A stretch of 64,000 nucleotides of DNA from Hygrophila difformis (Eukaryota > Streptophyta > Magnoliopsida > Lamiales > Acanthaceae). This document shows positions 1-64,000 of this stretch, in pieces. The notes beneath the pieces were generated by a model that saw only the letters and a list, made by a program, of their open reading frames with translations, was not told the DNA's origin and searched no databases. Location: assembly GCA_030278955.1 (NCBI GenBank), contig JAOANR010000011.1:31190403-31254402 (forward strand). The letters run 5' to 3'. Numbering within the stretch: position 1 is the stretch's first letter; every line of letters begins with the position of its first letter. The translations under genes and the position numbers were made by a program.

Positions 1-1319
1 AAAATCGAGGAAAACTTTACGGCCCAAATAGTTTCTGCTGACGGAAACCCTAGTATTTCGGTCCATTGGGCCAAAACCCTATTTTTTCCACCAACCCTCC
101 AGCCGCCACCACCAGCCCCGCCGTCTACCCAGCCACCGATTCCGTCGCCGCTGGTTCGCCGCCGCCGCCTTTCTATGTGAAATCGTCCCCATTTGCTCTT
201 TTTGCATGCTCATTGATATAGTGCATAAATTGTGACATGTTCTTATGTTTAATTGATAAGCTAATTGTTTAATTGGTTGAAATTGTGCAATTGTTTGCTA
301 AAAACGATGAATTTGAGTATAAATGTTATATTGTGATCTCATGCTATGATTTGATACATTTTAATGTATTTTATGTTGAGATTGCATGTGTTAGTTGTTT
401 TTAGCAAGCCAAGGCCAAAGAGACCAAGAAGAAGTCAATTGGAGCTCAAAAACTCGAAAAACAGAAGAAAACGGCAAAAACAGCACACAACGTCGATACG
501 GCGCGTAGCTCTCGCGGCACGTACGCATTAGCGCGCGACATAGCGCGACACGTGTAGGCTGCGCGTACTGGGCGCGCTACGAGGCTTATAGCACGCGGGC
601 TGCGTGGCTGACGGAAGAGTACCGCACGCTATTCGTGACGCAGCAGTTCGTCCCAATTGTTCTTGTTTCAAGGTTTTCGCATCTCGGAGCATATATAACA
701 CGTTTTCAGACCTAATCAGGGTTCTGAATTCATTATTCCTCCACATAATCTTTCATCAATCATCCAAGCAAGAGAGAAGAGGAGAAGAAGGCAATACATT
801 GAAGATCTGACAAGATTCATACATTGGCGTTCCTTCACCAGATGTTTCACCAGACTATGTTATCTATCTTTATTACTTTCTGTATTTGTGTGAACATGTC
901 AGGTTAAACCTATCTTTTGGGGAAACCTAGATATGGATATTGTTGACATTGCCTTTGTCGTATGAATTTCGTTAATTTAATGTTAATCTGTTCAATTCTT
1001 ATGTGTGTTTGGTGAGACCGACAGGAGAGCTAAACTAGGGAATTATATTGTTTAGATGATTGAAAAATACTTAAACAAAAATAATTGACAGAATAATTTT
1101 AATAATTTATAGCTTGAGAAAGTGCAAAATCTGTTAGAACCAATTTAGGATAATCACTAGCTGGAGGAATTGCATGTAATTAAAACCGAGAGGTTTCTAA
1201 ATTGTGGTTATTCTGAATAGGCATTAAATTGATTAAACATTGGATTTTTATATGCATTCTACAAGTTTGTCAACAATTGAAAGATCTAGGGATCCACAAT
1301 TATTCATCTAGCATATTAA

Positions 1320-1359
<40 letters not shown>

Positions 1360-1378
1360 GATTGGAATTTTTATTGCT
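1..1378 (+). mobile_element. Gypsy-type LTR fragment (5' portion)
   Basis: No coding gene is visible here. The stretch looks like part of a long plant Ty3/gypsy LTR. It has a GC-rich block full of GCGC words at about 490-610, a TATA-like AGCATATATAACACG at about 688-702, and then an AT-rich transcribed-leader-like stretch. The sequence appears to continue after a Mutator-like insertion at 2596-2751, where the wording around a GGATTCGACCCGG motif and the ending GCGGGTTG resembles the 3' end of such LTRs. I could not find a second LTR copy, and the left boundary is not defined; it may lie outside the window. The short ORFs here look like chance. Confidence 0.4.
1322..1355. repeat. (TC)n microsatellite
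   Basis: An uninterrupted run of TC dinucleotides lies just left of the Mutator-like element. It is a simple sequence repeat and likely to vary in length between individuals. Confidence 0.9.
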
Positions 1379-1387
1379 TTGTTTTAA

Positions 1388-2586
1388 GAGCAACTGGAAA
1401 AAAATAACCATAAACTTATTGAAATTGTTCATCTATACACTTAAACTTTTTTTCTAGAAAAAATTAACCCTAAACTATCAAAAGATATAAGTTTATAAGC
1501 TTCCTTCCATTTTTGCTGTTACATCACAATTTGACTGTTATGTAGAGAGGCAAAATAGTCTGTACACATTTTTTTGATCCATTTTACGACCCGAATTTGT
1601 AACCCATCCAAAAACCCCTCACACTGAATCCCCTTCTTCCTCTTCTTCAACCCGCATTCAAAACCCTCAACCCCAACCTCGGATTTTTTTGTTCTGTCTT
1701 GGTGTCGAGAGATTTCTGCCATAAAATTAAAAGCTCCTAGCCCTCGTGTTCTTGGGTTGTCATCTCTATATGTTGTTCTCGTCTATGTGGTTCAAAATAG
1801 GTTTGCTTTCAATCTCCTGGTCCCAATATTTCTTCCCTCCTGGCGTTCAACTCGCGTTCGGAGTTGTGGAACAATCCTAAAATTTGTAAGCACTTGGGCG
1901 TCATTTCGTGAACAGTGGAATAGTCTATATCAAATCCAGGTATGTTTTCAATAACAATTCTTTTATCCAAAGTTCAGTGTTATTTACAATTAGCAAAATT
2001 TAATCGTTCCCCATTAACCACATCAGGTAGGGGCACATTTGAAAATGAAATCAGCTGCAAAATTTTTAGGGCAATAATTGATTATATTCTTGGATTAGTG
2101 CATCTGGGTTCGTATTAATTTGAATGAGTCAATTATATAATCCTATGCAAATGAAGATAGTTACGGATTTTGAAATCGACAGTTATATTCTACATCAAAA
2201 CAGAGTCATGGACTACTGGCGGATAATGAAGATACAAATTTCACTATCTCATTGCAGTGTGAGGATGATGTTGAACGCGACAGTGGCCTGAGATAATGGG
2301 AAAGCAGAACAGACAACTGTTGGGCGCTGAAAATGAATCGACTATTGGAATTCCCATGGGTTAGGGTTAGAAGTGCATCCATACAGGTCACAAATGGCTA
2401 AAAAATGAGTATAGACTATTTTGCCCTGCCCACTTAACGTTTATTTGAGCATCAACAGAAAAATGGATGGAAGTTTATAATTTTATATCTTTTGATAATT
2501 GAGGGTTAATTTTTTCTAAAATAAAAGTTTAGGTGTATAGATGGATAATTCTAACAAGTTTAGGGTTATTTTTTTTCCAATTGCTC
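1388..2586. mobile_element. Non-autonomous Mutator-like element (MULE) with long TIRs
   Basis: The two ends are inverted copies of each other over about 180 bp (about 1388-1568 against 2407-2586), beginning GAGCAACTGG and ending CCAATTGCTC. The flanks form a 9-bp duplication with one mismatch: TTGTTTTAA at 1379-1387 and TTATTTTAA at 2587-2595. Long TIRs plus a 9-bp TSD are the hallmark of MULEs. The roughly 840-bp interior has no transposase ORF. It looks like unique, possibly captured, host sequence (a Pack-MULE arrangement), but I do not recognise it. The longest interior ORFs are 60-67 codons and not convincing. The element interrupts an older LTR fragment. Confidence 0.8.
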
Positions 2587-2595
2587 TTATTTTAA

Positions 2596-2751
2596 TTATT
2601 AGCAATTTTAGGATATTAGATAAGCAAACAATTCACGCACTTTATTTTCATTCGCTACTTGAATTTGATAAATTATAGCAATTCCCTGTTCTTTGTGGAT
2701 TCGACCCGGTTTCGCCGGACAATTACTTGGACCATACACTGCGGGTTGTGT
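2596..2751 (+). mobile_element. Gypsy-type LTR fragment (3' portion, after the MULE)
   Basis: This is the apparent continuation of the LTR-like sequence split by the MULE. It contains a TTCGACCCGG motif and GCGGGTTG near its end, wording I associate with the 3' end of plant gypsy LTRs. It stops where the Copia derivative begins. The assignment rests on resemblance only. Confidence 0.35.
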
Positions 2752-4478
2752 TGGAAAATATTCCACACACCACTCATCTCCATCATTACAAAACATAATA
2801 TGAAAATTACATGAAAATCCTATATACATTTGATCTATGTAGAACGTCTAATCTACCCACACTTATTATATGGTGGGAAAAACGTTTTCAACAAAACAAT
2901 AGGACTGTGATGGGAAACATACAATACAAGAAAACAATAAAATAAATACAAACATAAATTTTATTTATATTTATATTTATTTTTAATCCAACAACATGCT
3001 TGAAAATGCATCATCTAAATACCAACTAGGTGCTTTCTGGCAGAGCCAATAATCACGAAACTATGGCTCTGATACCAATTGAAGGAACACACCTCCGAAG
3101 GTGGTCCGTGCCCACGGATTGTTATTGGATGCCAACACATACATGCATGGTATTATAATATATCTACTAGAATGGTTACAAAAAATACCTTTCCAAAGCA
3201 GATCTGTAACAGCGTCTGATTGGAAACTTGGTTCTTTGCGTCTATGTCCGTAGATCTGCAATTTGCAACCACGAACAATCCTCAAAGCACACGAACGGGC
3301 GCACATACGGATCTCCCTTCTTGCACACGAACAGATTCAACACCAGGAATCTTCCAGACTGTTCACAACCCTGTACAAACTCCGGATGGACAGAGATCTA
3401 TCGAACGGATGGAGAGAAAATTGGATCTCCAAGAAAACCCTTATGGCCTGCCCCCTCTCTCTCTTTTGGAAGAGAATTGTGTTGTTATTATGGAGGCTAG
3501 GGTTTCTTGAAGACCTATTTATAAACTTTCATAGTTGGTCCTTGGGCCAGACTGGGGATCCACTAGAAGCTATCAGGCTCGGCTCCTTTACAGGCTCAAA
3601 TTCTTATGCGCAACCCAGAACATAATTTGGCCAATAAAACATTAATTGATTCCACTAAATAATTAATGTTGCACTCCCGGCCTGATCCAGATTGAATATG
3701 GGCTTCTATTAGACTCAATTTATTCCCTACATTTAAGATATCGCACGTCCATTAATTAATTAAAACTTCTGACAATTTTAATCAATTAATCTCTTTTTAA
3801 TCCTTAAGTTGTACCACTCAAACTTTATCATTGTACGGAATAAATCCACCTGCAGGATTCATATAATGATCCTTATTGAGCTCCTTAAGGGTACGTCATC
3901 AACCCAGATAACTAGGACACAGTGCCCTAGTGAGAATAAATAGACACTATGTAAATAATGTTGTCGCCTAAAATACGAAGCATATTGAATCAACTAGGAT
4001 TCTCACTCATGGTAAATCAAAGCGACCAACAAATATTCCATGTGTCAGATTTATCTCTACTAGGTTTAAGAATTAATCTGAGTCACCGAGATCTTGATTC
4101 TTCTTTTGTCAAAACAGAAAAATGCATCTCAACTGTGATGCATTCAATGCGACGAAGCGCTCTACTGCAAACTAATAATCAAGATAAACTAATTACAAGT
4201 TTAAAGTACGACTTAAACCAATAGTTATATCCCAAACTATCTCAATTGTGAATACTATTTATATCTTATAAGGAACCAACAACATGACCTTCTGTGTGAC
4301 TCCTAACACACCATGTTGTCTACGATATTAGATAATTGGACATACTTGCAATTATATAGAAAACATACAAACACCCATACAAAAGCAACAATGTGAATGA
4401 CCACTTATTTCAGTCAATATAGAAATTGAATAAATACAAAAGCGCACTAAAGTTTGCTTTATTGTATACTCTATCACA
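2752..4478 (-). mobile_element. Deleted Ty1/copia element: LTR + PBS + leader
   Basis: Read on the minus strand, an LTR of about 1.4 kb (4478 down to 3080) begins TGTGATAGAG and ends CCTTCA. It is followed at once by ATTGGTATCAGAGCC (3079-3065), the primer-binding site complementary to initiator methionine tRNA. About 310 bp of untranslated leader follow, and then the element stops. No gag or pol remains. The outer limits read TG...CA and are flanked by TGTGT on both sides (2747-2751 and 4479-4483). The derivative may therefore have inserted in this short form, or the match may be chance in a TG-rich context. Confidence 0.6.
3065..3079 (-). other. Primer-binding site (tRNA-iMet type) of the Copia derivative
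   Basis: The minus-strand sequence ATTGGTATCAGAGCC lies directly after the LTR-terminal CA. It matches the standard plant Copia minus-strand primer site for initiator methionine tRNA. Confidence 0.8.
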
Positions 4479-4530
4479 TGTGTCGGCAATGCGTTGAGAA
4501 TTCAGGGGCCCTAGTCAATATGAAATAATA

Positions 4531-4640
4531 CATTACAAGAAAAAATCAATTTAGTGACTGAATGAAATCGGTCGCTGTTAACGACCGATATAGCGAACAG
4601 AATTTTCTAAATAAATTTCTAAATTTCTAACAGGTTGCTA
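4531..4640 (+). mobile_element. Degenerate CACTA-type transposon end
   Basis: CATTACAAGAAAAAATC followed by TTTAGTGACTG and the subterminal pair GGTCGCTGTTAACGACC resembles a CACTA (En/Spm) terminus (canonical CACTACAAGAAAA), with one substitution in the terminal motif. No partner end or transposase is visible, so it is a decayed fragment. Confidence 0.45.
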
Positions 4641-4715
4641 TTTTCAAAATTTCTAATAGGCTCCTATTAAAATCTAATAAATACTTAAATAAAATATTAT
4701 GGATAAAAACGTTGA

Positions 4716-5607
4716 CGGGGCGATTGGTTGGGGATAATCTTTGATACCCAATGGGAATGTTAGTAGGGAAGGTCACATTCATTTGTTTGGTTTGGGGAAA
4801 TCCTTTACCAAGGAATCTTAGATTACCATCCAAGTGGGAATGTTAGGTTATTTTGATGGGAGTGTGATTCCCTTGTAGAGGCCAGGTATTATGAGATTAC
4901 ATTTGCATCTTTTAATTTATCTTACATTAAATTGTCTTTTATACCCTTTAAAATTTTAAAACCATACATCAACCCATTAAAACCATTTTTAATTCTCAAC
5001 CCTCTGTAACCCTAGAGAGTGATTTAGGATTTCTTTATATATTATTATTTTCCCATGACACATAAATAATGTATTGTGCACAAACATAATAAATATATTA
5101 TTTTTACTTTTGGCATGGGCTTTTTTTTAAAAAATTTTTGATTTGATATAATAAAAATTCATGCTTGTTTAATTCATTTTTTATACTTTGGTGATTGAGT
5201 TTTTGAATACTTTCGATGTATTTCGCTGTGTACAGATTGCACATTGTATAAAATTGTAACAAATAAGTTTAAATTTAACTGATTCCAATATATAATTATC
5301 TTCCAAATATGATACAATGATAATTTAAGTAATGAAAATTTACAAATGATGCAGAGGGATTTTATTGTAAATAATGAAATTTTGAATTGAACGGGAAATA
5401 GGCTTACTACTAAACAATAATTTCGAACTAAGGGCATTATGGTCTATTAATGTGATGTAGAAATATGAGATTCTCAATCCAACCAAACGCAATAATCTTA
5501 AAATATGAAAAATAAGATTACCATCAATTTTATATTCCCAGCAATCTTACATTCCCAACAACCACATTCCTATTGTTAATCTAAGATCCCTCAAACCAAA
5601 TAGACCC
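4716..5607. mobile_element. PIF/Harbinger-like MITE
   Basis: The ends are imperfect inverted repeats: GGGCGATTGGTTGGGGATAAT at the left, and the complement of CCCTCAAACCAAATAGACCC at the right. Subterminal GGGAATGT words occur on both arms. A 3-bp TGA flanks both ends (4713-4715 and 5608-5610), the TSD length expected for PIF/Harbinger elements. The interior is AT-rich with no transposase. A related element lies at about 42,647-43,345. Confidence 0.55.
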
Positions 5608-5796
5608 TGAATGACAACGTGGAGAGGAGGGACAACACTAATAGTCTCTAGTTTTTTTCATAATTCTTAACTATATCATACAATTGTGAAATTTTTCAGA
5701 ATTAAGATGAATTTCTCGACAATACTATCTATATTTTGTGTTTTTCCCTAACTAATTGATTTAAAATTGGGAAAGAAAACAAAAATTGTTGCAGAC

Positions 5797-6128
5797 TTTT
5801 TTTTTGTGACACAGCCTAAGAAGACAGCTAAAGAAAAAGAAAAATGGAAAAATAAGATAAAAGAATGAAGCTAAAAATCAAAGCCGAGCATAGACAACTC
5901 CATCCGCATCAAGTGAAAGCAAAGGCACCAACTCATCAGGAGGAAAAGTCCAAGACATGTAGAACTTTTCATTGCGAGCCGCCCTCCGACCCAACATATC
6001 CGCCACCTGATTTTCTTGCCGGTGAATATTGTTAGAGAATCTGTATGAATGGAAGGGAAAAGTAACAAATACGACACTTGATCTTATCAAATATAGACTC
6101 GGTGATATAGTCTTCTAGGCGTAATACC
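5797..6128 (-). pseudogene. LINE 3' end with RNase H-like C-terminal fragment
   Basis: On the minus strand the sequence ends in GGCTGTGTCAC plus a run of A (T run 5797-5805 on +), a poly(A) tail like that of plant L1-type LINEs. Upstream, about 6125-5878 encodes a fragment containing HRQENQVADML and ending PPDELVPLLSLDADGVVYAR, typical of the C-terminus of the RNase H-like domain of plant LINE reverse transcriptases. A frame change near 6060-6090 separates an upstream in-frame piece (LEDYITESIFDKI) from the rest, so it is broken. Its 5' side is cut off by the Copia LTR beginning at 6129. Confidence 0.65.
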
Positions 6129-6557
6129 TGAAAGCAATTATCGTTCCATAAAGAGTGAGGGTTGCACGAAAAGCTTTTGAGATACAAAGAAGACAGCCAC
6201 AAATTCACACTCTTGAGTATTGTTTAATAAGAACAAAGATAGAGAAAGGAATTCTGGTTGATCTGTGAGTCCTCTGTCTTCCGAAGGATCACTCTTTATT
6301 TAAAAAAGGAAATGGTGTCTTTTGAACAGACACAAACTTTCACTTAAAATATCCTGATGTAATCAAATAGCAGTTACACAATTCCAGACACAACTTTCCA
6401 ATTGAAATGCCCGGATGTAACCAAAGAGTAGTTACACAATTGCAGATATTTTCTTGATTATTCTATATTGTATACAAAAAGTGTCAAACACCATTTCCTA
6501 ATGACACTTGCTTGTATTTTATAGAATAAAATATACTTGATGCTCTAAATACCAACA
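6129..6557 (-). repeat. 3' LTR of the Copia remnant
   Basis: On the minus strand the LTR begins TGTTGGTATTTAGAGC, directly after the polypurine tract AATGGGGGAGGAT (6570-6558), and ends ...TTGCTTTCA at 6129. It contains a TATA-like TTTTTTAAATAAAG near 6295-6308. The matching 5' LTR is absent from the window. Confidence 0.7.
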
Positions 6558-7064
6558 ATCCTCCCCCATTTAGAGTATCAAAACTAGTTCAAACTTATTT
6601 AATTATCAAGCAGAACAACCTTATGCATAGATGAAACTGTACAGAGACTTGAACTTTCATTTTAGTACAATATACATTCCAAGAAAAAGTATAGAATTGG
6701 TATTGAGTAACAATTGAACCAATTTAATACATAATGCAAACTTGAAGAGACTGTACACACAAGATTAAATACATGTTCTTATTTCTTGACACATTAAGGG
6801 CCCTGCGTCCATATCTGTTCATAAATGCATCAAAGCCTTACCCCCTTGGCTTCTTGAAGCGGGGTAGATCTCTAAAGAAAACATGCTCACGTAATAAAGC
6901 ATACTGTCAAAGATCTATTAAGAGTTAAATCAACTTGTTTTATAATCATTACATATCAAAGCACATATACCTTAATATACTATTAGTGCTTTCAATCATC
7001 AACTAAGAGATTTAATCTTATTGAACTCACTTGATGTCAAATTAGGCATTAAGTTAAGATTCTC
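6558..7064 (-). other. Copia 3' untranslated region with polypurine tract
   Basis: This is the stretch between the RNase H end and the 3' LTR. It has no ORF. The polypurine tract sits at 6570-6558 on the minus strand. A second purine-rich GCCAAGGGGGTAAGG lies near 6850-6836. Confidence 0.6.
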
Positions 7065-8456
7065 TTAGCTGTGACTAGAAAGGGGTTGTAACCCAATTCC
7101 AATTGACATTCTTTCAATGGAATCTCTTGCTAATGCTTTTGTAAAACAATCCGCAAGGTTCAATTTTTTTCTAACATAGTCAACTGTTATGGTACCATCT
7201 GTGATAGGTCCTTGGATGTAACTATGTCTCACACCAATGTGCCTGGACTTACCATTGTAAACTTGACTATAAGCTTTTGCCAAAGCAACTGCATTGTCAC
7301 AGTGTATTGCTATTGGCGATATCGGTTTTGGCAACACAGGTATCTCAAATATGAGATTTCTCAACCATTCCACTTCCTTTCCTGTCGAAGCTAGAGCGAT
7401 AAACTCTGAAGCCATTGTGGAATTAGTAATACAGGTTTGTTTCTTGGAGGACCAGGAAATTGCACCTCTCCAATAAGAAATTCCCAACCACTTGTTGAAG
7501 AGTGATCTTCATTCGCTATCCAACTAGCATCTGAAAAACCTTCCAGTACTGAAGGATTTCCACTATATGACAAACCATAATCAATGGTTTTCTTTAAATA
7601 TTTAAACACACGCCGGATTGCATGCCAATGAGATAAACTAAGATTACCAGTAAATCTACTCAATTTACCTACAACAAATGAGATGTCAGGTCTCGTACAT
7701 GTCATTGCATACATTAAACATCCTATCACCCTTGCATATTCTAGTTGAGAGACAACCTTACCACCATTAGGCAGTAGCTTAACACTTGGATCCATAGGTG
7801 TTGATGCAAGAGAACCATCACAAACATTAAACTTCTTAAGTACTTTCTCAATGTAATGAGTCTGTGATAAGATCAATTTGTTTTGTTCTCTAATTATTTT
7901 TATGCCAAGGATGACATCAGCTTCTCCCATATCTTTTGTAGAAAATTTGGAAGCTAAGAATGATTTAGTTAATTTAATACTTTCTAAATTTGTTCCAAAG
8001 ATCAACATGTCATCCACATAAAGACAAATGATAACATCATTACCTTGGTCATTAAATTTGATGTTCAAAGATTTGTCTGAATTGTTCAACTTGAAGTCAT
8101 TCGACAACACAACTTCATCAAATTTTTTGTGCCATTGTTTGGGTGCTTTTTTCAACCCATACAAAGACTTAATTAACTCGCAAACTTTATGCTCTTGGCC
8201 TTTCAAAACAAACCTTACCGGTTGTTCCATATAGATTTCTTCTTCGAGCTCTTCATTCAAAAATGTTGTTTTAACATCCATTTGATGGATAAAGAGCTTG
8301 TAAATAGATGCAATAGCTATTAATAATCGAATAGTGGAGATTCTAGCAACCGGTGCATAAGCATCGAAATAATCAATTCCCGATTTTTGTTTAAAACTTG
8401 TGCTACTAAACGAGCTTTGAATTTATCAATTCTTCCATCTACTTTCATTTTCTTTT
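7065..8456 (-). pseudogene. Copia reverse transcriptase-RNase H, frameshifted
   Basis: The minus strand encodes the RVT_2 reverse transcriptase of Copia elements, starting with WILKKKMKVDG (about 8456) and damaged until MDVKTTFLNEELEEEIYMEQP (8281). The catalytic YVDDM lies near 8015, followed by the STSGW region. A frameshift near 7450-7490 passes to the second frame, which carries the RNase H end: SWSSKKQ, the SEFIALA segment, AIHCDN and a C-terminal part to 7065. In an intact element these would be one polyprotein making cDNA in virus-like particles. Frameshifts and stops in 8281-8456 and at the RT/RNase H junction make it non-functional. Confidence 0.85.
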
Positions 8457-8750
8457 TCAAAATCCATTTACACCTTTGGGTTTATACTTGGGAGGTAAAT
8501 CTGCCAAATCACTATGCACTAAATCAAGTAAAGAACTGTTCCTTGCAATATTAGAAGGAAATGGCTTCATGGTTATCTTTGTCAGCATACATATTTTGCA
8601 CTTTTCTATTTTCACATCAAAAGGAGGAATTAAATCAATTTTGGACATAGAGCATAATTTCTTATAATTAACATGTCCAAGTCTGAGATGCCAAAGAGAA
8701 GAATCTTGATTAATAATATTTACATAATCATGCATCTCATTTACAGTCAA
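8457..8750 (-). pseudogene. Copia GAG-pre-integrase fragment
   Basis: This minus-strand ORF of 97 codons contains HLRLGH and CKICMLTK, the HHCC zinc-binding segment at the integrase N-terminus of Copia polyproteins. After KPKGVNG it runs straight into the N-terminal part of the reverse transcriptase in another frame. The whole DDE integrase core, normally several hundred residues, has therefore been deleted at about 8456. The 5' side is truncated at about 8757. Confidence 0.75.
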
Positions 8751-8757
8751 ACAAAGA

Positions 8758-9227
8758 TAGAGAAAGATAGAGAAACCCCATTAATATATATCAAATAAAT
8801 TTAATTTCATCTGGTATCACATATCATAGTCAAACAATTTGTTCGATAACTTTATTACATCGTTGACATAATTCTTTAAATCAAACCCCATTAACAATTT
8901 CAACCCAGCATTCCAGATTTGGTTTGAGAACTAAATCATCGGGTAGTAAAGTGATAATATAAGTAGTGCTTCTAATGCGCTAAAGGAATATTTTGTATGT
9001 GTTGGTACCATTAAATATCTATCACATGCCTCATTAACACCCAGCACACATATCTCATCAGGTCAGCATGCCAATACCTGTTCAATATCACACATTGAGC
9101 GCCCTATCCAAACCTCACCCTTCCACCTTAGGCTTCCTTTTCCACCACTCCACCAATTCAAATTTAATGCCATTTACGCATTAAATTTTCTATATATTAT
9201 GTGCAGGAAAGTTAATATATGCATATA
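8758..9227. other. Intergenic, no feature seen
   Basis: AT-rich sequence without a convincing ORF, RNA gene or repeat. Confidence 0.5.
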
Positions 9228-9487
9228 CTACATCCGTCTCATTGTAAATGTTACAGAGCAATATTTGGCACTATTCACTGTTTAACTTTGATTCAAATTT
9301 TTATCATAGTTATGTAAGAAAAAAACATAGTCAAGTGAGATCTTGTTAGATTCGTCTAATCATGTAGTTTAGAATATCTACTTTTTATAATTTTTACTTG
9401 TACACAATTGAAGTTATTAATCGTTAAAAATGTGTATCGGCATGTGTGCTGTGACTAAGCGTAGCGATTCTAATGAGACGGAGAAAG
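9228..9487. mobile_element. Stowaway-like MITE (260 bp)
   Basis: The ends are inverted repeats (CTACATCCGTCTCATT at the left; the complement of AATGAGACGGAGAAAG at the right) flanked by TA on both sides (9226-9227 and 9488-9489). The CTCCnTCCGT-type terminus and TA target site are those of Stowaway (Tc1/mariner) MITEs. No coding capacity. Confidence 0.75.
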
Positions 9488-9664
9488 TATATTTCTTTAT
9501 ATAATTAAATTTAAAATATTTAATAGAATTGAATACGATTAAAAGAAAAAGATATGAAATGAATTAAAATGAATTGTTTTAATTAAACTGTATAGTTAAA
9601 TTAAAATATGATAAAGAAAATTGAATGTAATAAAAATTATTTAAATAGTTTAAAAGTAATTTAA

Positions 9665-9849
9665 ATTTACCAAACGCAGTTGGCTTGAGTGGTATGGGGC
9701 TCTGACAGCTTAAGCACATGTCTCGGGTTCGAGCCTTTGTGTATGCAGAATTCCGCTTTGGGAGAGGGAACATTTCAATGCCCACCAGATCCTCGAGTGA
9801 TTAGTCTTGGGCCCAATGTGGCTTAAGAAGGATACCCGGTACACGCCAA
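9665..9849 (+). mobile_element. tRNA-derived SINE, full-length copy with 13-bp TSD
   Basis: About 185 bp with a pol III-type internal promoter: an A-box-like TGGCTTGAGTGGTATGG near 9680-9696 and a B box GGTTCGAGCC near 9726-9735. The 3' end reads ACACGCCAAA. A perfect 13-bp direct repeat AAAAGTAATTTAA flanks it (9652-9664 and 9850-9862), showing LINE-mediated retroposition. A second copy lies at 12,967-13,110. Confidence 0.8.
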
Positions 9850-10029
9850 AAAAGTAATTTAACTTTTTGCTATGGAAAATTATACTTGAAAAATTTTGCG
9901 ACGTAATAAAAATCCATATCAAATTTCGTCACTATTTGCAATGAAAATATTTTGTTGCAAATATGTCACAATTTGTATCGGAAAATTTTTCATTGCAAAA
10001 TTTGTCTCAAAACCCTCATTTTCTTATAA

Positions 10030-12928
10030 TCTATATAATAAATCCTGAATACTTTTAGGCATGTGCAGGCCGTATTGTCCTTATTAAATATAACTGATTC
10101 TTTTTAATCTTTAGGGCTTTATCAGTAATTATACCATCATTTTATAATCAATGGCAACAATTAATCCACATCATCGCTGATTAATCGCTGACTAATTCCA
10201 CATCACCTTCCACGTCATCAATATCTATATTTAGAAAATAAATCTAACTATTAATATAATAAAATCTTGAGAAAATCTCCATATATATTTTAAAAAGATA
10301 TACAAAAATTTATGACACTTAAAATATATAAATTGATTAAAACTAGATAATATAAATTATTTGTTTGTATATATATTTTAATAAATATTATTATAATATT
10401 ATTAAATAAATTTAATTTATGTTAAATTTATGTCTATAAGTATAATGTATATCAACATAAGGAATATAATAACCGTATTTTAAATAAAAATACTTCATTA
10501 AAAATATATAATGAATAATCAAACTAAAAAAATTTATGCACTATAAAAATTTAATGAAATTTTAATTCTCATAACTGTACAAGACTTAATTTTCAAAATT
10601 TAATCTCACAAATACAATTTTGATAAAAAAATATAAAGAAAAAAGTAAGTATAAGGTTTAATTTTTAAATATATTTTTTTATTATAAAATACTATTAATA
10701 AAAGAAAATAATATAAAGAGAAAATAATTATTGAAATTTTTTTTTTCTTATGAACATAATCCAGAATTTTGCATTCTTTTAGTTTCTCAAAAATGTCAAA
10801 AAATTTATTAGTCGATTTTATGATATCATTTGCTGATATATTGCCAAGAAAAAAATGAAAACCCGAAGTGTTAATTATATGACTATAGAACAGAGCCATT
10901 TGTGCATCGAAGCGTGCATAGCATTTAAAACATGCATAATACTTTTAATGATGTACCAAAAATGTATTCACTTATATATTATTACTAAGGAAAATAGGAA
11001 GACAATCATTCCATAATAGTTAAAAAACTGATAATTTTGCTGAAAATGTAAGTATAAAAAGTGGACACTTCTTTATTGTATTAACTTACTGTTCTCCACT
11101 AATTTTATATTCAATTATTAATCACACATTTTTGGATTCATTTTCCACAGTTAAATAATTCTTCATATTAAGATAAATGATAAATATAATGAAGTATGAT
11201 AGTTTGAATTCATTCAATAACAATAAATATGCTTGGATAATCATTGTGAAAGCGAATCATATACAGACAGTTACAATACATAAGTAAATAAATAAATCAA
11301 ATGCCATTACATATTGTTATTGAATGTCAAGATGACTATATACTAATTTCATACATAATCACCTCCACATAAGTAGTTTTTATACTACAATATTGATATA
11401 ATGATATTATGTAATAAATTCTCTCCTATCATTCTATTTCTATTTGAATTCGATTGCTCATACCTCTTCAGTGTAATTGTAGCAATTTCAGGTGATTTTA
11501 GCAATTTTATACTACAATATTGATATAATTATACTATGGAATCAATTCTCTCATTTCATTATGTTCCTATTTGAATTCTCTCCTTTTATGATACAAATGA
11601 TCAAGAATTTTATATTTTGCATAAGATTTAATGATTCTTGAATGGGGTTTAAGGGCTTTGGTTTTCGTTCAATTTTGTTTTGATTTGTAAGGGAATTCTA
11701 GATGAAAGTGGCAATGAATTAGATATATTTTTACATTTAGGTTGCTTAATGCGTGAATTTTGTATATGAACTTATAGAGAGTATATAATGTGTTCGTAAA
11801 AATCCCTCCGTTCCATTTTTGTTTTATTTTTTTTAGTTTTGTTCTTTCGTTTTTTTTTAAAAAAAAATTATCTTGAGCCTTTTGAGGAAAGAATTAAATT
11901 TTTTATATATAATTTTTTATAACAAAAACTTGAAAAATCATTTTAATCTATTCATTCAAATGCGACAGACAATCTATACCTGCATGCAATGGGTGTAAAA
12001 GAGTAATTTATAGTAATATATTAACTCATAAACCTTTGTAATAGCTAATGCTTTCCGATAGCTTATAATTTCCGACAGACAATCTTTTAATATTTGAGAC
12101 TATGCATTTTTAGTCCTTTAGGCCATGGTTTCTAATTCTATTTGCTGGGAACAATTATCTCTTACTTACTGCTTAAGGATTTACTCTTACACATTATCTT
12201 TTGATCTTCTTCCCCGTTGATTATCTTATAATTTATAAGAGGATATTGTGAATTATAATCCACGTTTTAATATGCATCATCATTCATGTCTCATGACGTC
12301 TTATTATGTTGTGTATCCCAATTCCTCAATGAAACAAGTATGCACGCCTGTCTTTGAATCTTACATTTGGTTTTGAGATTATGGCTGAGATCTGATATCA
12401 GTGATTGCTTTAGTATAATTTAGGGAGAAACATAGATGTTCAACTCTCTTCGAATCTAATAATTGGTTATAGGATTGAGATTTAATTATGAATGTTTTAT
12501 TTATTGTAAATTTTTAATTCATGACGCAACATTCATACTCAACTCTATTAAAATCTAATATTTTCTAGGTCTTCTAAATAATGGTTTTTGCAATATAATT
12601 AATTGAATCCATCCTTCCTACTATCTTATTGAAATTGTGGAGATTCGTACTCATAGTTTAGAATAGTTTGGTTTATTGAAATTGTTGGATCAAGATATTC
12701 CTATAGAAATTGATGTTGATTATGTCGATGTAATGAACTGATTATTTATTTCGTTGCATGTTTTATGATCAAATTGATACAGATTCTTATGGTTTCCTAT
12801 GTCTATGTTATGAATTTAAAGTAAAGCAAACTTTATGCACAAATAATAATAAGACCACAAATACTTAATTTTATTTGGAAAAAAATAAAGAAAAGACACC
12901 GCCCGCGAAGCGCGGGTCAAAAATCTAG
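10030..12928 (+). mobile_element. Non-autonomous Helitron (2.9 kb)
   Basis: The 3' end shows the Helitron signature: a perfect hairpin CCCGCG-AAG-CGCGGG at 12,902-12,916, then eight bases, then CTAG (12,925-12,928) followed by host T. A matching 5' end, A|TCTATATAATAAATCC, begins at 10,030. Insertion between A and T without TSD fits Helitrons. The interior is very AT-rich, with no Rep/helicase and no recognisable captured gene. The 3' end is secure; the 5' end is the best candidate but less certain. Confidence 0.7.
11371..11580. repeat. Diverged tandem duplication inside the Helitron
   Basis: Two related stretches of about 80 bp (11,371-11,449 and 11,502-11,580) share TTTATACTACAATATTGATA and TTCTATTTGAATTC-type words, about 131 bp apart. 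Confidence 0.6.
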
Positions 12929-12966
12929 TAATAAATTAAAACTTGTACCTAAATAAGTACCATTGA

Positions 12967-13110
12967 ACAGCTGAAGCAAATGTCTCGGGTTCGAATCTTT
13001 GTGTATGCAGATTTCTGCTTTAGGAGATGCAACCTTTCAATTCCCACCAGATCATCGAGAGATTAATAATGGGTTCAATATGACCTGGTGATACCCGGTA
13101 TATGCCAAAA
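12967..13110 (+). mobile_element. SINE, 5'-truncated copy with 16-bp TSD
   Basis: Homologous to the SINE at 9665-9849 from ACAGCTGAAGC to the 3' TATGCCAAA. It keeps the B box GGTTCGAATC but lacks the A-box head. It is flanked by AAATAAGTACC(A/G)TTGA at 12,951-12,966 and 13,111-13,126 (15 of 16 identical). It inserted just downstream of the Helitron 3' end. Confidence 0.75.
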
Positions 13111-13439
13111 AAATAAGTACCGTTGAAGCTAAGGAGCTAGTACAAAAAAAAATAATAATAAATAAATCAACTTTGTTCCGAGCTAAGTTCATTTATTTAA
13201 TTCTATAAAAAAGAATTGGGTTGGACAACCTAAGGCTAGTAAAGGATGGTGGTAGTCTATGCCATATAAATTATAAAGATAATAAAAATTAGGGATAGGG
13301 GTAGGTGAAAATTCAAACATAATCTTCAGGTTGAAAGTCATATGATTTAACCACTTACTAAAAATAGTAATTAGTTAAAAGGAATTGCAAAATAAAAGAT
13401 GTAGAGTGCAAATTGATGAAGTTATCAGTTAACTTATTA

Positions 13440-13694
13440 CTCCCTCCGTTCCTAAATAGTTGTCTCTTTCAGCTCAATTTCAATAACCAAGGTTTGCATT
13501 AATTAACTCATAAATTTACATTTTTACACTTCAACTAAACTCATTCTTAATAAATGCCAACAAATAGCATTTTGTGTAAAGTGAAGGACAATATAGTAAA
13601 AACATAACGTAACTCCCTATAACTACCTAAAATACAACTATTTTGGAACCCTTTTTACTATCTAAAAAGACAACTAAAAAGCAACGGATAGAGG
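13440..13694. mobile_element. Decayed Stowaway-like MITE
   Basis: The left end CTCCCTCCGTTCCTAAATAG follows TA. The right arm (AAAGACAACTAAAAAGCAACGG) is the complement of the left arm with mismatches, giving a foldback of about 255 bp. The right terminal bases have diverged and the right TA is not exact. Confidence 0.6.
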
Positions 13695-13699
13695 ATATA

Positions 13700-14500
13700 G
13701 AGATGAGTTTGCAAATTAAGGTTCGGCTGAAGAAATCGAAGGGGTTGATTTATTTGATCAATCTGTACGTGTAGAGTTTCAAGAAATCAAATTACAATGA
13801 AAGATATATAATAAGTCCTATTATTTTAAGTGGTGCATAATTTTGAGTGCTTGCAATTATTCTTGAATTTGATTTATTGGAGCAACGAAATTGGAGGAAA
13901 TAGGAATCACATATCTGAATTCCACACTATGGAGGCATGGAATGGAATACCTTTTTTTCCTTTTGAATGGTCATATATGGATAATCACTCTAAAAAGGCA
14001 TATTGGCTGCCAATAATTTTCTAAGTCAAAAAATTGAAACTTGTAATGCTCAATTATCACTCCCATTGAATTTAATGGATTGTATTAAAAATAAATAAAC
14101 ACGTTGTGGAATGGTTTATAATTGAACCAACCCATAAATTTTGTGGCCTCAAAATGGGTTGGAAGGTGGGGTTAGCCTACTCTATATACTCAAATGCCTA
14201 ATATGGCGATGTCATGTGACATCGAATGAACGAAAAGGGGAAAGAAAATTACAAAAAGTTGCAATATGAAAAAGGAATCTCAAGTTGTTCTTGTGGCCGT
14301 CTATGAAGAAATGCAAGCAAAGAATAATAAAAACATGCAAGAATATATATTCATCCATTTCGCATTAGGTATTATATTTAAAAAGTTGCCATGGATATTG
14401 AAGCTTCTTGCAAGTTGCATGGTATGTTGACCTAATTGGTCACTTCAACGTAGTTGTAGGGGAGTTTTACTTGTTAAATGGTGGTGGCATAGTTACATGG
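13700..14500. other. Intergenic, no feature seen
   Basis: AT-rich sequence. A 64-codon ORF at 13,830-14,024 has no recognisable motif and no codon bias that I can argue for. Nothing else stands out. Confidence 0.5.
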
Positions 14501-15180
14501 AACGGAGTACGATTCGAAACGGGGAACGGGAACTTGAACACGGAATGTTAATTTAGGTGAATCGGGAACGAAATATAGTATAATTTTTTTAATATCAAAA
14601 TATATTCTTAATTTATAAAATGTTCTAATTAAATTTTTTGACAAGAAAAAATATAAGAAAATGGTGAATTTAGGCGTTCACAAGAATTCAACTAGTATAT
14701 TAGATCAAGTCCAAAAATTATCCTTACTGGATTACATTAAACCCAAAATTTGGATTGAGTCCCAATCATAAAGCCTATTAATAATAATTCACGCTAAAAG
14801 CCCTAAAACCCATAAAAGCCCACAAAAAACCCTAGCCCAAAATCTCAATCCTCCTCTCTTTCCCTTTCTCTACGCCTTCGTCTTCCCCTTTCGCCTCTTG
14901 TTCTTTGAATAAGCTAAAGATATGCAGAATAACGGTGATGGACCAGCATCCTTCCCAAAAGCTTAATTATGGAAAGCACCATCAACTATGGTGCCATGAA
15001 AGACATGCACAACTCGAAAGAGAAAAACACCCATCCTCATTCTCAATCGCAGGAACGTTAAGTACCGATCGGGTGCACGATCCCCAACGATTCTGGAACG
15101 AACGTTCCCAGTTCGGAGATCGGCCGGCCGTGTCCCGTCCCTGGTAACTATGTCGTGGTGGCATATTATACCAATCAAAT
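14500..15180 (+). other. Promoter/5'UTR-like fragment of an unrecognised gene
   Basis: Around 14,790-14,840 the sequence carries AAACCCTAG (telo-box) and two GCCCA words, followed by a pyrimidine-rich CTCTCTTTCCCTTTCTC stretch. That mix is typical of 5' ends of plant translation-related genes. The 80-codon ORF at 14,905-15,147 is not recognisable. GGAACG-rich stretches near 14,505-14,575 and 15,045-15,110 look related to each other and may mark a small transposon. I cannot assign a function. Confidence 0.3.
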
Positions 15181-15339
15181 TGATAAAATTATTATTTTAA
15201 TGTAGAAGTTTTTTTCACATTTAACTTGATTAGGATTGGTGACACCAATCAAATTTTTATCGTGACACCAGCATCATTCATTTCAACCTAGGCTTCCTCA
15301 ATATTTTTTGTGTTGTGATTATTGTCCTTAATTTAAACA

Positions 15340-15700
15340 TAGTTTCCACTGATTAGTTGTAGCTACAAATTATAGCTATGAGTTGGAGCTTTATGGTTAG
15401 TAGATTTAATAGGAGAGGAAGTTCTTAATTCTATATAAATTATTTTTTAAGTAGTTGTAGTTTTTAAAATAATTGAAATAGTAATTAAATTGGAAAGTGG
15501 CTCGAAATGTAACAACCCTAACCTGGACTGGACCTGCAGATCATGCACCCCAACTTCTTCCCATGGATGTATCCAGGCTACTCACCAAAGCACCTGGTGG
15601 GTAGCCATAAGAAGGAGTTGAGGTGCATGATCTGCAGTCCAGTCCGGAATATGGGTTGTTATGAAAGCTTCTAAAAGCTACCAATGGTGACTTTTGATTG
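15340..15700. mobile_element. Left part of an AGCT-rich MITE-like element split by a retrotransposon
   Basis: Words such as TTGTAGCTAC, AATTGGAAAGTGGCT and AAGCTTCTAAAAGCTAC recur at 28,000-28,230, after the retrotransposon. The two stretches are probably related copies, or parts, of a hAT-like MITE whose continuity was broken by the 12-kb insertion at 15,706. Confidence 0.4.
15511..15660. repeat. 150-bp foldback (near-perfect hairpin)
   Basis: Two arms of about 48 bp (15,511-15,558 and 15,610-15,660) are inverted copies, starting AACAACCC and ending GGGTTGTT, and containing GATCATGCACC against GGTGCATGATC. They surround a roughly 50-bp loop. It sits inside the AGCT-rich element, between GAAATGT and ATGAAAGC. 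It may be a tiny MITE or, if transcribed, a small-RNA precursor. Confidence 0.75.
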
Positions 15701-16070
15701 CAGAGTGTAATACCCGAGAATTTTCCAACATAAAATAAATACAATAAATAAAATAAATATAATAAATAAAGAAATAAATGTAGAGGAAATGAGAAATGGA
15801 ATTTAAATTAAAAAGGAATCAAAGTTTCGAGAATCCGGGAATCCGAAGGCAATTTAATTGAGTAAGTGGTTACACGAGGACCCGACACCGATAGACCCAA
15901 TAACTCGAATCCAAATATAAATTTAGATCCGAATAAAATTAGGATAGGAAATCGGAGCCCGAAGATACCCCGGAAATCGGAATCTGGGAACATAGAGGGA
16001 TAGAAGTCCGAAAGAAAGGAGGAAAAGCGCGACGGATCGCACGACCCGCCCGGACCGGAGTCCAGGCGTG

Positions 16071-16126
16071 AGTGGCGCGCTGGCCGCGCGGTTCTTGGCC
16101 TTAGACCGCGCCACGACCGCGCCACT
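16071..16126. repeat. GC-rich hairpin in 5' LTR
   Basis: AGTGGCGCG pairs with CGCGCCACT and GCGCGGT with ACCGCGC across a short loop. It lies about 120 bp upstream of the LTR TATA box. The 3' LTR holds the same structure at 25,615-25,670. Confidence 0.7.
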
Positions 16127-18537
16127 CTGGCAGCAACAAACCAAGCGAGATTTTCTCGCCCGAACGCGGATTTTTCGACTTTCGGTTGAACGTCTCTCGA
16201 CCCAAGACCCTTGGGGGCCAGATTTTGGACGCCCTAGGTCTTAGATATCTATAAATAAGACCTCCTAAGAGCTCCGAATACATTTGAAACCCTACGACAT
16301 CTTTCTATACGTCGAAACCCTAATCCCGAAGTCGTCGGAGGCACAAAACCGAATCAAGGGACTGACTTGGACGAAAATTAGGAGTCTTCGATCATCGGGG
16401 TAAGATTCGAACCATTCTTGTCCATTCTTTTCCATTCAAGATTCGAAAACGAATCCTAATTAAACCTCTTTCCTATTCTAAACCCCGATCCGGACGCGTT
16501 GAGGAAAAACGAAGGATCTCGGAGGGAGAACGAAGAACGTGGAAGCCACGCCTCCGAATCATCGAGCCGAGACATTCATAGATCTGTAAGTTAACGCTTA
16601 CTTTGGTTTTGGGTTGTTAAAAGATTCGAACATATAGATCGAATAGAACCCTATCTAAAATCTATCTACATCGGCGCAGTGTTTTTGTTGAATTTATTCG
16701 GACCCCTTAGAACGTTCAAACGAGGAAACGTAAACACGAAAAACATTCCTAAGACACTGATCTAGGTTGTGTAAAAATTTCATAATTTTTCATCGTGTTT
16801 TGATATGCGAAACCGATCGTAAACGAGCCTGCTTTAGATTTAAATCTTGAAACGATGATAGATTCTTTATTCGAACTTGTTTGTGATTTCTACCTTAGAT
16901 CTAGACCGGTCTAGGCTTGGCGTTGAACATAAGAGTTGTAGATCTATACGTTATGAATACCTCCGTAAAATTTCAGAAGTTTTCGTGATGATTTGATATA
17001 AGAAATTCCACCCAAACCGAACTGGTTAAAATCGGATCTTGAAAACCGAACAGAACATAGATTCGAACTTGTTGACGTTTTTGACTAGAGTTCTAGGCCG
17101 AATTAGATCTTTAGCCGAACATGAAAGTTGTAGATAATTGTCTTAAGATAATCTCTGCAAAATTTCATCAAATTTGGAGTTGAATTGCTATGGTGTAATT
17201 CGAAATCTTTAAACTGAGTTATATGAAATTCGGACAGAACAGTACCTCTGTGAAAATTAGTGTTTTTGACCTATTTCGGTATCTCGGATCGAAAAAGTTA
17301 AAACACGAAAGTTGTAGATCTCGACGTTTTGGAGTCAGTCATGAAATTTCGGAATTTTTGAAATCAAATCTGATTTTTAACGAATTTTAGAGTAAACTAT
17401 GGTTGACCGAGTCAAAACTTGAAATCTTGTTGAAACGGTGGAATTAACCTTTGATGTTGAAACGGATAGAAATACTTTGACATACGATACACGAAACGAG
17501 AAGATTAAAATATTGTGGGTTATGACTAAGCTAGATACTGTCAATGTTCTCTGCGGCTTGGGACATAAGAGCCCAAGTGTATGTCTAGGTTGACGTAAGA
17601 GCCCTAGCGAAACACTGATCGTATGGCTAGCGGACGGATTAACTCTAATTAAAAGATCGACCATGATACCTGTGGACATAAGAGCCCAGGCGTAAGGCTG
17701 GCGGACATAAGAGCCCTAGCGGTGGTGATCTGTAAAAGATATGAAACGAGAAGTTTGCGAGAATTCCAAATTAAATCTGTATTAAATTGTGCTGTTAAAT
17801 TTATGGCAACTTATTTAATTACGTTGCAAGTTATATGATGATCTTATGAATACCATATTTCTAAATTATGCGATTGCATGAATTATTTAAGTTATGCACA
17901 TGTTTTCATTAAATTTAATTAAAGGCTTTGAAACCTCATAATCTTGTACGTGTTAATTTACTCAGCACGTAGTGCTGACCAAAACCATATTTTCTTTTTC
18001 TTGTTCTTACAGAGTGTGAAGAATATGCATCCTCATATGCATGCGTGGGAATTTTGGGGAAATACATTATATTTTAAATTTTAGACTAGAATTTGCACGA
18101 ACGGGCCTGTTTAACCCGTGATTAGGCCATGTTGGCCCTATATTTAAATTCCGCTGCATTATATATGTAAATATTATTTTCCGCTGCAACTTTGATGTAT
18201 TATTGATAATGGCCAAAATTGACCATTATTTTCAATCCGTTTCCGTGTCTGAGACGGACATTCTGATCGTGATTCCATCTTATTTCAATAAGAAAGCAGT
18301 TGAATTTGACAGATTAATGCGAGTTTGTAAAAACATCAAGCCGGTAATAAAAAGACACAAAACATACAATTTTTAAATGTATTTGTGTTAGAAAAATCCA
18401 AAAACATGAAAAAAGGAAAAATAAAAGAAAAAGGAATGAAAAGATGGGCAAAAGAATAAGAGAGCCCACAAAAATCCAAAAAGATGGGAAAAAGATTGAA
18501 AATCCCACAACTGAAATTTGGTTAAGTGTTGAAGCAT

Positions 18538-18915
18538 AATTCGAATTGTGAGCAATTCGAATTAATTCGAATTGCACAACAATTCGAATTGCTAAAGAGA
18601 GCAAAGAAATGGTTAAGTGTTGGAAGAGATGCAGAAGTCTAATTCGAATTGTTCAAGTTCGAATTAATTCGAATTAGGGAATGAAGAAAGAAGAAACCCA
18701 AAAGCAAGAAGAAGATGCAATTCGAATTGGCACAAACAATTCGAATTGCCAACAAGTGCAAGGAAGCCAAGCAGAAACCCTCATCCAATTCGAGAAAAGA
18801 CCAATTCGAATTTTCCTCAACAATTCGAATTGATAACTGAAGGCCAAAATCCAAACTCAAGGAAGAGATCTCACAATTCGAATTAATTCGAATTGGTTGA
18901 GATAATTCGAACTTC
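18538..18915. repeat. AATTCGAATT palindrome cluster 1
   Basis: The 10-bp palindrome AATTCGAATT, or close variants such as AATTCGAATTG, recurs many times with irregular spacing, often as two overlapping units (CGAATTAATTCGAATT). The cluster ends about 65 bp upstream of the TATAAAAG at 18,981. Confidence 0.9.
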
Positions 18916-18980
18916 ACTCAACAACTCTTCCAAAGAAAGCTGTGCACAACATTGGGGGGCCTAGGGTTTTGAAGATTGTC

Positions 18981-18988
18981 TATAAAAG
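18981..18988 (+). promoter_or_regulatory. Candidate LTR TATA box of the inner insertion
   Basis: TATAAAAG in the context GTCTATAAAAGCAG, followed by a purine-rich leader-like stretch. It is the most promoter-like site in the insertion. Confidence 0.5.
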
Positions 18989-19855
18989 CAGACCTTCCAC
19001 AACAGAATCAAGAGATCAAGAATTTAACCAAAAAGCAGCTTGGGACAAAAAGAACAGCAGGAGGTTCCACACCCTTTAAGGGTTAGGTAGGTAGTTTAGT
19101 TTAGTTTAGTTTATTTTTCTTGCAAGTAGTGTAATCTTTACATGCTTTGAACTTAGTTTAGTGTAGAAGCAGTTTGTGTAACCCTTAGAGTAGCCATTTT
19201 CCATATTTTTACATGCTTTCTAGTTAGAATAAACCCTACCTTCAAGCTAATGATGGTTTTGGGTTCTTTATTTTGCTTTCAAAGTGTCAATACAAGGAAA
19301 ATTTCCAGAAATGGTTTTATTCATTTGTTTTGGCACTCTTTAATGCTTTCCCTAGAAATAAATGCTTAGTATGTTTGTTTGTTTCAACTAGGTTACATTT
19401 ATTATGTCCTAGTTGACATTCAAACTTAATAAATGCATGTTTGGTGGGTTTTTGGCTTGATTTAGTGCCTTAGAGCTTCAAATAAGTGTTCTTAGGTTTA
19501 GATGTTTTTAAGGTTTGTTATAATTTATATTTAGGTTTTATTCTTCCTGCCCTAATCTTATTTCATGCTACCTTAGAGAACTTGAGTGTTCTTAGTTTAT
19601 TCATGCAGTTCTTAGATAACTAGATGTTTTAGGCTCTTTGATCTTTGATCTCTTGTTTGTAGAAATAGGGTTTGAATCTGGCCAATACCCACTAGACATG
19701 TATTTGTTTATTTCTTGAAAATCTCACTAGGGTGGCTGTGAAATGACATTGATGTGAGATGAGGGATTTAGTAAATCTAAACCTATCATTACAGTACAGT
19801 GTTCACCTAACCCATACTTGTGAGAACAAAAATTGTTGTTGTCTGAAAATATGTG

Positions 19856-20312
19856 ATTCGAATTGAGGCAATTCGAATTAACTCAAATTGCCTAAGAAAT
19901 TCGAATTGCATAGCCAAATTATTCTCTTCATGTGGTTTCCAACCAATTCGAATTATTCAATTCGAATTAATTCGAATTGCTCAACAATTCGAATTGGCTT
20001 GAAAACCACATTGTATCCATTGTCATCCCTTCATGCCTTAGTTTATTTCCCATCTCCAACCAATTCGAATTGTCCAATTCGAATTAATTCGAATTGCTGG
20101 ACAATTCGAACTCACCTTCCCCTTGAGGTATATGCCTTAGTCAATTTGAGCAAGAAAAGGACTTCGCCAATTCGAGTTGTCCAATAATTCGAATTGCTCA
20201 ACAATTCGAATTAGATGATATCTCATTCCCTTGCAAGGATTAATTGGGTAAGATTATACTTCATTCTTCATGCATTCTCAATTCGAATTATCCCAATAAT
20301 TCGAATTGAACT
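19856..20312. repeat. AATTCGAATT palindrome cluster 2
   Basis: A second dense set of the same palindromic word, about 950 bp downstream of cluster 1 and on the other side of the TATA-like site. The word is essentially absent from the rest of the window. A 99-codon ORF across the cluster is a by-product of the repeats (recurring NSNC residues). Confidence 0.9.
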
Positions 20313-22916
20313 ATCCCTTCTATTTTGAAAACTCCAAAAATATTTTCTTTCATGATTTGTGTAAGTTGCATGGATGTATTGGGCTTAGGCCCAATTCATC
20401 TGATTTCTATCCATTACACATTTCAACCTATTAGTGTCCATTTATTGTGTGCTTAACACCCACACAATACCAAAAATATTTTCTTACTTTCATAATTTTC
20501 TCGTTCATTGTGTGTATGAACGAATAATGAGAAACACCACAGATTAATGTTGGTGAAAGGTCCCCTCACAGGGATATCGACTAACCCGTCTTCTGTGTGT
20601 AAATCATTATCTGTTATTTTGCATGATCTGGTTAGTGGTTGGTGGAAGCTTCGGCGAGCGTTCTCTTCACTAAGAGTTTCGATTAGTCACTCAGCCAATT
20701 CCTAATCAGATACAGTTTTAATCTTCTTTATCTTAATTTCTCAACCTGAATTCAAGTTGTAATAGTATCAACTGATGTCGACCAACATCAGTTGAGAAAT
20801 ATTACAGCAAGAAATATGTGGGTTTTTCTTCCTCTCACAGACAAAAGAAAACTAAATGACGGCGGTCACCGTTGTTTGGGATTCTTTCTGTCTACAATCA
20901 TTCATCTGGGATAATTGGGAACCAGTCAGCAGATGTTTGCAGTCCGGAGAACCCCAACTATCTCTGGCACTATTTTTAGCCGATTTCTTCTTACCTCAGG
21001 CTAATCCATCTTGTGTATCGCACTCTGTCTAACCCCACCATATATTTTGGGGTATTTTATTTTCCTTTTCATATACTCGTATGCATGATACTATTATGTA
21101 GATGTTCTGGTCTTATTGCTATTTCGGGGATCCTTCCCCTTGGACACAGAAGACTTGATATAAATCAGATGTTGCATAATAAATTTCCAACAAAAATTCC
21201 TTTATAAAATCCGGATCTGAGTAAGGGATAAATTCAACAGTTACGACTAATTCATATTCCACTGGGGATTGATTTTGAGAGCTTAGAAGCAGAGTCAGCG
21301 ATTAGGTCTCATATAGACTGAAAGGATCTGTGCTTTAATTGAGAGTCTAGTACCTGTTTAGGGAATGATTTTCAAATACTCATTTGCTTCTCAAAATTGC
21401 TGTGTGTTGGAAATCTGATATTAGATATCGCATTAAGTCAATATCCACTTGGGTGTAGATGAGATGTGATAAATAATACTAGAGGAACAACATATAGGCC
21501 TTGGTGAATTTATAAGGTAAGGTCGAGTATTCCTTCGACTACTATCTTCTTCTGCCAAAGTCTAGAATTGAGTCTTGAGTGAGTACATCCGGAATAGGTT
21601 CATTTATGGATCTGTTTCATTTAGTTTGTATCTCATAACGACCCAGATGTTGTAAGCCCTGTGGCTTATTGATATCTCGGGGGTTCTTGATCTGCATCTG
21701 GTCACCAAGACCAGGGGCTCTTTTATACTAACGGAAAGAGACGTTTTTAACAATTCCGAGTGATAGATTTAAATGCTTTCTTTACAGCTTTCTTTACTGC
21801 TTTCCTTTAACTGCTTTCATAGAGGTCACTCGGAAGAATTAGGGGCTGTCCATCTGTTAAAAGGTTTGAGAGTTATGGAATGGTTTGGGGCTTTATTTGA
21901 AACTTTGGGTGTGACATGGGAGAACGATAGGAGTACTTGGCATGTCAACTAATGATATGTCAGGTGTTGCTTATCCACCACAGATATGTAATGTAACTTC
22001 ACAAGGCCTGTGGAGGGAGTTATAAGTCTGTGGTATCTTAGAAATTGTTGTCTTAAGAGCATGTAAATTCTCACCATAAGTACCTGTCTGTTAAAGGGAA
22101 CATGGTGTAGAAAGCATGAGAGTTAGCTAACTAGAGGATCATCCCAAGCTAAGATCTGTGTATAAAAATGGAAGTTTAATTGTGTTTCATCTGAATCTTG
22201 TCCAATCTTTATTATTTCCTCCCTGTCCCTTCTGTCATATTCAAACCTGCTTTCTAGATAGTGTAGCATAATTTTATATTGCTTTCGGAGTATAGATTTA
22301 ATTGCTTTCTTCGATCTAATTTACCATGCTTTGTAGAATAATTTTTACTCCTTGCATGATCTGGATTTGAATTATGTCAAGTAGTTGTTAGAAACCCTTG
22401 CAAAACTTGAAACGAGTAACCGAGTGGAAAATCTTAGTAAACGACGTGGGCCCTGCTTCCATCGCACATCCTCCAGTGAACGATCCGGTACTTACTATAA
22501 ATTACTGCAATTTTTTACCCGTGCGCTTTCGGGAGCACAGTTTCTTGACACGAGTAAATAAAAACAACATTTTGGGAAAATACTCATACAGTGGGAAGAT
22601 GTTCAATTTTCATGGCAGGTATCTTCTTGGCATGAAATTAAGAGAAGCATCATGGTGCAGATATCAGGGACTTTCAGGGTGACAGACTGAAGGTCCATCC
22701 CTGTTGCACCGTGATATTTGTCAAAAGTTTCATGGCTGGAAGGACCACAACGCCGTTTGAACCCCACAGGAGTAATAAAAAGGGAAATCTTAATATATTC
22801 TTAAACCCCTTCCCCCAATCATAACCCTTTTCATTTAATAGATCCGAACTTGGAAATTGTATTTAGACGGTTCTTCAACCCCCCAGTAGCAAAATGAAAC
22901 TAGAGCAAAAGTTTCA

Positions 22917-22934
22917 TGGCGCCGTTGCCGGGGA
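22917..22934 (+). other. PBS-like sequence of the inner insertion
   Basis: TGGCGCCGTTGCCGGGGA directly follows AAAGTTTCA. This is the standard primer-binding wording after the 5' LTR of Athila/Tat-type gypsy elements, so an LTR/internal junction lies at 22,916/22,917. Confidence 0.65.
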
Positions 22935-23198
22935 CTCTCGAGGCACCATTTGAAATCACAGTTTCCTCCTTAAGCAATAAACCAGTGAAGGAATTTTCAG
23001 AAAATTACTCGTGTTGGCGAAGCTCGTCAAAAGTTTCAATTATTTTTAAATTATATATGAATGGGCTGTTTGAATATTTTAAATTCTGAAAAACCATAGC
23101 CTTGCATCTCTTTAGTGAGCTCGGAGAAACCGTGTCTTGCTAGGAAGGTGTGGCGGTGACACCCCGACCTGGGTGACCAAAAACCGGGGTGTTACAAG

Positions 23199-23215
23199 TT
23201 GGTATCAGAGCCCGG
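23199..23215 (+). other. Primer-binding site of the gag-only element
   Basis: AGTTGGTATCAGAGCCCGG follows the LTR-terminal TTACA at 23,196. TGGTATCAGAGC is complementary to initiator methionine tRNA, as in Tekay/Del chromoviruses. Confidence 0.85.
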
Positions 23216-23850
23216 ATATTTTTAAGCTAGTATTTTTAAACTACTATTTTCAAACCATTATTATTTTTAAACTATTATTAATATCTTGACTATTATTTTA
23301 AATTTTAAAGTATTATTTCCATGGAGAAATTTTTATTTTAAACCCCATGGGAAAAACATATATATAGTGCATAAATTATTTTTTTTGGGGGGAAATCATC
23401 ACTCGCATTTGCATATTGCATCTCTTTTATGTAGAGAACTTAGAATCTTTGCGAATTTTAACTTAGCATCTTGGCGAATTATAACCTAGAATCTTGGCGA
23501 ATATTAACTTAGATCTTTTGCTTGCACTAGATAACTTAGACGCTTGACATCAAATTAAGGAAGCTAACTAGAGACTGATCTTGCCTTAGTTCCAGATCGC
23601 GTTCATCTATGCGTTCGCCTAATCATAACAATCCTCGACCTTAGCCATTCCTACCCTTGTACAAATTAGAAAACTTCCTCATGGGGACAATGAGAAAATC
23701 AAGTTTTATTAAAACACTCTTTATTCCAAAAATCTTGTTTGGATTTCCAAACAACAGACCCGAAAATTTGAGATTAGAAATTTACGAAACGTCTCATTCG
23801 AGCGATCTACCTAAACCAAGATAAGCTAATCTATACACGTGTAACAGAAA
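23216..23850 (+). other. Leader of the gag-only element
   Basis: AT-rich untranslated leader between the PBS and the gag start. No coding signal. A short duplicated GCGAATTWTAAC-type word occurs around 23,450-23,510. Confidence 0.6.
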
Positions 23851-24969
23851 ATGGCGCCTAGAAGGAAACCAAGGAAGGTGAGTCCAAACGGCACTGACGC
23901 TAACCTTTCCAACACGCCCAACAACAGTGAAAGTCCTCAGAACCTAGGAGAGCAAGTGCCTCAAGCGCCCAATAATATGGAAGCACGTTTAAAATCTGTA
24001 GAGGAACTCCTTGTAGCATTGGGAAATGCCGAGGTGCATAGGACACAAACAGTGCCTCCGCCAGTAGCCCGAGTCAACTACTTGGCATTAGTGAACCCCT
24101 ACAACCCACCCCATTATGACGGCCAAGAGGATCCAGCCAAGTTGGAAGGATGGATCCGTACCTTTGATAAGCTCTTGAATGCTATCAAGTGCCCTGATGA
24201 GGAGAAGATACACGTAGTGACCTACTACCTAGGAGGCGAAGCCGATGAGTGGTGGCAAAATCTCCAAGCAAATTCAGTGGAAGACGAAGAAGCCTACACC
24301 TGGGAAGAACTTAAGGAAGCTTTGAGGGAAAGATTCTACCCACTGAGCACCAAGACTGCGAAGTACGAGGAGTTCATCAACTTAAAGCAAGGTGCACAAA
24401 CGGTACAAGAGTACTACAGCAAGTTCAAGGAGCTAGTACGATTCGCTGCGAGGATAGTACCAACCGACTCTGACAAGGCTCAGAAATTCAAGATGGGTCT
24501 GAACCTTAGTATCCGGGAGATACTTGCAGTAGGACAATTCCCGAACCTACAGACGATATATGATCGCGCCGTATCAATTGCTCGAATCCAGCAATTGAAG
24601 CGTAAGGAACATGGTGAGTCGAGCAAGGACTCGCAAGGACTTGAGAAGAAGGATCGGAAAGACAACAATAACAACTCTAGGAAAGACAATGGATCCCGAA
24701 GGAAAGGAAATAAAGGTCTCAACGATGGGGGAGACGACAACCGTGGTGCGTTTATACCACGTTGCCCACGATGCAACCATGCACATCTGGTGCGCCAATG
24801 CCCGAAGCCTGGAACCTGCCGTAGGTGCGGCAAGCTTGGTCACAAGGCTAGTGGATGTCGAACGCCAGAGGAGGCGATCGAAAAGAGAGTAGATTTGGTG
24901 AACCTTCAGCAAGGGGAGAGTGACGAGGAACAAGACCAAAACCCGAACCCTCTTGAGAATAATGAATAG
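23851..24969 (+). CDS. Gag protein of Tekay/Del-like retrotransposon (372 aa)
   Basis: Gag forms the virus-like particle and packages the element RNA. Residues 1-60 are basic and disordered (MAPRRKPRK...). Residues about 85-260 form the retrotransposon gag domain, with the typical HYDG, YLGGEADEWW, FYPLS and EYYSKF segments. A basic linker follows. Two zinc knuckles follow: CPRCNHAHLVRQC (305-317, spacing CX2CX3HX4C, slightly unusual) and CRRCGKLGHKASGC (323-336, canonical CX2CX4HX4C). An acidic tail ends in a stop at 24,967. The ATG at 23,851 is the first good start after the PBS and keeps the whole domain. Uniquely for this lineage, nothing follows: chromoviruses normally continue into protease-RT-RH-IN-chromodomain. 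The ORF is undamaged. Confidence 0.9.
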   Translation: MAPRRKPRKVSPNGTDANLSNTPNNSESPQNLGEQVPQAPNNMEARLKSVEELLVALGNAEVHRTQTVPPPVARVNYLALVNPYNPPHYDGQEDPAKLEGWIRTFDKLLNAIKCPDEEKIHVVTYYLGGEADEWWQNLQANSVEDEEAYTWEELKEALRERFYPLSTKTAKYEEFINLKQGAQTVQEYYSKFKELVRFAARIVPTDSDKAQKFKMGLNLSIREILAVGQFPNLQTIYDRAVSIARIQQLKRKEHGESSKDSQGLEKKDRKDNNNNSRKDNGSRRKGNKGLNDGGDDNRGAFIPRCPRCNHAHLVRQCPKPGTCRRCGKLGHKASGCRTPEEAIEKRVDLVNLQQGESDEEQDQNPNPLENNE

Positions 24970-25249
24970 GCAGTTATGGGGACATAACTGAAGTCCTAAG
25001 AGGGAGAGGATGTAATACCCCGTAAGATAGACATTTATTTTTGACAATATGTATTCCGAATGAATAAATAAACAAATTCAAATTGTTTTGAACTACGTTA
25101 TGGCTTGATCCCTTCACAGGGTACGTAGGCAGCTTAGAAGTTTTAATTCTAAGTTCAGTCACAAAATAATAAAACAAACAAAAGACTTTAGCACGAGAAA
25201 AGCCGAAACACAACTTCGAGGACGAAGTTGATTCTTAAGGAGGGTAGAC
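24970..25249 (+). other. 3' untranslated region and polypurine tract
   Basis: Short non-coding stretch after gag. It ends with the polypurine tract AAGGAGGGTAGA at 25,237-25,248, directly before the 3' LTR. All pol genes have been lost between gag and this point. It begins with a partial echo of the LTR start (GTAATACCCCGTAAG at 25,013). Confidence 0.75.
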
Positions 25250-27898
25250 TGTAATACCCGAGAATTTTCCAACATAAAATAAATACAATAAATAAAGTAA
25301 ATATAATAAATAAAGAAATAAATGTAGAGGAAATGAGAAATGGAATTTAAATTAAAAAGGAATCAAAGTTTCGAGAACCCGGGAATCCGAAGGCAATTTA
25401 ATTGAGTAAGTGGTTACACGAGGACCCGACACCGATAGACCCAATAACTCGAATCCAAATATAAATTTAGATCCGAATAAAATTAGGATAGGAAATCGGA
25501 GCCCGAAGATACCCCGGAAATCGGAATCTGGGAACATAGAGGGATAGAAGTCCGAAAGAGAGGAGGAAAAGCCCGACGGATCGCACGACCCGCCCGGACC
25601 GGAGTCCAGGCGTGAGTGGCGCGCTGGCCGCGCGGTTCTTGGCCTTAGACCGCGCCACGACCGCGCCACTCTGGCAGCAACAAACCAAGCGAGATTTTCT
25701 CGCCCGAACGCGGATTTTTCGACTTTCGGTTGAACGTCTCTCGACCCAAGACCCTTGGGGGCCAGATTTTGGACACCCTAGGTCTTAGATATCTATAAAT
25801 AAGACCTCCTAAGAGCTCCGAATACATTTGAAACCATACGACATCTTTCTATACATCGAAACCCTAATCCCGAAGTCGTCGGAGGCACAAAACCGAATCA
25901 AGGGACTGACTTGGACAAAAATTAGGAGTCTTCGATCATCGGGGTAAGATTCGAACCATTCTTGTCCATTCTTTTCCATTCAAGATTCGAAAACGAATCC
26001 TAATTAAACCTCTTTCCTATTCTAAACCCCGATCCGGACGCGTTGAGGAAAAACGAAGGATCTCGGAGGGAGAACGAAGAACGTGGAAGCCACGCCTCCG
26101 AATCATCGAGCCGAGACATTCATAGATCTGTAAGTTAACGCTTACTTTGGTTTTGGGTTGTTAAAAGATTCGAACATATAGATCGAATAGAACCCTATCT
26201 AAAATCTGTCTACACCGGCGCAGTGTTTTTGTTGAATTTATTCGGACACCTTAGAACGTTCAAACGAGGAAACGTAAAACACGAAAAACATTCCTAAGAC
26301 ACTGATCTAGGTTGTGTAAAAATTTCATAATTTTTCATCGTGTTTTGATATGCTAAACCGATCGTAAACGAGCTTGCTTTAGATTTAAATCTTGAAACGA
26401 TGATAGATTCTTTATTCGAACTTGTTTGTGATTTCTACCTTAGATCTAGACCGATCTAGGCTTGGCGTTGAACATAAGAGTTGTAGATCTATACGTTATG
26501 AATACCTCCGTCAAAATTTCAGAAATTTTCGTGATGATTTGATATAAGAAATTCCACCCAAACCGAACTGGTTAAAATCGGATCTTGAAAACCGGACAGA
26601 ACATAGATTCGAACTTGTTGACGTTTTTGACTAGAGTTCTAGGCCGAATTAGATCTTTAGCCGAACATAAAAGTTGTAGATAATTGTCTTAAGATGATCT
26701 CTGCAAAATTTCATCAAATTTGGAGTTGAATTGCTATGGTGTAATTCGAAATCTTTAAACTGAGTTATATGAAATTCGGACAGAACAGTACCTCTGTGAA
26801 AATTAGTGTTTTTGACCTATTTCGGTATCTCGGATCGAAAAAGTTAAAACACGAAAGTTGTAGATCTCGACGTTTTGGAGTCATTCGTGATATTTCGGAA
26901 TTTTTGAAATCAAATCTGATTTTTAACGAATTTTAGAGTAAACTGTGGTTGACCGAGTCAAAACTTGAAATCTTGTTGAAACGGTGGAATTAACCTTTGA
27001 GGTTGAAACGGATAGAAATACTTTGACATACGATACACGAAACGAGAAGATTAAAATATTGTGGGTTATGACTAAGCTAGATACTGTCAATGTTCTCTGC
27101 GGCTTGGGACATAAGAGCCCAAGTGTATGTCTAGGTTGACGTAAGAGCCCTAGCGAAACACTGATCGTATGGCTAGCGGACGGATTAACTCTAATTAAAA
27201 GATCGACCATGATACCTGTGGACATAAGAGCCCAGGCGTAAGGCTGGCGGACATAAGAGCCCTAGCGGTGGTGATCTGTAAAAGATATGAAACGAGAAGT
27301 TTGCGAGAATTCCAAATTAAATCTGTATTAAATTGTCTGTTAAATTTATGGCAACTTATTTAATTACGTTGCAAGCTATATGATGATCTTATGAATCCAT
27401 ATTTCTAAATTATGCGATTGCATGAATTATTTAAGTTATGCACATGTTTTCATTAAATTTAATTAAAGGCTTTGAAACCTCATAATCTTGTACGTGTTAA
27501 CTTACTCAGCACGTAGTGCTGACCAAAACCATATTTTCTTTTTCTTGTTCTTACAGAGTGTGAAGAATATGCATCCTCATATGCATGCGTGGGAATTTTG
27601 GGAAAATACATTATATTTTAAATTTGACTAGAATTTGCACGAACGGGCTTGTTTAACCCGTGATTAGGCCATGTTGGCCCTATATTTAAATTCCGCTGCA
27701 TTATATATGTAAATATTATTTTCCGCTGCAACTTTGATGTATTATTTTTAAATTATATATGAATGGGCTGTTTGAATATTTTAAATTCTGAAAAACCATA
27801 GCCTTGCATCTCTTTAGTGAGCTCGGAGAAACCGTGTCTTGCTAGGGAGGTGTGGCGGTGACACCCCGACCTGGGTGACCAAAAACCGGGGTGTTACA
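25250..27898 (+). repeat. 3' LTR of the gag-only element (2649 bp)
   Basis: TGTAATACCCGAG...GGTGTTACA. It is uninterrupted and serves as the template that reveals the insertion in the 5' LTR. It carries the same GC-rich hairpin (25,615-25,670), TATA box (about 25,792-25,803) and ACATAAGAGCCC repeats (about 27,105-27,267). Confidence 0.9.
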
Positions 27899-28560
27899 CA
27901 GAGCTTATTTTGTATCTACAACCTTCAAAAACTGGTATAATGGCAAAAATCTACCTAAGCTCCTTGAAGTTTTGTGTGGAACACATCCTAACACAGGGTG
28001 TGTAAGTATAGCTATAGCTATTGGGAGTTGTAGTTGTTAGTAGCTGTAGAAACTGTAGCTATTAGTTTTTATGTAAGTGTTCAGTAGAAGTTGTTTAGCT
28101 GTCATAGATTGTAATTTAAAGAGAAAAATTAATTAATTTGGAAAGTAGCTTTCGAAAGCTTACAAAAGCTACACAGGGTAGCTTCTGATTGTAGAGCTTT
28201 TCGCAGCTGCAATTCAAAGTTAAAACCTTTAAAAGCTAGTGTAAAGAACGGGGATATTGTTTTGATACAATATCTAAAGTTCCTCAAAGCTTCCAAAAGC
28301 TTTCATATAAAACTAAAGCTTTTAATTTTTATTTTTTTTTTGTAAACATTGACACTCATGTGTCGATAAAGGTGTGTGCGAGCCCAAGCCACACAAATTA
28401 CAAAGGGGATAAAGTGGAGGAATAGGGGCTGAGTGGGGAATCGAACCCACAACCTATAAGTTGGGAGTCGGGGGACTTGACCACTATGGTAAGTCTTCAT
28501 CACCAGGCTGAAGCTTTTAATTTTATAAGAAGTGTTTTTTGGAAGCAATTGTAGTTTTTA
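27899..28560. mobile_element. AGCT-rich MITE-like sequence (right part) carrying a SINE
   Basis: Continues the host DNA interrupted at 15,705. It is rich in AGCT/AAGCTT words (TTTCGAAAGCTTACAAAAGCTAC, GTAGCTATTAG) on both strands, resembling foldback hAT-type MITEs. The boundaries are unclear. The SINE at 28,330-28,510 sits inside it. Confidence 0.4.
28330..28510 (-). mobile_element. tRNA-derived SINE, second family
   Basis: On the minus strand the head reads CCTGGTGATGAAGACTTACC (A-box region), followed by GGGTTCGATTCCCC (B box, near 28,440). It ends in an A-rich tail (T-rich on +, 28,330-28,341). It is flanked by a 14-bp perfect repeat AAGCTTTTAATTTT (28,316-28,329 and 28,511-28,524). This family differs from the SINE at 9665 and 12,967. 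Confidence 0.8.
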
Positions 28561-28566
28561 TAATAA

Positions 28567-28610
28567 CTAGTATTCAATTTTCAACCCGTACCTAACGCAC
28601 GGGGAAAAAG
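28567..28610 (-). mobile_element. Helitron 3' end, minus strand
   Basis: Read on the minus strand: CCGTGC-GTTAG-GTACGG hairpin-like arms, a TTGAAAATTGAATA spacer, then CTAG at 28,570-28,567 followed by T. This matches Helitron 3' ends. The element would extend to the right; I could not find a secure 5' TC end before the Tat element at 29,731. Confidence 0.5.
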
Positions 28611-29725
28611 TATATACAAATAACTCGAACTTAGTTATTATTTTAAAAAGAATAGTATTGCTTTACAAATTTAACAAAATATTATAATAATTGTATAATT
28701 TGTCATATGCTTGAAATGCAAGCAAAGTCAATAAATTATTTCATTCTTTAATTAGTGAAGAACAGTGTGTTCTAAGTCAATATAAGCGCACCAACTTTAT
28801 TGATATGATGAAATGGACGAAATAAGACTTCAACATTAATAAAGAAAAAATATTTATCCAACAAAGTCTTACACTGAAAAATCAAGTAAAGTGATGCAAT
28901 AGACATAAGCCAACATTGACAATAAAAATCTATGACAGTGTCCAATTTTTTTATTTTTTTTATTTTTAAAGAAACACGGAGGAAGAAGTTACGGCATCAA
29001 TATGAATCGACAAGTGTAGATTCCACATGCGAGAATAGTCCTACACGCAGAAAATAGAAAAATCTCAATATAAGCATATGAAATAAGATAATATGAGTCA
29101 ATACTTAGATAGCCGAAAGAAGCTTCATTGCAAAGTAATCCGTAAAAGAAATAAACACATTTTAATTTAGAGATACTACCAAATCATTAATAAATAAATA
29201 AATAAGCATAACCAGTTTCATCCATATTCGGCAATCATCCACCAGATCAAGGAGAGAAAGGAGGCTTTTGAAGAGTGTGAGATTTTCCATGTGCTTCTTG
29301 AAGGAACTGTGTTGCAGACTGTCTAGCCAAGCGGGATGCTTCTTAGGAAGAGTTTTTCACCACTTGGCTTTCACTCCCGACTTTGTGCAAGGGACGTTGG
29401 TGGCTTTGGTTCCCTAGATTATGATTATGGATTCGGTGAAGATTAGGGTTGTTATGGGACGTGTTTGCGATGATTAGCCAAAAAAATCGGGTTCATGGAT
29501 AGGTTCGACGATGATTAGGATAGTCATGGGACGGATTTATCTAATTCGATATTTATGAGACTGTTTTAAAATTCTTTTTAGATTATGGGATGATATGAAT
29601 ATTTTTTCCTCGGATATCAGTTATATGTTTGTTGGGCAGGCTAAAGTTTGGCTTAAACAGATCGTTGGATGGCGTTTTCAGCTACTCTACACTCCCCCCC
29701 TTGAAGAATGGCGAAACGAGATCGT
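28611..29725. other. Intergenic, possibly Helitron interior
   Basis: AT-rich to about 29,210, with no recognisable ORF. Around 29,440-29,540 a diverged direct repeat (GATTAGGRTWGTYATGGGACG) occurs twice. The last 140 bp flank the Tat insertion and continue at 42,299. Confidence 0.5.
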
Positions 29726-29730
29726 CCTTT

Positions 29731-30390
29731 TGTTGGGGCCATATGGAATAATGGGCCGCGAAAGAACTATTGGGCCATAAGACATGGGCCGGAAGAAAGA
29801 GGAAGTCCAAAAAGAGGATGGGCTCAAGATTGGTAAGGCCGAAAGCACATAGTAAGCCGAAGGAAGGAAATCGAAGCTGATAAAGATTTCGGCCGAAATG
29901 GGTAGAAATAGCCGAAACCAAAACAACCGAATCGAAGAGAGAAAGAATTCGGCTCAGAGGAGTTAGCCGGAGAGCGGTTATTCCAGCTCCGGCTATAAAT
30001 AGGGGACGACGCACTCAAAATCAGGGAGATCAATCCAACCCCCAAATTACTTTTATCAATTTTAATTCCTTGTTATCTTTACTGCTTTCTTTACAGCTTT
30101 CCTTTACAGCTTTCCTTAGAATTTAGCCTAGTTTGTAGCGGCTACCATTTCCAAATCCACCGTTGCTCCTTAGCAGCTGGTAGTTTGGTTCTCAGTTTTT
30201 GGTGAATTCCGCCGTTGTTTCTTAACAACAGGCAGATTCTCCGTTGTATCGTGTTATTGTTGATCAATTCAAGGAAGATTCATTCAATTGTGGGCGCATT
30301 ATTGTTAATTCGAACCCGTAATCGGTTTGATCCTTTTCCGATAGCCTCCCTTGAGGAGAAAAAGGTCCTTGGCTACACCCGAGCCAAACA
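29731..30390 (+). repeat. 5' LTR of the Tat element
   Basis: Starts TGTTGGGGCC and ends GAGCCAAACA. Contains the palindrome ATTTCGGCCGAAAT near 29,885-29,898 and a TATA box GGCTATAAATAGGGG at 29,991-30,005, then pyrimidine-rich CTTTCTTTACAGC repeats near 30,085-30,115. Confidence 0.95.
29991..30003 (+). promoter_or_regulatory. TATA box of the Tat LTR
   Basis: GGCTATAAATAGG, a consensus plant TATA box, about 390 bp before the LTR end. The same site is in the 3' LTR near 41,894. Confidence 0.8.
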
Positions 30391-30410
30391 GTGGCACGCC
30401 CAGTGGGACG
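30391..30410 (+). other. Primer-binding site of the Tat element
   Basis: GTGGCACGCCCAGTGGGACG directly follows the LTR CA. The TGGC... wording right after the LTR is the expected place for tRNA priming. I did not determine which tRNA. The site runs almost into the gag start at 30,415, so the leader is only about 24 bp. Confidence 0.7.
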
Positions 30411-30414
30411 CAAA

Positions 30415-33400
30415 ATGGCGTTTGAACAAGCAACTCCAGCAGCAAACACGGCGGCGAGGACTGATTTGCCGCCGATTCAGGAAGAGCGCGCACCAGAAGC
30501 CGGAGAATTCCCCCCAGGGTTCCCCGGACCATCACATTTTCATAATCAGGAGTTTTCAAATGATGATTTAACCCCGCGATTCCGAGATCAGGTTCAATTT
30601 ATGGTGGAGGCGGCGGTTACCAACTCGGTTCGCCAAATCGAGGGGAATATCCTGGCAGCGATGCCAGCCATGTTTAGAGCCGAAATTGCGAGGAGTATGT
30701 ATCCGATGGGAGCGCAGCAAGCTCCAGTGGCGCAGAATCCACCGCAAAATAATCACAATTTTCAGCAGCAGGCCTTTAGGCCGCCAGGAGGGCATGGAGC
30801 TCGGCCTTTTGTTCCTCCGCAGCAGAGGTACGATCAGCAACAGAATCAACCGCCTCAACCAGTAGTTCAACCGCCTGCTCCAGTGGTTCAACAACAATAC
30901 GCACCACTTCAGCAGAATCCACCACAACTGGTTGACAGAGAGCTGATTGCCGAGATTATTCGCACACAGTTTGGGAATCTCATCGGCCAGGAGAATAGGC
31001 CGATGTATCGGAAACTTTATCCAGATTACATCGAGGAGCAGTATCCACTGCCTAGAGGGGTGAAGGTTCCAGATTTCAACACTTTTTCTGGAGAAGTCGG
31101 CCGCTCTACCATCGAGCATATCGGCCGATTTACTGCTCAATGTACCAGAATCGCGCAAAATGATTTTCACAAGCTGATATTGTTCAGTTTGTCATTAACT
31201 GGCCCAGCATTCGAGTGGTACATTAACTTGCCAGCGGGATCGGTCAATACTTGGGCCGAAATGGAGCGGTTATTCCATGACCGATTCTATAATACCAGTC
31301 CGGAAGTCTCGGTAGTTGATCTGACGTCAACTAAGCAGAAGGCGTCTGAGTCGGTTACTGAATTCATTGAGAGATTTTATGCAGTAAAGGCTCAGGTGAA
31401 GACAATGCTGCCTGAGCATGAATATATTCAAATCTTAAAGCAGAATTTGAAGTTTGCCATCAAGGACAGATTGATGGTAACAAGACCGAGGACGGTAGCC
31501 GAATTGACGGCTGAAGCGATAAGGATGGAGACATATCTGGCGGAACAGGCGGCTTTCAAATCAAGCCGAAGTCAAAGCGGAAGGTCACAACCTATCCAGT
31601 CAGCTGCCTCATTTGCTGAATCTCTGGATAGATGTGAAATTCAGGAAGAGTACAATGCGGAAGACGTTCCTGCACTAGCCGAAGTCGCAAGGGCAGAGTT
31701 AATCATAAAGAAGCCTATGACGTGTCCAGCACTTCGGCCAGCCAGAGGCAAGGAGAAAGAAGGAGGAGATGAGTCTCAAAGGTTTTACTCTTTCGACTTG
31801 TCACAGATGGACGAAATATTTGATTATTGCCAGAAGAACGGATTGCTAGAGTTTAAAGGAAACCATCCACAGCCTACCAAGGATCAGTTGGAGGCCGGAT
31901 GGTGCAGATTCCACGGATCGGCCACTCATTCCACGGCCATTTGTGGGCATTTTAGGAAGCTGATTCAGAAGCATGTCGATGATGGGAAGCTGAAGTTCCC
32001 AGAAAGGCTTATGGCAGTCGATAAGAATCCGTTCCCAGCTGCCAACATGGTGATGGTGCAACCCAACCAGAATAAATCGGTGCATGACCGATTGGGGGAT
32101 CAAACATCATCTAGCAAGAGCTCTGTGCACGATCGGCTTGGGGATCAGCCATCGGCTCAGAAGTCAGGAGTATGGAAAAGGCTAGGATCTCCGAAGGGAA
32201 AAGAGAAGGTTACAGATGTTTTTGACCGATTGGGGAACTATGAGGTGAAAGAGTGGATCAAGCAATCGGAGAGACATCAGGAGATCGAGGTTAGAGATAA
32301 GAGTGAGAGACCAACGTTGAAAATCATAACCAACGGATGGGACTCAGAGATGAAGTTAACAGCCGATAAGCAGAATGGAAAGACTGTGATACAGATCACA
32401 GTCCCTGAAGAAGCAGTTAGCCCCGAAATGAAAAAGCTTAGAAGGCCACCAGCAAATACTCAGGTAGGCCGATGGGTCCGAAACTCTCCAGAAAGAAGGC
32501 ATTTCGATCAACGCCGACATGACCATTCAGCTTGGAGGGCAGAGGAGAGGAAAGTCCCAAAAGGAAAGGGATCATATCGTACTTTCAAACGAAGAATGCA
32601 ACGGCTTAAAGCAGCTGCTGCTTCTGAGCAAGAGGAGTATGATATGATGCATATGGAAGAGGACTTCCCTGATGACTGTTCGTTCTCGGGAGGACGAGTA
32701 CTCAATAGGGTATTTTCGGCTCGTTTGAGGTCCGAATCAAAAGAAGAGAGGAAGCCGAAAGAAGGACAGGATCGGCTAAAGAACAAGACTGAGTTTCGGC
32801 CAAAAGTAGTACAGCCGGAAGTTGAAAGTGAGCAGCCGAAATCGAAAGAGGAATGGAAGCCTAGACCAGTCCGAACCAGGGAATGGAAGCCGAAGACAAC
32901 TATCATTCCGAATAGTGATACACCCCCTGTTGGGCAGTTTAAATTCGACTTCGGGTCTAGTGCGAATATGGTGACAGTAACCACCGAAGAGAAAGAGGAG
33001 TACTGGTCGGATTCCGAACCAGCGGTGGTTTTTTGTCAAAAGGATGGAGAATACTATGGTGATGAAGAACCCATAGTGGATTTTTGTTTCGATAAACTTG
33101 AGGTATTTCGGCCGGAAGCCGAAATGGAGAAATCTTTTGAGGAAGGATATAAGGCATTCGTTCCAGAAGCTCAACCAGGTACGATTTTGCCTCCAACTGC
33201 GCAAATGTCCCAGCATGTGAGGCCTTTATACGTTAAAGGTTGGGTCAATGGGAGACCACTCAGGAGAATGTTTATCGACGGTGGGGCCACGGTTAATATC
33301 ATGCCACTATCTACGTTAACGAAGATAGGCAAGGAAGATTTACTCCCTACGAGAATGAAGGTAATGAGTTTTGTGGGGGCTCAAACCGCGGCCGAAGGAT

Positions 33401-33777
33401 GTATACTGGTGGATGTAACGGTCGGAACAATATCAATTCCGACCATGTTCTTCGTGGTGGATGCAGAAGTTCCGTATGCGGCCCTATTAGGCCGATGCTG
33501 GATTCATACGTCCCGATGTTTGCCATCAACGCTTCACCAGAAAGTATGGTTCTGGAAGAAAGATGGCACAGTAGAAGAAGTAGATGGAGATCAACCTCCA
33601 TTTCCAGTCAGCTCAGCCGGACGAATTGATGCGGTGTTATATGAAGAACCGATTCAACCATTCCTGGCAGTGGTAGGGGATTGGTACCCGCAGGTGATCG
33701 AGTGTGATTGGACAGATTTGGGGTTTGAAATCAGATACCAGGCCGATGAACGGCCAGTCGAAGAAGAAAGTAAATGA
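30415..33777 (+). CDS. Gag-protease polyprotein of the Tat element (1120 aa)
   Basis: Supplies the particle protein and maturation protease. The first ATG after the PBS is at 30,415. The N-terminus is Pro/Gln-rich (residues about 100-175). The gag domain spans roughly 200-370, with GPAFEWY near 262, then FHDRFY and IERFYAVKAQV. A CX2HX8C-like segment, WCRFHGSATHSTAIC, sits at about 495-510, in place of a classical knuckle. A long charged linker repeats the SVHDRLGDQ motif. The aspartic protease lies at about 930-1050 with catalytic FIDGGATVNIMP (Asp955) and a C-terminal LLGRCWI. The D-G-G triad is the form seen in Tat-type elements instead of D-S/T-G. The ORF ends TGA at 33,775, overlapping the next ATG (ATGA). 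No damage seen. Confidence 0.92.
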   Translation: MAFEQATPAANTAARTDLPPIQEERAPEAGEFPPGFPGPSHFHNQEFSNDDLTPRFRDQVQFMVEAAVTNSVRQIEGNILAAMPAMFRAEIARSMYPMGAQQAPVAQNPPQNNHNFQQQAFRPPGGHGARPFVPPQQRYDQQQNQPPQPVVQPPAPVVQQQYAPLQQNPPQLVDRELIAEIIRTQFGNLIGQENRPMYRKLYPDYIEEQYPLPRGVKVPDFNTFSGEVGRSTIEHIGRFTAQCTRIAQNDFHKLILFSLSLTGPAFEWYINLPAGSVNTWAEMERLFHDRFYNTSPEVSVVDLTSTKQKASESVTEFIERFYAVKAQVKTMLPEHEYIQILKQNLKFAIKDRLMVTRPRTVAELTAEAIRMETYLAEQAAFKSSRSQSGRSQPIQSAASFAESLDRCEIQEEYNAEDVPALAEVARAELIIKKPMTCPALRPARGKEKEGGDESQRFYSFDLSQMDEIFDYCQKNGLLEFKGNHPQPTKDQLEAGWCRFHGSATHSTAICGHFRKLIQKHVDDGKLKFPERLMAVDKNPFPAANMVMVQPNQNKSVHDRLGDQTSSSKSSVHDRLGDQPSAQKSGVWKRLGSPKGKEKVTDVFDRLGNYEVKEWIKQSERHQEIEVRDKSERPTLKIITNGWDSEMKLTADKQNGKTVIQITVPEEAVSPEMKKLRRPPANTQVGRWVRNSPERRHFDQRRHDHSAWRAEERKVPKGKGSYRTFKRRMQRLKAAAASEQEEYDMMHMEEDFPDDCSFSGGRVLNRVFSARLRSESKEERKPKEGQDRLKNKTEFRPKVVQPEVESEQPKSKEEWKPRPVRTREWKPKTTIIPNSDTPPVGQFKFDFGSSANMVTVTTEEKEEYWSDSEPAVVFCQKDGEYYGDEEPIVDFCFDKLEVFRPEAEMEKSFEEGYKAFVPEAQPGTILPPTAQMSQHVRPLYVKGWVNGRPLRRMFIDGGATVNIMPLSTLTKIGKEDLLPTRMKVMSFVGAQTAAEGCILVDVTVGTISIPTMFFVVDAEVPYAALLGRCWIHTSRCLPSTLHQKVWFWKKDGTVEEVDGDQPPFPVSSAGRIDAVLYEEPIQPFLAVVGDWYPQVIECDWTDLGFEIRYQADERPVEEESK

Positions 33778-36700
33778 TGGAGTCACAACCGAATCAAGCG
33801 ACCGAGTTCGAATCGGCCGAACTCGGAGTTTCAGATGACAAAGCAGGATGGAGCGATTTAATAGACGCAATTCCAAAGCGAACGCCGGATTTCAAAGCTC
33901 AAGACCCCTTGAAAATGGTCAATGTTGGTACAGACGAACACCCGAGGGAGATCCCGTTGAGTGCGAATCTTGATCAGCAGATGACAAGCCGATTCAAGGA
34001 GGTTCTAGTCGAATTCAAGGATTGTTTCGCATGGGACTATACAGAGATGCCAGGATTGGAGCGGTCGATTGTAGAGCACAGACTGCCTATTAAAGAAGGA
34101 TTCAGGCCGCATAAACAGCCGGCCAGGAGGGCAGCGCCCGAAATAGTCCCAAAAATAAAAGAAGAAATAGAGAAATTGTTAGCGGCCGGGTTTGTTAGGC
34201 CAGCTAAATATGTAGAATGGCTATCAAATATTGTTCCTGTAATAAAGAAGAATGGAAAATTGAGAGTTTGCATTGATTTCAGAAATCTTAATATAGCCAC
34301 TCCGAAAGATGAGTATATGATGCCTATTGTTGACTTGTTGATTGATTCGGCCGCAAAACAGGGGATGCTATCTTTCATGGATGGATATTCAGGATACAAC
34401 CAAATTTTTATGGCCGAAGAAGACATTCACAAGACTGCATTTCGGTGCCCTGGCGCCATAGGGATATATGAATGGGTGGTGATGCCATTCGGGCTGAAGA
34501 ATGCAGGAGCTACATATCAGAGAGCCATGAATTATGTTTTCCATGACCTCATAGGGGATTGTGTTGAAGTCTATATTGATGACGTCATGGTCCGATCCAA
34601 AGATATCGAAAGCCACTTGAACGATTTGCGGAAGGTATTCGCGAGGATGAGGCTGCATGGAGTCAAGATGAATCCAGCCAAGTGTGCTTTCGGAGTACAG
34701 GCAGGAAATTTTCTTGGATTCCTGGTACATAACAAAGGAATAGAAGTTGATGCGAACAAAACCAGGGCTATCCAAGAAGCCAAACCTCCACATGATAAGA
34801 AGAGTCTACAAAAGTTTCTTGGGAAAATCGGTTTTCTGAGACGATTCTTAGCAAATGCGGCTGGAAAGTCGAAACCACTAACCGATTTATTGAGGTTAAA
34901 GAAGGAAGAGGAGTTCAAATGGGGAATCGACCAACAAAAAGCCTTCGAACAGTTGAAGCAGGACTTGATGAATCCACCTGTGTTGGTTCCTCCAATTTTA
35001 GGACGGCCATTGAAGTTGTATATAGCAGCGGCCGAAGAATCTATTGGAGCATTACTGGCGCAGGAAGACGATGAAGGAAGGGATCGGGCGATATACTATC
35101 TTAGCCGAATCCTAAGGGACGCCGAAGTAAGGTACTCGCCGATTCATAAACTATGTTTAAGCCTTTATCATGCATGCCAGAAATTAGAATATTATATTCA
35201 ACCAAGGCAAGTGATAGTGGTAGCTTCGGTTGACATAGTTAAGATTATGATGAATGATCCGGTCAGTAACCGAAGAATGGCCAAGTGGGCCATGAAGTTA
35301 AATGCATACGATTTGAGATATCAACCTTTAAAGGCTATGAAAGGACAGATTGTAGCCGATTTTCTGGCTGATCATGTGACGCACCCGATAACCGATGACA
35401 TCGATCATCAGGATCGGCCGAAAGAAGTTGGTGAGATAGGAATTGTATACTTGCAACCATGGGTAATGACATTTGATGGTTCTAAAGCCGCTTCAGGAGT
35501 TGGAGCAGGGTTTACCTTACAAACACCGGAGGGCAAGATATACAAATATTTCGTGCAACTGCCAGAGTCATATACGAACAACCAAGCCGAATATAAAGCG
35601 TTAATTTCGGGATTACAACGGTTGATAGAAGAAGTAGTCAGAGCAATCATTGTCAAAGGAGACTCGCAAGTAGTTGTCCAGCAACTGCTAGGCGATTTTT
35701 CAGTTAAGAGTTCACAATTGATTAGATTATATGAAGAAGCGGTTACTTTGTTAGAGGAATTTGATGAGGTGTACATTGAATACATCCCGAGAGAAAAGAA
35801 CGAAGAAGCCAATGAATTGGCTCAACATGCGGCTAAATATCGGTTGATGCCGATAGCAGGAAATGTAGAAGTGCGTTTGGCCGAAACAGAGAAGGCCGAA
35901 TGGATTAAAAAGATAACACAGACATTAGAAGATCCTTCGGAGGCTAATCCGGCCGAAAAACGGAAAGCGCTGGACTACGTCATAATAGGAGGATTATTAT
36001 TCAAGCGTGCTATTGATGGAATATTGCTCAGATGCGTCGGAGAAGAAGACGCTAGAAGGGTAATGGGAGAGGTTCATGAAGGAATATGTGGTGCACATCG
36101 GGCAGGAAAGTCGATGAAGTGGAGCATTATTCGGCTGGGATATTATTGGCCGAATATGGGTCCTGATTGTGAAACATATGCAAGAGGATGCACCGAATGT
36201 CAAAAGCATGGGCCGATTCAGAAGTTACCGGCCGAAGAATTGCATATAATGATCAAACCATGGCCATTCAGAGGATGGGCCATGGACATCATAGGAAAAA
36301 TTCATCCCTCGTCGTCGAAAAAACATGAGTTCGTGCTAGTGGCAACAGATTACTTCACAAAATGGGCCGAAGCTCAGGCGTATGTCAGCATTTCACAAGA
36401 GGAGGTGATTGAGTTCATTAAGAGACAGTTGATCTATAGATTCGGGATCCCACAGACGATTTTAACAGATAGAGGAACGGTGTTTGTGGGAGAAAAAGTC
36501 AAGGCCTTTGCGGACGAATACGGGATAAAAATTGTACATTCGTCACCATATTACCCGCAAGGAAATGGACAAGCAGAGGCCACAAACAAACAGCTAATAG
36601 GAATCATAAAGAAAATGATTGAAGATCAACCAAGAAAATGGCACGAAAAGTTATCTGAAGCACTGTGGGCTTATCGAAATGCCAAAACCTCAGCTACTGG

Positions 36701-37172
36701 GTTCATACCATTTCGGCTGACTTATGGGATGGATGCAGTATTGCCAGCCGAAATAACAGTGCCGACTTTGAGAACAAGCCAGGCGGATTCAATGTCAGCC
36801 GAACAGTATGATTGTGCAATGAAAGATGAGTTATTGGAGATAAATGCCAATCGAGTGCAGGCCTTTGAGAATTTGCAGAAAAATAAAGATATTGTGGCCG
36901 ATTGGTACAATAAGCGAATTCGTCTTAAGCGATTTGAAGTTGGAGACTTAGTTTGGAAAGTTATATGGCCGCCGAAGCAGAAGGACGGCCGATTGGGTAA
37001 GTGGAGTCCCAATTGGGAGGGACCATTTATTGTTCATACAAGATTACCGAATGGAGCGTACGTTTTGGTGGACGAAAATGGTGAGCAGATGTCAAATCCA
37101 GTTAATGCAAGATACATGAAGAAATATTATCCATCAGTATGGGATCAAACATTAAGCGATGCGAAAAAGTAA
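33774..37172 (+). CDS. RT-RNase H-aRNase H-integrase polyprotein of the Tat element (1132 aa)
   Basis: Copies element RNA into cDNA and inserts it. Reverse transcriptase occupies about 110-330 with VCIDFRNLN, MPFGLKNAGATYQ and the catalytic YIDD at 267-270. A degenerate gypsy RNase H follows (about 420-550). A second, archaeal-type RNase H begins MTFDGSKA (Asp568), continues NNQAEYKAL and KGDSQVVVQQL, and ends NEEANELA, the duplicated RNase H typical of the Tat lineage. Integrase has an HHCC finger (His768, C-x2-C in GCTECQKH) and the DDE triad Asp838, Asp899, Glu935, with exactly 35 residues between the last two. There is no chromodomain. The start overlaps the gag-protease stop by ATGA, suggesting termination-reinitiation, or use of the stop as a ratio control. 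Fully open. Confidence 0.95.
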   Translation: MMESQPNQATEFESAELGVSDDKAGWSDLIDAIPKRTPDFKAQDPLKMVNVGTDEHPREIPLSANLDQQMTSRFKEVLVEFKDCFAWDYTEMPGLERSIVEHRLPIKEGFRPHKQPARRAAPEIVPKIKEEIEKLLAAGFVRPAKYVEWLSNIVPVIKKNGKLRVCIDFRNLNIATPKDEYMMPIVDLLIDSAAKQGMLSFMDGYSGYNQIFMAEEDIHKTAFRCPGAIGIYEWVVMPFGLKNAGATYQRAMNYVFHDLIGDCVEVYIDDVMVRSKDIESHLNDLRKVFARMRLHGVKMNPAKCAFGVQAGNFLGFLVHNKGIEVDANKTRAIQEAKPPHDKKSLQKFLGKIGFLRRFLANAAGKSKPLTDLLRLKKEEEFKWGIDQQKAFEQLKQDLMNPPVLVPPILGRPLKLYIAAAEESIGALLAQEDDEGRDRAIYYLSRILRDAEVRYSPIHKLCLSLYHACQKLEYYIQPRQVIVVASVDIVKIMMNDPVSNRRMAKWAMKLNAYDLRYQPLKAMKGQIVADFLADHVTHPITDDIDHQDRPKEVGEIGIVYLQPWVMTFDGSKAASGVGAGFTLQTPEGKIYKYFVQLPESYTNNQAEYKALISGLQRLIEEVVRAIIVKGDSQVVVQQLLGDFSVKSSQLIRLYEEAVTLLEEFDEVYIEYIPREKNEEANELAQHAAKYRLMPIAGNVEVRLAETEKAEWIKKITQTLEDPSEANPAEKRKALDYVIIGGLLFKRAIDGILLRCVGEEDARRVMGEVHEGICGAHRAGKSMKWSIIRLGYYWPNMGPDCETYARGCTECQKHGPIQKLPAEELHIMIKPWPFRGWAMDIIGKIHPSSSKKHEFVLVATDYFTKWAEAQAYVSISQEEVIEFIKRQLIYRFGIPQTILTDRGTVFVGEKVKAFADEYGIKIVHSSPYYPQGNGQAEATNKQLIGIIKKMIEDQPRKWHEKLSEALWAYRNAKTSATGFIPFRLTYGMDAVLPAEITVPTLRTSQADSMSAEQYDCAMKDELLEINANRVQAFENLQKNKDIVADWYNKRIRLKRFEVGDLVWKVIWPPKQKDGRLGKWSPNWEGPFIVHTRLPNGAYVLVDENGEQMSNPVNARYMKKYYPSVWDQTLSDAKK

Positions 37173-38156
37173 AGATTTTATTGCATGAACGAATAAGTAC
37201 AAAGAAGGTGCTACTTCGGCCGAAAGCGGCGTCGATAGCCCGAAATTACAATATACAAGGGAAACGTCCTGGCCTAAAGCGGCTAGAAAGAGGCAGAGGC
37301 AAATGGGATCTGAAGTGGTAGATGGCCAACATTCATTCCCAAGCCCAGATTCTTCTAGCCGGCGGGAGAAGAGATGGCTGTGCCAAGAAAGCCAACTCCC
37401 AGACCAGGAAGAAGAAAATTTTAATCTGCTCCAGCAAGGATACCCCCTTCTTAGCATTGAAGATAGGGACGAAATTCGAGGGGTATGGCCTTCGGAGCTT
37501 AGAAAATAATTCGGTCCCATAGAAAGGCGCGATTATTATTCGACCGCCCAAGACTTTGGGACCGATATTAGTAAGATTACGACGGGTCACAACAACAAGG
37601 GGAGATAGGGCAGAGCCCGAGTATGACCGTCGGAATACATGTTGAGAAAAGTGTGAGAAGATCCCAATGTATATGAAGATAATGGTGAAAAGATTAGTTG
37701 AACTCGCGTTGCATATAAAAAGGGCTTTCGGCTTATAAGTAAAGGACCAACCGAAGAGTCAACGGGCCAAGGGGGCCAAGGAGGAGGAGGAATTAAAAGC
37801 ATCGAGATGTTCATGATTGGTGTTTGCTAGATGATGGAACAAGAAGTGAAGAGGAGTTGGTATTTATAGAGAAGAATGGAGAGATGTCAGTTACAACAAA
37901 AAAAGGAAACGTAAAGAGAAAAGCATTGATTACGGAAGAAACGTTTCAAGAATCCCAATAAAGCTGCAGAAGATAATATGGTATCAGAAAATATCCTTGG
38001 GAACAGGGAAGAAACAGGCGAAATAAGTCCGCAAAAAGACAAACATTTTATAATGGGCCGATTAAGTATACAGAGCGAATCGGCCGAAATGATAGCCAAG
38101 AGTACAGTAAGGGAGGATATTATTACATCCAAAAAAGAAAATAACAACAACAAAGT
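37173..38156. other. Spacer between pol and the antisense gene
   Basis: About 980 bp with no convincing ORF on either strand. It serves as the 3' flank of both converging transcription units. GGCCGAA words continue here (for example near 37,217 and 38,083). Confidence 0.6.
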
Positions 38157-41100
38157 TCAATCCCCACTCAAATCATAAGCGATGTCTTCACTGAAGTCAC
38201 TGGTAAGAGGAGCGGCCGAAGTACTAGTAGAAGTCGGATCCAATACCGATTGAAACTCCCGATACGATCGAGCTTCAGCTTCGGCCGAAACCAGAGGATC
38301 ATCGGGTTGAGACGAGAAAAGCTTGTCGGTAGTGTCTTCGAAAGAATCACGAGGAGCATCTAAGAAGAGAAATTAAAAGAAAAAGGAAGACATAATCATC
38401 GAATATCGTCAGGATCAAAAGAACAAATTAAATATTACCAGAATTCTTCAGATTATCCCCTGAAGGAGGATTGATGAGAAGGTTGCCAGAAGACATTGAA
38501 GTATTTGGCGCCGAAGGAAGTTGAATCGCGACAGAACGAATCTGATCAAGCGCCTTCTGAGTGTCTGACCACAAGTCGCGGAAAACATTAAGGACGGTGT
38601 CACTGAAGGATAACCTCAAAGCAAGGTAGTCTGTTGTCTCCTTAAGACTAGCAAGTTTTTCCCGCGGAGCTTGAGCAGATTTGTGGAGCTCCTTTATAAG
38701 TCCTTGCAAGTGAGCCGATTCTTGGTCAACTTCGGCTAAGGCATTCTTCACACCTTGTGCCTCATGTTGAAGACGGCTGATTTCATAGTCAATGGCGGAG
38801 AGGCGATTCAAGTAATTGGATCTGAGGCCATCATTGGCCGACAATTGACTCATATAAGAATGATAGTTAGAAGCATGCTTATCAAATTCCTCCCTGTGAA
38901 GGGTAAGGGAAGTATGTTCATCTTCAAGGGTTTTGCGAAAAACCAAGAGACTGGGAAGCTCCATGTCTATCCGTAACAGACAGGTGAACATTGCATCAAC
39001 GACTTTGGACAAGCCAGAGACCAGAAGATCTTGAGGAAAAGTCCGCTGGATATAAGAGATAAGCAATAGGATGGGCCTGGTCTGAACGGAGAAGGCGTTG
39101 GGTGGTTCAGAAATCAAGAGATCAAGCTTATCCAAGCAGGCTTTGAAAGAACGAGGAAGTTCCGACGAAGAAGAAGCAAATGAAAGGGAAAAGAAATCAT
39201 CCAGAACAGCCTTATCCGGGAAAGGTGAAGGAGGATTAACATTGCCAACGGCCAATTCTCCCAGCCGAGTGTGTATAGGGGAGGGGTTAGGAATAGAGGC
39301 AATAGAAGGAGAGGGAAGAGTTACGGCTAGAGAAGTAGTCGAAATGGGAACAGCCGAACCAGTGTTGCCACCCTCAGAAGTGCGAGAAGTCAATCCCAGC
39401 CCCATATCGGCCGAAGGAACGGGAGTGGTACTAGAAGTAATAGCCGGGTCCTCATCAATAGGGTCAAGGGCCGTAGATGAGGGATTAGGTGATTCGGAAG
39501 GGCCGGAAGAGACGGTAACTCGAGGAGCCTAGAGAAAAGAAGAGGGAGACAAATATTAAAAGGAAGATGGTGAGAAAAAAAATAAATACAGAAGAAAAGA
39601 ACGGCATGAGACCTGATCAGCAGACGAGGCCGAACCCGGAAGAGGCGAACGGGCCGAACGTCGCAGCGTCTTGGGTGCCGGTTCTTTTTTCGACTTCCCT
39701 GAACCAGAAGTAGCACGTTTGCGTTTTCCGGAAGTAGCGGGAGCAGACGAAATACGCGGATGAGGGGGAAGAGAGGAAACATCATCTAAAGCAGCCCCTG
39801 CAAGGCGAAAGAAAAAGGGAAAATTTGAGAGAAGTGTACGATACACAATAAAAAGAAAGCCGAAAGACTTACTAAGTAAAGGAAGTAGAGGGTCATCCTC
39901 TTGAGAAGAGCAGGAGTAATCAGGGGCTGAACCAACAACCGAAAACATCATAATACCTGGAAAGCCGCGAGAGACAAGGAGGCTCTGCAAGTTAGTGCCA
40001 AAATTAGCATAAGAAAGAGCTTTTTCCCACCAGGTATCGAAACGCTGAGTTGAAAGACCAGGGCGGATGTCGAAGGAACGAACTTCAAAGTTGCAAATCC
40101 GGAGGGCCCAAATACGACAGAGATTTCGGCTGTTCTCAGAGCCGAATCCTTTGAAGGATTTGCTGTATCGATTCGGGTCCCCATAGAGAGGAACAACCAC
40201 ATCCTGAACAAAGCCGAATTGACGGCTAACTAAGTGAGGATTGTAAACCTCAGAAGGGATAGAGTGGTCAGGGGGGACGAACAACGAACAGTTGAAGATG
40301 TGACGAGGAATGATACAAGCATTCCAGACTTGAGCGAACGCCTTTGGAAGGGGTCTACCGAAAGGGGGAGTGTTGATAGCCGAAACCCAACTATCCGGAG
40401 TGCCAGAATACAGGTGGCAGGAAGAAGGACCAAGTGGGGATCGGCTCATGAAATAGTAGATCCATTGTTCAGAGCGCATTTCGGGAAACCGAACCCCGAG
40501 AAGATCGTTGGCGGAAGGATGGGTAGTCTCGAAGGGTTGAGGTTCAAAAAAGGACATATCCCTGAAATGCCATACCAACCAGAGGTGAAGGAACCAAAGA
40601 GGACCATGAGACCGGCTAGAGTGGCCGTCAGCCCATCCATGAACCAAGGAAGACATGCCAGAATATAGATGCGCCAAGAAGTAGTCGGCGAGAGGCAAAT
40701 GATTCTTTTTCATAAGGGCCTTGGCCAGAGGGTAGGTCTCAAGAATAACGTTCTTGGCAGGGGCGCACCAGAAGAATCGGCTGAGGAAATGCATCATAAA
40801 AGCCACAGATTCGTCCTCAGAGAATTCGGCCTTGTCCTCACGATACTTGCTAATCCATGAAGCAAAGGTGAGCCCAGAAACAAAGCCGGTGTTCTTCGTA
40901 TTAGGCTTGTCGGAGTCAGTAACCCCTAAGACAGGCTTTCCAAGAGAGGGCAAGTCCAGTAGAAGCTTAACATCCTCGATGGTTGGAGTCATCATACCCC
41001 ATGGGAAACAGAAGCAGTTGATGGATGAATTCCAGAAGCAAAGGAGGGCCTGAATATAATTGTAAGTAGTAGGAAAGGGTTGAGTACTCAGCTTAATCAG

Positions 41101-41418
41101 GTGAATAATGCCAGAGTTAGTCCAACCTAATCCGCAATGAGGAAGGGCCCTGTCGTACCAAGCAACATGTTCCTGGGTCACCAACGGCCAAGTGCTGAGA
41201 GGGCCGAAAAGCTTGACAGAGAAATAGTCCGAAAACAAGGGGATCGTCTTCGATTCCCCAAAGAGAACAGAAGCAGAAATCGTGGCCTCGGCTGAAGTCG
41301 CAAGAGGCCCAAGGGTAACGAGGTCATCATCAATAAGACGGAGCGAAGAAGTTTCAGCTAGGGAATCTTCAACATCTTTGATTTTTTGAGAGGAAGGGGA
41401 AAGAGTCGGTTGCGCCAT
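38157..41418 (-). CDS. Antisense four-exon gene: plant mobile domain (PMD) protein, about 1007 aa
   Basis: Exons (minus): 41,418-39,873; 39,797-39,613; 39,528-38,439; 38,359-38,157. Introns are 75, 84 and 79 bp, each GT..AG (GTAAGT..TTGCAG, GTCTCA..TCTCTAG, GTAATA..TTCTTAG); all junctions keep frame, giving 3024 coding bases to a TGA at 38,159-38,157. Residues about 55-440 match the PMD fold found in MAIN/MAIL proteins and plant transposons: WPLVTQEHVAWYDRAL, then a FPWGMMTPTIEDVKLLLDLP signature. Exon 2 adds a basic, nuclear-signal-like stretch (KRKRATSGSGKSKK). Exon 3 encodes a Ser/Pro-rich linker and a heptad-rich coiled coil (SRLQHEAQGVKNALAEVDQE); the tail is acidic. Intron 1 is also open in frame. 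An open reading frame extends upstream into the LTR, but MAQPTLSP at 41,418 lies just behind a TATA box. The function in the element is unknown. Confidence 0.82.
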
Positions 41419-41480
41419 CGATAAAGAGGAAAAAAGGGCGAGAAGACGAAGGGAGAGTGAGTAAGCAGGAAAGAGGAAAA

Positions 41481-41491
41481 TGGTTATAAAA
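41481..41491 (-). promoter_or_regulatory. TATA box of the antisense gene
   Basis: TTTTTATAACC on the minus strand, about 65 bp upstream of the ATG at 41,418. A CT-rich tract lies further upstream (GA run at about 41,568-41,581 on +). It is positioned between the 3' LTR and the gene, so the antisense gene seems to have its own promoter. Confidence 0.55.
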
Positions 41492-41617
41492 ACAAAGTAG
41501 GGGCAAACGAAAAGGCGTAGAAGAACGTGACCGGATATTAAGGAGGAGTTAGCGCACGAAGAGGAAGAGAGAGAGAGAGAAGTTACTTGGGCTCCTTCGC
41601 ATGGAAGCAATTCGCCC

Positions 41618-41633
41618 AAGTAAGGAGGGCATC
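41618..41633 (+). other. Polypurine tract of the Tat element
   Basis: AAGTAAGGAGGGCATC directly precedes the 3' LTR start at 41,634. It is the plus-strand primer for cDNA synthesis. Confidence 0.75.
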
Positions 41634-42293
41634 TGTTGGGGCCATATGGAATAATGGGCCGCGAAAGAACTATTGGGCCATAAGACATGGGCCGGAAGAA
41701 AGAGGAAGTCCAAAAAGAGGATGGGCTCAAGATTGGTAAGGCCGAAAGCACATAGTAAGCCGAAGGAAGGAAATCGAAGCTGATAAAGATTTCGGCCGAA
41801 ATGGGTAGAAATAGCCGAAACCAAAACAACCGAATCGAAGAGAGAAAGAATTCGGCTCAGAGGAGTTAGCCGGAGAGCGGTTATTCCAGCTCCGGCTATA
41901 AATAGGGGACGACGCACTCAAAATCAGGGAGATCAATCCAACCCCCAAATTACTTTTATCAATTTTAATTCCTTGTTATCTTTACTGCTTTCTTTACAGC
42001 TTTCCTTTACAGCTTTCCTTAGAATTTAGCCTAGTTTGTAGCGGTTACCATTTCCAAATCCACCGTTGCTCCTTAGCAGCTGGTAGTTTGGTTCTCAGTT
42101 TTTGGTGAATTCCGCCGTTGTTTCTTAACAACAGGCAGATTCTCCGTTGTATCGTGTTATTGTTGATCAATTCAAGGAAGATTCATTCAATTGTGGGCGC
42201 ATTATTGTTAATTCGAACCCGTAATCGGTTTGATCCTTTTCCGATAGCCTCCCTTGAGGAGAAAAAGGTCCTTGGCTACACCCGAGCCAAACA
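41634..42293 (+). repeat. 3' LTR of the Tat element
   Basis: Same 660 bp as the 5' LTR; I see one substitution (GCGGCTACC at the 5', GCGGTTACC at the 3'). Such near identity means a very recent insertion. Confidence 0.95.
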
Positions 42294-42298
42294 CCTTT

Positions 42299-42640
42299 AC
42301 ATGAAATCAGTTGGCAAGAAACAGAGGATGGACGAAGAGCAATCGGTTGGAGGAATGAGCATATACTATACAGATAGGTCACAAATATAAACTATCGAAA
42401 AATTCAGGTCATACGAAGAAGCTAGTTTCTGAATGGGGAATAAATGACTCATGAGATCACCAATAAATAAATTAGTTCAAAATTTCAAAGATGTAATGAT
42501 CATATTACACTTTAAACACTAATATATTCAGACGAAAGTTTGATGTCGTCCAAAGAAAATGGGAATATAATTTACCACTTCGTTGAATGAGTTTTGAAGT
42601 TGCTTAACATAAAAATAAAAACAAAAATCACATTTTGTTT
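42299..42640. other. Flank of the Tat insertion, no feature seen
   Basis: Continues the host sequence interrupted at 29,730. No recognisable gene. Confidence 0.5.
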
Positions 42641-42646
42641 ACGTTC

Positions 42647-43345
42647 GTTTGGTTAGTGGGATCTTAAATTACATTACCAGTGGGAATGTAATTGTTGTGA
42701 ATGTATGATTACTCGGAATATGAGATTACTAATAATTTTATTTTTTTTTATGTTTTAAGATTACTGCGTTTGGTTATATGGAATCTTAGATTTCCAATTC
42801 TAACTAATTTATTATAATGTCCTTGAATTTCAATTGAATGAAGTTATAAATATGTAATTTTTTTTTGCGATACAGCCAATGAAGGCTAGAAATATAAATA
42901 TGTCATTTTGTTATACAGTAGAAAATATTTAAGTCAATTATTTTTTTAAATATTAAAAATTATTTATATATAATTTATTATATGATAATTAGTGATTTAA
43001 TGTCTCTAAATCCTTATTATTTTTATTTTTTGTATAAAAGATAAAAATAAATTTTAAGAAAATATGAAAATATATATTTAAAAATATATTTAAATAAGTT
43101 AAAATTTTCAATTGACATATTTATTAGTATTTTTTAGAATAAAAATATCTAAATCTGTAAAATAAAATAAATATAAAAAGTGAGAATATAAAAGTCAAAT
43201 TAGTATAAAAAGTAGGCGAAATGGAGGTGGTAATCTAAGATTACCTGCCTTCCAGGTGGGAATGTGATTCCCACCAAAACCTCTTAACATTCCCACCTTG
43301 GTGGGAATGTGACATTCCCACATGAAACATGCTCCGAACCAAACA
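42647..43345. mobile_element. Second Harbinger-like MITE
   Basis: Ends GTTCGTTTGGTTAGTGGGATCT and the complement of CTCCGAACCAAAC form inverted repeats. Subterminal GGGAATGT/ACATTCCC words and the AGATTACTGCGTTTGGTTAT segment match the element at 4716-5607. The exact termini and TSD are unclear. A LINE stub has inserted within it. Confidence 0.45.
42856..42892 (-). mobile_element. Extremely 5'-truncated LINE insertion (37 bp) with TSD
   Basis: The minus strand reads CTAGCCTTCATTGGCTGTATCGC plus a run of A, matching the 3' end of the LINE at 5797 (GGCTGTGTCAC plus A). A perfect 11-bp repeat TATAAATATGT flanks it (42,845-42,855 and 42,893-42,903), so it is a genuine, very short retroposition. 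Confidence 0.65.
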
Positions 43346-43811
43346 TGGACATGTTTCATTCCCTAGCCAAGATTTAAAAGCTTTTTTGTTTGATAGCAAG
43401 GATTTAGCATTTAAGCTATTGCGTTGAATGACTATGGCGTTTTTGGCAAATCAGTTATTCTAAATCGGCTCATTTATAAAACAAAATAATTTTTTAAAGT
43501 AGAGAAAATAACTTAAAACAACTAATCTACTCTTTACGAATTCGCTGCAATGAGTAGTATTTTGGATTTCTTATTGTAGACAAAAAGTTGGTTTTGAAAG
43601 TGTCAACAACTAATTTTGATGAATTCATTCCTCATAATCAGTTATCAACTAAAAATGAATTGTCAAACAAGAGCAATGTTTAGGAGGGGGTGAATGTAAT
43701 CTCATCGTCCATTGTTTTATGTGATGTTTCCTAATTAGGGTTCGATTCCTTCCATAAAACCATTAGTTGGTTTCTGTGATGACAATGGTGTATTTTGTGA
43801 TGTGGCCATTA

Positions 43812-43908
43812 TTTCTGTGTACATGCATGAAAACATGGCAAATAAAATAGATTTATTAACTAATTCACATAATACGATGTCTGAAATCACAATATAATAC
43901 TTCTATAT
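43812..43908 (+). repeat. 97-bp direct repeat, copy A
   Basis: TTTCTGTGTACATGCATG... through AATAAAATAGATTTATTAAC to ...TACTTCTATAT. Nearly identical to 44,674-44,770, 862 bp downstream, same orientation. It may be the short terminal repeats of a TRIM-like element or a local duplication. Confidence 0.75.
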
Positions 43909-44199
43909 CAATCAAGTTAGTATCTTGATTAGTCAGTAATCTGGATATCCGGATATGTTCCAACCAAGAGAAAGATGTGCTACTCATCACATTCCATTTG
44001 GATTCAATTAATAAATTTGGAAAGGGGATCTGTTAAGCCCCAAATTAATGGGCATAAAAAAGTGAGTGAATTGTAACTTTCATTTTCATAATGGAGCAAA
44101 TATGGAGGTGTGGAGTGGGAATTGCATATCCAATCGAAAACAACAACATGCAATATTCACAGAAACGCGAGAACGATATTTTTATGTTAAACGAAAATG

Positions 44200-44285
44200 A
44201 ATTCGATGCTATACGAACATGTTAAATTCTATTTCACATGTTAAATTCTATACGAACATGTTAAATTCTATTTCACAGGTTCTGA
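44200..44285 (+). repeat. Short tandem repeats (ATACGAACATGTTAAATTCT)
   Basis: ATACGAACATGTTAAATTCT followed by ATTTCACATG or ATTTCACAGG occurs twice in tandem, with related CTATACGAACATG and ATTTCAATG words to about 44,400. Confidence 0.7.
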
Positions 44286-44673
44286 ATGATATTGCAATGC
44301 TACATGAATTCAATGCTATACGAACATGATTTCAATGTTGTTGTCACGTTATTTCAATGCTATTTCCACATGTTTTGAATGATATTTTTAGTGTTGTTTC
44401 AAAACTTTTTCACCTGTTCACATTTGTCAAAAAAAACCCCCACACAATCTACTACAAAAAATAAAAAAATAAGCAAAATCTTAATAAATCCGGACAATAT
44501 TCTTGGCCCACCACATATGTAATAATTATATTCATTCACGAACAACCAAAATGTAACATCCCTAAATTACCACCAATTACTAAAACATTAAAAAGGAAAG
44601 AAATAATAAAATCGACGGCCACATGTGGGAAACAAAAAAAGTAGTATCCAGAGTCAGGTCACAAACCCGTTCC

Positions 44674-44770
44674 TTTCTGTGTACCTGCATGGAAACATAC
44701 CAAATAAAATAGATTTATTAACTAATTCACATAATACGGTGTCTGAAATCACAATATAATACTTCTATAT
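44674..44770 (+). repeat. 97-bp direct repeat, copy B
   Basis: Partner of 43,812-43,908 with only a few substitutions (ACATGCATGA against ACCTGCATGG, ACGATG against ACGGTG). Confidence 0.75.
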
Positions 44771-44824
44771 TGTTCCATAAATACGTAATTACCTTTAATC
44801 AAGCCAAATCAATTTTAGAAGATA

Positions 44825-45067
44825 CTTCCTCCGTTTGTTTTTAATTGTAACGTTTCTCATTTGCACTTATGTCAATGCACAACGATTAACAACTCAAATT
44901 CGGTACAAGTAAAAATTCTAAAAATTTGATAATTTAAAAACTAGACGAGTCCAACAAGACTTCATTTGGCTATATTTTCTCTTCTATAATTATAACAAAA
45001 ATAGAAGTCAAAGTGCTATAATGAACAATAAAAAATCAAAACGTTACAATTAAAAAAACGTAGGGAG
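44825..45067. mobile_element. Stowaway-like MITE (243 bp)
   Basis: Left CTTCCTCCGTTTG..., right complement CTCCCTACGTTTTT, with TA at 44,823-44,824 and 45,068-45,069. Internal arms (AATTGTAACGTTTCT against AAACGTTACAATT) pair well. Confidence 0.75.
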
Positions 45068-45095
45068 TATATAATAATATATATATATATATATC
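45068..45095. repeat. (TA)n microsatellite
   Basis: TA-rich simple repeat directly after the MITE. Confidence 0.7.
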
Positions 45096-45282
45096 AAATT
45101 TTGGAAATGGTATAATACAAAATATAATCAATTATTAATATATAAATATTACGAAAGAAATATTTGGAAAACATCATATTCAATAGGTTATTATTAAGAT
45201 TTGAAAAGAAAAAAGAAGGAAAAAAAATTAGGACATATTTTACAGCTTGAGATTTTATAATGAAGGAGAATGAAGTTAAATA

Positions 45283-45540
45283 TTTCCTCCGTTTTTTAAA
45301 AATTCTAACGTTTGCATAGTAAACACTATTTCTTGAGTAATTTTGGTTCGATTTTTTCACACATTTACATAAGATAAAATATAATAAAGTGAGATCTTGT
45401 TAGATTCATCTAATTACGTAATTTTATAACATTAAGTTTTATAATTTTTCATATCATAAAATTTGAGATATTACTCTTTAAAAATGTGTATTACATTGCG
45501 TGATAATAAGAAATGTTAGTTTTTTAAAAAACGGAGGGAG
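45283..45540. mobile_element. Stowaway-like MITE (258 bp)
   Basis: Left TTTCCTCCGTTTTTTAAAAA and right complement CTCCCTCCGTTTTTTAAAAAAC, with TA on both sides (45,281-45,282 and 45,541-45,542). It shares the GTGAGATCTTGTTAGATTC core with the MITE at 9228. Confidence 0.8.
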
Positions 45541-45669
45541 TAGTAGAAATGAAAAAAAATTAAAAGTTCTCGAACACAAAGCCAACTTATCTTGTGAAAC
45601 TTCATTTTACTTCCAAGGAGCTGATTTTTAATTTTTTATATTTTGTATTCTTAACATTTGCCGTAGTTC

Positions 45670-45757
45670 ATTCGTTTCATTTTCTGATGTGTTTCATAAT
45701 AAATGTTACCTAATTATATATGAAATGTTAGATTTCTTATTTAGAAACGGAGGGAGG
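45670..45757. mobile_element. Partial Stowaway-like MITE end
   Basis: AAATGTTAGATTTCTTATTTAG then ACGGAGGGAGGGAGTAG resembles the right end of the preceding MITE. The left end is not clear. Confidence 0.45.
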
Positions 45758-45769
45758 GAGTAGTACTTA

Positions 45770-46404
45770 GAACTTAGAAGTAGGAGTATTTTTCTTTCCC
45801 TTAAAAAAATCTCCTAAACAGAGCCTTAAGTCCTCGTCTTTTTCGTTCTTTTTACTTGTACTGTGTCCATCCAAATCGAATGCAGTAATTAGCGGTCTCC
45901 GTTTAGGTTTAGTTTTCACTTATACTGTTAATCAAAATTGAGTGCAGTCTTTCCCCTCAAATCTTTATGCCATAATTTCTCTTTGCAATTGCTGTATCGT
46001 CAACAGTTCAACACAACAATTTCATTAGGGGTTGAACCGGTTTGTGATTGGAGGGCCATGACAATTCCCAGCCCAGGCAGGCACCACCATTACTACCGTC
46101 GGGGAACCGGGTTTTAATTAAGATTTCTTGCTTCTGCAGCAATCCAAAACAAGAGCCGCAACACTCCGCAAGCAAGGATCTAGATTACCAGTGCAGTACC
46201 GATCTTGCGAAGTATTGTATGCCGGGTTACGTTTCGGAGCGGCAAGGGCTGTTCCCGGTTAGAAATTGGCCGAGACGGCGCCTGAACGGCCGATTTGGCG
46301 AACCAATCCCAAATCCCAATATGATTTTCCTTACAATTCCCAATCTTAGGAATAGCTGATTGTGTGAATTCAGTAGAGCGCGTTCATAGTTACTGAGGAG
46401 GAGA
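45770..46404 (+). promoter_or_regulatory. 5' flank and probable 5'UTR of the GPI ethanolamine phosphate transferase gene
   Basis: About 630 bp upstream of the gene start. A 103-codon ORF (46,048-46,359) is not recognisable and probably lies in the 5'UTR, where it could act as an upstream ORF. GGTTTTAATT..TTCTGCAG around 46,108-46,139 has the look of a small intron, but that is a guess. No clear TATA box. Confidence 0.35.
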
Positions 46405-49400
46405 ATGGCAATGGTTGAAAAATTGAATTCTGGGAGGAATAAGCATTGGGGTGTGAGGAAATGGGCATCTGCGTTGTTCCTGGGAATAATGGTGCTCCAC
46501 GGTGTATCAATTTTATTGTTCACTAGAGGTTTCCTTCTTACTCGTTCTGAATTGTCCCAGTATAGCCAATGTGAAGATATTGCAGAGTCTCCCTGTTTTC
46601 CTCATCCTCATGATCGAAATGCAAATGGAAGTTGTTGGACCAACCCCGCCATCAATCGTCTTGTTATCATTGTTCTTGATGCTCTCCGGTTGGCTAATCT
46701 TGCCACTATTTTGAGTTTATCTTAATTCTTTTAAATTTGAATATTTCTAGCTCTGACTTATGAGTATGTCTAATGCATGTGGTATATTCTTATGGTAGGT
46801 TTGATTTTGTTGCTCCAAGTACATTTTTCACTGGTACGTTAAATTTTAATAATTGTGGTTATCGCTTATGAGTACGTCCATTTGGTTTTCCTACAGTACT
46901 ATATTGTTTCCGTTTTCTGAGCAAACACTTTGTTTTTTAACAACATTGTTGGGCTGTGTTGTGTTCTTAATTAACCATTCCACTTTGTGTTGTTTTAACA
47001 TGCTTATTATTTCCTTCAGAGAAGAAGCCATGGATGGATAAGTTACAAGTTCTACATGATCTTGCTAGTCAAAACCAATCATCAACAAGAATTTTCAAAG
47101 CAATAGCTGACCCGCCTACCACCAGTTTGCAGCGCTTAAAGGTCAATATATGTTATTCTTCGAGCATGCGATAATTGGACATGCATATTTTTCTGTTTCT
47201 ATTTCGAGGTGACATTACTTAACTGCAGCAGTAGATGAAGCTTTCAGGCATGTATTCTTTTATTTTTATCACTGGTATAGAGTATAGATTCTGATTTTCT
47301 GTGAAACCATGCAGCCTGTATTTATGAGGTAACAACTTAGAAGAAATTCCACCATTGTTTCATTCCCTGTTCATGCTACTCCTAGCTGTCTTGTGGTAAA
47401 TTTCTGTTATATGAGAAAGATACTTGCTTTGTTTAATAGCTCAAGATGGGTGAGAGACTAACTGGTGTTGGATGTCAACCTTAAACAAGTGATGTGGTAT
47501 TGGTATCAGTTAATCTTGTAGCTAACTAGCTATATAAGCCATGTAATACTTCTATGCATCTTTTTAACATTGTTGTTATGCTAAATATTAACAGTAATAA
47601 GTCACTTAAAAATTACTATTCTTATAGAGCAGTTCATCTAGTCTTTTATTGCTAAAACTAGAGATGCATGTGGTGGTGCGTTCATTGTCAGTTTCTTATC
47701 AGAGTTGACTAATCACGTGGTTATGAATTGTGATACATATGAACTTTCAAGGACCGTTCCAGCTGATATCCAGTCTCAACTTTTTACAACCTTATTCACT
47801 CGTGTTTGTGCATTGCTTTCTAGCTTCATGAACATTCCATAATAGCTACTTAAAATCAATTTTTGTATCTTTTTCCCCCCTTCAATGGATAAAGTGATAC
47901 ACTTTTTATTTTCTTTGTATAAGCATCATAGTGAGCCATGTCAATTGTCAGTCAAAATAATACTTGAAATATATTGCATAGCAGCTGTTGTTTCTCCTTG
48001 CAATTACTAATGTATGCGTATGCCACAAGGTGGCGTATCTTTTCTGTCTGCATTCTCATATAAATAATAGTAGAAGTTTGTCATTTCATTTAAATATTGT
48101 ATTGACCCTCTACAATATAGGAAACTTGATAGATTGTCACTATTCAATAGTTACTTCCTTGCATGTTATGTGGAAAAGATTCTTACATAATTTGAAAAGC
48201 TAAAGATGCTCAGAAAATCCTCGCTCAGGATGTCATTACTGCACTGTCTGGCATATTGCCGCTGTTTCTTAAAATGTTAGGAGCAGGAACTTCAGCTGTA
48301 ACTCTGGGATTGGGAGCATCAGTTCACTCTCTTGGGGCATTTTCTCTGTAAACTTTAAAGAAAGGGATTAATTAATTTTATTACCCACCTTAATCTTATG
48401 TATGTGTGTGTGTGCCTGTTTAAATTAGTACAGACCACTAAATTCGATATGAATTTATCCCGTGGAATGAATTATGCTTATTCCACTCTGCCCACTAAAC
48501 ATATTCTTGATGAATCATTTCAAACAGAAATATTGAAATATTTGCCTTTTCTAGTCAAAGCTTTTTGCAAACATTCCTGTAAATAGATTGGTCATCTGTC
48601 CTCTTCATTTCATGCAACTATGGCATGTTTATGAATCATAAAGTTTACTTAATCAATGTGTTTTTGCCTCTTTCTTTGGAATTAAATTGCTTCAATTTTT
48701 ATTTATTTATTTATTTATTAATTTTTGTAGGAAATGTAGCTGTTTTTCTTGAGAATTATATGTGTGGCCAGTACATCTATGATATAAAATTTATGCCTTA
48801 AGGTTCTTTTTATGTACCTAAGTTTGGTCAAGAATCTTGTCATTTTATACATTAAATTGGTAATATGCAACTCCTTATTATCTTGAGACATATTTCATCT
48901 GTGATTATAATTCTATCTTTGTTCAGGGTTTAACTACTGGTGGACTTCCCACATTTATCGATGTGGGAAACAGTTTCGGTGCACCTGCAATTTTGGAGGA
49001 TAACTTGATAAATCAGGTTTGGCCCTTTTATTTGAACATTTAAATGCATGTCCACTTTTAGGTTACTTTCATTTATCTTTTACTCTTGGATTTTTCTTAT
49101 GTTTTTAACTTTTGGATTTGATTTTAGTTTGTTAAAAATGGAAAGCGGGTGGTGATGATGGGGGATGACACGTGGGTGCAATTATTTCCACATCATTTTA
49201 CCAAATCATATCCATTCCCATCATTTAATGTCAAGGACCTTGATACGGTATTATGTTAATCATTCCTAGTATGTTCCTTTGTACTTTATCTTCTGTTGCT
49301 AAATTTGCCTTGTCTATTACTTCTTCCCTTTTAGTTTCTGTGCTCAATTATCTTGGTCAGGTAGACAATGGGTGCATCACTAACTTGTTTCCAGCCCTAC

Positions 49401-52400
49401 ATGAAGAAGACTGGGATGTCCTAATAGCACATTTTCTGGGTGTTGTAAGCTTTAGTTAGTCCTATTTTATTTCATTTATATCTTTTTGCTTTTCCCTTGG
49501 TGTGATTAAGTTGATTTTATTTTCTCCAACTGTTTTAGGGACAATGAACATTAATTCCTATGCAAACATCATTAGAGCTGGAGATCGAATAAGAAGTTAA
49601 TAATTAACTCCTATGCAAGCATCATTAGAGCTTGAGAATTGAATAAGAAGTTAATAATTAACAGTTGAAGGAAATATACCAGTAAGTCCACCTATGTGGT
49701 TCACTCAACTATCACCGAAAGTGTCATTATTTATTTTACTATTTTTGTTTATGGATTTAATCTTCAAAGAAATGCCACTGTATGGAATGTTTTAATCGTA
49801 CTTATGAGATAAAACTACATTGGGGTCATATTGCCTGAGTTTGAGGTCATTTTTAATAGTTATCTAGGAATTGCCCCAAGGCAGACATCCAAAATACAAG
49901 AAGTATAACACATCATGGTATCAAATAAATTTGGAAGTTATGTTACGCCCTGTTCCTGGACCTTTCCTGAGAATGCCAAAATGGTGGTCCAGTCAGCTGT
50001 TGTATATATTTAATAGCCAACATACATTAATGATCATTTTCCTTCAATCCTAAGTTTGTTGGTATAACAGCTTTGAACCTTTTTCTTTGGGGTGGGGTGT
50101 GCCTGCTTCTAGCTTTTATCAGAAGTAAAATTGAGTTAATATCACTGCATAACAGAGTCATATTATATCAATAGTCATCAACTGGTTCGTTGTCTGTGTA
50201 ACGCCCCAAAAATTTTAAACCAATTTTTGTGACGTCACTGCCGTGTTATCTCCCTTAAACTGTTGGCCAATCAATTTAAGTTTGATAACACGAAGCCTGG
50301 TAATCAGAAAATCCAATACAGCATAATATCAGAGTAACAGAGTAAGCAACAGAAATAAGTCCATCATATAATCATAACATCTCGGCTACGAGCCTCATAC
50401 AGTACCTCGCCTCGGTACTCATATCTACCTGTCCAAAATATCAAGTACAAGGAGGAATGACAAATGATTGGTTCACAGACCAATTCTAATTCATAGTAAT
50501 ACTCAGAAATATCAAACAAGTCACAGAAAGATAACGTAGGGCCTAATATAACATGTTAGTCAACAACATAATAATGCAGTCCTACTAGATCACTCAGCCC
50601 CAAACCCATCACTATGATCATGCTCTGCGTCCTCCTCGGGAGTATCTATAAGAAAGGCAAAATGCAAGGTGTCAGTACATAAAGTACTGAGCAAGAGTAG
50701 GAAAAGCTGGGAAACAGGGAACAAGATTTTAGAGGTAAATTAACAGTTATAAAATAGCATAATTAGATAATTAAATAAACATCACACCGTCCTATACCGG
50801 TGCTTCAACCACGTCATACACTGCAAAACAATTATAAGATGAATGATGGATGATGAGATGAAATGTTATGACCTAAAGTGTCTATCTACCCTAAATGTAA
50901 CACAGAAGTATGCCTAGCGCGCAACCTAAGTACCATGGTCGATATTCCTCTCCAAATAGGGTCCACTCCCCTAATGGTCAGAAGAGATACCCACAGTGCC
51001 CCGCGGACACTAACAGCTGAAATAAGTGGCTTACGGTCATGGCGGGTACTAGCCCAGAGCATCCCGCTCTATAAGGCCAACATACCAGGATAAGATACTA
51101 ACTATGCCCAGTCGGATACCGACTCGTAAACATAGTTAGGATATGTAATATCCTCGAAAGCATAAATCAACACAGATCACAATCACTAGCCCAGAGCATC
51201 TCGCTCTCGAAAGCCAACATGCCAGGATAAGATACTAACTATGCCCAGTCGGATACCGACTCGTAAACATAGTCAGGATGTCTAATATCCTTGAAAGCAT
51301 AAATCATTACATATCACAACCATCTTACACAATGTCCAGTCGGATACCGACTCGTAAACATTTAGTGTAAATTATCGGTCCGCAGACTACGTACAATATT
51401 CGGGTTGCCAACCCCATATATCGGCTCACAACAGTACCACATGAGTTAGACATGATCGAGGGTGTGCCACGTCCCACATATCGGCACTCAACGCACAAAC
51501 ATAGTGATAGAAGCAACGCAAGATTCCATCCTAGACTAAGGCTCGGTGAATCTTCTAAGTTCAATCAATACTCATGATAGGCACTAACATATCCTAGATC
51601 AGTTTTAAGCATATTTCGAGACCTAGAAATGAGTGAGGAATGATAAAATACGAAAAGGGGACGAAAAACGGAAGAAAACAACGAATCGGCACGCCGGAGA
51701 CACCCTCGGGTTATAAATTCCTATTTTATATTTTTGAAGGAGTCATTATCTCTGAATTCCGATTGCATATTTGAAATCCTTGTTCCGAGTAGGGTCAGAT
51801 TCATATATGGTTTGCGAAAATCGGATTAGAAACGAGTAAGTTAGAGCCGATTCAAGTTTGTGGGTTTTTGGGTGTACAGGAGGCGCCAATTGTGGCGCTC
51901 CAAGCCCCTTTTGGGCGCCGCAAAGGCATTGCGGCGCCCAAACTGGGCACCAACACAGCAGAGGTGCCACAGTGGCGCTCCAGGCTAGTTTTAGGCGCCA
52001 CCAAGGCACTGTGGCGCCTAAACTGAAGACTTCAAGGGCTGGGGCACCGCAACGGCGCTCCGGACCACTTTTAGGCGCCACATAGGCTATGTGGCGCCTC
52101 TGAAGCTTCCGCAGAGGCAGAATTTCGCGAAATTCACCATTTTCTTCCAATTTTTCCCCGCAATAAGCTAAATCCTACTCTTGCTTTGTGTTTTGGAGTC
52201 CCCAATACTTCAATCTCAACTCCCAAGCTTCTCCAAACACCAAAGCAAGCTATAGTCAAGAATCAAACAACAAAACATCAAGAATCATCCAATAATGTGA
52301 GTTCAACCCACATGCAAGTGTTCTTGAGCTCAAATTCAAAATGCCCAACCAAAATCGAACAAAGAGCTTACCTAAGCTGCCAAAACAAGATTCAAGCTCC

Positions 52401-55400
52401 AAAATCAAGTTCACAACCCCAAACCAAGCAAAGCCAACCTCCTCCAAGCTCAACTACAAGATTTGGCAAAAATCCCCAATTTTCGTCACTAGGGTTGACA
52501 ACCCCAAAACCACCCCAAGAACTCTTCAAAGATGGGAAAAGAAGCCAAGAATTTACTTACCAAAGGGTATATAACTGATCCCCCAACTCCCTTTGAGCTC
52601 AAAGTTGCAAATCTCTCTCAATGACTCTATTTTTGCTCCATGGCTCTCAAAAACGGGATTGTGCCCTAGCTTCAAGTGTTAAAGTGGTGGAAATGAAGCT
52701 AAGGGCTGATTTGGGGTGTTTAAAGGGGTGTGGGTCGGTTATGGGCATGGGTTGGGGTGTTGGACCACTTGTCTTGACCACCTTGCACCCACTTGAATAC
52801 TTAAGCTCTTATTCACTTATGGGTTTGAACCCACTTATTCTTCCACTTGTTAAAACTTACCTACAAAATACTCATAAAATAAATCCTTGGTTAATTAACC
52901 ACAATTAATTAAATTAATTATGTGTTAATTAAATTGGGGTGTTACAATCCCTCCCCTTAGGATCATTCGTCCTCGAATGCAAGAATATGGATTAAGTAGG
53001 TTACCTCATTGGTTTGGAGTCAAATCCAATTCAGGATTTCGCTCCAACATGCTGTCCTCGGTCTCCCAAGTGGCATCTTCTGCACCATGTCTAGACCAAA
53101 GTACTTTAACCATCTTGATCACCTTATTGCGAAGTACCTTCTCCTTGGTATCCAAAATCGCCACTGGTTACTCCTCATACTCCAAGCTATCATCCAACTC
53201 CACCTCATCCGGTTGAATGATCTTGCCGGGATCGGAAATGTATTTCCTCAATTGCGATACATGAAACACGTTATGCACATTCCCTACCTCGGTTGGTAAT
53301 TCCAAACGGTAGGCCACCTTCCCATCTTTCTTGATGATCTCGAAGGGACCTATAAACCGGGAACTCAATTTTCCTTTCTTCCCAAATCGTCTCAAATCCC
53401 TCGTCAGTGAGACTCTCAACAGTACCCAATCACCAACAACAAACTCAATGTCCCTTCTTGACAAGTCTGCATAACTCTTCTGACGGTCCTGAGCTTCCTT
53501 CATTCTGTCTCTGATCACCCGGACAATTGTAGTGGTTTGCTCAATAAGCTCGGGACCCATCACCACTCGCTTTGAAGGATCATTCTAACACAAGGGTGTT
53601 CTGTGCTTCCTTCCGAATAAGGCCTCGAAAGGAGCCCTACGAAAACTCGCGTGGAAATAGTTGTTGTAAGAGAACTCCACCAACGGCAAGTGTTCCTCCC
53701 ACATCCCCTGAAAGTCCATAACACAAGCCCTCAACGTATCTTCCAATGTTCTGATGGTTCTTTCTGTCTGCCCATCAGTCTGAGGGCGCCACATCGTGCT
53801 CATACAAATCTGAGTGCCAAAAGTTGCTTGCAACTCCTTCCAAATTCTAGGCAAGAATCTAATTATCTGGAATCACTGTCTGCAATGATCTCTCTCGGCA
53901 CCCCAAACCGTCTAATCACATATTGAATATAAGCACCTGTCAAATGCTGCATACTCCAAATTAACCTCCTAGGTACCACACCGTGTTCTTGGTCAGACGA
54001 TCTACAATCACCCAAATGATGTCTAACTTGTTCCTCGTCTTAGGCAGCCATGTGACAAAATCCATAGCAATGGACTCCCACTACCACATGGGAACCTCCA
54101 AAGGTTGCAATAACCCCAAAGGTCATATATGTTCTGCCTTAACCTCCTGACAAGTAGGGCACTTAGACACAAACTCAGCAACTTCCTTCTTCATGCCCTT
54201 CCACCAGTGATTGTGTCTCAAGTCCTTGTACATCTTCATTGCTCCCGGATGTACAGAGTAAGGTGTACAATGTGCTTATCCCATAATCTTCCTTTTTAAC
54301 ACCTGATCCTCGGAAGGCACACACTAACCATCCTCAAGCTTGATCACGCCTCTGCTATCAATCGTGAATCCGTCTGCCTCGCCTTGTCGAATCTTGGCTC
54401 TTAAGTGCATCATCTCCTGACTCACAGCTTGGCTCAATCTGAGCTCCTCGAGTAGTGAAGGTACCGCTGTCATAGCGTTTAACCTCGCCTTCATACCATA
54501 GGGGATTGCCACAATTTCCTCCTTCTCCGATTCTTGCCTCAAAAGCCAAGGGAGGGTAATAGTGTGCAGCGTGTGTCCCTTTCTGCTAAGTGCATCAGCC
54601 ACACGGTTCGCCTTCCCTTCAATGTACTGAATGCTAGTGTCATAGTCCTGCAAAGGTACATCTTTCCTCAATAACTAAGTCAGGGGTCGAGCACTACTTA
54701 CGAACCCCTCAATGAACCTCCTGTAGAACTCTACTAACCCAAGGAAACTACGTACCTCACAGACAGTAGTTGGTGGATTCCACCCCAACACTACTTCCAC
54801 CTTAGCTGGATCCACAGAAATTCCTTAACCGAAATGGTATGCCCAAGAAAAGCAGCCTTATCCAGCCAGAATTCACACTTGAAAGCTTGTCATATAATTT
54901 GTGCGCTCTGAGCACCTGCAAAAATGTTCTGAGATGCTCCTTTTGAGTCTGTAGATCGGGAGTGTGTACCTATATTCATCGATGAAAATGACCATACACA
55001 CGTCCAGCCATGGTCTGAACACACGATGCATCAAGTTCATGAAGACCGCCGGTGCATTAGTCATTTCGAACGGCATCACTGTAAATTCAAAATGACCATA
55101 ACGTGCTCGGAAGGATGTTTTCTCGTGGTCCCCTTTTCCCTACTCGAATTTGATGATATCTGAATCTTCAATCAGTCTTAGAAAACATTGAAGTGCCCTT
55201 CAGTTGATCAAACAAGTCGTCAATCCTTGGTATTGGATACCGGTTCTTGACCGTCACCTGATTAAGTCCGCGGTAATCGATGCACATCCGCAACTCTCAT
55301 CCTTCTTCCCACAAAGATTACCGGTGTTCCCCAAAGCGAACCGCTTGGTTAAATGTGTATCCTTTATCAAGTAACTCCTTAAGTTGCTCCTTCAACTCCC

Positions 55401-58400
55401 TTGATTCTGCAGGAGCTATACGATAGGGAGCCTTGGCAAAAAGCGTTACACCTGGCACCAAACCTATGGCAACTCTACCTCCAGGGTATCTCATCGGAAT
55501 TACATCGGAATATCCTGAGATGATAAGAATTAGTGACACTGTTGGTCTTGATGTAGGTGGTATGATCTCGTGCACATAGCAGATATGCGCCGGGTAACCT
55601 GTTCTGTTTTAATACCGCAAAAAAATGGAGGATACAACTCGAACATTAGGGTAATAGATCACTTCCTCACCTTCTTGATTGACGAAAGATATTCTTGGTA
55701 CTCTGAGATCCAACCTCGTATGGTACTTGGACAGCAATCCATTTCCCAGTATGAGATCAGAATCCGCCAAGTCTAGTACCATGAGATCAGTGTTGAACTC
55801 TCGAATCCTTTATAATTATACGTGCATTGGGTCCTATCCATCCACTTCATATGATATCACCAGATGGTAATTACACAGAAAGATGATAAGTCATCAAAGG
55901 TCCCACCCGGTGTTCGGATATCATATCTGAGGACATAAGTAACACGGTGTCCGAGTTTAGCACGTTGTCAACAAGTATAATACCTACACATTCAAAAATA
56001 TGTGGCACTATCCTCATAATGACTTGCAATAACACAGCATGCTCCACTTAGCGCTGGTAATATTCTGAACTGCCATGTCCCCACTTGCTCCAAAGTGAGG
56101 AACTTAACTCCTCTTGACATCCATCATCTGAGGGATTTAGAATGAGATCGCAAGGCATAGCAGATCGCCTCCCAAGTGAATCTTGATCTCTTCGCAAACT
56201 TGTTCTCACAAGTTCGCCATCAACGTAGCGCTGAACCCACAAGATGCCTATTAGGATGAAATGGATCAACTCTCTGTCCATGATTCATGTTCTGCATAAC
56301 CGATAACATCTGTGGCATAAGCTGAATGGAATCCAAAGGCATAGGCCTTAGTGGTAGTGGTGGTGAAACTGGTTCGTCCTCATCGCGAAGTCCTCATGAA
56401 CTCCCAACCGTTCATCTGAATGAAGGCCCTTCTCTGTAGTGAGGTCATTCTTTCACCGACATTATACTGCCAATCGTCACAAATTATTGGTCCCGAATTT
56501 CTATGAGGCCTTTCCCGCCTCTCGGTTTCCAACTCTGCGCGACGATATCCTGTACTCAAACATAACAAACCATTGAGTAACATTCGGTAATGATACCGAA
56601 TATCAATTAAGTAAGTATAGATCTCCCGGGATATCCTTATGGAGTGATCGTGGTTTGGCTCACAAACCAGAACTCAATCTCATAAGGTACGCAATTATCC
56701 CAAAAATAATGCAATACAACAGGAATATACACATAATCTAATGCAAATCCTATACAATATGCATTCCCCCACACACGTCACCACATGCTTGTGTCAAAGT
56801 TCTAAGCACATAAGAGCACACATGGCTCTAATACCAACATGTAACGCCCCAAAAATTTTAAACCAATTTTTGTGACGTCACTGCCGTGTTATCTCCCTTA
56901 AACTGTTGGCCAATCTATTTAAGTTTGATAACACGAAGCCTGGTAATCAGAAAATCCAACACAGCATAATATCAGAGTAACAGAGTAAGCAACAGAAATA
57001 AGTCCATCATATAATCATAACATCTCGGCTACGAGCCTCATACAGTACCTCGCCTCGTTACTCATATCTACCTGTCCAAAATATCAAGTACAAGGAGGAA
57101 TGACAAATGATTGGTTCACAGACCAATTCCAATTCATAGTAATACTCAGAAATATCAAACAAGTTACAGAAAGATAACGTAGGGCCTAATATAACATGTT
57201 AGTCAACAACATAATAATGCAGTCCTACTAGATCACTCAGCCCCAAACCCATCACTATGATCATGCTCTGCGTCCTCCTCGGGAGTATCTATAAGAAAGA
57301 CAAAATGCAAGGTGTCAGTACATAAAGTACCGAGCAAGAGTAGGAAAAGCTGGGAAACAGGGAACAAGATTTCAGAGGTAAATTAACAGTTATAAAATAG
57401 CATAATTAGATAATTAAATAAACATTACACCGTCCCATACCGGTGCTTCAACCACGTCATACACTGCAAAACAATTATAAGATGAATGATGGATGATGAG
57501 ATGAAATGTTATGACCTAAAGTGTCTATCTACCCTAAATGTAGCACAGAAGTATGCCTAGCGCGCAACCTAAGTACCATGGTCGGTATTCCTCTCCAAAT
57601 AGGTTCCACTCCCCTAATGGTCAGAAGAGATACCCACAGTGCCCCGCCGCGGACACTAACAACTGAAATAAGTGGCTTACGGTCATGGCGGGTACTAGCC
57701 CAGAGCATCCCGCTCTATAAGGCCAACATACCATGATAAGATACTAACTATGCCCAGTCGGATACCGACTCGTAAACATAGTTAGGATATGTAATATCCT
57801 CGAAAGCATAAATCAACACAGATCACAATCACTAGCCCAGAGCATCTCGCTCTCGAAAGCCAACATGCCAGGATAAGATACTAACTATGCCCAGTCGGAT
57901 ACCGACTCGTAAACATAGTCGGGATGTCTAATATCCTTGAAAGCATAAATCATTACATATCACAACCATTTTACACAATGTCTAGTCGGATACCGACTCG
58001 TAAACATTTAGTGTAAATTATCGGTCCGCAGACTACGTACAATATTCGGGTTGCCAACCCCATATCGGCTCACAACAGTACCGCATGAGTTAGACATGAT
58101 CGAGGGTGTGCCGTCCCACATATCGACACTCGACGCACAAACATAGTGATAGAAGCAACGCAAGATTCCATCCTAGACTAAGGCTCGGTGAATCTTCTAA
58201 GTTCAATCAATACTCATGATAGGCACTAACATATCCTAGATCAATTTTAAGCATATTTCGAGACCTAGAAATGAGTGAGGAATGATAAAATACGAAAAGG
58301 GGACGAAAAACGGAAGAAAACAGCGAATCGGCACGCCGGAGACACCCTCGGGTTATAAATTCCTATTTTAAATTTTTGAAGGAGTCATTATCTCTGAATT

Positions 58401-61400
58401 CCGATTGCATATTTGAAATCCTTGTTCCGAGTAGGGTCAGATTCATATATGGTTTGCGAAAATCGGATTAGAAACGAGTAAGTTAGAGCCGATTCAAGTT
58501 TGTGGGTTTTTGGGTGCACAGGAGGCGCCAATTGTGGCGCTCCAAGCCCCTTTTGGGCGCCGCAAAGGCATTGCGGCGCCCAAACTGGGCACCAACACAG
58601 CAGAGGTGCCACAGTGGCGCTCCAGGCTAGTTTTAGGCACCACCAAGGCTCTGTGGCGCCTAAACTGAAGACTTCAAGGGCTGGGGCGCCGCAGCGGCGC
58701 TCCGGACCACTTTTAGGCGCCACATAGGCTATGTGGCGCCTCTGAAGCTTCCGCAGAGGCAGAATTTCGCGAAATTCACTATTTTCTTCCAATTTTCCCC
58801 ACAATAAGCTAAATCCTACTCTTGCCTTGTGTTTTGGAGTCCCCAATACTTCAATCTCAACTCCCAAGCTTCTCCAAACACCAAAGCAAGCTATAGTCAA
58901 GAATCAAACAACAAAACATCAAGAATCATCCAATAATGTGAGTTCAACCCACATGCAAGTGTTCTTGAGCTCAAATTCAAAATGCCCAACCAAAATCGAA
59001 CAAAGAGCTTACCTAACTGCCAAAACAAGATTCAAGCTCCAAAATCAAGTTCACAACCCCAAACCAAGCAAAGCCAAGCCTCCTCCAAGCTCAACTACAA
59101 GATTTGGCAAAAACCCCCAATTTTCGTCACTAGGGTTGACAGCCCCAAAACCACCCCAAGAACTCTTCAAAGATGGGAAAAGAAGCCAAGAATTTACTTA
59201 CCAAAGGGTATATAACTGATCCCCCAACTCCCTTTGAGCTCAAAGTTGCCAAATCTCTCTCAATGACTCCATTTTTGCTCCATGGCTCTCAAAAACGGGA
59301 TTGTGCCCTAGCTTCAAGTGTTAAGTGGTGGAAATGAAGCTAAGGGCTGATTTGGGGTGTTTAAAGGGGTGTGGGTCGGTTATGGGCATGGGTTGGGGTG
59401 TTGGACCACTTGTCTTGACCACCTTGCACCCACTTGAATACTTAAGCTCTTATTCACTTATGGGTTTGAACCCACTTATTCTTCCACTTGTTAAACCTTA
59501 CCTACAAAATACTCATAAAATAAATCCTTGGTTAATTAACCACAACTAATTAAATTAATTATGTGTTAATTAAATTGGGGTGTTACAGTCTGTGCTTTCA
59601 CTTTGTATTTGGAGAGAACATTCTGCGGGATACGTGTTTATTCTCTTTGTTGTTATGATATATTCGTATGTATGTATGATGGTATATATGTTAATATTAT
59701 AAACGTAATAATTACTTACTATTAATAGCAAATAAATAGCGCGTAAAACGAAAGTAATAATGAAAGGTAATAATGACGATGAAACAAAGGGAGTAATTTG
59801 TTGTATTGAGAGAGTGTAAGTCTGTATCAAGGTACACATATTTATAGGCACATTCTACCGCCATTACATCTAATAATAATAGTAAATTGATTGTTGGGTA
59901 ATTAAGCAGCCACATAGTGTCGACGTCGAAGCTCCACAATGCATGTATATGGTCAACGTCGATGCCTTTGTAAAATTTGTTTACTATTGAATCAATGCTA
60001 TTTATTAATTGACTTGCCGTCTACATCTGTTCTCTCCGTCCCTGCAATAGTGCAATGTATATACTTAACAAAGTAACAAACAAACACATACTGTGAATGT
60101 TGTTACAGGATCATGCTGGGCACATCTTTGGTGTTGATTCCACTCCAATGATAGAAAAGCTGGAACAATACAATGAAATTTTAAAAGTAAGTAGTTTGAT
60201 CTTCTGAAGACCAAACAGAGAATATTTCACATGGGCAAATGCTGAAACAACTCCTTTGTGATTTTTGATTTTATTAAAAAATCTTTGTGATGCGGCAGGC
60301 TCTAATGAAAGCTCTATACATTATTTTTGACAGTTATTATCTCTATATAATTTCCTTTCTTGATTAATTCACAATGTGGCACTTTTAATACTTCAGAAAG
60401 TTGTTGGAGTGCTGCAGAGCCACAGTGGGGCTGGTGGTTTGCATGAAAACACTATGCTGCTTGTTATGGGAGATCATGGGCAAACCCTCAATGGTGACCA
60501 TGGAGGAGGCGCTGCTGAGGAGGTGGCATCTTTCTTCAGTTCTTTTAATGATATATAATTAGCCAATAAATGACCTTAACCATCAAGCATATTATGCAGG
60601 TGGAAACAGCAATATTCGCATTGAGTTCAAAGAATCCTTCAACTACACTACCAGCTACAGCTGGTACTTCATCTTGCCAGCTTGATATGGTACGTGTATT
60701 ATGCAGAGGAACATTGCTTGAGTTCTTGTAGTTGGCATGCATCAATAATTTCTGTTTAGGAAATGGTTTGAACTATATTACCAACTGCATTGAATATGCC
60801 AATATTTGTATTGGTCTAAATTGATATTTGTTATATCAAAACTATGTTATCTCATAACTCCTTTGAAAGATTCCTCTTATCCTCAATGGATACTTGTGAA
60901 TTTGTTGGGTGATTAAAAGGTGGCAAGGTAGATACCCTTTACATAGTATTAGAAAAATAAAATATTGCTAAGCTTTATCAAAACATGAAAACCCATATAT
61001 CTAATATATTTTGTTGTTCCTACCTACAGCTACAGCTCATACAATAATGAACTAGCATTTATTAAGTATCATTGAAGAATCTGTGGCTTGTCTCTCCGTT
61101 CACTTATAATGAATTAGCATTAGTGAATTCATTTTTTATCATTGTCCATTTAACAATTGCTTTGGACTAGTCATTTAAGCCACATTCTTTTATCTAATTT
61201 GCTTGAGTTTATTTGCAAAGGTGTTCATGAGCACTCCATGACTCATACTGTTGTTGAATTACACATGCCGGGTCCTTGACCGGCTTGATTGGCTCTTTCA
61301 TTAAAAAGAATTTTCTGTGCTACATTTTAGGCTTGCCGAGCATTGTTGTATGCGTGTCTGTCTGTACCTTTTACTATGATGAATATGCAATTCTTCTAAA

Positions 61401-63772
61401 TGTTATTTTGTCTGATGTTATTTACAGCATGGAAGGAGGATATGTGTTGGCTCTATTCAACAGGTGCATTAGTTACATTTGTGACTGAATACTCTAAATT
61501 TCTTTAAAAATAATTATTTAAAAAAAGAAAGTATTGTATGAGGAATCTATTGAAGCATTCTTTGTAGCTTGATTTTGCAGCAACTGTATCTGCCCTGCTT
61601 GGTCTTCCATTCCCTTTCGGAAGGTATGTCTTGCAAGAATCCTTTGAAAGCTCCTCTCCTATCTTCTTTTTTTCTTTACTCCCAAATGTCCTGCATTTTC
61701 TCAAAGCTACTGTGATGTGTGTGATTTTTCGAGGAAACCGAAATTCTCTTGAAACCAGATTCGCTGCTTTGTTCCTGTAATATATGATTTTCTGGATGTG
61801 ATTCCTATCTTTTCTTGTTAATTATTATAAGAAGCCACAAAGAAATAATCCATATGCTATCTGCAAAAGCTATTTTTTTTGTGCTGTTAATGAAAGGCTT
61901 AACTTCTGAATGTTATGCTTTGAGCATCACATTCAGGAACCTGGTATATATTAAAATAGTTAGATGGATAGTGATTTGAAGTGCGACTAGAACAATAGAA
62001 TTTTAGAAACAGAAAGTGACTCTAGGATTTGTGATATGGCATTAGACATTTGAGGATAGGCACAATAAAAGACTAATTATTAGAGCATTATGTGACATAG
62101 CCTTTACTGATAATTCTCAAGAAAAGTAAATGGACAAAGCAAAGAAGCCTTTTCACTATAAATTCATATAGATTTTATAATTGTCCTCAACGATTAATCT
62201 AAACAATAATTTCAACATCTATTGAACCTCAGAAATCCATGTATAATATGCAGTTTCTTAAAATGTTGTCAACTATCGTAAAAGAGAAAATTAACCATTT
62301 AAAGGTTTTTTTTTTTTTTTTTTTTTTTTAAATTTCAGCATGAACATAAAATAGAATATAGGTCTGAGTGCTCCAAATAGAAAAGTAATTATGTGAATAA
62401 TTAGGCAGACATATGAAATAGAGAAAGGAAAGAAGAGGAGAGGTGGAGTGGAGACTAGACTCTGGAGAGCATAGACAGTAAATTTTGCAAAGTACCAGTT
62501 GTGATGAAGAGAGTGAAGAAAAAGTTGTTCTGCTGGAAGGCAAGGTGTTCTTTTTCCAATTGTCCTTTACTTTTTTCAACAAATAAATATGGAAATAAAA
62601 ATGGAACCTTCGTTAGCCACATGCCACAGGAAGATACCTCCAAGTCTGCACCTTTTTAGTGCCTTGAGCCACTGCAGTGTGCTTGATAAATTCAGTGCGT
62701 TTATGTGTTCGGAGCCAAAGGTCTTAGTTATATCATCACTTCCTGTCCTCCATGTGTTGTTGGTTTTCTGCTTCTTTCTGCTGTTATTTGATACGATATG
62801 GAATCATCATTTAGCAATGCTTTTTATCGTGAGGGATTCTATATTTCCTGTAACATGTTTTCATAGTTGTATCTCTTGTTGTGTGAGTTTGTTCTTGTAT
62901 GATTGCAAATTTGCAATACCTATTGAGAGATACTGATACTTAGTATTGCTGCGGAAAAATGAAACAGAGTATAATAGGATAGTTTGGATACATAATGATC
63001 AAGTAATTGACACTGTTTATTGTTTTTGTTTGATCCTTCTATGAAACCAGAATCACAGAAATTATCGATGTTTCAATCTATTATTGGATGTTACATTATT
63101 TCCTCAGGTCCTGAATAATATTAAATTATAATCTGTAATCTAAGATTCTTCTACGGAAAAAATTCATTAACAAATGCTAGAAGTCTGCTGTGCTATTTTT
63201 TTTTTTAATATTTATTGTTATTATTCCCTCCATCCCATGAAGCTTGTTGCATTTCTTTTGGGCATGGAAACTAAGCTGGGGATAGATTAGTGTGTAAAAT
63301 GGGGTAATTAGTGATTTATGTGATTTTTGGTAGTGCATTTGAAATTTTAATTGATTTATTTATTGATGTTGGGCGATGTTTGTGAGTTGGGATTTATCGA
63401 TGATAATGGGTGTTGAATTTTAGTTGATTTATTTATTAATACTATGTGATGGTAGTGGGTTTAAATTTAAAAATCTTACCATTTTTACAAATTTAACAAG
63501 TGAAGCAAAACGGCCCAAAAAGGAAATTGTAGCAAGTGAAGTGGACGGAGGGAGTATTATTTTTTGTGGTTGTTTGGAGTTCTCTATATGGAATGAATTT
63601 TAAAAAGTTTTCACCTATTTTCAGCATTGGGCGAGTTAATTCAGAACTGTTTTCCTTAGCTGGAGGTGCATGGAATCCAGAATATCCATCCACTGTTGGT
63701 GATGAAGATCCTTCCAGAGTTGATTCTTGGATGCAAAATTTTGTCAATGTCCTGTGTATTAATTCTTGGCAG
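46405..63772 (+). CDS. PIGO: GPI ethanolamine phosphate transferase 3 (PIG-O/Gpi13 type), N-terminal part, 11 exons
   Basis: Adds the phosphoethanolamine bridge to the third mannose of the GPI precursor in the ER. Exons: 46,405-46,688; 46,799-46,833; 47,020-47,141; 48,927-49,016; 49,128-49,247; 49,361-49,444; 60,109-60,186; 60,397-60,522; 60,600-60,689; 61,568-61,623; 63,625-63,772. All borders are GT..AG and frames agree, giving 411 codons so far. Residues about 20-45 form a signal-anchor ([17 protein letters not shown]). The lumenal alkaline-phosphatase-like domain shows [12 protein letters not shown] (metal-binding Asp), [19 protein letters not shown] (the nucleophilic Thr region), [15 protein letters not shown] and [14 protein letters not shown] (metal ligands). 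The C-terminal multi-membrane half lies beyond the window. Intron 6 (10.7 kb) holds an antisense retrotransposon, yet the exons look undamaged. Confidence 0.95.
47142..48926 (+). other. Intron 3 of the PIG-O gene
   Basis: 1785 bp, U-rich like plant introns. It contains one coding-like patch at 48,196-48,351, described separately, and otherwise nothing recognisable. Confidence 0.8.
48196..48351 (+). pseudogene. Coding-like fragment in intron 3
   Basis: An open stretch of 51 codons plus stop, starting after a TGA at 48,193 and ending TAA at 48,349-48,351, with balanced codon use unlike the surrounding AT-rich intron. Residues such as [15 protein letters not shown] and [15 protein letters not shown] look like a real protein tail. 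I do not recognise the family. It has no start codon of its own. It might be the 3' end of a captured or retroposed gene, or an alternative terminal exon. Confidence 0.35.
49551..49657 (+). repeat. Tandem duplication, 2 x about 53 bp, in intron 6
   Basis: Two adjacent copies beginning TTAA(T/C)TCCTATGCAA(A/G)CATC and ending GAATAAGAAGTTAATAA, with a few differences. Confidence 0.85.
50197..52946 (-). repeat. 3' LTR (left copy) of the intronic chromovirus
   Basis: 2750 bp, flanked on the inside by the minus-strand polypurine tract AAGGGGAGGGAT (52,958-52,947). Contains a GGCGCC hairpin array at 51,881-52,102 and repeated CCAGTCGGATACCGACTCG words at 51,110-51,360. Confidence 0.9.
51881..52102. 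repeat. Array of GGCGCC hairpins in the LTR (left copy)
   Basis: Three perfect or near-perfect stem-loops in a row: TTTGGGCGCCGCAA/TTGCGGCGCCCAAA (51,908-51,940), TTTAGGCGCCAC/GTGGCGCCTAAA (51,990-52,022) and TTAGGCGCCACATA/TATGTGGCGCC (52,072-52,098). Stem sequences differ between hairpins in a paired way. Confidence 0.8.
53006..53980 (-). pseudogene. Chromovirus integrase C-terminal half and chromodomain, broken
   Basis: On the minus strand, the last part of the integrase core ([19 protein letters not shown], carrying the DDE glutamate region) is followed after a stop near 53,585 by the GPY/F-like segment ([22 protein letters not shown]) and the [12 protein letters not shown] linker. A TAA stop at 53,170-53,168 then interrupts the frame. 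Beyond it the same frame continues with [15 protein letters not shown] and [13 protein letters not shown], a chromodomain, to a TGA at 53,008-53,006. Intact chromodomains direct integration by reading histone marks. At least two stops make this copy non-functional. Confidence 0.85.
53981..54790 (-). pseudogene. Chromovirus RNase H end and integrase zinc finger, broken
   Basis: The minus strand encodes [20 protein letters not shown], the C-terminal hallmark of the gypsy RNase H (54,324-54,671). Further on, after stops, come [19 protein letters not shown] and [13 protein letters not shown] (about 54,130-54,240), the HHCC finger of integrase. Several in-frame stops separate the pieces. Confidence 0.8.
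54791..55900 (-). pseudogene. Chromovirus protease-reverse transcriptase, broken
   Basis: The minus strand shows the RT thumb-to-palm pieces: [20 protein letters not shown] and [10 protein letters not shown], where the usual FIDDI catalytic motif has become FIDE, a lost aspartate (54,873-55,079). An N-terminal RT piece with [20 protein letters not shown] lies at 55,318-55,575. Upstream, about 55,900-55,680, are protease-like words around [10 protein letters not shown]. Multiple frameshifts and stops are present. Confidence 0.8.
55901..56825 (-). other. Remnant of the gag region, not recognisable
   Basis: Between the protease remains and the PBS the sequence is too short and too damaged for a gag gene. 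ORFs of 67-77 codons show no gag or zinc-knuckle motif. Confidence 0.5.
56826..56839 (-). other. Primer-binding site of the intronic chromovirus
   Basis: The minus strand reads TGTTGGTATTAGAGCCATG directly after the LTR-terminal TTACA. It is the initiator-Met tRNA site with one change (TATTAGAGC for TATCAGAGC). Confidence 0.8.
56840..59587 (-). repeat. 5' LTR (right copy) of the intronic chromovirus
   Basis: 2748 bp, nearly the same as the left LTR with scattered substitutions and a few short indels (for example CCGCCGCGG against CCGCGG). Carries the second GGCGCC hairpin array at 58,523-58,745. Confidence 0.9.
58523..58745. repeat. Array of GGCGCC hairpins in the LTR (right copy)
   Basis: Same array as at 51,881. 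The middle hairpin is damaged on one arm (AGGCACC in place of AGGCGCC). Confidence 0.8.
62306..62329. repeat. Poly(T) run of 24
   Basis: Homopolymer inside intron 10 of the PIG-O gene. It could mark a minus-strand poly(A) retroposon, but no SINE or LINE motif follows. Confidence 0.8.
63234..63554. mobile_element. Stowaway-like MITE (321 bp) in intron 10 of PIG-O
   Basis: Left TTCCCTCCATCCCATGAAGC and right complement CTCCCTCCGTCCACTTCACT, with TA on both sides (63,232-63,233 and 63,555-63,556). It lies only about 70 bp upstream of the exon 11 acceptor. Confidence 0.8.
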
Positions 63773-64000
63773 GTACGTGTTTTCCTAGTTTCCTACCTAT
63801 ATGAAATAAAGTTCTGGCAGTGGCATTCCTACAATTCATTTATCAAACTTGTTGAATATGGTAAGATACTTGTATATATAAAAGTTTTCAGCTAACAATT
63901 TGGGTGTTTGTAGGAGAGGTCAAATTAACATAACATCTACTTGGACAAGTCAATTTGCATTGCATTAGTATTTAGCACTTTTAAGTTTTAATAATATGGA

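Follow-up and report, generated by a model that had tools for sequence, protein, structure and literature searches.

It is already known that gypsy elements can encode plant mobile domains (PMDs) and that antisense ORFs can lie next to the 3' LTR, and extra ORFs in plant Ty3/gypsy elements were reportedly described by Steinbauerova in 2011. The element described here resembles the PMD-bearing plant Ty3/gypsy elements in carrying the PMD as an accessory ORF within the Tat lineage, in which a PMD was found in 57% of the Ogre elements (Neumann 2019); it differs in that an explicit four-exon gene was followed over 20 copies and that two versions of it occur on one backbone. In Retand, an antisense ORF lies between pol and the 3' LTR and has a TRP28 domain in 97% of the clusters (PMC11963269). 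An antisense coding region is present at the same place in our element, whose distance from pol to the 3' LTR (4461 bp) falls inside the Retand range of 2,933-6,566 bp (PMC11963269), but Transposase_28 (PF04195) was absent among its matches at E <= 1 and a spliced PMD gene was found instead. Maize Grande likewise carries an accessory gene, gene23, in antisense close to the 3' LTR, with its own promoter and a nuclear protein as told in PMC7264820; unlike for the PMD gene, no clear database similarity is reported for it and introns are not mentioned, at least in the portion of PMC7264820 available to us. PMD proteins take part in silencing (PMC5418596, PMC7156037, PMC8616336), and the Arabidopsis PMD-C proteins MAIN and MAIL1, which share the domain, are described as at least partly nuclear and linked to transposon silencing; in the classification of Ikeda 2017 (PMC5418596), however, they are products of host genes and fall into a different clade. 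As a working analogy we used VANC of the VANDAL transposons (PMC5735166), an element-encoded protein with a short family-dense motif, although no VANC-type domain was found among the Pfam matches of our protein.

The window, a stretch of 64,000 nucleotides of Hygrophila difformis DNA (contig JAOANR010000011.1), holds an intact LTR retrotransposon at 29731-42293, with paired LTRs, a TSD, gag and pol frames, and PBS and PPT regions (Table 1). An intact Tat-type element had been claimed by an earlier, sequence-only reading, which is borne out by the near-identical LTRs, the TSD CCTTT directly outside them (29726-29730 and 42294-42298) and the additional RNase H of pol. A PBS-like stretch, with no tRNA named, starts at 30392, and a purine-rich stretch precedes 41634. 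The listed GTG start of the gag-protease ORF may not be the true start, and the aspartyl protease models scored slightly under their Pfam cut-offs in this ORF. In pol, Pfam placed RVT_1 at 158-316, RT_RNaseH at 411-512, RVT_3 at 567-686, H2C2 at 758-813 and rve at 831-928, and a chromodomain was not matched at E <= 1. This domain order, in which an additional RNase H separates RH from INT, marks the Tat lineage and its angiosperm clades Ogre and Retand, as set out in PMC6317226. The same source describes the gag-PR and RT-RH-INT ORFs of Ogre as spaced by a region of 274 bp on average, with an intron in pea and Medicago, whereas in our element the start of pol overlaps the stop of gag-PR by 4 nt (ATGA). 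The element is a young, structurally intact Tat-lineage Ty3/gypsy.

Table 1. Features of the retrotransposon and its antisense PMD gene, in positions of the window.
Feature	Position	Strand	Remarks
5' LTR (TG...CA)	29731..30390	+	660 bp; 659/660 identical to 3' LTR
gag-protease ORF	30391..33777	+	from the ORF listing; Pfam Retrotrans_gag above its cut-off
pol ORF	33774..37172	+	RT, RNase H, additional RNase H (aRH), integrase
Exchangeable cassette	37271..41590		antisense PMD gene, promoter-side region and pol-PMD spacer; right border approximate
Exon 4	38157..38359	-	203 nt; C-terminus, TGA ends at 38157
Intron 3	38360..38438	-	79 nt; GT..AG in 20/20 copies; nearly invariant
Exon 3	38439..39528	-	1090 nt; serine/proline-rich linker, then coiled coil (predicted)
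Intron 2	39529..39612	-	84 nt; GT..AG in 20/20 copies; length changed in 16/20
Exon 2	39613..39797	-	185 nt; holds the basic stretch
Intron 1	39798..39872	-	75 nt; GT..AG in 20/20 copies; one nucleotide longer in L061 and L062
Exon 1	39873..41418	-	1546 nt; N-terminus with the PMD, whose best stretch is residues 103-311
5' flank of PMD gene	41419..41633	-	TATAA at 41488-41484 and pyrimidine-rich stretch; putative own promoter
3' LTR	41634..42293	+	660 bp; one mismatch to 5' LTR

Between pol and the 3' LTR, on the strand opposite to pol, four exons running from 41418 to 38157 join to 3024 nt, i.e., 1007 codons and the TGA, and all three GT..AG pairs (six splice dinucleotides) were retained in each of the 20 fetched copies; the predicted spliced structure and its antisense placement, both proposed from the window alone, are upheld. 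The proposed PMD was also recovered in a Pfam profile search (PF10536, 106.6 bits with the cut-off at 34.9, E = 2e-30). The basic stretch KRKR...KSKK...RRSAR at residues 540-565 (39726-39649) resembles a nuclear localisation signal, a label given by eye. A coiled coil is predicted at residues about 769-912 (38955-38524), as a helix at 151-294 of a 325-aa ORF with a mean pLDDT of 56.7 and 10-residue means along the helix of about 49-92; coiled-coil profile matches were weak and under the cut-off. For PMD exon 1, AlphaFold2 run without an alignment gave a pLDDT of 33.6 and the predicted fold was discarded. Intron 1 of the window is a stop-free multiple of three, with an open frame at 39556-41829, and therefore the frame forces only introns 2 and 3 here; the additional nucleotide in two copies would break read-through there. 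The TATAA of the 5' flank was seen in the window and in all three other copies with this version of the gene (W1, see below) that were fetched there. A second antisense ORF (37814) was looked at in four copies, which are too few.

Splice sites and dN/dS were counted in 20 of the 83 other exon-1 matches listed, two of which were picked in knowledge of their stop; the copies were found via exon-1 similarity, which favours an intact exon 1. Exon length was unchanged in 18 of these copies, and the full frame was intact in 15. Across them, dN/dS was 0.222 for the whole gene, 0.164 for exon 1, 0.129 for the PMD, 0.095 for the coil at residues 772-898 and 0.280 for exons 2-4, which were not used in finding the copies, compared to 1.05 and 1.40 in two shifted frames. 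Antisense-frame controls gave 0.914, 0.265 and 1.333, of which the second is not independent because its third positions are common to the gene. These comparisons show that purifying selection acts on the predicted protein, and a chance ORF was rejected on the splice pairs, the exon lengths and the difference between 0.222 and the shifted frames. The introns, with a pairwise divergence K of 0.069, 0.103 and 0.006 (introns 1-3) against a dS of 0.080, overall diverge no faster than synonymous sites. The case for a putative gene rests on the indels, splice pairs and dN/dS. Family members lacking the ORF or with stops at random, a point also raised by the sequence-only reading, were not encountered among the best-scored exon-1 matches listed, in which 80 of 84 were stop-free for W1 and 80 of 84 for the second version (W2); each version has at least 84 exon-1 copies. 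In the DNA collections, no plant loci were found for the PMD gene, one 27%-identical locus (L001) being unused, and a search of the PDB by sequence returned a single chance-level match for its protein.

The version in the window, W1, and the alternative W2 are about 44% identical. Among the 41 pol genes closest to that of the window, 21 are accompanied by W1 and 20 by W2. A listed W1 (19 loci) or W2 (18 loci) lies on the opposite strand downstream of pol in all 37 listed loci, with gaps of 2628-2751. Of the remaining four, L087 and L088 carry W1 and L073 carries W2, while L089 was typed as W2 by its flank only, the 251 nt fetched for it holding no PMD but agreeing at 97% with the W2 5' flank. 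A four-exon structure with similarly placed introns fits W2, which has a dN/dS of 0.204 in exon-1 pieces; one W2 cassette was fully read, and the cassette types seen are two, not a wide allelic series.

The putative promoter near 41484-41488 would drive an ordinary spliced mRNA of the PMD gene, whose introns would persist through retrotransposition since it is the opposite strand that is packaged as RNA; the earlier reasoning that the sense RNA keeps the introns as reverse complements is consistent with their presence in 20 of 20 copies. With its PMD, basic stretch and coiled coil, the protein would enter the nucleus, self-associate and act in trans upon members of its own element family. We infer its biochemical role, from the domain and by analogy, with far less certainty than the anatomy, selection and exchange. 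Most likely, as a tentative proposal, it would counter host silencing, against which it can be said that MAIN and MAIL1 act for silencing and belong to another PMD clade. Otherwise, the protein may serve the integration complex by aiding nuclear delivery or integration-site choice, with the two cassettes as two targeting specificities comparable to the chromodomain variants in chromoviruses. The basic stretch and predicted coiled coil, the nuclear localisation of the Grande antisense protein as told in PMC7264820, the absence of a chromodomain match in pol at E <= 1 and the existence of two discrete cassettes are in line with such a role; nevertheless, the integrase is common to W1 and W2 elements and a targeting factor that is expressed apart, via an antisense promoter, would be unusual, and we regard this role as possible but somewhat unlikely. 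That the antisense RNA and not the protein is the functional product, limiting the element through dsRNA or siRNA, was proposed in general terms in PMC7264820; any antisense transcript at the PMD gene would overlap the sense RNA, and intron 3 is nearly invariant. However, a dN/dS of 0.13-0.28 in the main gene parts and exons that are almost indel-free beside indel-bearing introns show selection on the protein, and W1 and W2 keep the protein features with little alignable nucleotide sequence. An RNA-only function is therefore very improbable and was rejected on the dN/dS and the exon-intron contrast in indels.

Alignment of the copies shows that near-identical elements carry W1 or W2 on a common backbone, with sharp borders. 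Compared to the W2 copy L078, identity was 98.5% over 36669-37270, past which ungapped 30-nt blocks drop from 30/30 to 16, 14, 7 and 5-12 of 30, and it was 96% again over 41559-42293, placing the right border at about 41590. At the pol ends, W1 and W2 copies show differences of about 0.4-3%, and in 450 nt of five W1 and five W2 pol ends there were zero fixed differences and four columns with alleles common to both types, which could in part represent repeated mutation. The backbones share polymorphisms, and therefore the gene behaves as an exchangeable cassette. Cassettes would swap via reverse-transcriptase template switching between co-packaged RNAs, for which the frequent recombination among Onsen copies reported in PMC5668417 is a precedent; the exchange could consist of one or two old events followed by backbone mixing and not of frequent swapping. 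Extremely fast evolution of one gene in place would also yield two versions, and PMD accessory genes are divergent in general: the PMD protein had no relative in the protein database at E <= 0.001 among 7989 candidates, and none at E <= 10 among 512 candidates in a second search, while pol had 4437 relatives among 7933 scored. We consider this highly improbable and rejected it, since both versions are under purifying selection (dN/dS 0.22 for W1 and 0.20 for W2) and identity drops abruptly after 37270 beside pol ends that are so similar and share alleles. Two exchangeable versions of a PMD gene on one backbone are new within the literature that we searched, and the anatomy, selection and cassette exchange, taken together, are proposed with good confidence. 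Both this exchange and the motif treated below lie beyond the sequence-only reading.

Domestication of a host-type PMD gene, which that reading had suggested, did not find support. A tree was built from 13 PMD frames found in this genome, omitting L008 and the second L022 piece as too short, and comes with a long-branch warning; in it, W1 and W2 formed one clade (100/99) together with a second Tat family and a single unassigned PMD. The gene-like PMDs (L002-L004, presumed genes) fell outside it; the grouping with genic PMDs that would be expected of a host PMD-C (MAIN/MAIL) protein was not seen for the window's PMD, under the same warning. No close host source gene was found among the 117 of 3305 candidates scored, the nearest gene-like PMDs being 23-27% identical. 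All 33 loci of the second Tat family (L010-L042) carry a PMD in antisense next to pol, with a dN/dS of 0.216; this family was rejected as the window's own on a PMD identity of 27.9-29.7%, and a 34th locus, L043, is unassigned. That a host PMD gene was recently captured, or that the gene is a nested insertion, is scarcely credible despite the introns, which are like those of host genes. Both were rejected on the separate Tat-PMD clade, on the constant position and orientation of the gene in 40 of the 41 elements closest to the window's (L089 shows the cassette flank only) and on the same arrangement in all 33 loci of the second family. Ikeda et al. 2017 distinguish the gypsy-only clades PMD-A1/A2 and, in the part drawn on here, leave the direction of ancestry open (PMC5418596).

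The motif TCGGC/GCCGA occurs 102 times in the 12.6-kb element compared to 32 times in the 50 kb outside, with 33 TCGGC and 69 GCCGA on the + strand, extended forms TTCGGC/TCGGCC and a palindromic form TTCGGCCGAA. VANC-type motifs form same-orientation arrays in noncoding DNA (PMC5735166), whereas TCGGC is scattered over coding as well as noncoding DNA in both orientations, and its role as a target is putative. In favour of a motif that is read by the protein are an excess in gag, in pol and in the PMD gene beyond what their codons predict (reached in 0 of 500 synonymous-codon shuffles each), the absence of a TCGGC excess in those ORFs that were tested from the second Tat family, from gene-like PMDs and from other elements, and the W2 cassette, which overall is also motif-rich. 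W2 exon 1 without an excess (5 vs 4.0 expected), the mild one in the W2 coil (8 vs 4.8), and codon positions 1 and 2, which vary more within motifs (0.0416 vs 0.0238 and 0.0228 vs 0.0168), speak against it. Motif CpGs vary less (0.0214 vs 0.0490, permutation p 0.03), and the second Tat family has a mild GGCCGA excess by Markov expectation (9 vs 3.5). That the antisense spliced PMD protein, the element-wide motif and the idiomorph-like cassettes form a sequence-specific trans-acting system is, in our opinion, rather doubtful. If true, a VANC-like anti-silencing or self-recognition system would have arisen independently in Ty3/gypsy elements and would explain the retention of PMDs by transposons, with the motif as a concrete candidate target of the protein.

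For years, Tat elements have been known to carry antisense accessory genes, but a function for them is lacking. Here, many copies show exons and intron borders that are kept by selection. Within a single genome, nearly identical elements bear either of two strongly differing versions, which amounts to a natural paired experiment, and comparing W1 with W2 in expression, methylation, insertion sites and small RNAs would be a test of function without building anything.

The four exons and three introns that the sequence-only reading had proposed for the antisense plant mobile domain (PMD) gene of the window (contig C3, 31190403-31254402, in the 915-Mb assembly) were confirmed in the sequence, intron 1 being the only one that can be read through in this copy. 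The best PMD stretch of the protein spans residues 103-311. The protein also has a basic stretch, identified by eye, at residues 540-565, a linker rich in serine and proline and, at about residues 769-912, a long helix of coiled-coil character that is predicted. Residues 120-161 of exon 1 weakly resembled PF24924 (DUF7745), with a score below its cut-off, and the two domains may have related folds. The host element carries a second RNase H (aRH) between RH and INT, the feature that distinguishes Ogre and Retand, the Tat clades of angiosperms (PMC6317226). The gag-pol layout does not match that of Ogre and the TRP28 domain of typical Retand elements is absent, so the element is assigned here to the Tat lineage as a whole. 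In grasses, the substitution rate is about 1.3e-8 per site and year, at which the LTR difference would date the insertion to the order of 60,000 years ago.

Features of the element and its surroundings (window coordinates)
Feature	Position	Strand	Remarks
Complete LTR retrotransposon	29731-42293		LTRs 660 bp, 1 position different; CCTTT duplication
gag-protease ORF	30391-33777		open
RT-RH-aRH-INT ORF	33774-37172		open
Possible second antisense unit	37177-37868	-
TATAAATA	37868-37861	-	possible second antisense unit
ATG, 75-codon ORF	37814	-	possible second antisense unit
AATAAA	37182-37177	-	possible second antisense unit
Intron 3 of PMD gene	38360-38438	-
Last 180 nt up to exon-1 donor	39859-40038	-
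Ty1/copia reverse transcriptase remnant	7391-8281	-	RVT_2
gag frame of another element	23851-24969	+	Retrotrans_gag; zinc knuckle below cut-off

A genome search with the exon-1 protein of the window's version of the gene (W1) gave at least 84 full-length matches with 95-100% identity, the window's included (84 of 3335 candidates scored), and 80 of the 84 listed were without a stop. Among 20 other copies spread over this list, GT and AG were kept at all three introns in every copy and exon lengths were identical to the window's in 18; the length of intron 1 differed in two copies, that of intron 2 in 16 and that of intron 3, by one T of a T-run, in 19. The kept splice pairs and the almost complete confinement of indels to introns speak for real intron borders. 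The whole 1007-codon frame was intact in 15 copies, and a stop or frameshift was found in five (L046, L051, L057, L058 and L063). The pooled pairwise dN/dS of the 21 sequences was 0.222 for the gene (PMD 0.129, coil 0.095, exons 2-4 0.280) compared with 1.05 and 1.40 in shifted-frame controls, and on this sequence comparison the exons are therefore under protein-level selection. Introns 1-3 overall did not diverge faster than synonymous sites (K 0.069, 0.103 and 0.006 vs dS 0.080). Intron 3 is almost invariant in the 21 copies, and the end of exon 1 is also highly conserved (0.0016-0.0087); both possibly contain a signal overlapping on either strand.

In the 41 listed pol genes closest to the window's (41 of 38314 candidates scored), a listed W1 PMD was found within 6 kb in 19 cases, always downstream of pol, on the opposite strand and at a distance of 2706-2728 nt. 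The same layout was shown by all 33 loci of a second Tat family of this genome (L010-L042). Identity of this family to the window's element is 28-30% in the PMD and about 54-61% in INT (one short piece reaching 69%), and its dN/dS was 0.216 (PMD), 0.300 (coil region) and 0.117 (integrase). Judged by this arrangement, the PMD gene is part of the element. A further frame in the Tat PMD clade (L043, G000:C8:59195054-59200354) has 585 codons, with no recognisable pol in the 5.3 kb read there. Contig C8 also carries two divergent PMD frame pairs, the members of which are 0.8-0.9 kb apart: G000:C8:61904700-61905431 (-) with 61906252-61906965 (+), and G000:C8:62231647-62232375 (-) with 62233239-62233952 (+).

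Twenty-two of the 41 pol genes had no listed W1 PMD; eight of these were probed at the expected place, and all eight had a different PMD (W2), with only 41-53% identity to that of the window. The dN/dS of these probes was 0.204, their lengths were unchanged and one of them contained a stop. L078, the one W2 locus covered all the way to the 3' LTR, was 98.5% identical to the window over 36669-37270, after which identity collapsed (16, 14 and 7 of 30 positions matching in the next ungapped blocks, later 5-12); between about 41559 and the LTR end it was back at about 96%. Its protein was 44.5% identical to the window's over residues 10-498 and 30% over 587-936, and a single open frame resulted when three introns (81, 74 and 85 nt) were removed at places comparable to those of W1, alternative splice pairs also being possible for introns 2 and 3. 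A search with the W2 protein gave at least 84 matches, 80 of the 84 without a stop (84 of 3439 candidates scored). In several of them, including G000:C15:49058246, C7:34289221 and C5:42261751, the open frame that contains exon 1 is 1084-1217 codons long, well beyond the 631-861 codons of others; the former are perhaps a sub-version with introns lost or readable. The possible second antisense unit was free of indels over 37175-37814 in four copies, and its YATRVQL peptide is common to the W2 cassette.

In total, 21 of the 41 pol genes have W1 (19 by listing, two by probe) and 20 have W2 (18 by listing, L073 by PMD probe and L089, which was typed from its 5' flank alone), and the two types interleave along the pol similarity ranking. 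The last 450 nt of pol in five W1 and five W2 copies contained no fixed difference between the types and four columns with alleles common to both. W1 and W2 thus behave as two cassettes carried by a common backbone. The natural mechanism of their exchange, which we infer here, would be template switching between co-packaged RNAs, as inferred at high frequency for Onsen (PMC5668417).

The element (12,563 bp) contains 102 occurrences of the motif TCGGC/GCCGA, compared with 32 in the 50 kb of the window that lie outside the element. The motif is dense, with the palindromic form TTCGGCCGAA, through the LTR, gag, pol and PMD gene. When synonymous codons were shuffled within each ORF (500 shuffles), the observed vs expected counts were 31 vs 9.9 for gag, 29 vs 11.7 for pol and 23 vs 10.5 for the PMD coding sequence; no shuffle reached any of these counts, and the motif ranked 1st, 2nd and 2nd among 512 pentamer pairs. 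The motif was not in excess in W2 exon 1, L043 or the gene-like PMDs L002 and L003, nor in three pieces of coding sequence from the second Tat family or in single ORFs from two other elements in the window. The W2 coil showed a mild excess only (8 vs 4.8), and the W2 cassette as a whole was motif-rich (GGCCGA 13 vs 2.7); conservation among copies was mixed. By analogy with the anti-silencing protein VANC21 (PMC5735166), the motif is possibly a target of an element-borne protein.

An antisense PMD-type accessory gene is of a known kind, since PMDs in gypsy elements (PMC9289625, PMC6317226, PMC5418596) and antisense ORFs between pol and the 3' LTR (PMC11963269, PMC7264820) have been reported. 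In the accessible text of the open-licence literature searched, neither PMD cassettes that can be exchanged nor a motif spread over a whole element were found described. The genomic RNA, transcribed in sense from the 5' LTR, would carry the introns as their reverse complement, unspliced. Antisense transcription, plausibly from a TATA-like site that precedes the ATG by 66 nt (in all four W1 copies seen there), would give the spliced PMD mRNA, the protein of which is probably a self-associating trans factor acting in the nucleus. Arabidopsis PMD proteins are described as functioning in transposon silencing (PMC5418596, PMC7156037) and TE-borne PMDs are proposed as a counter-measure (PMC8616336); because of this, we prefer a putative counter-silencing role for the PMD protein of the element.
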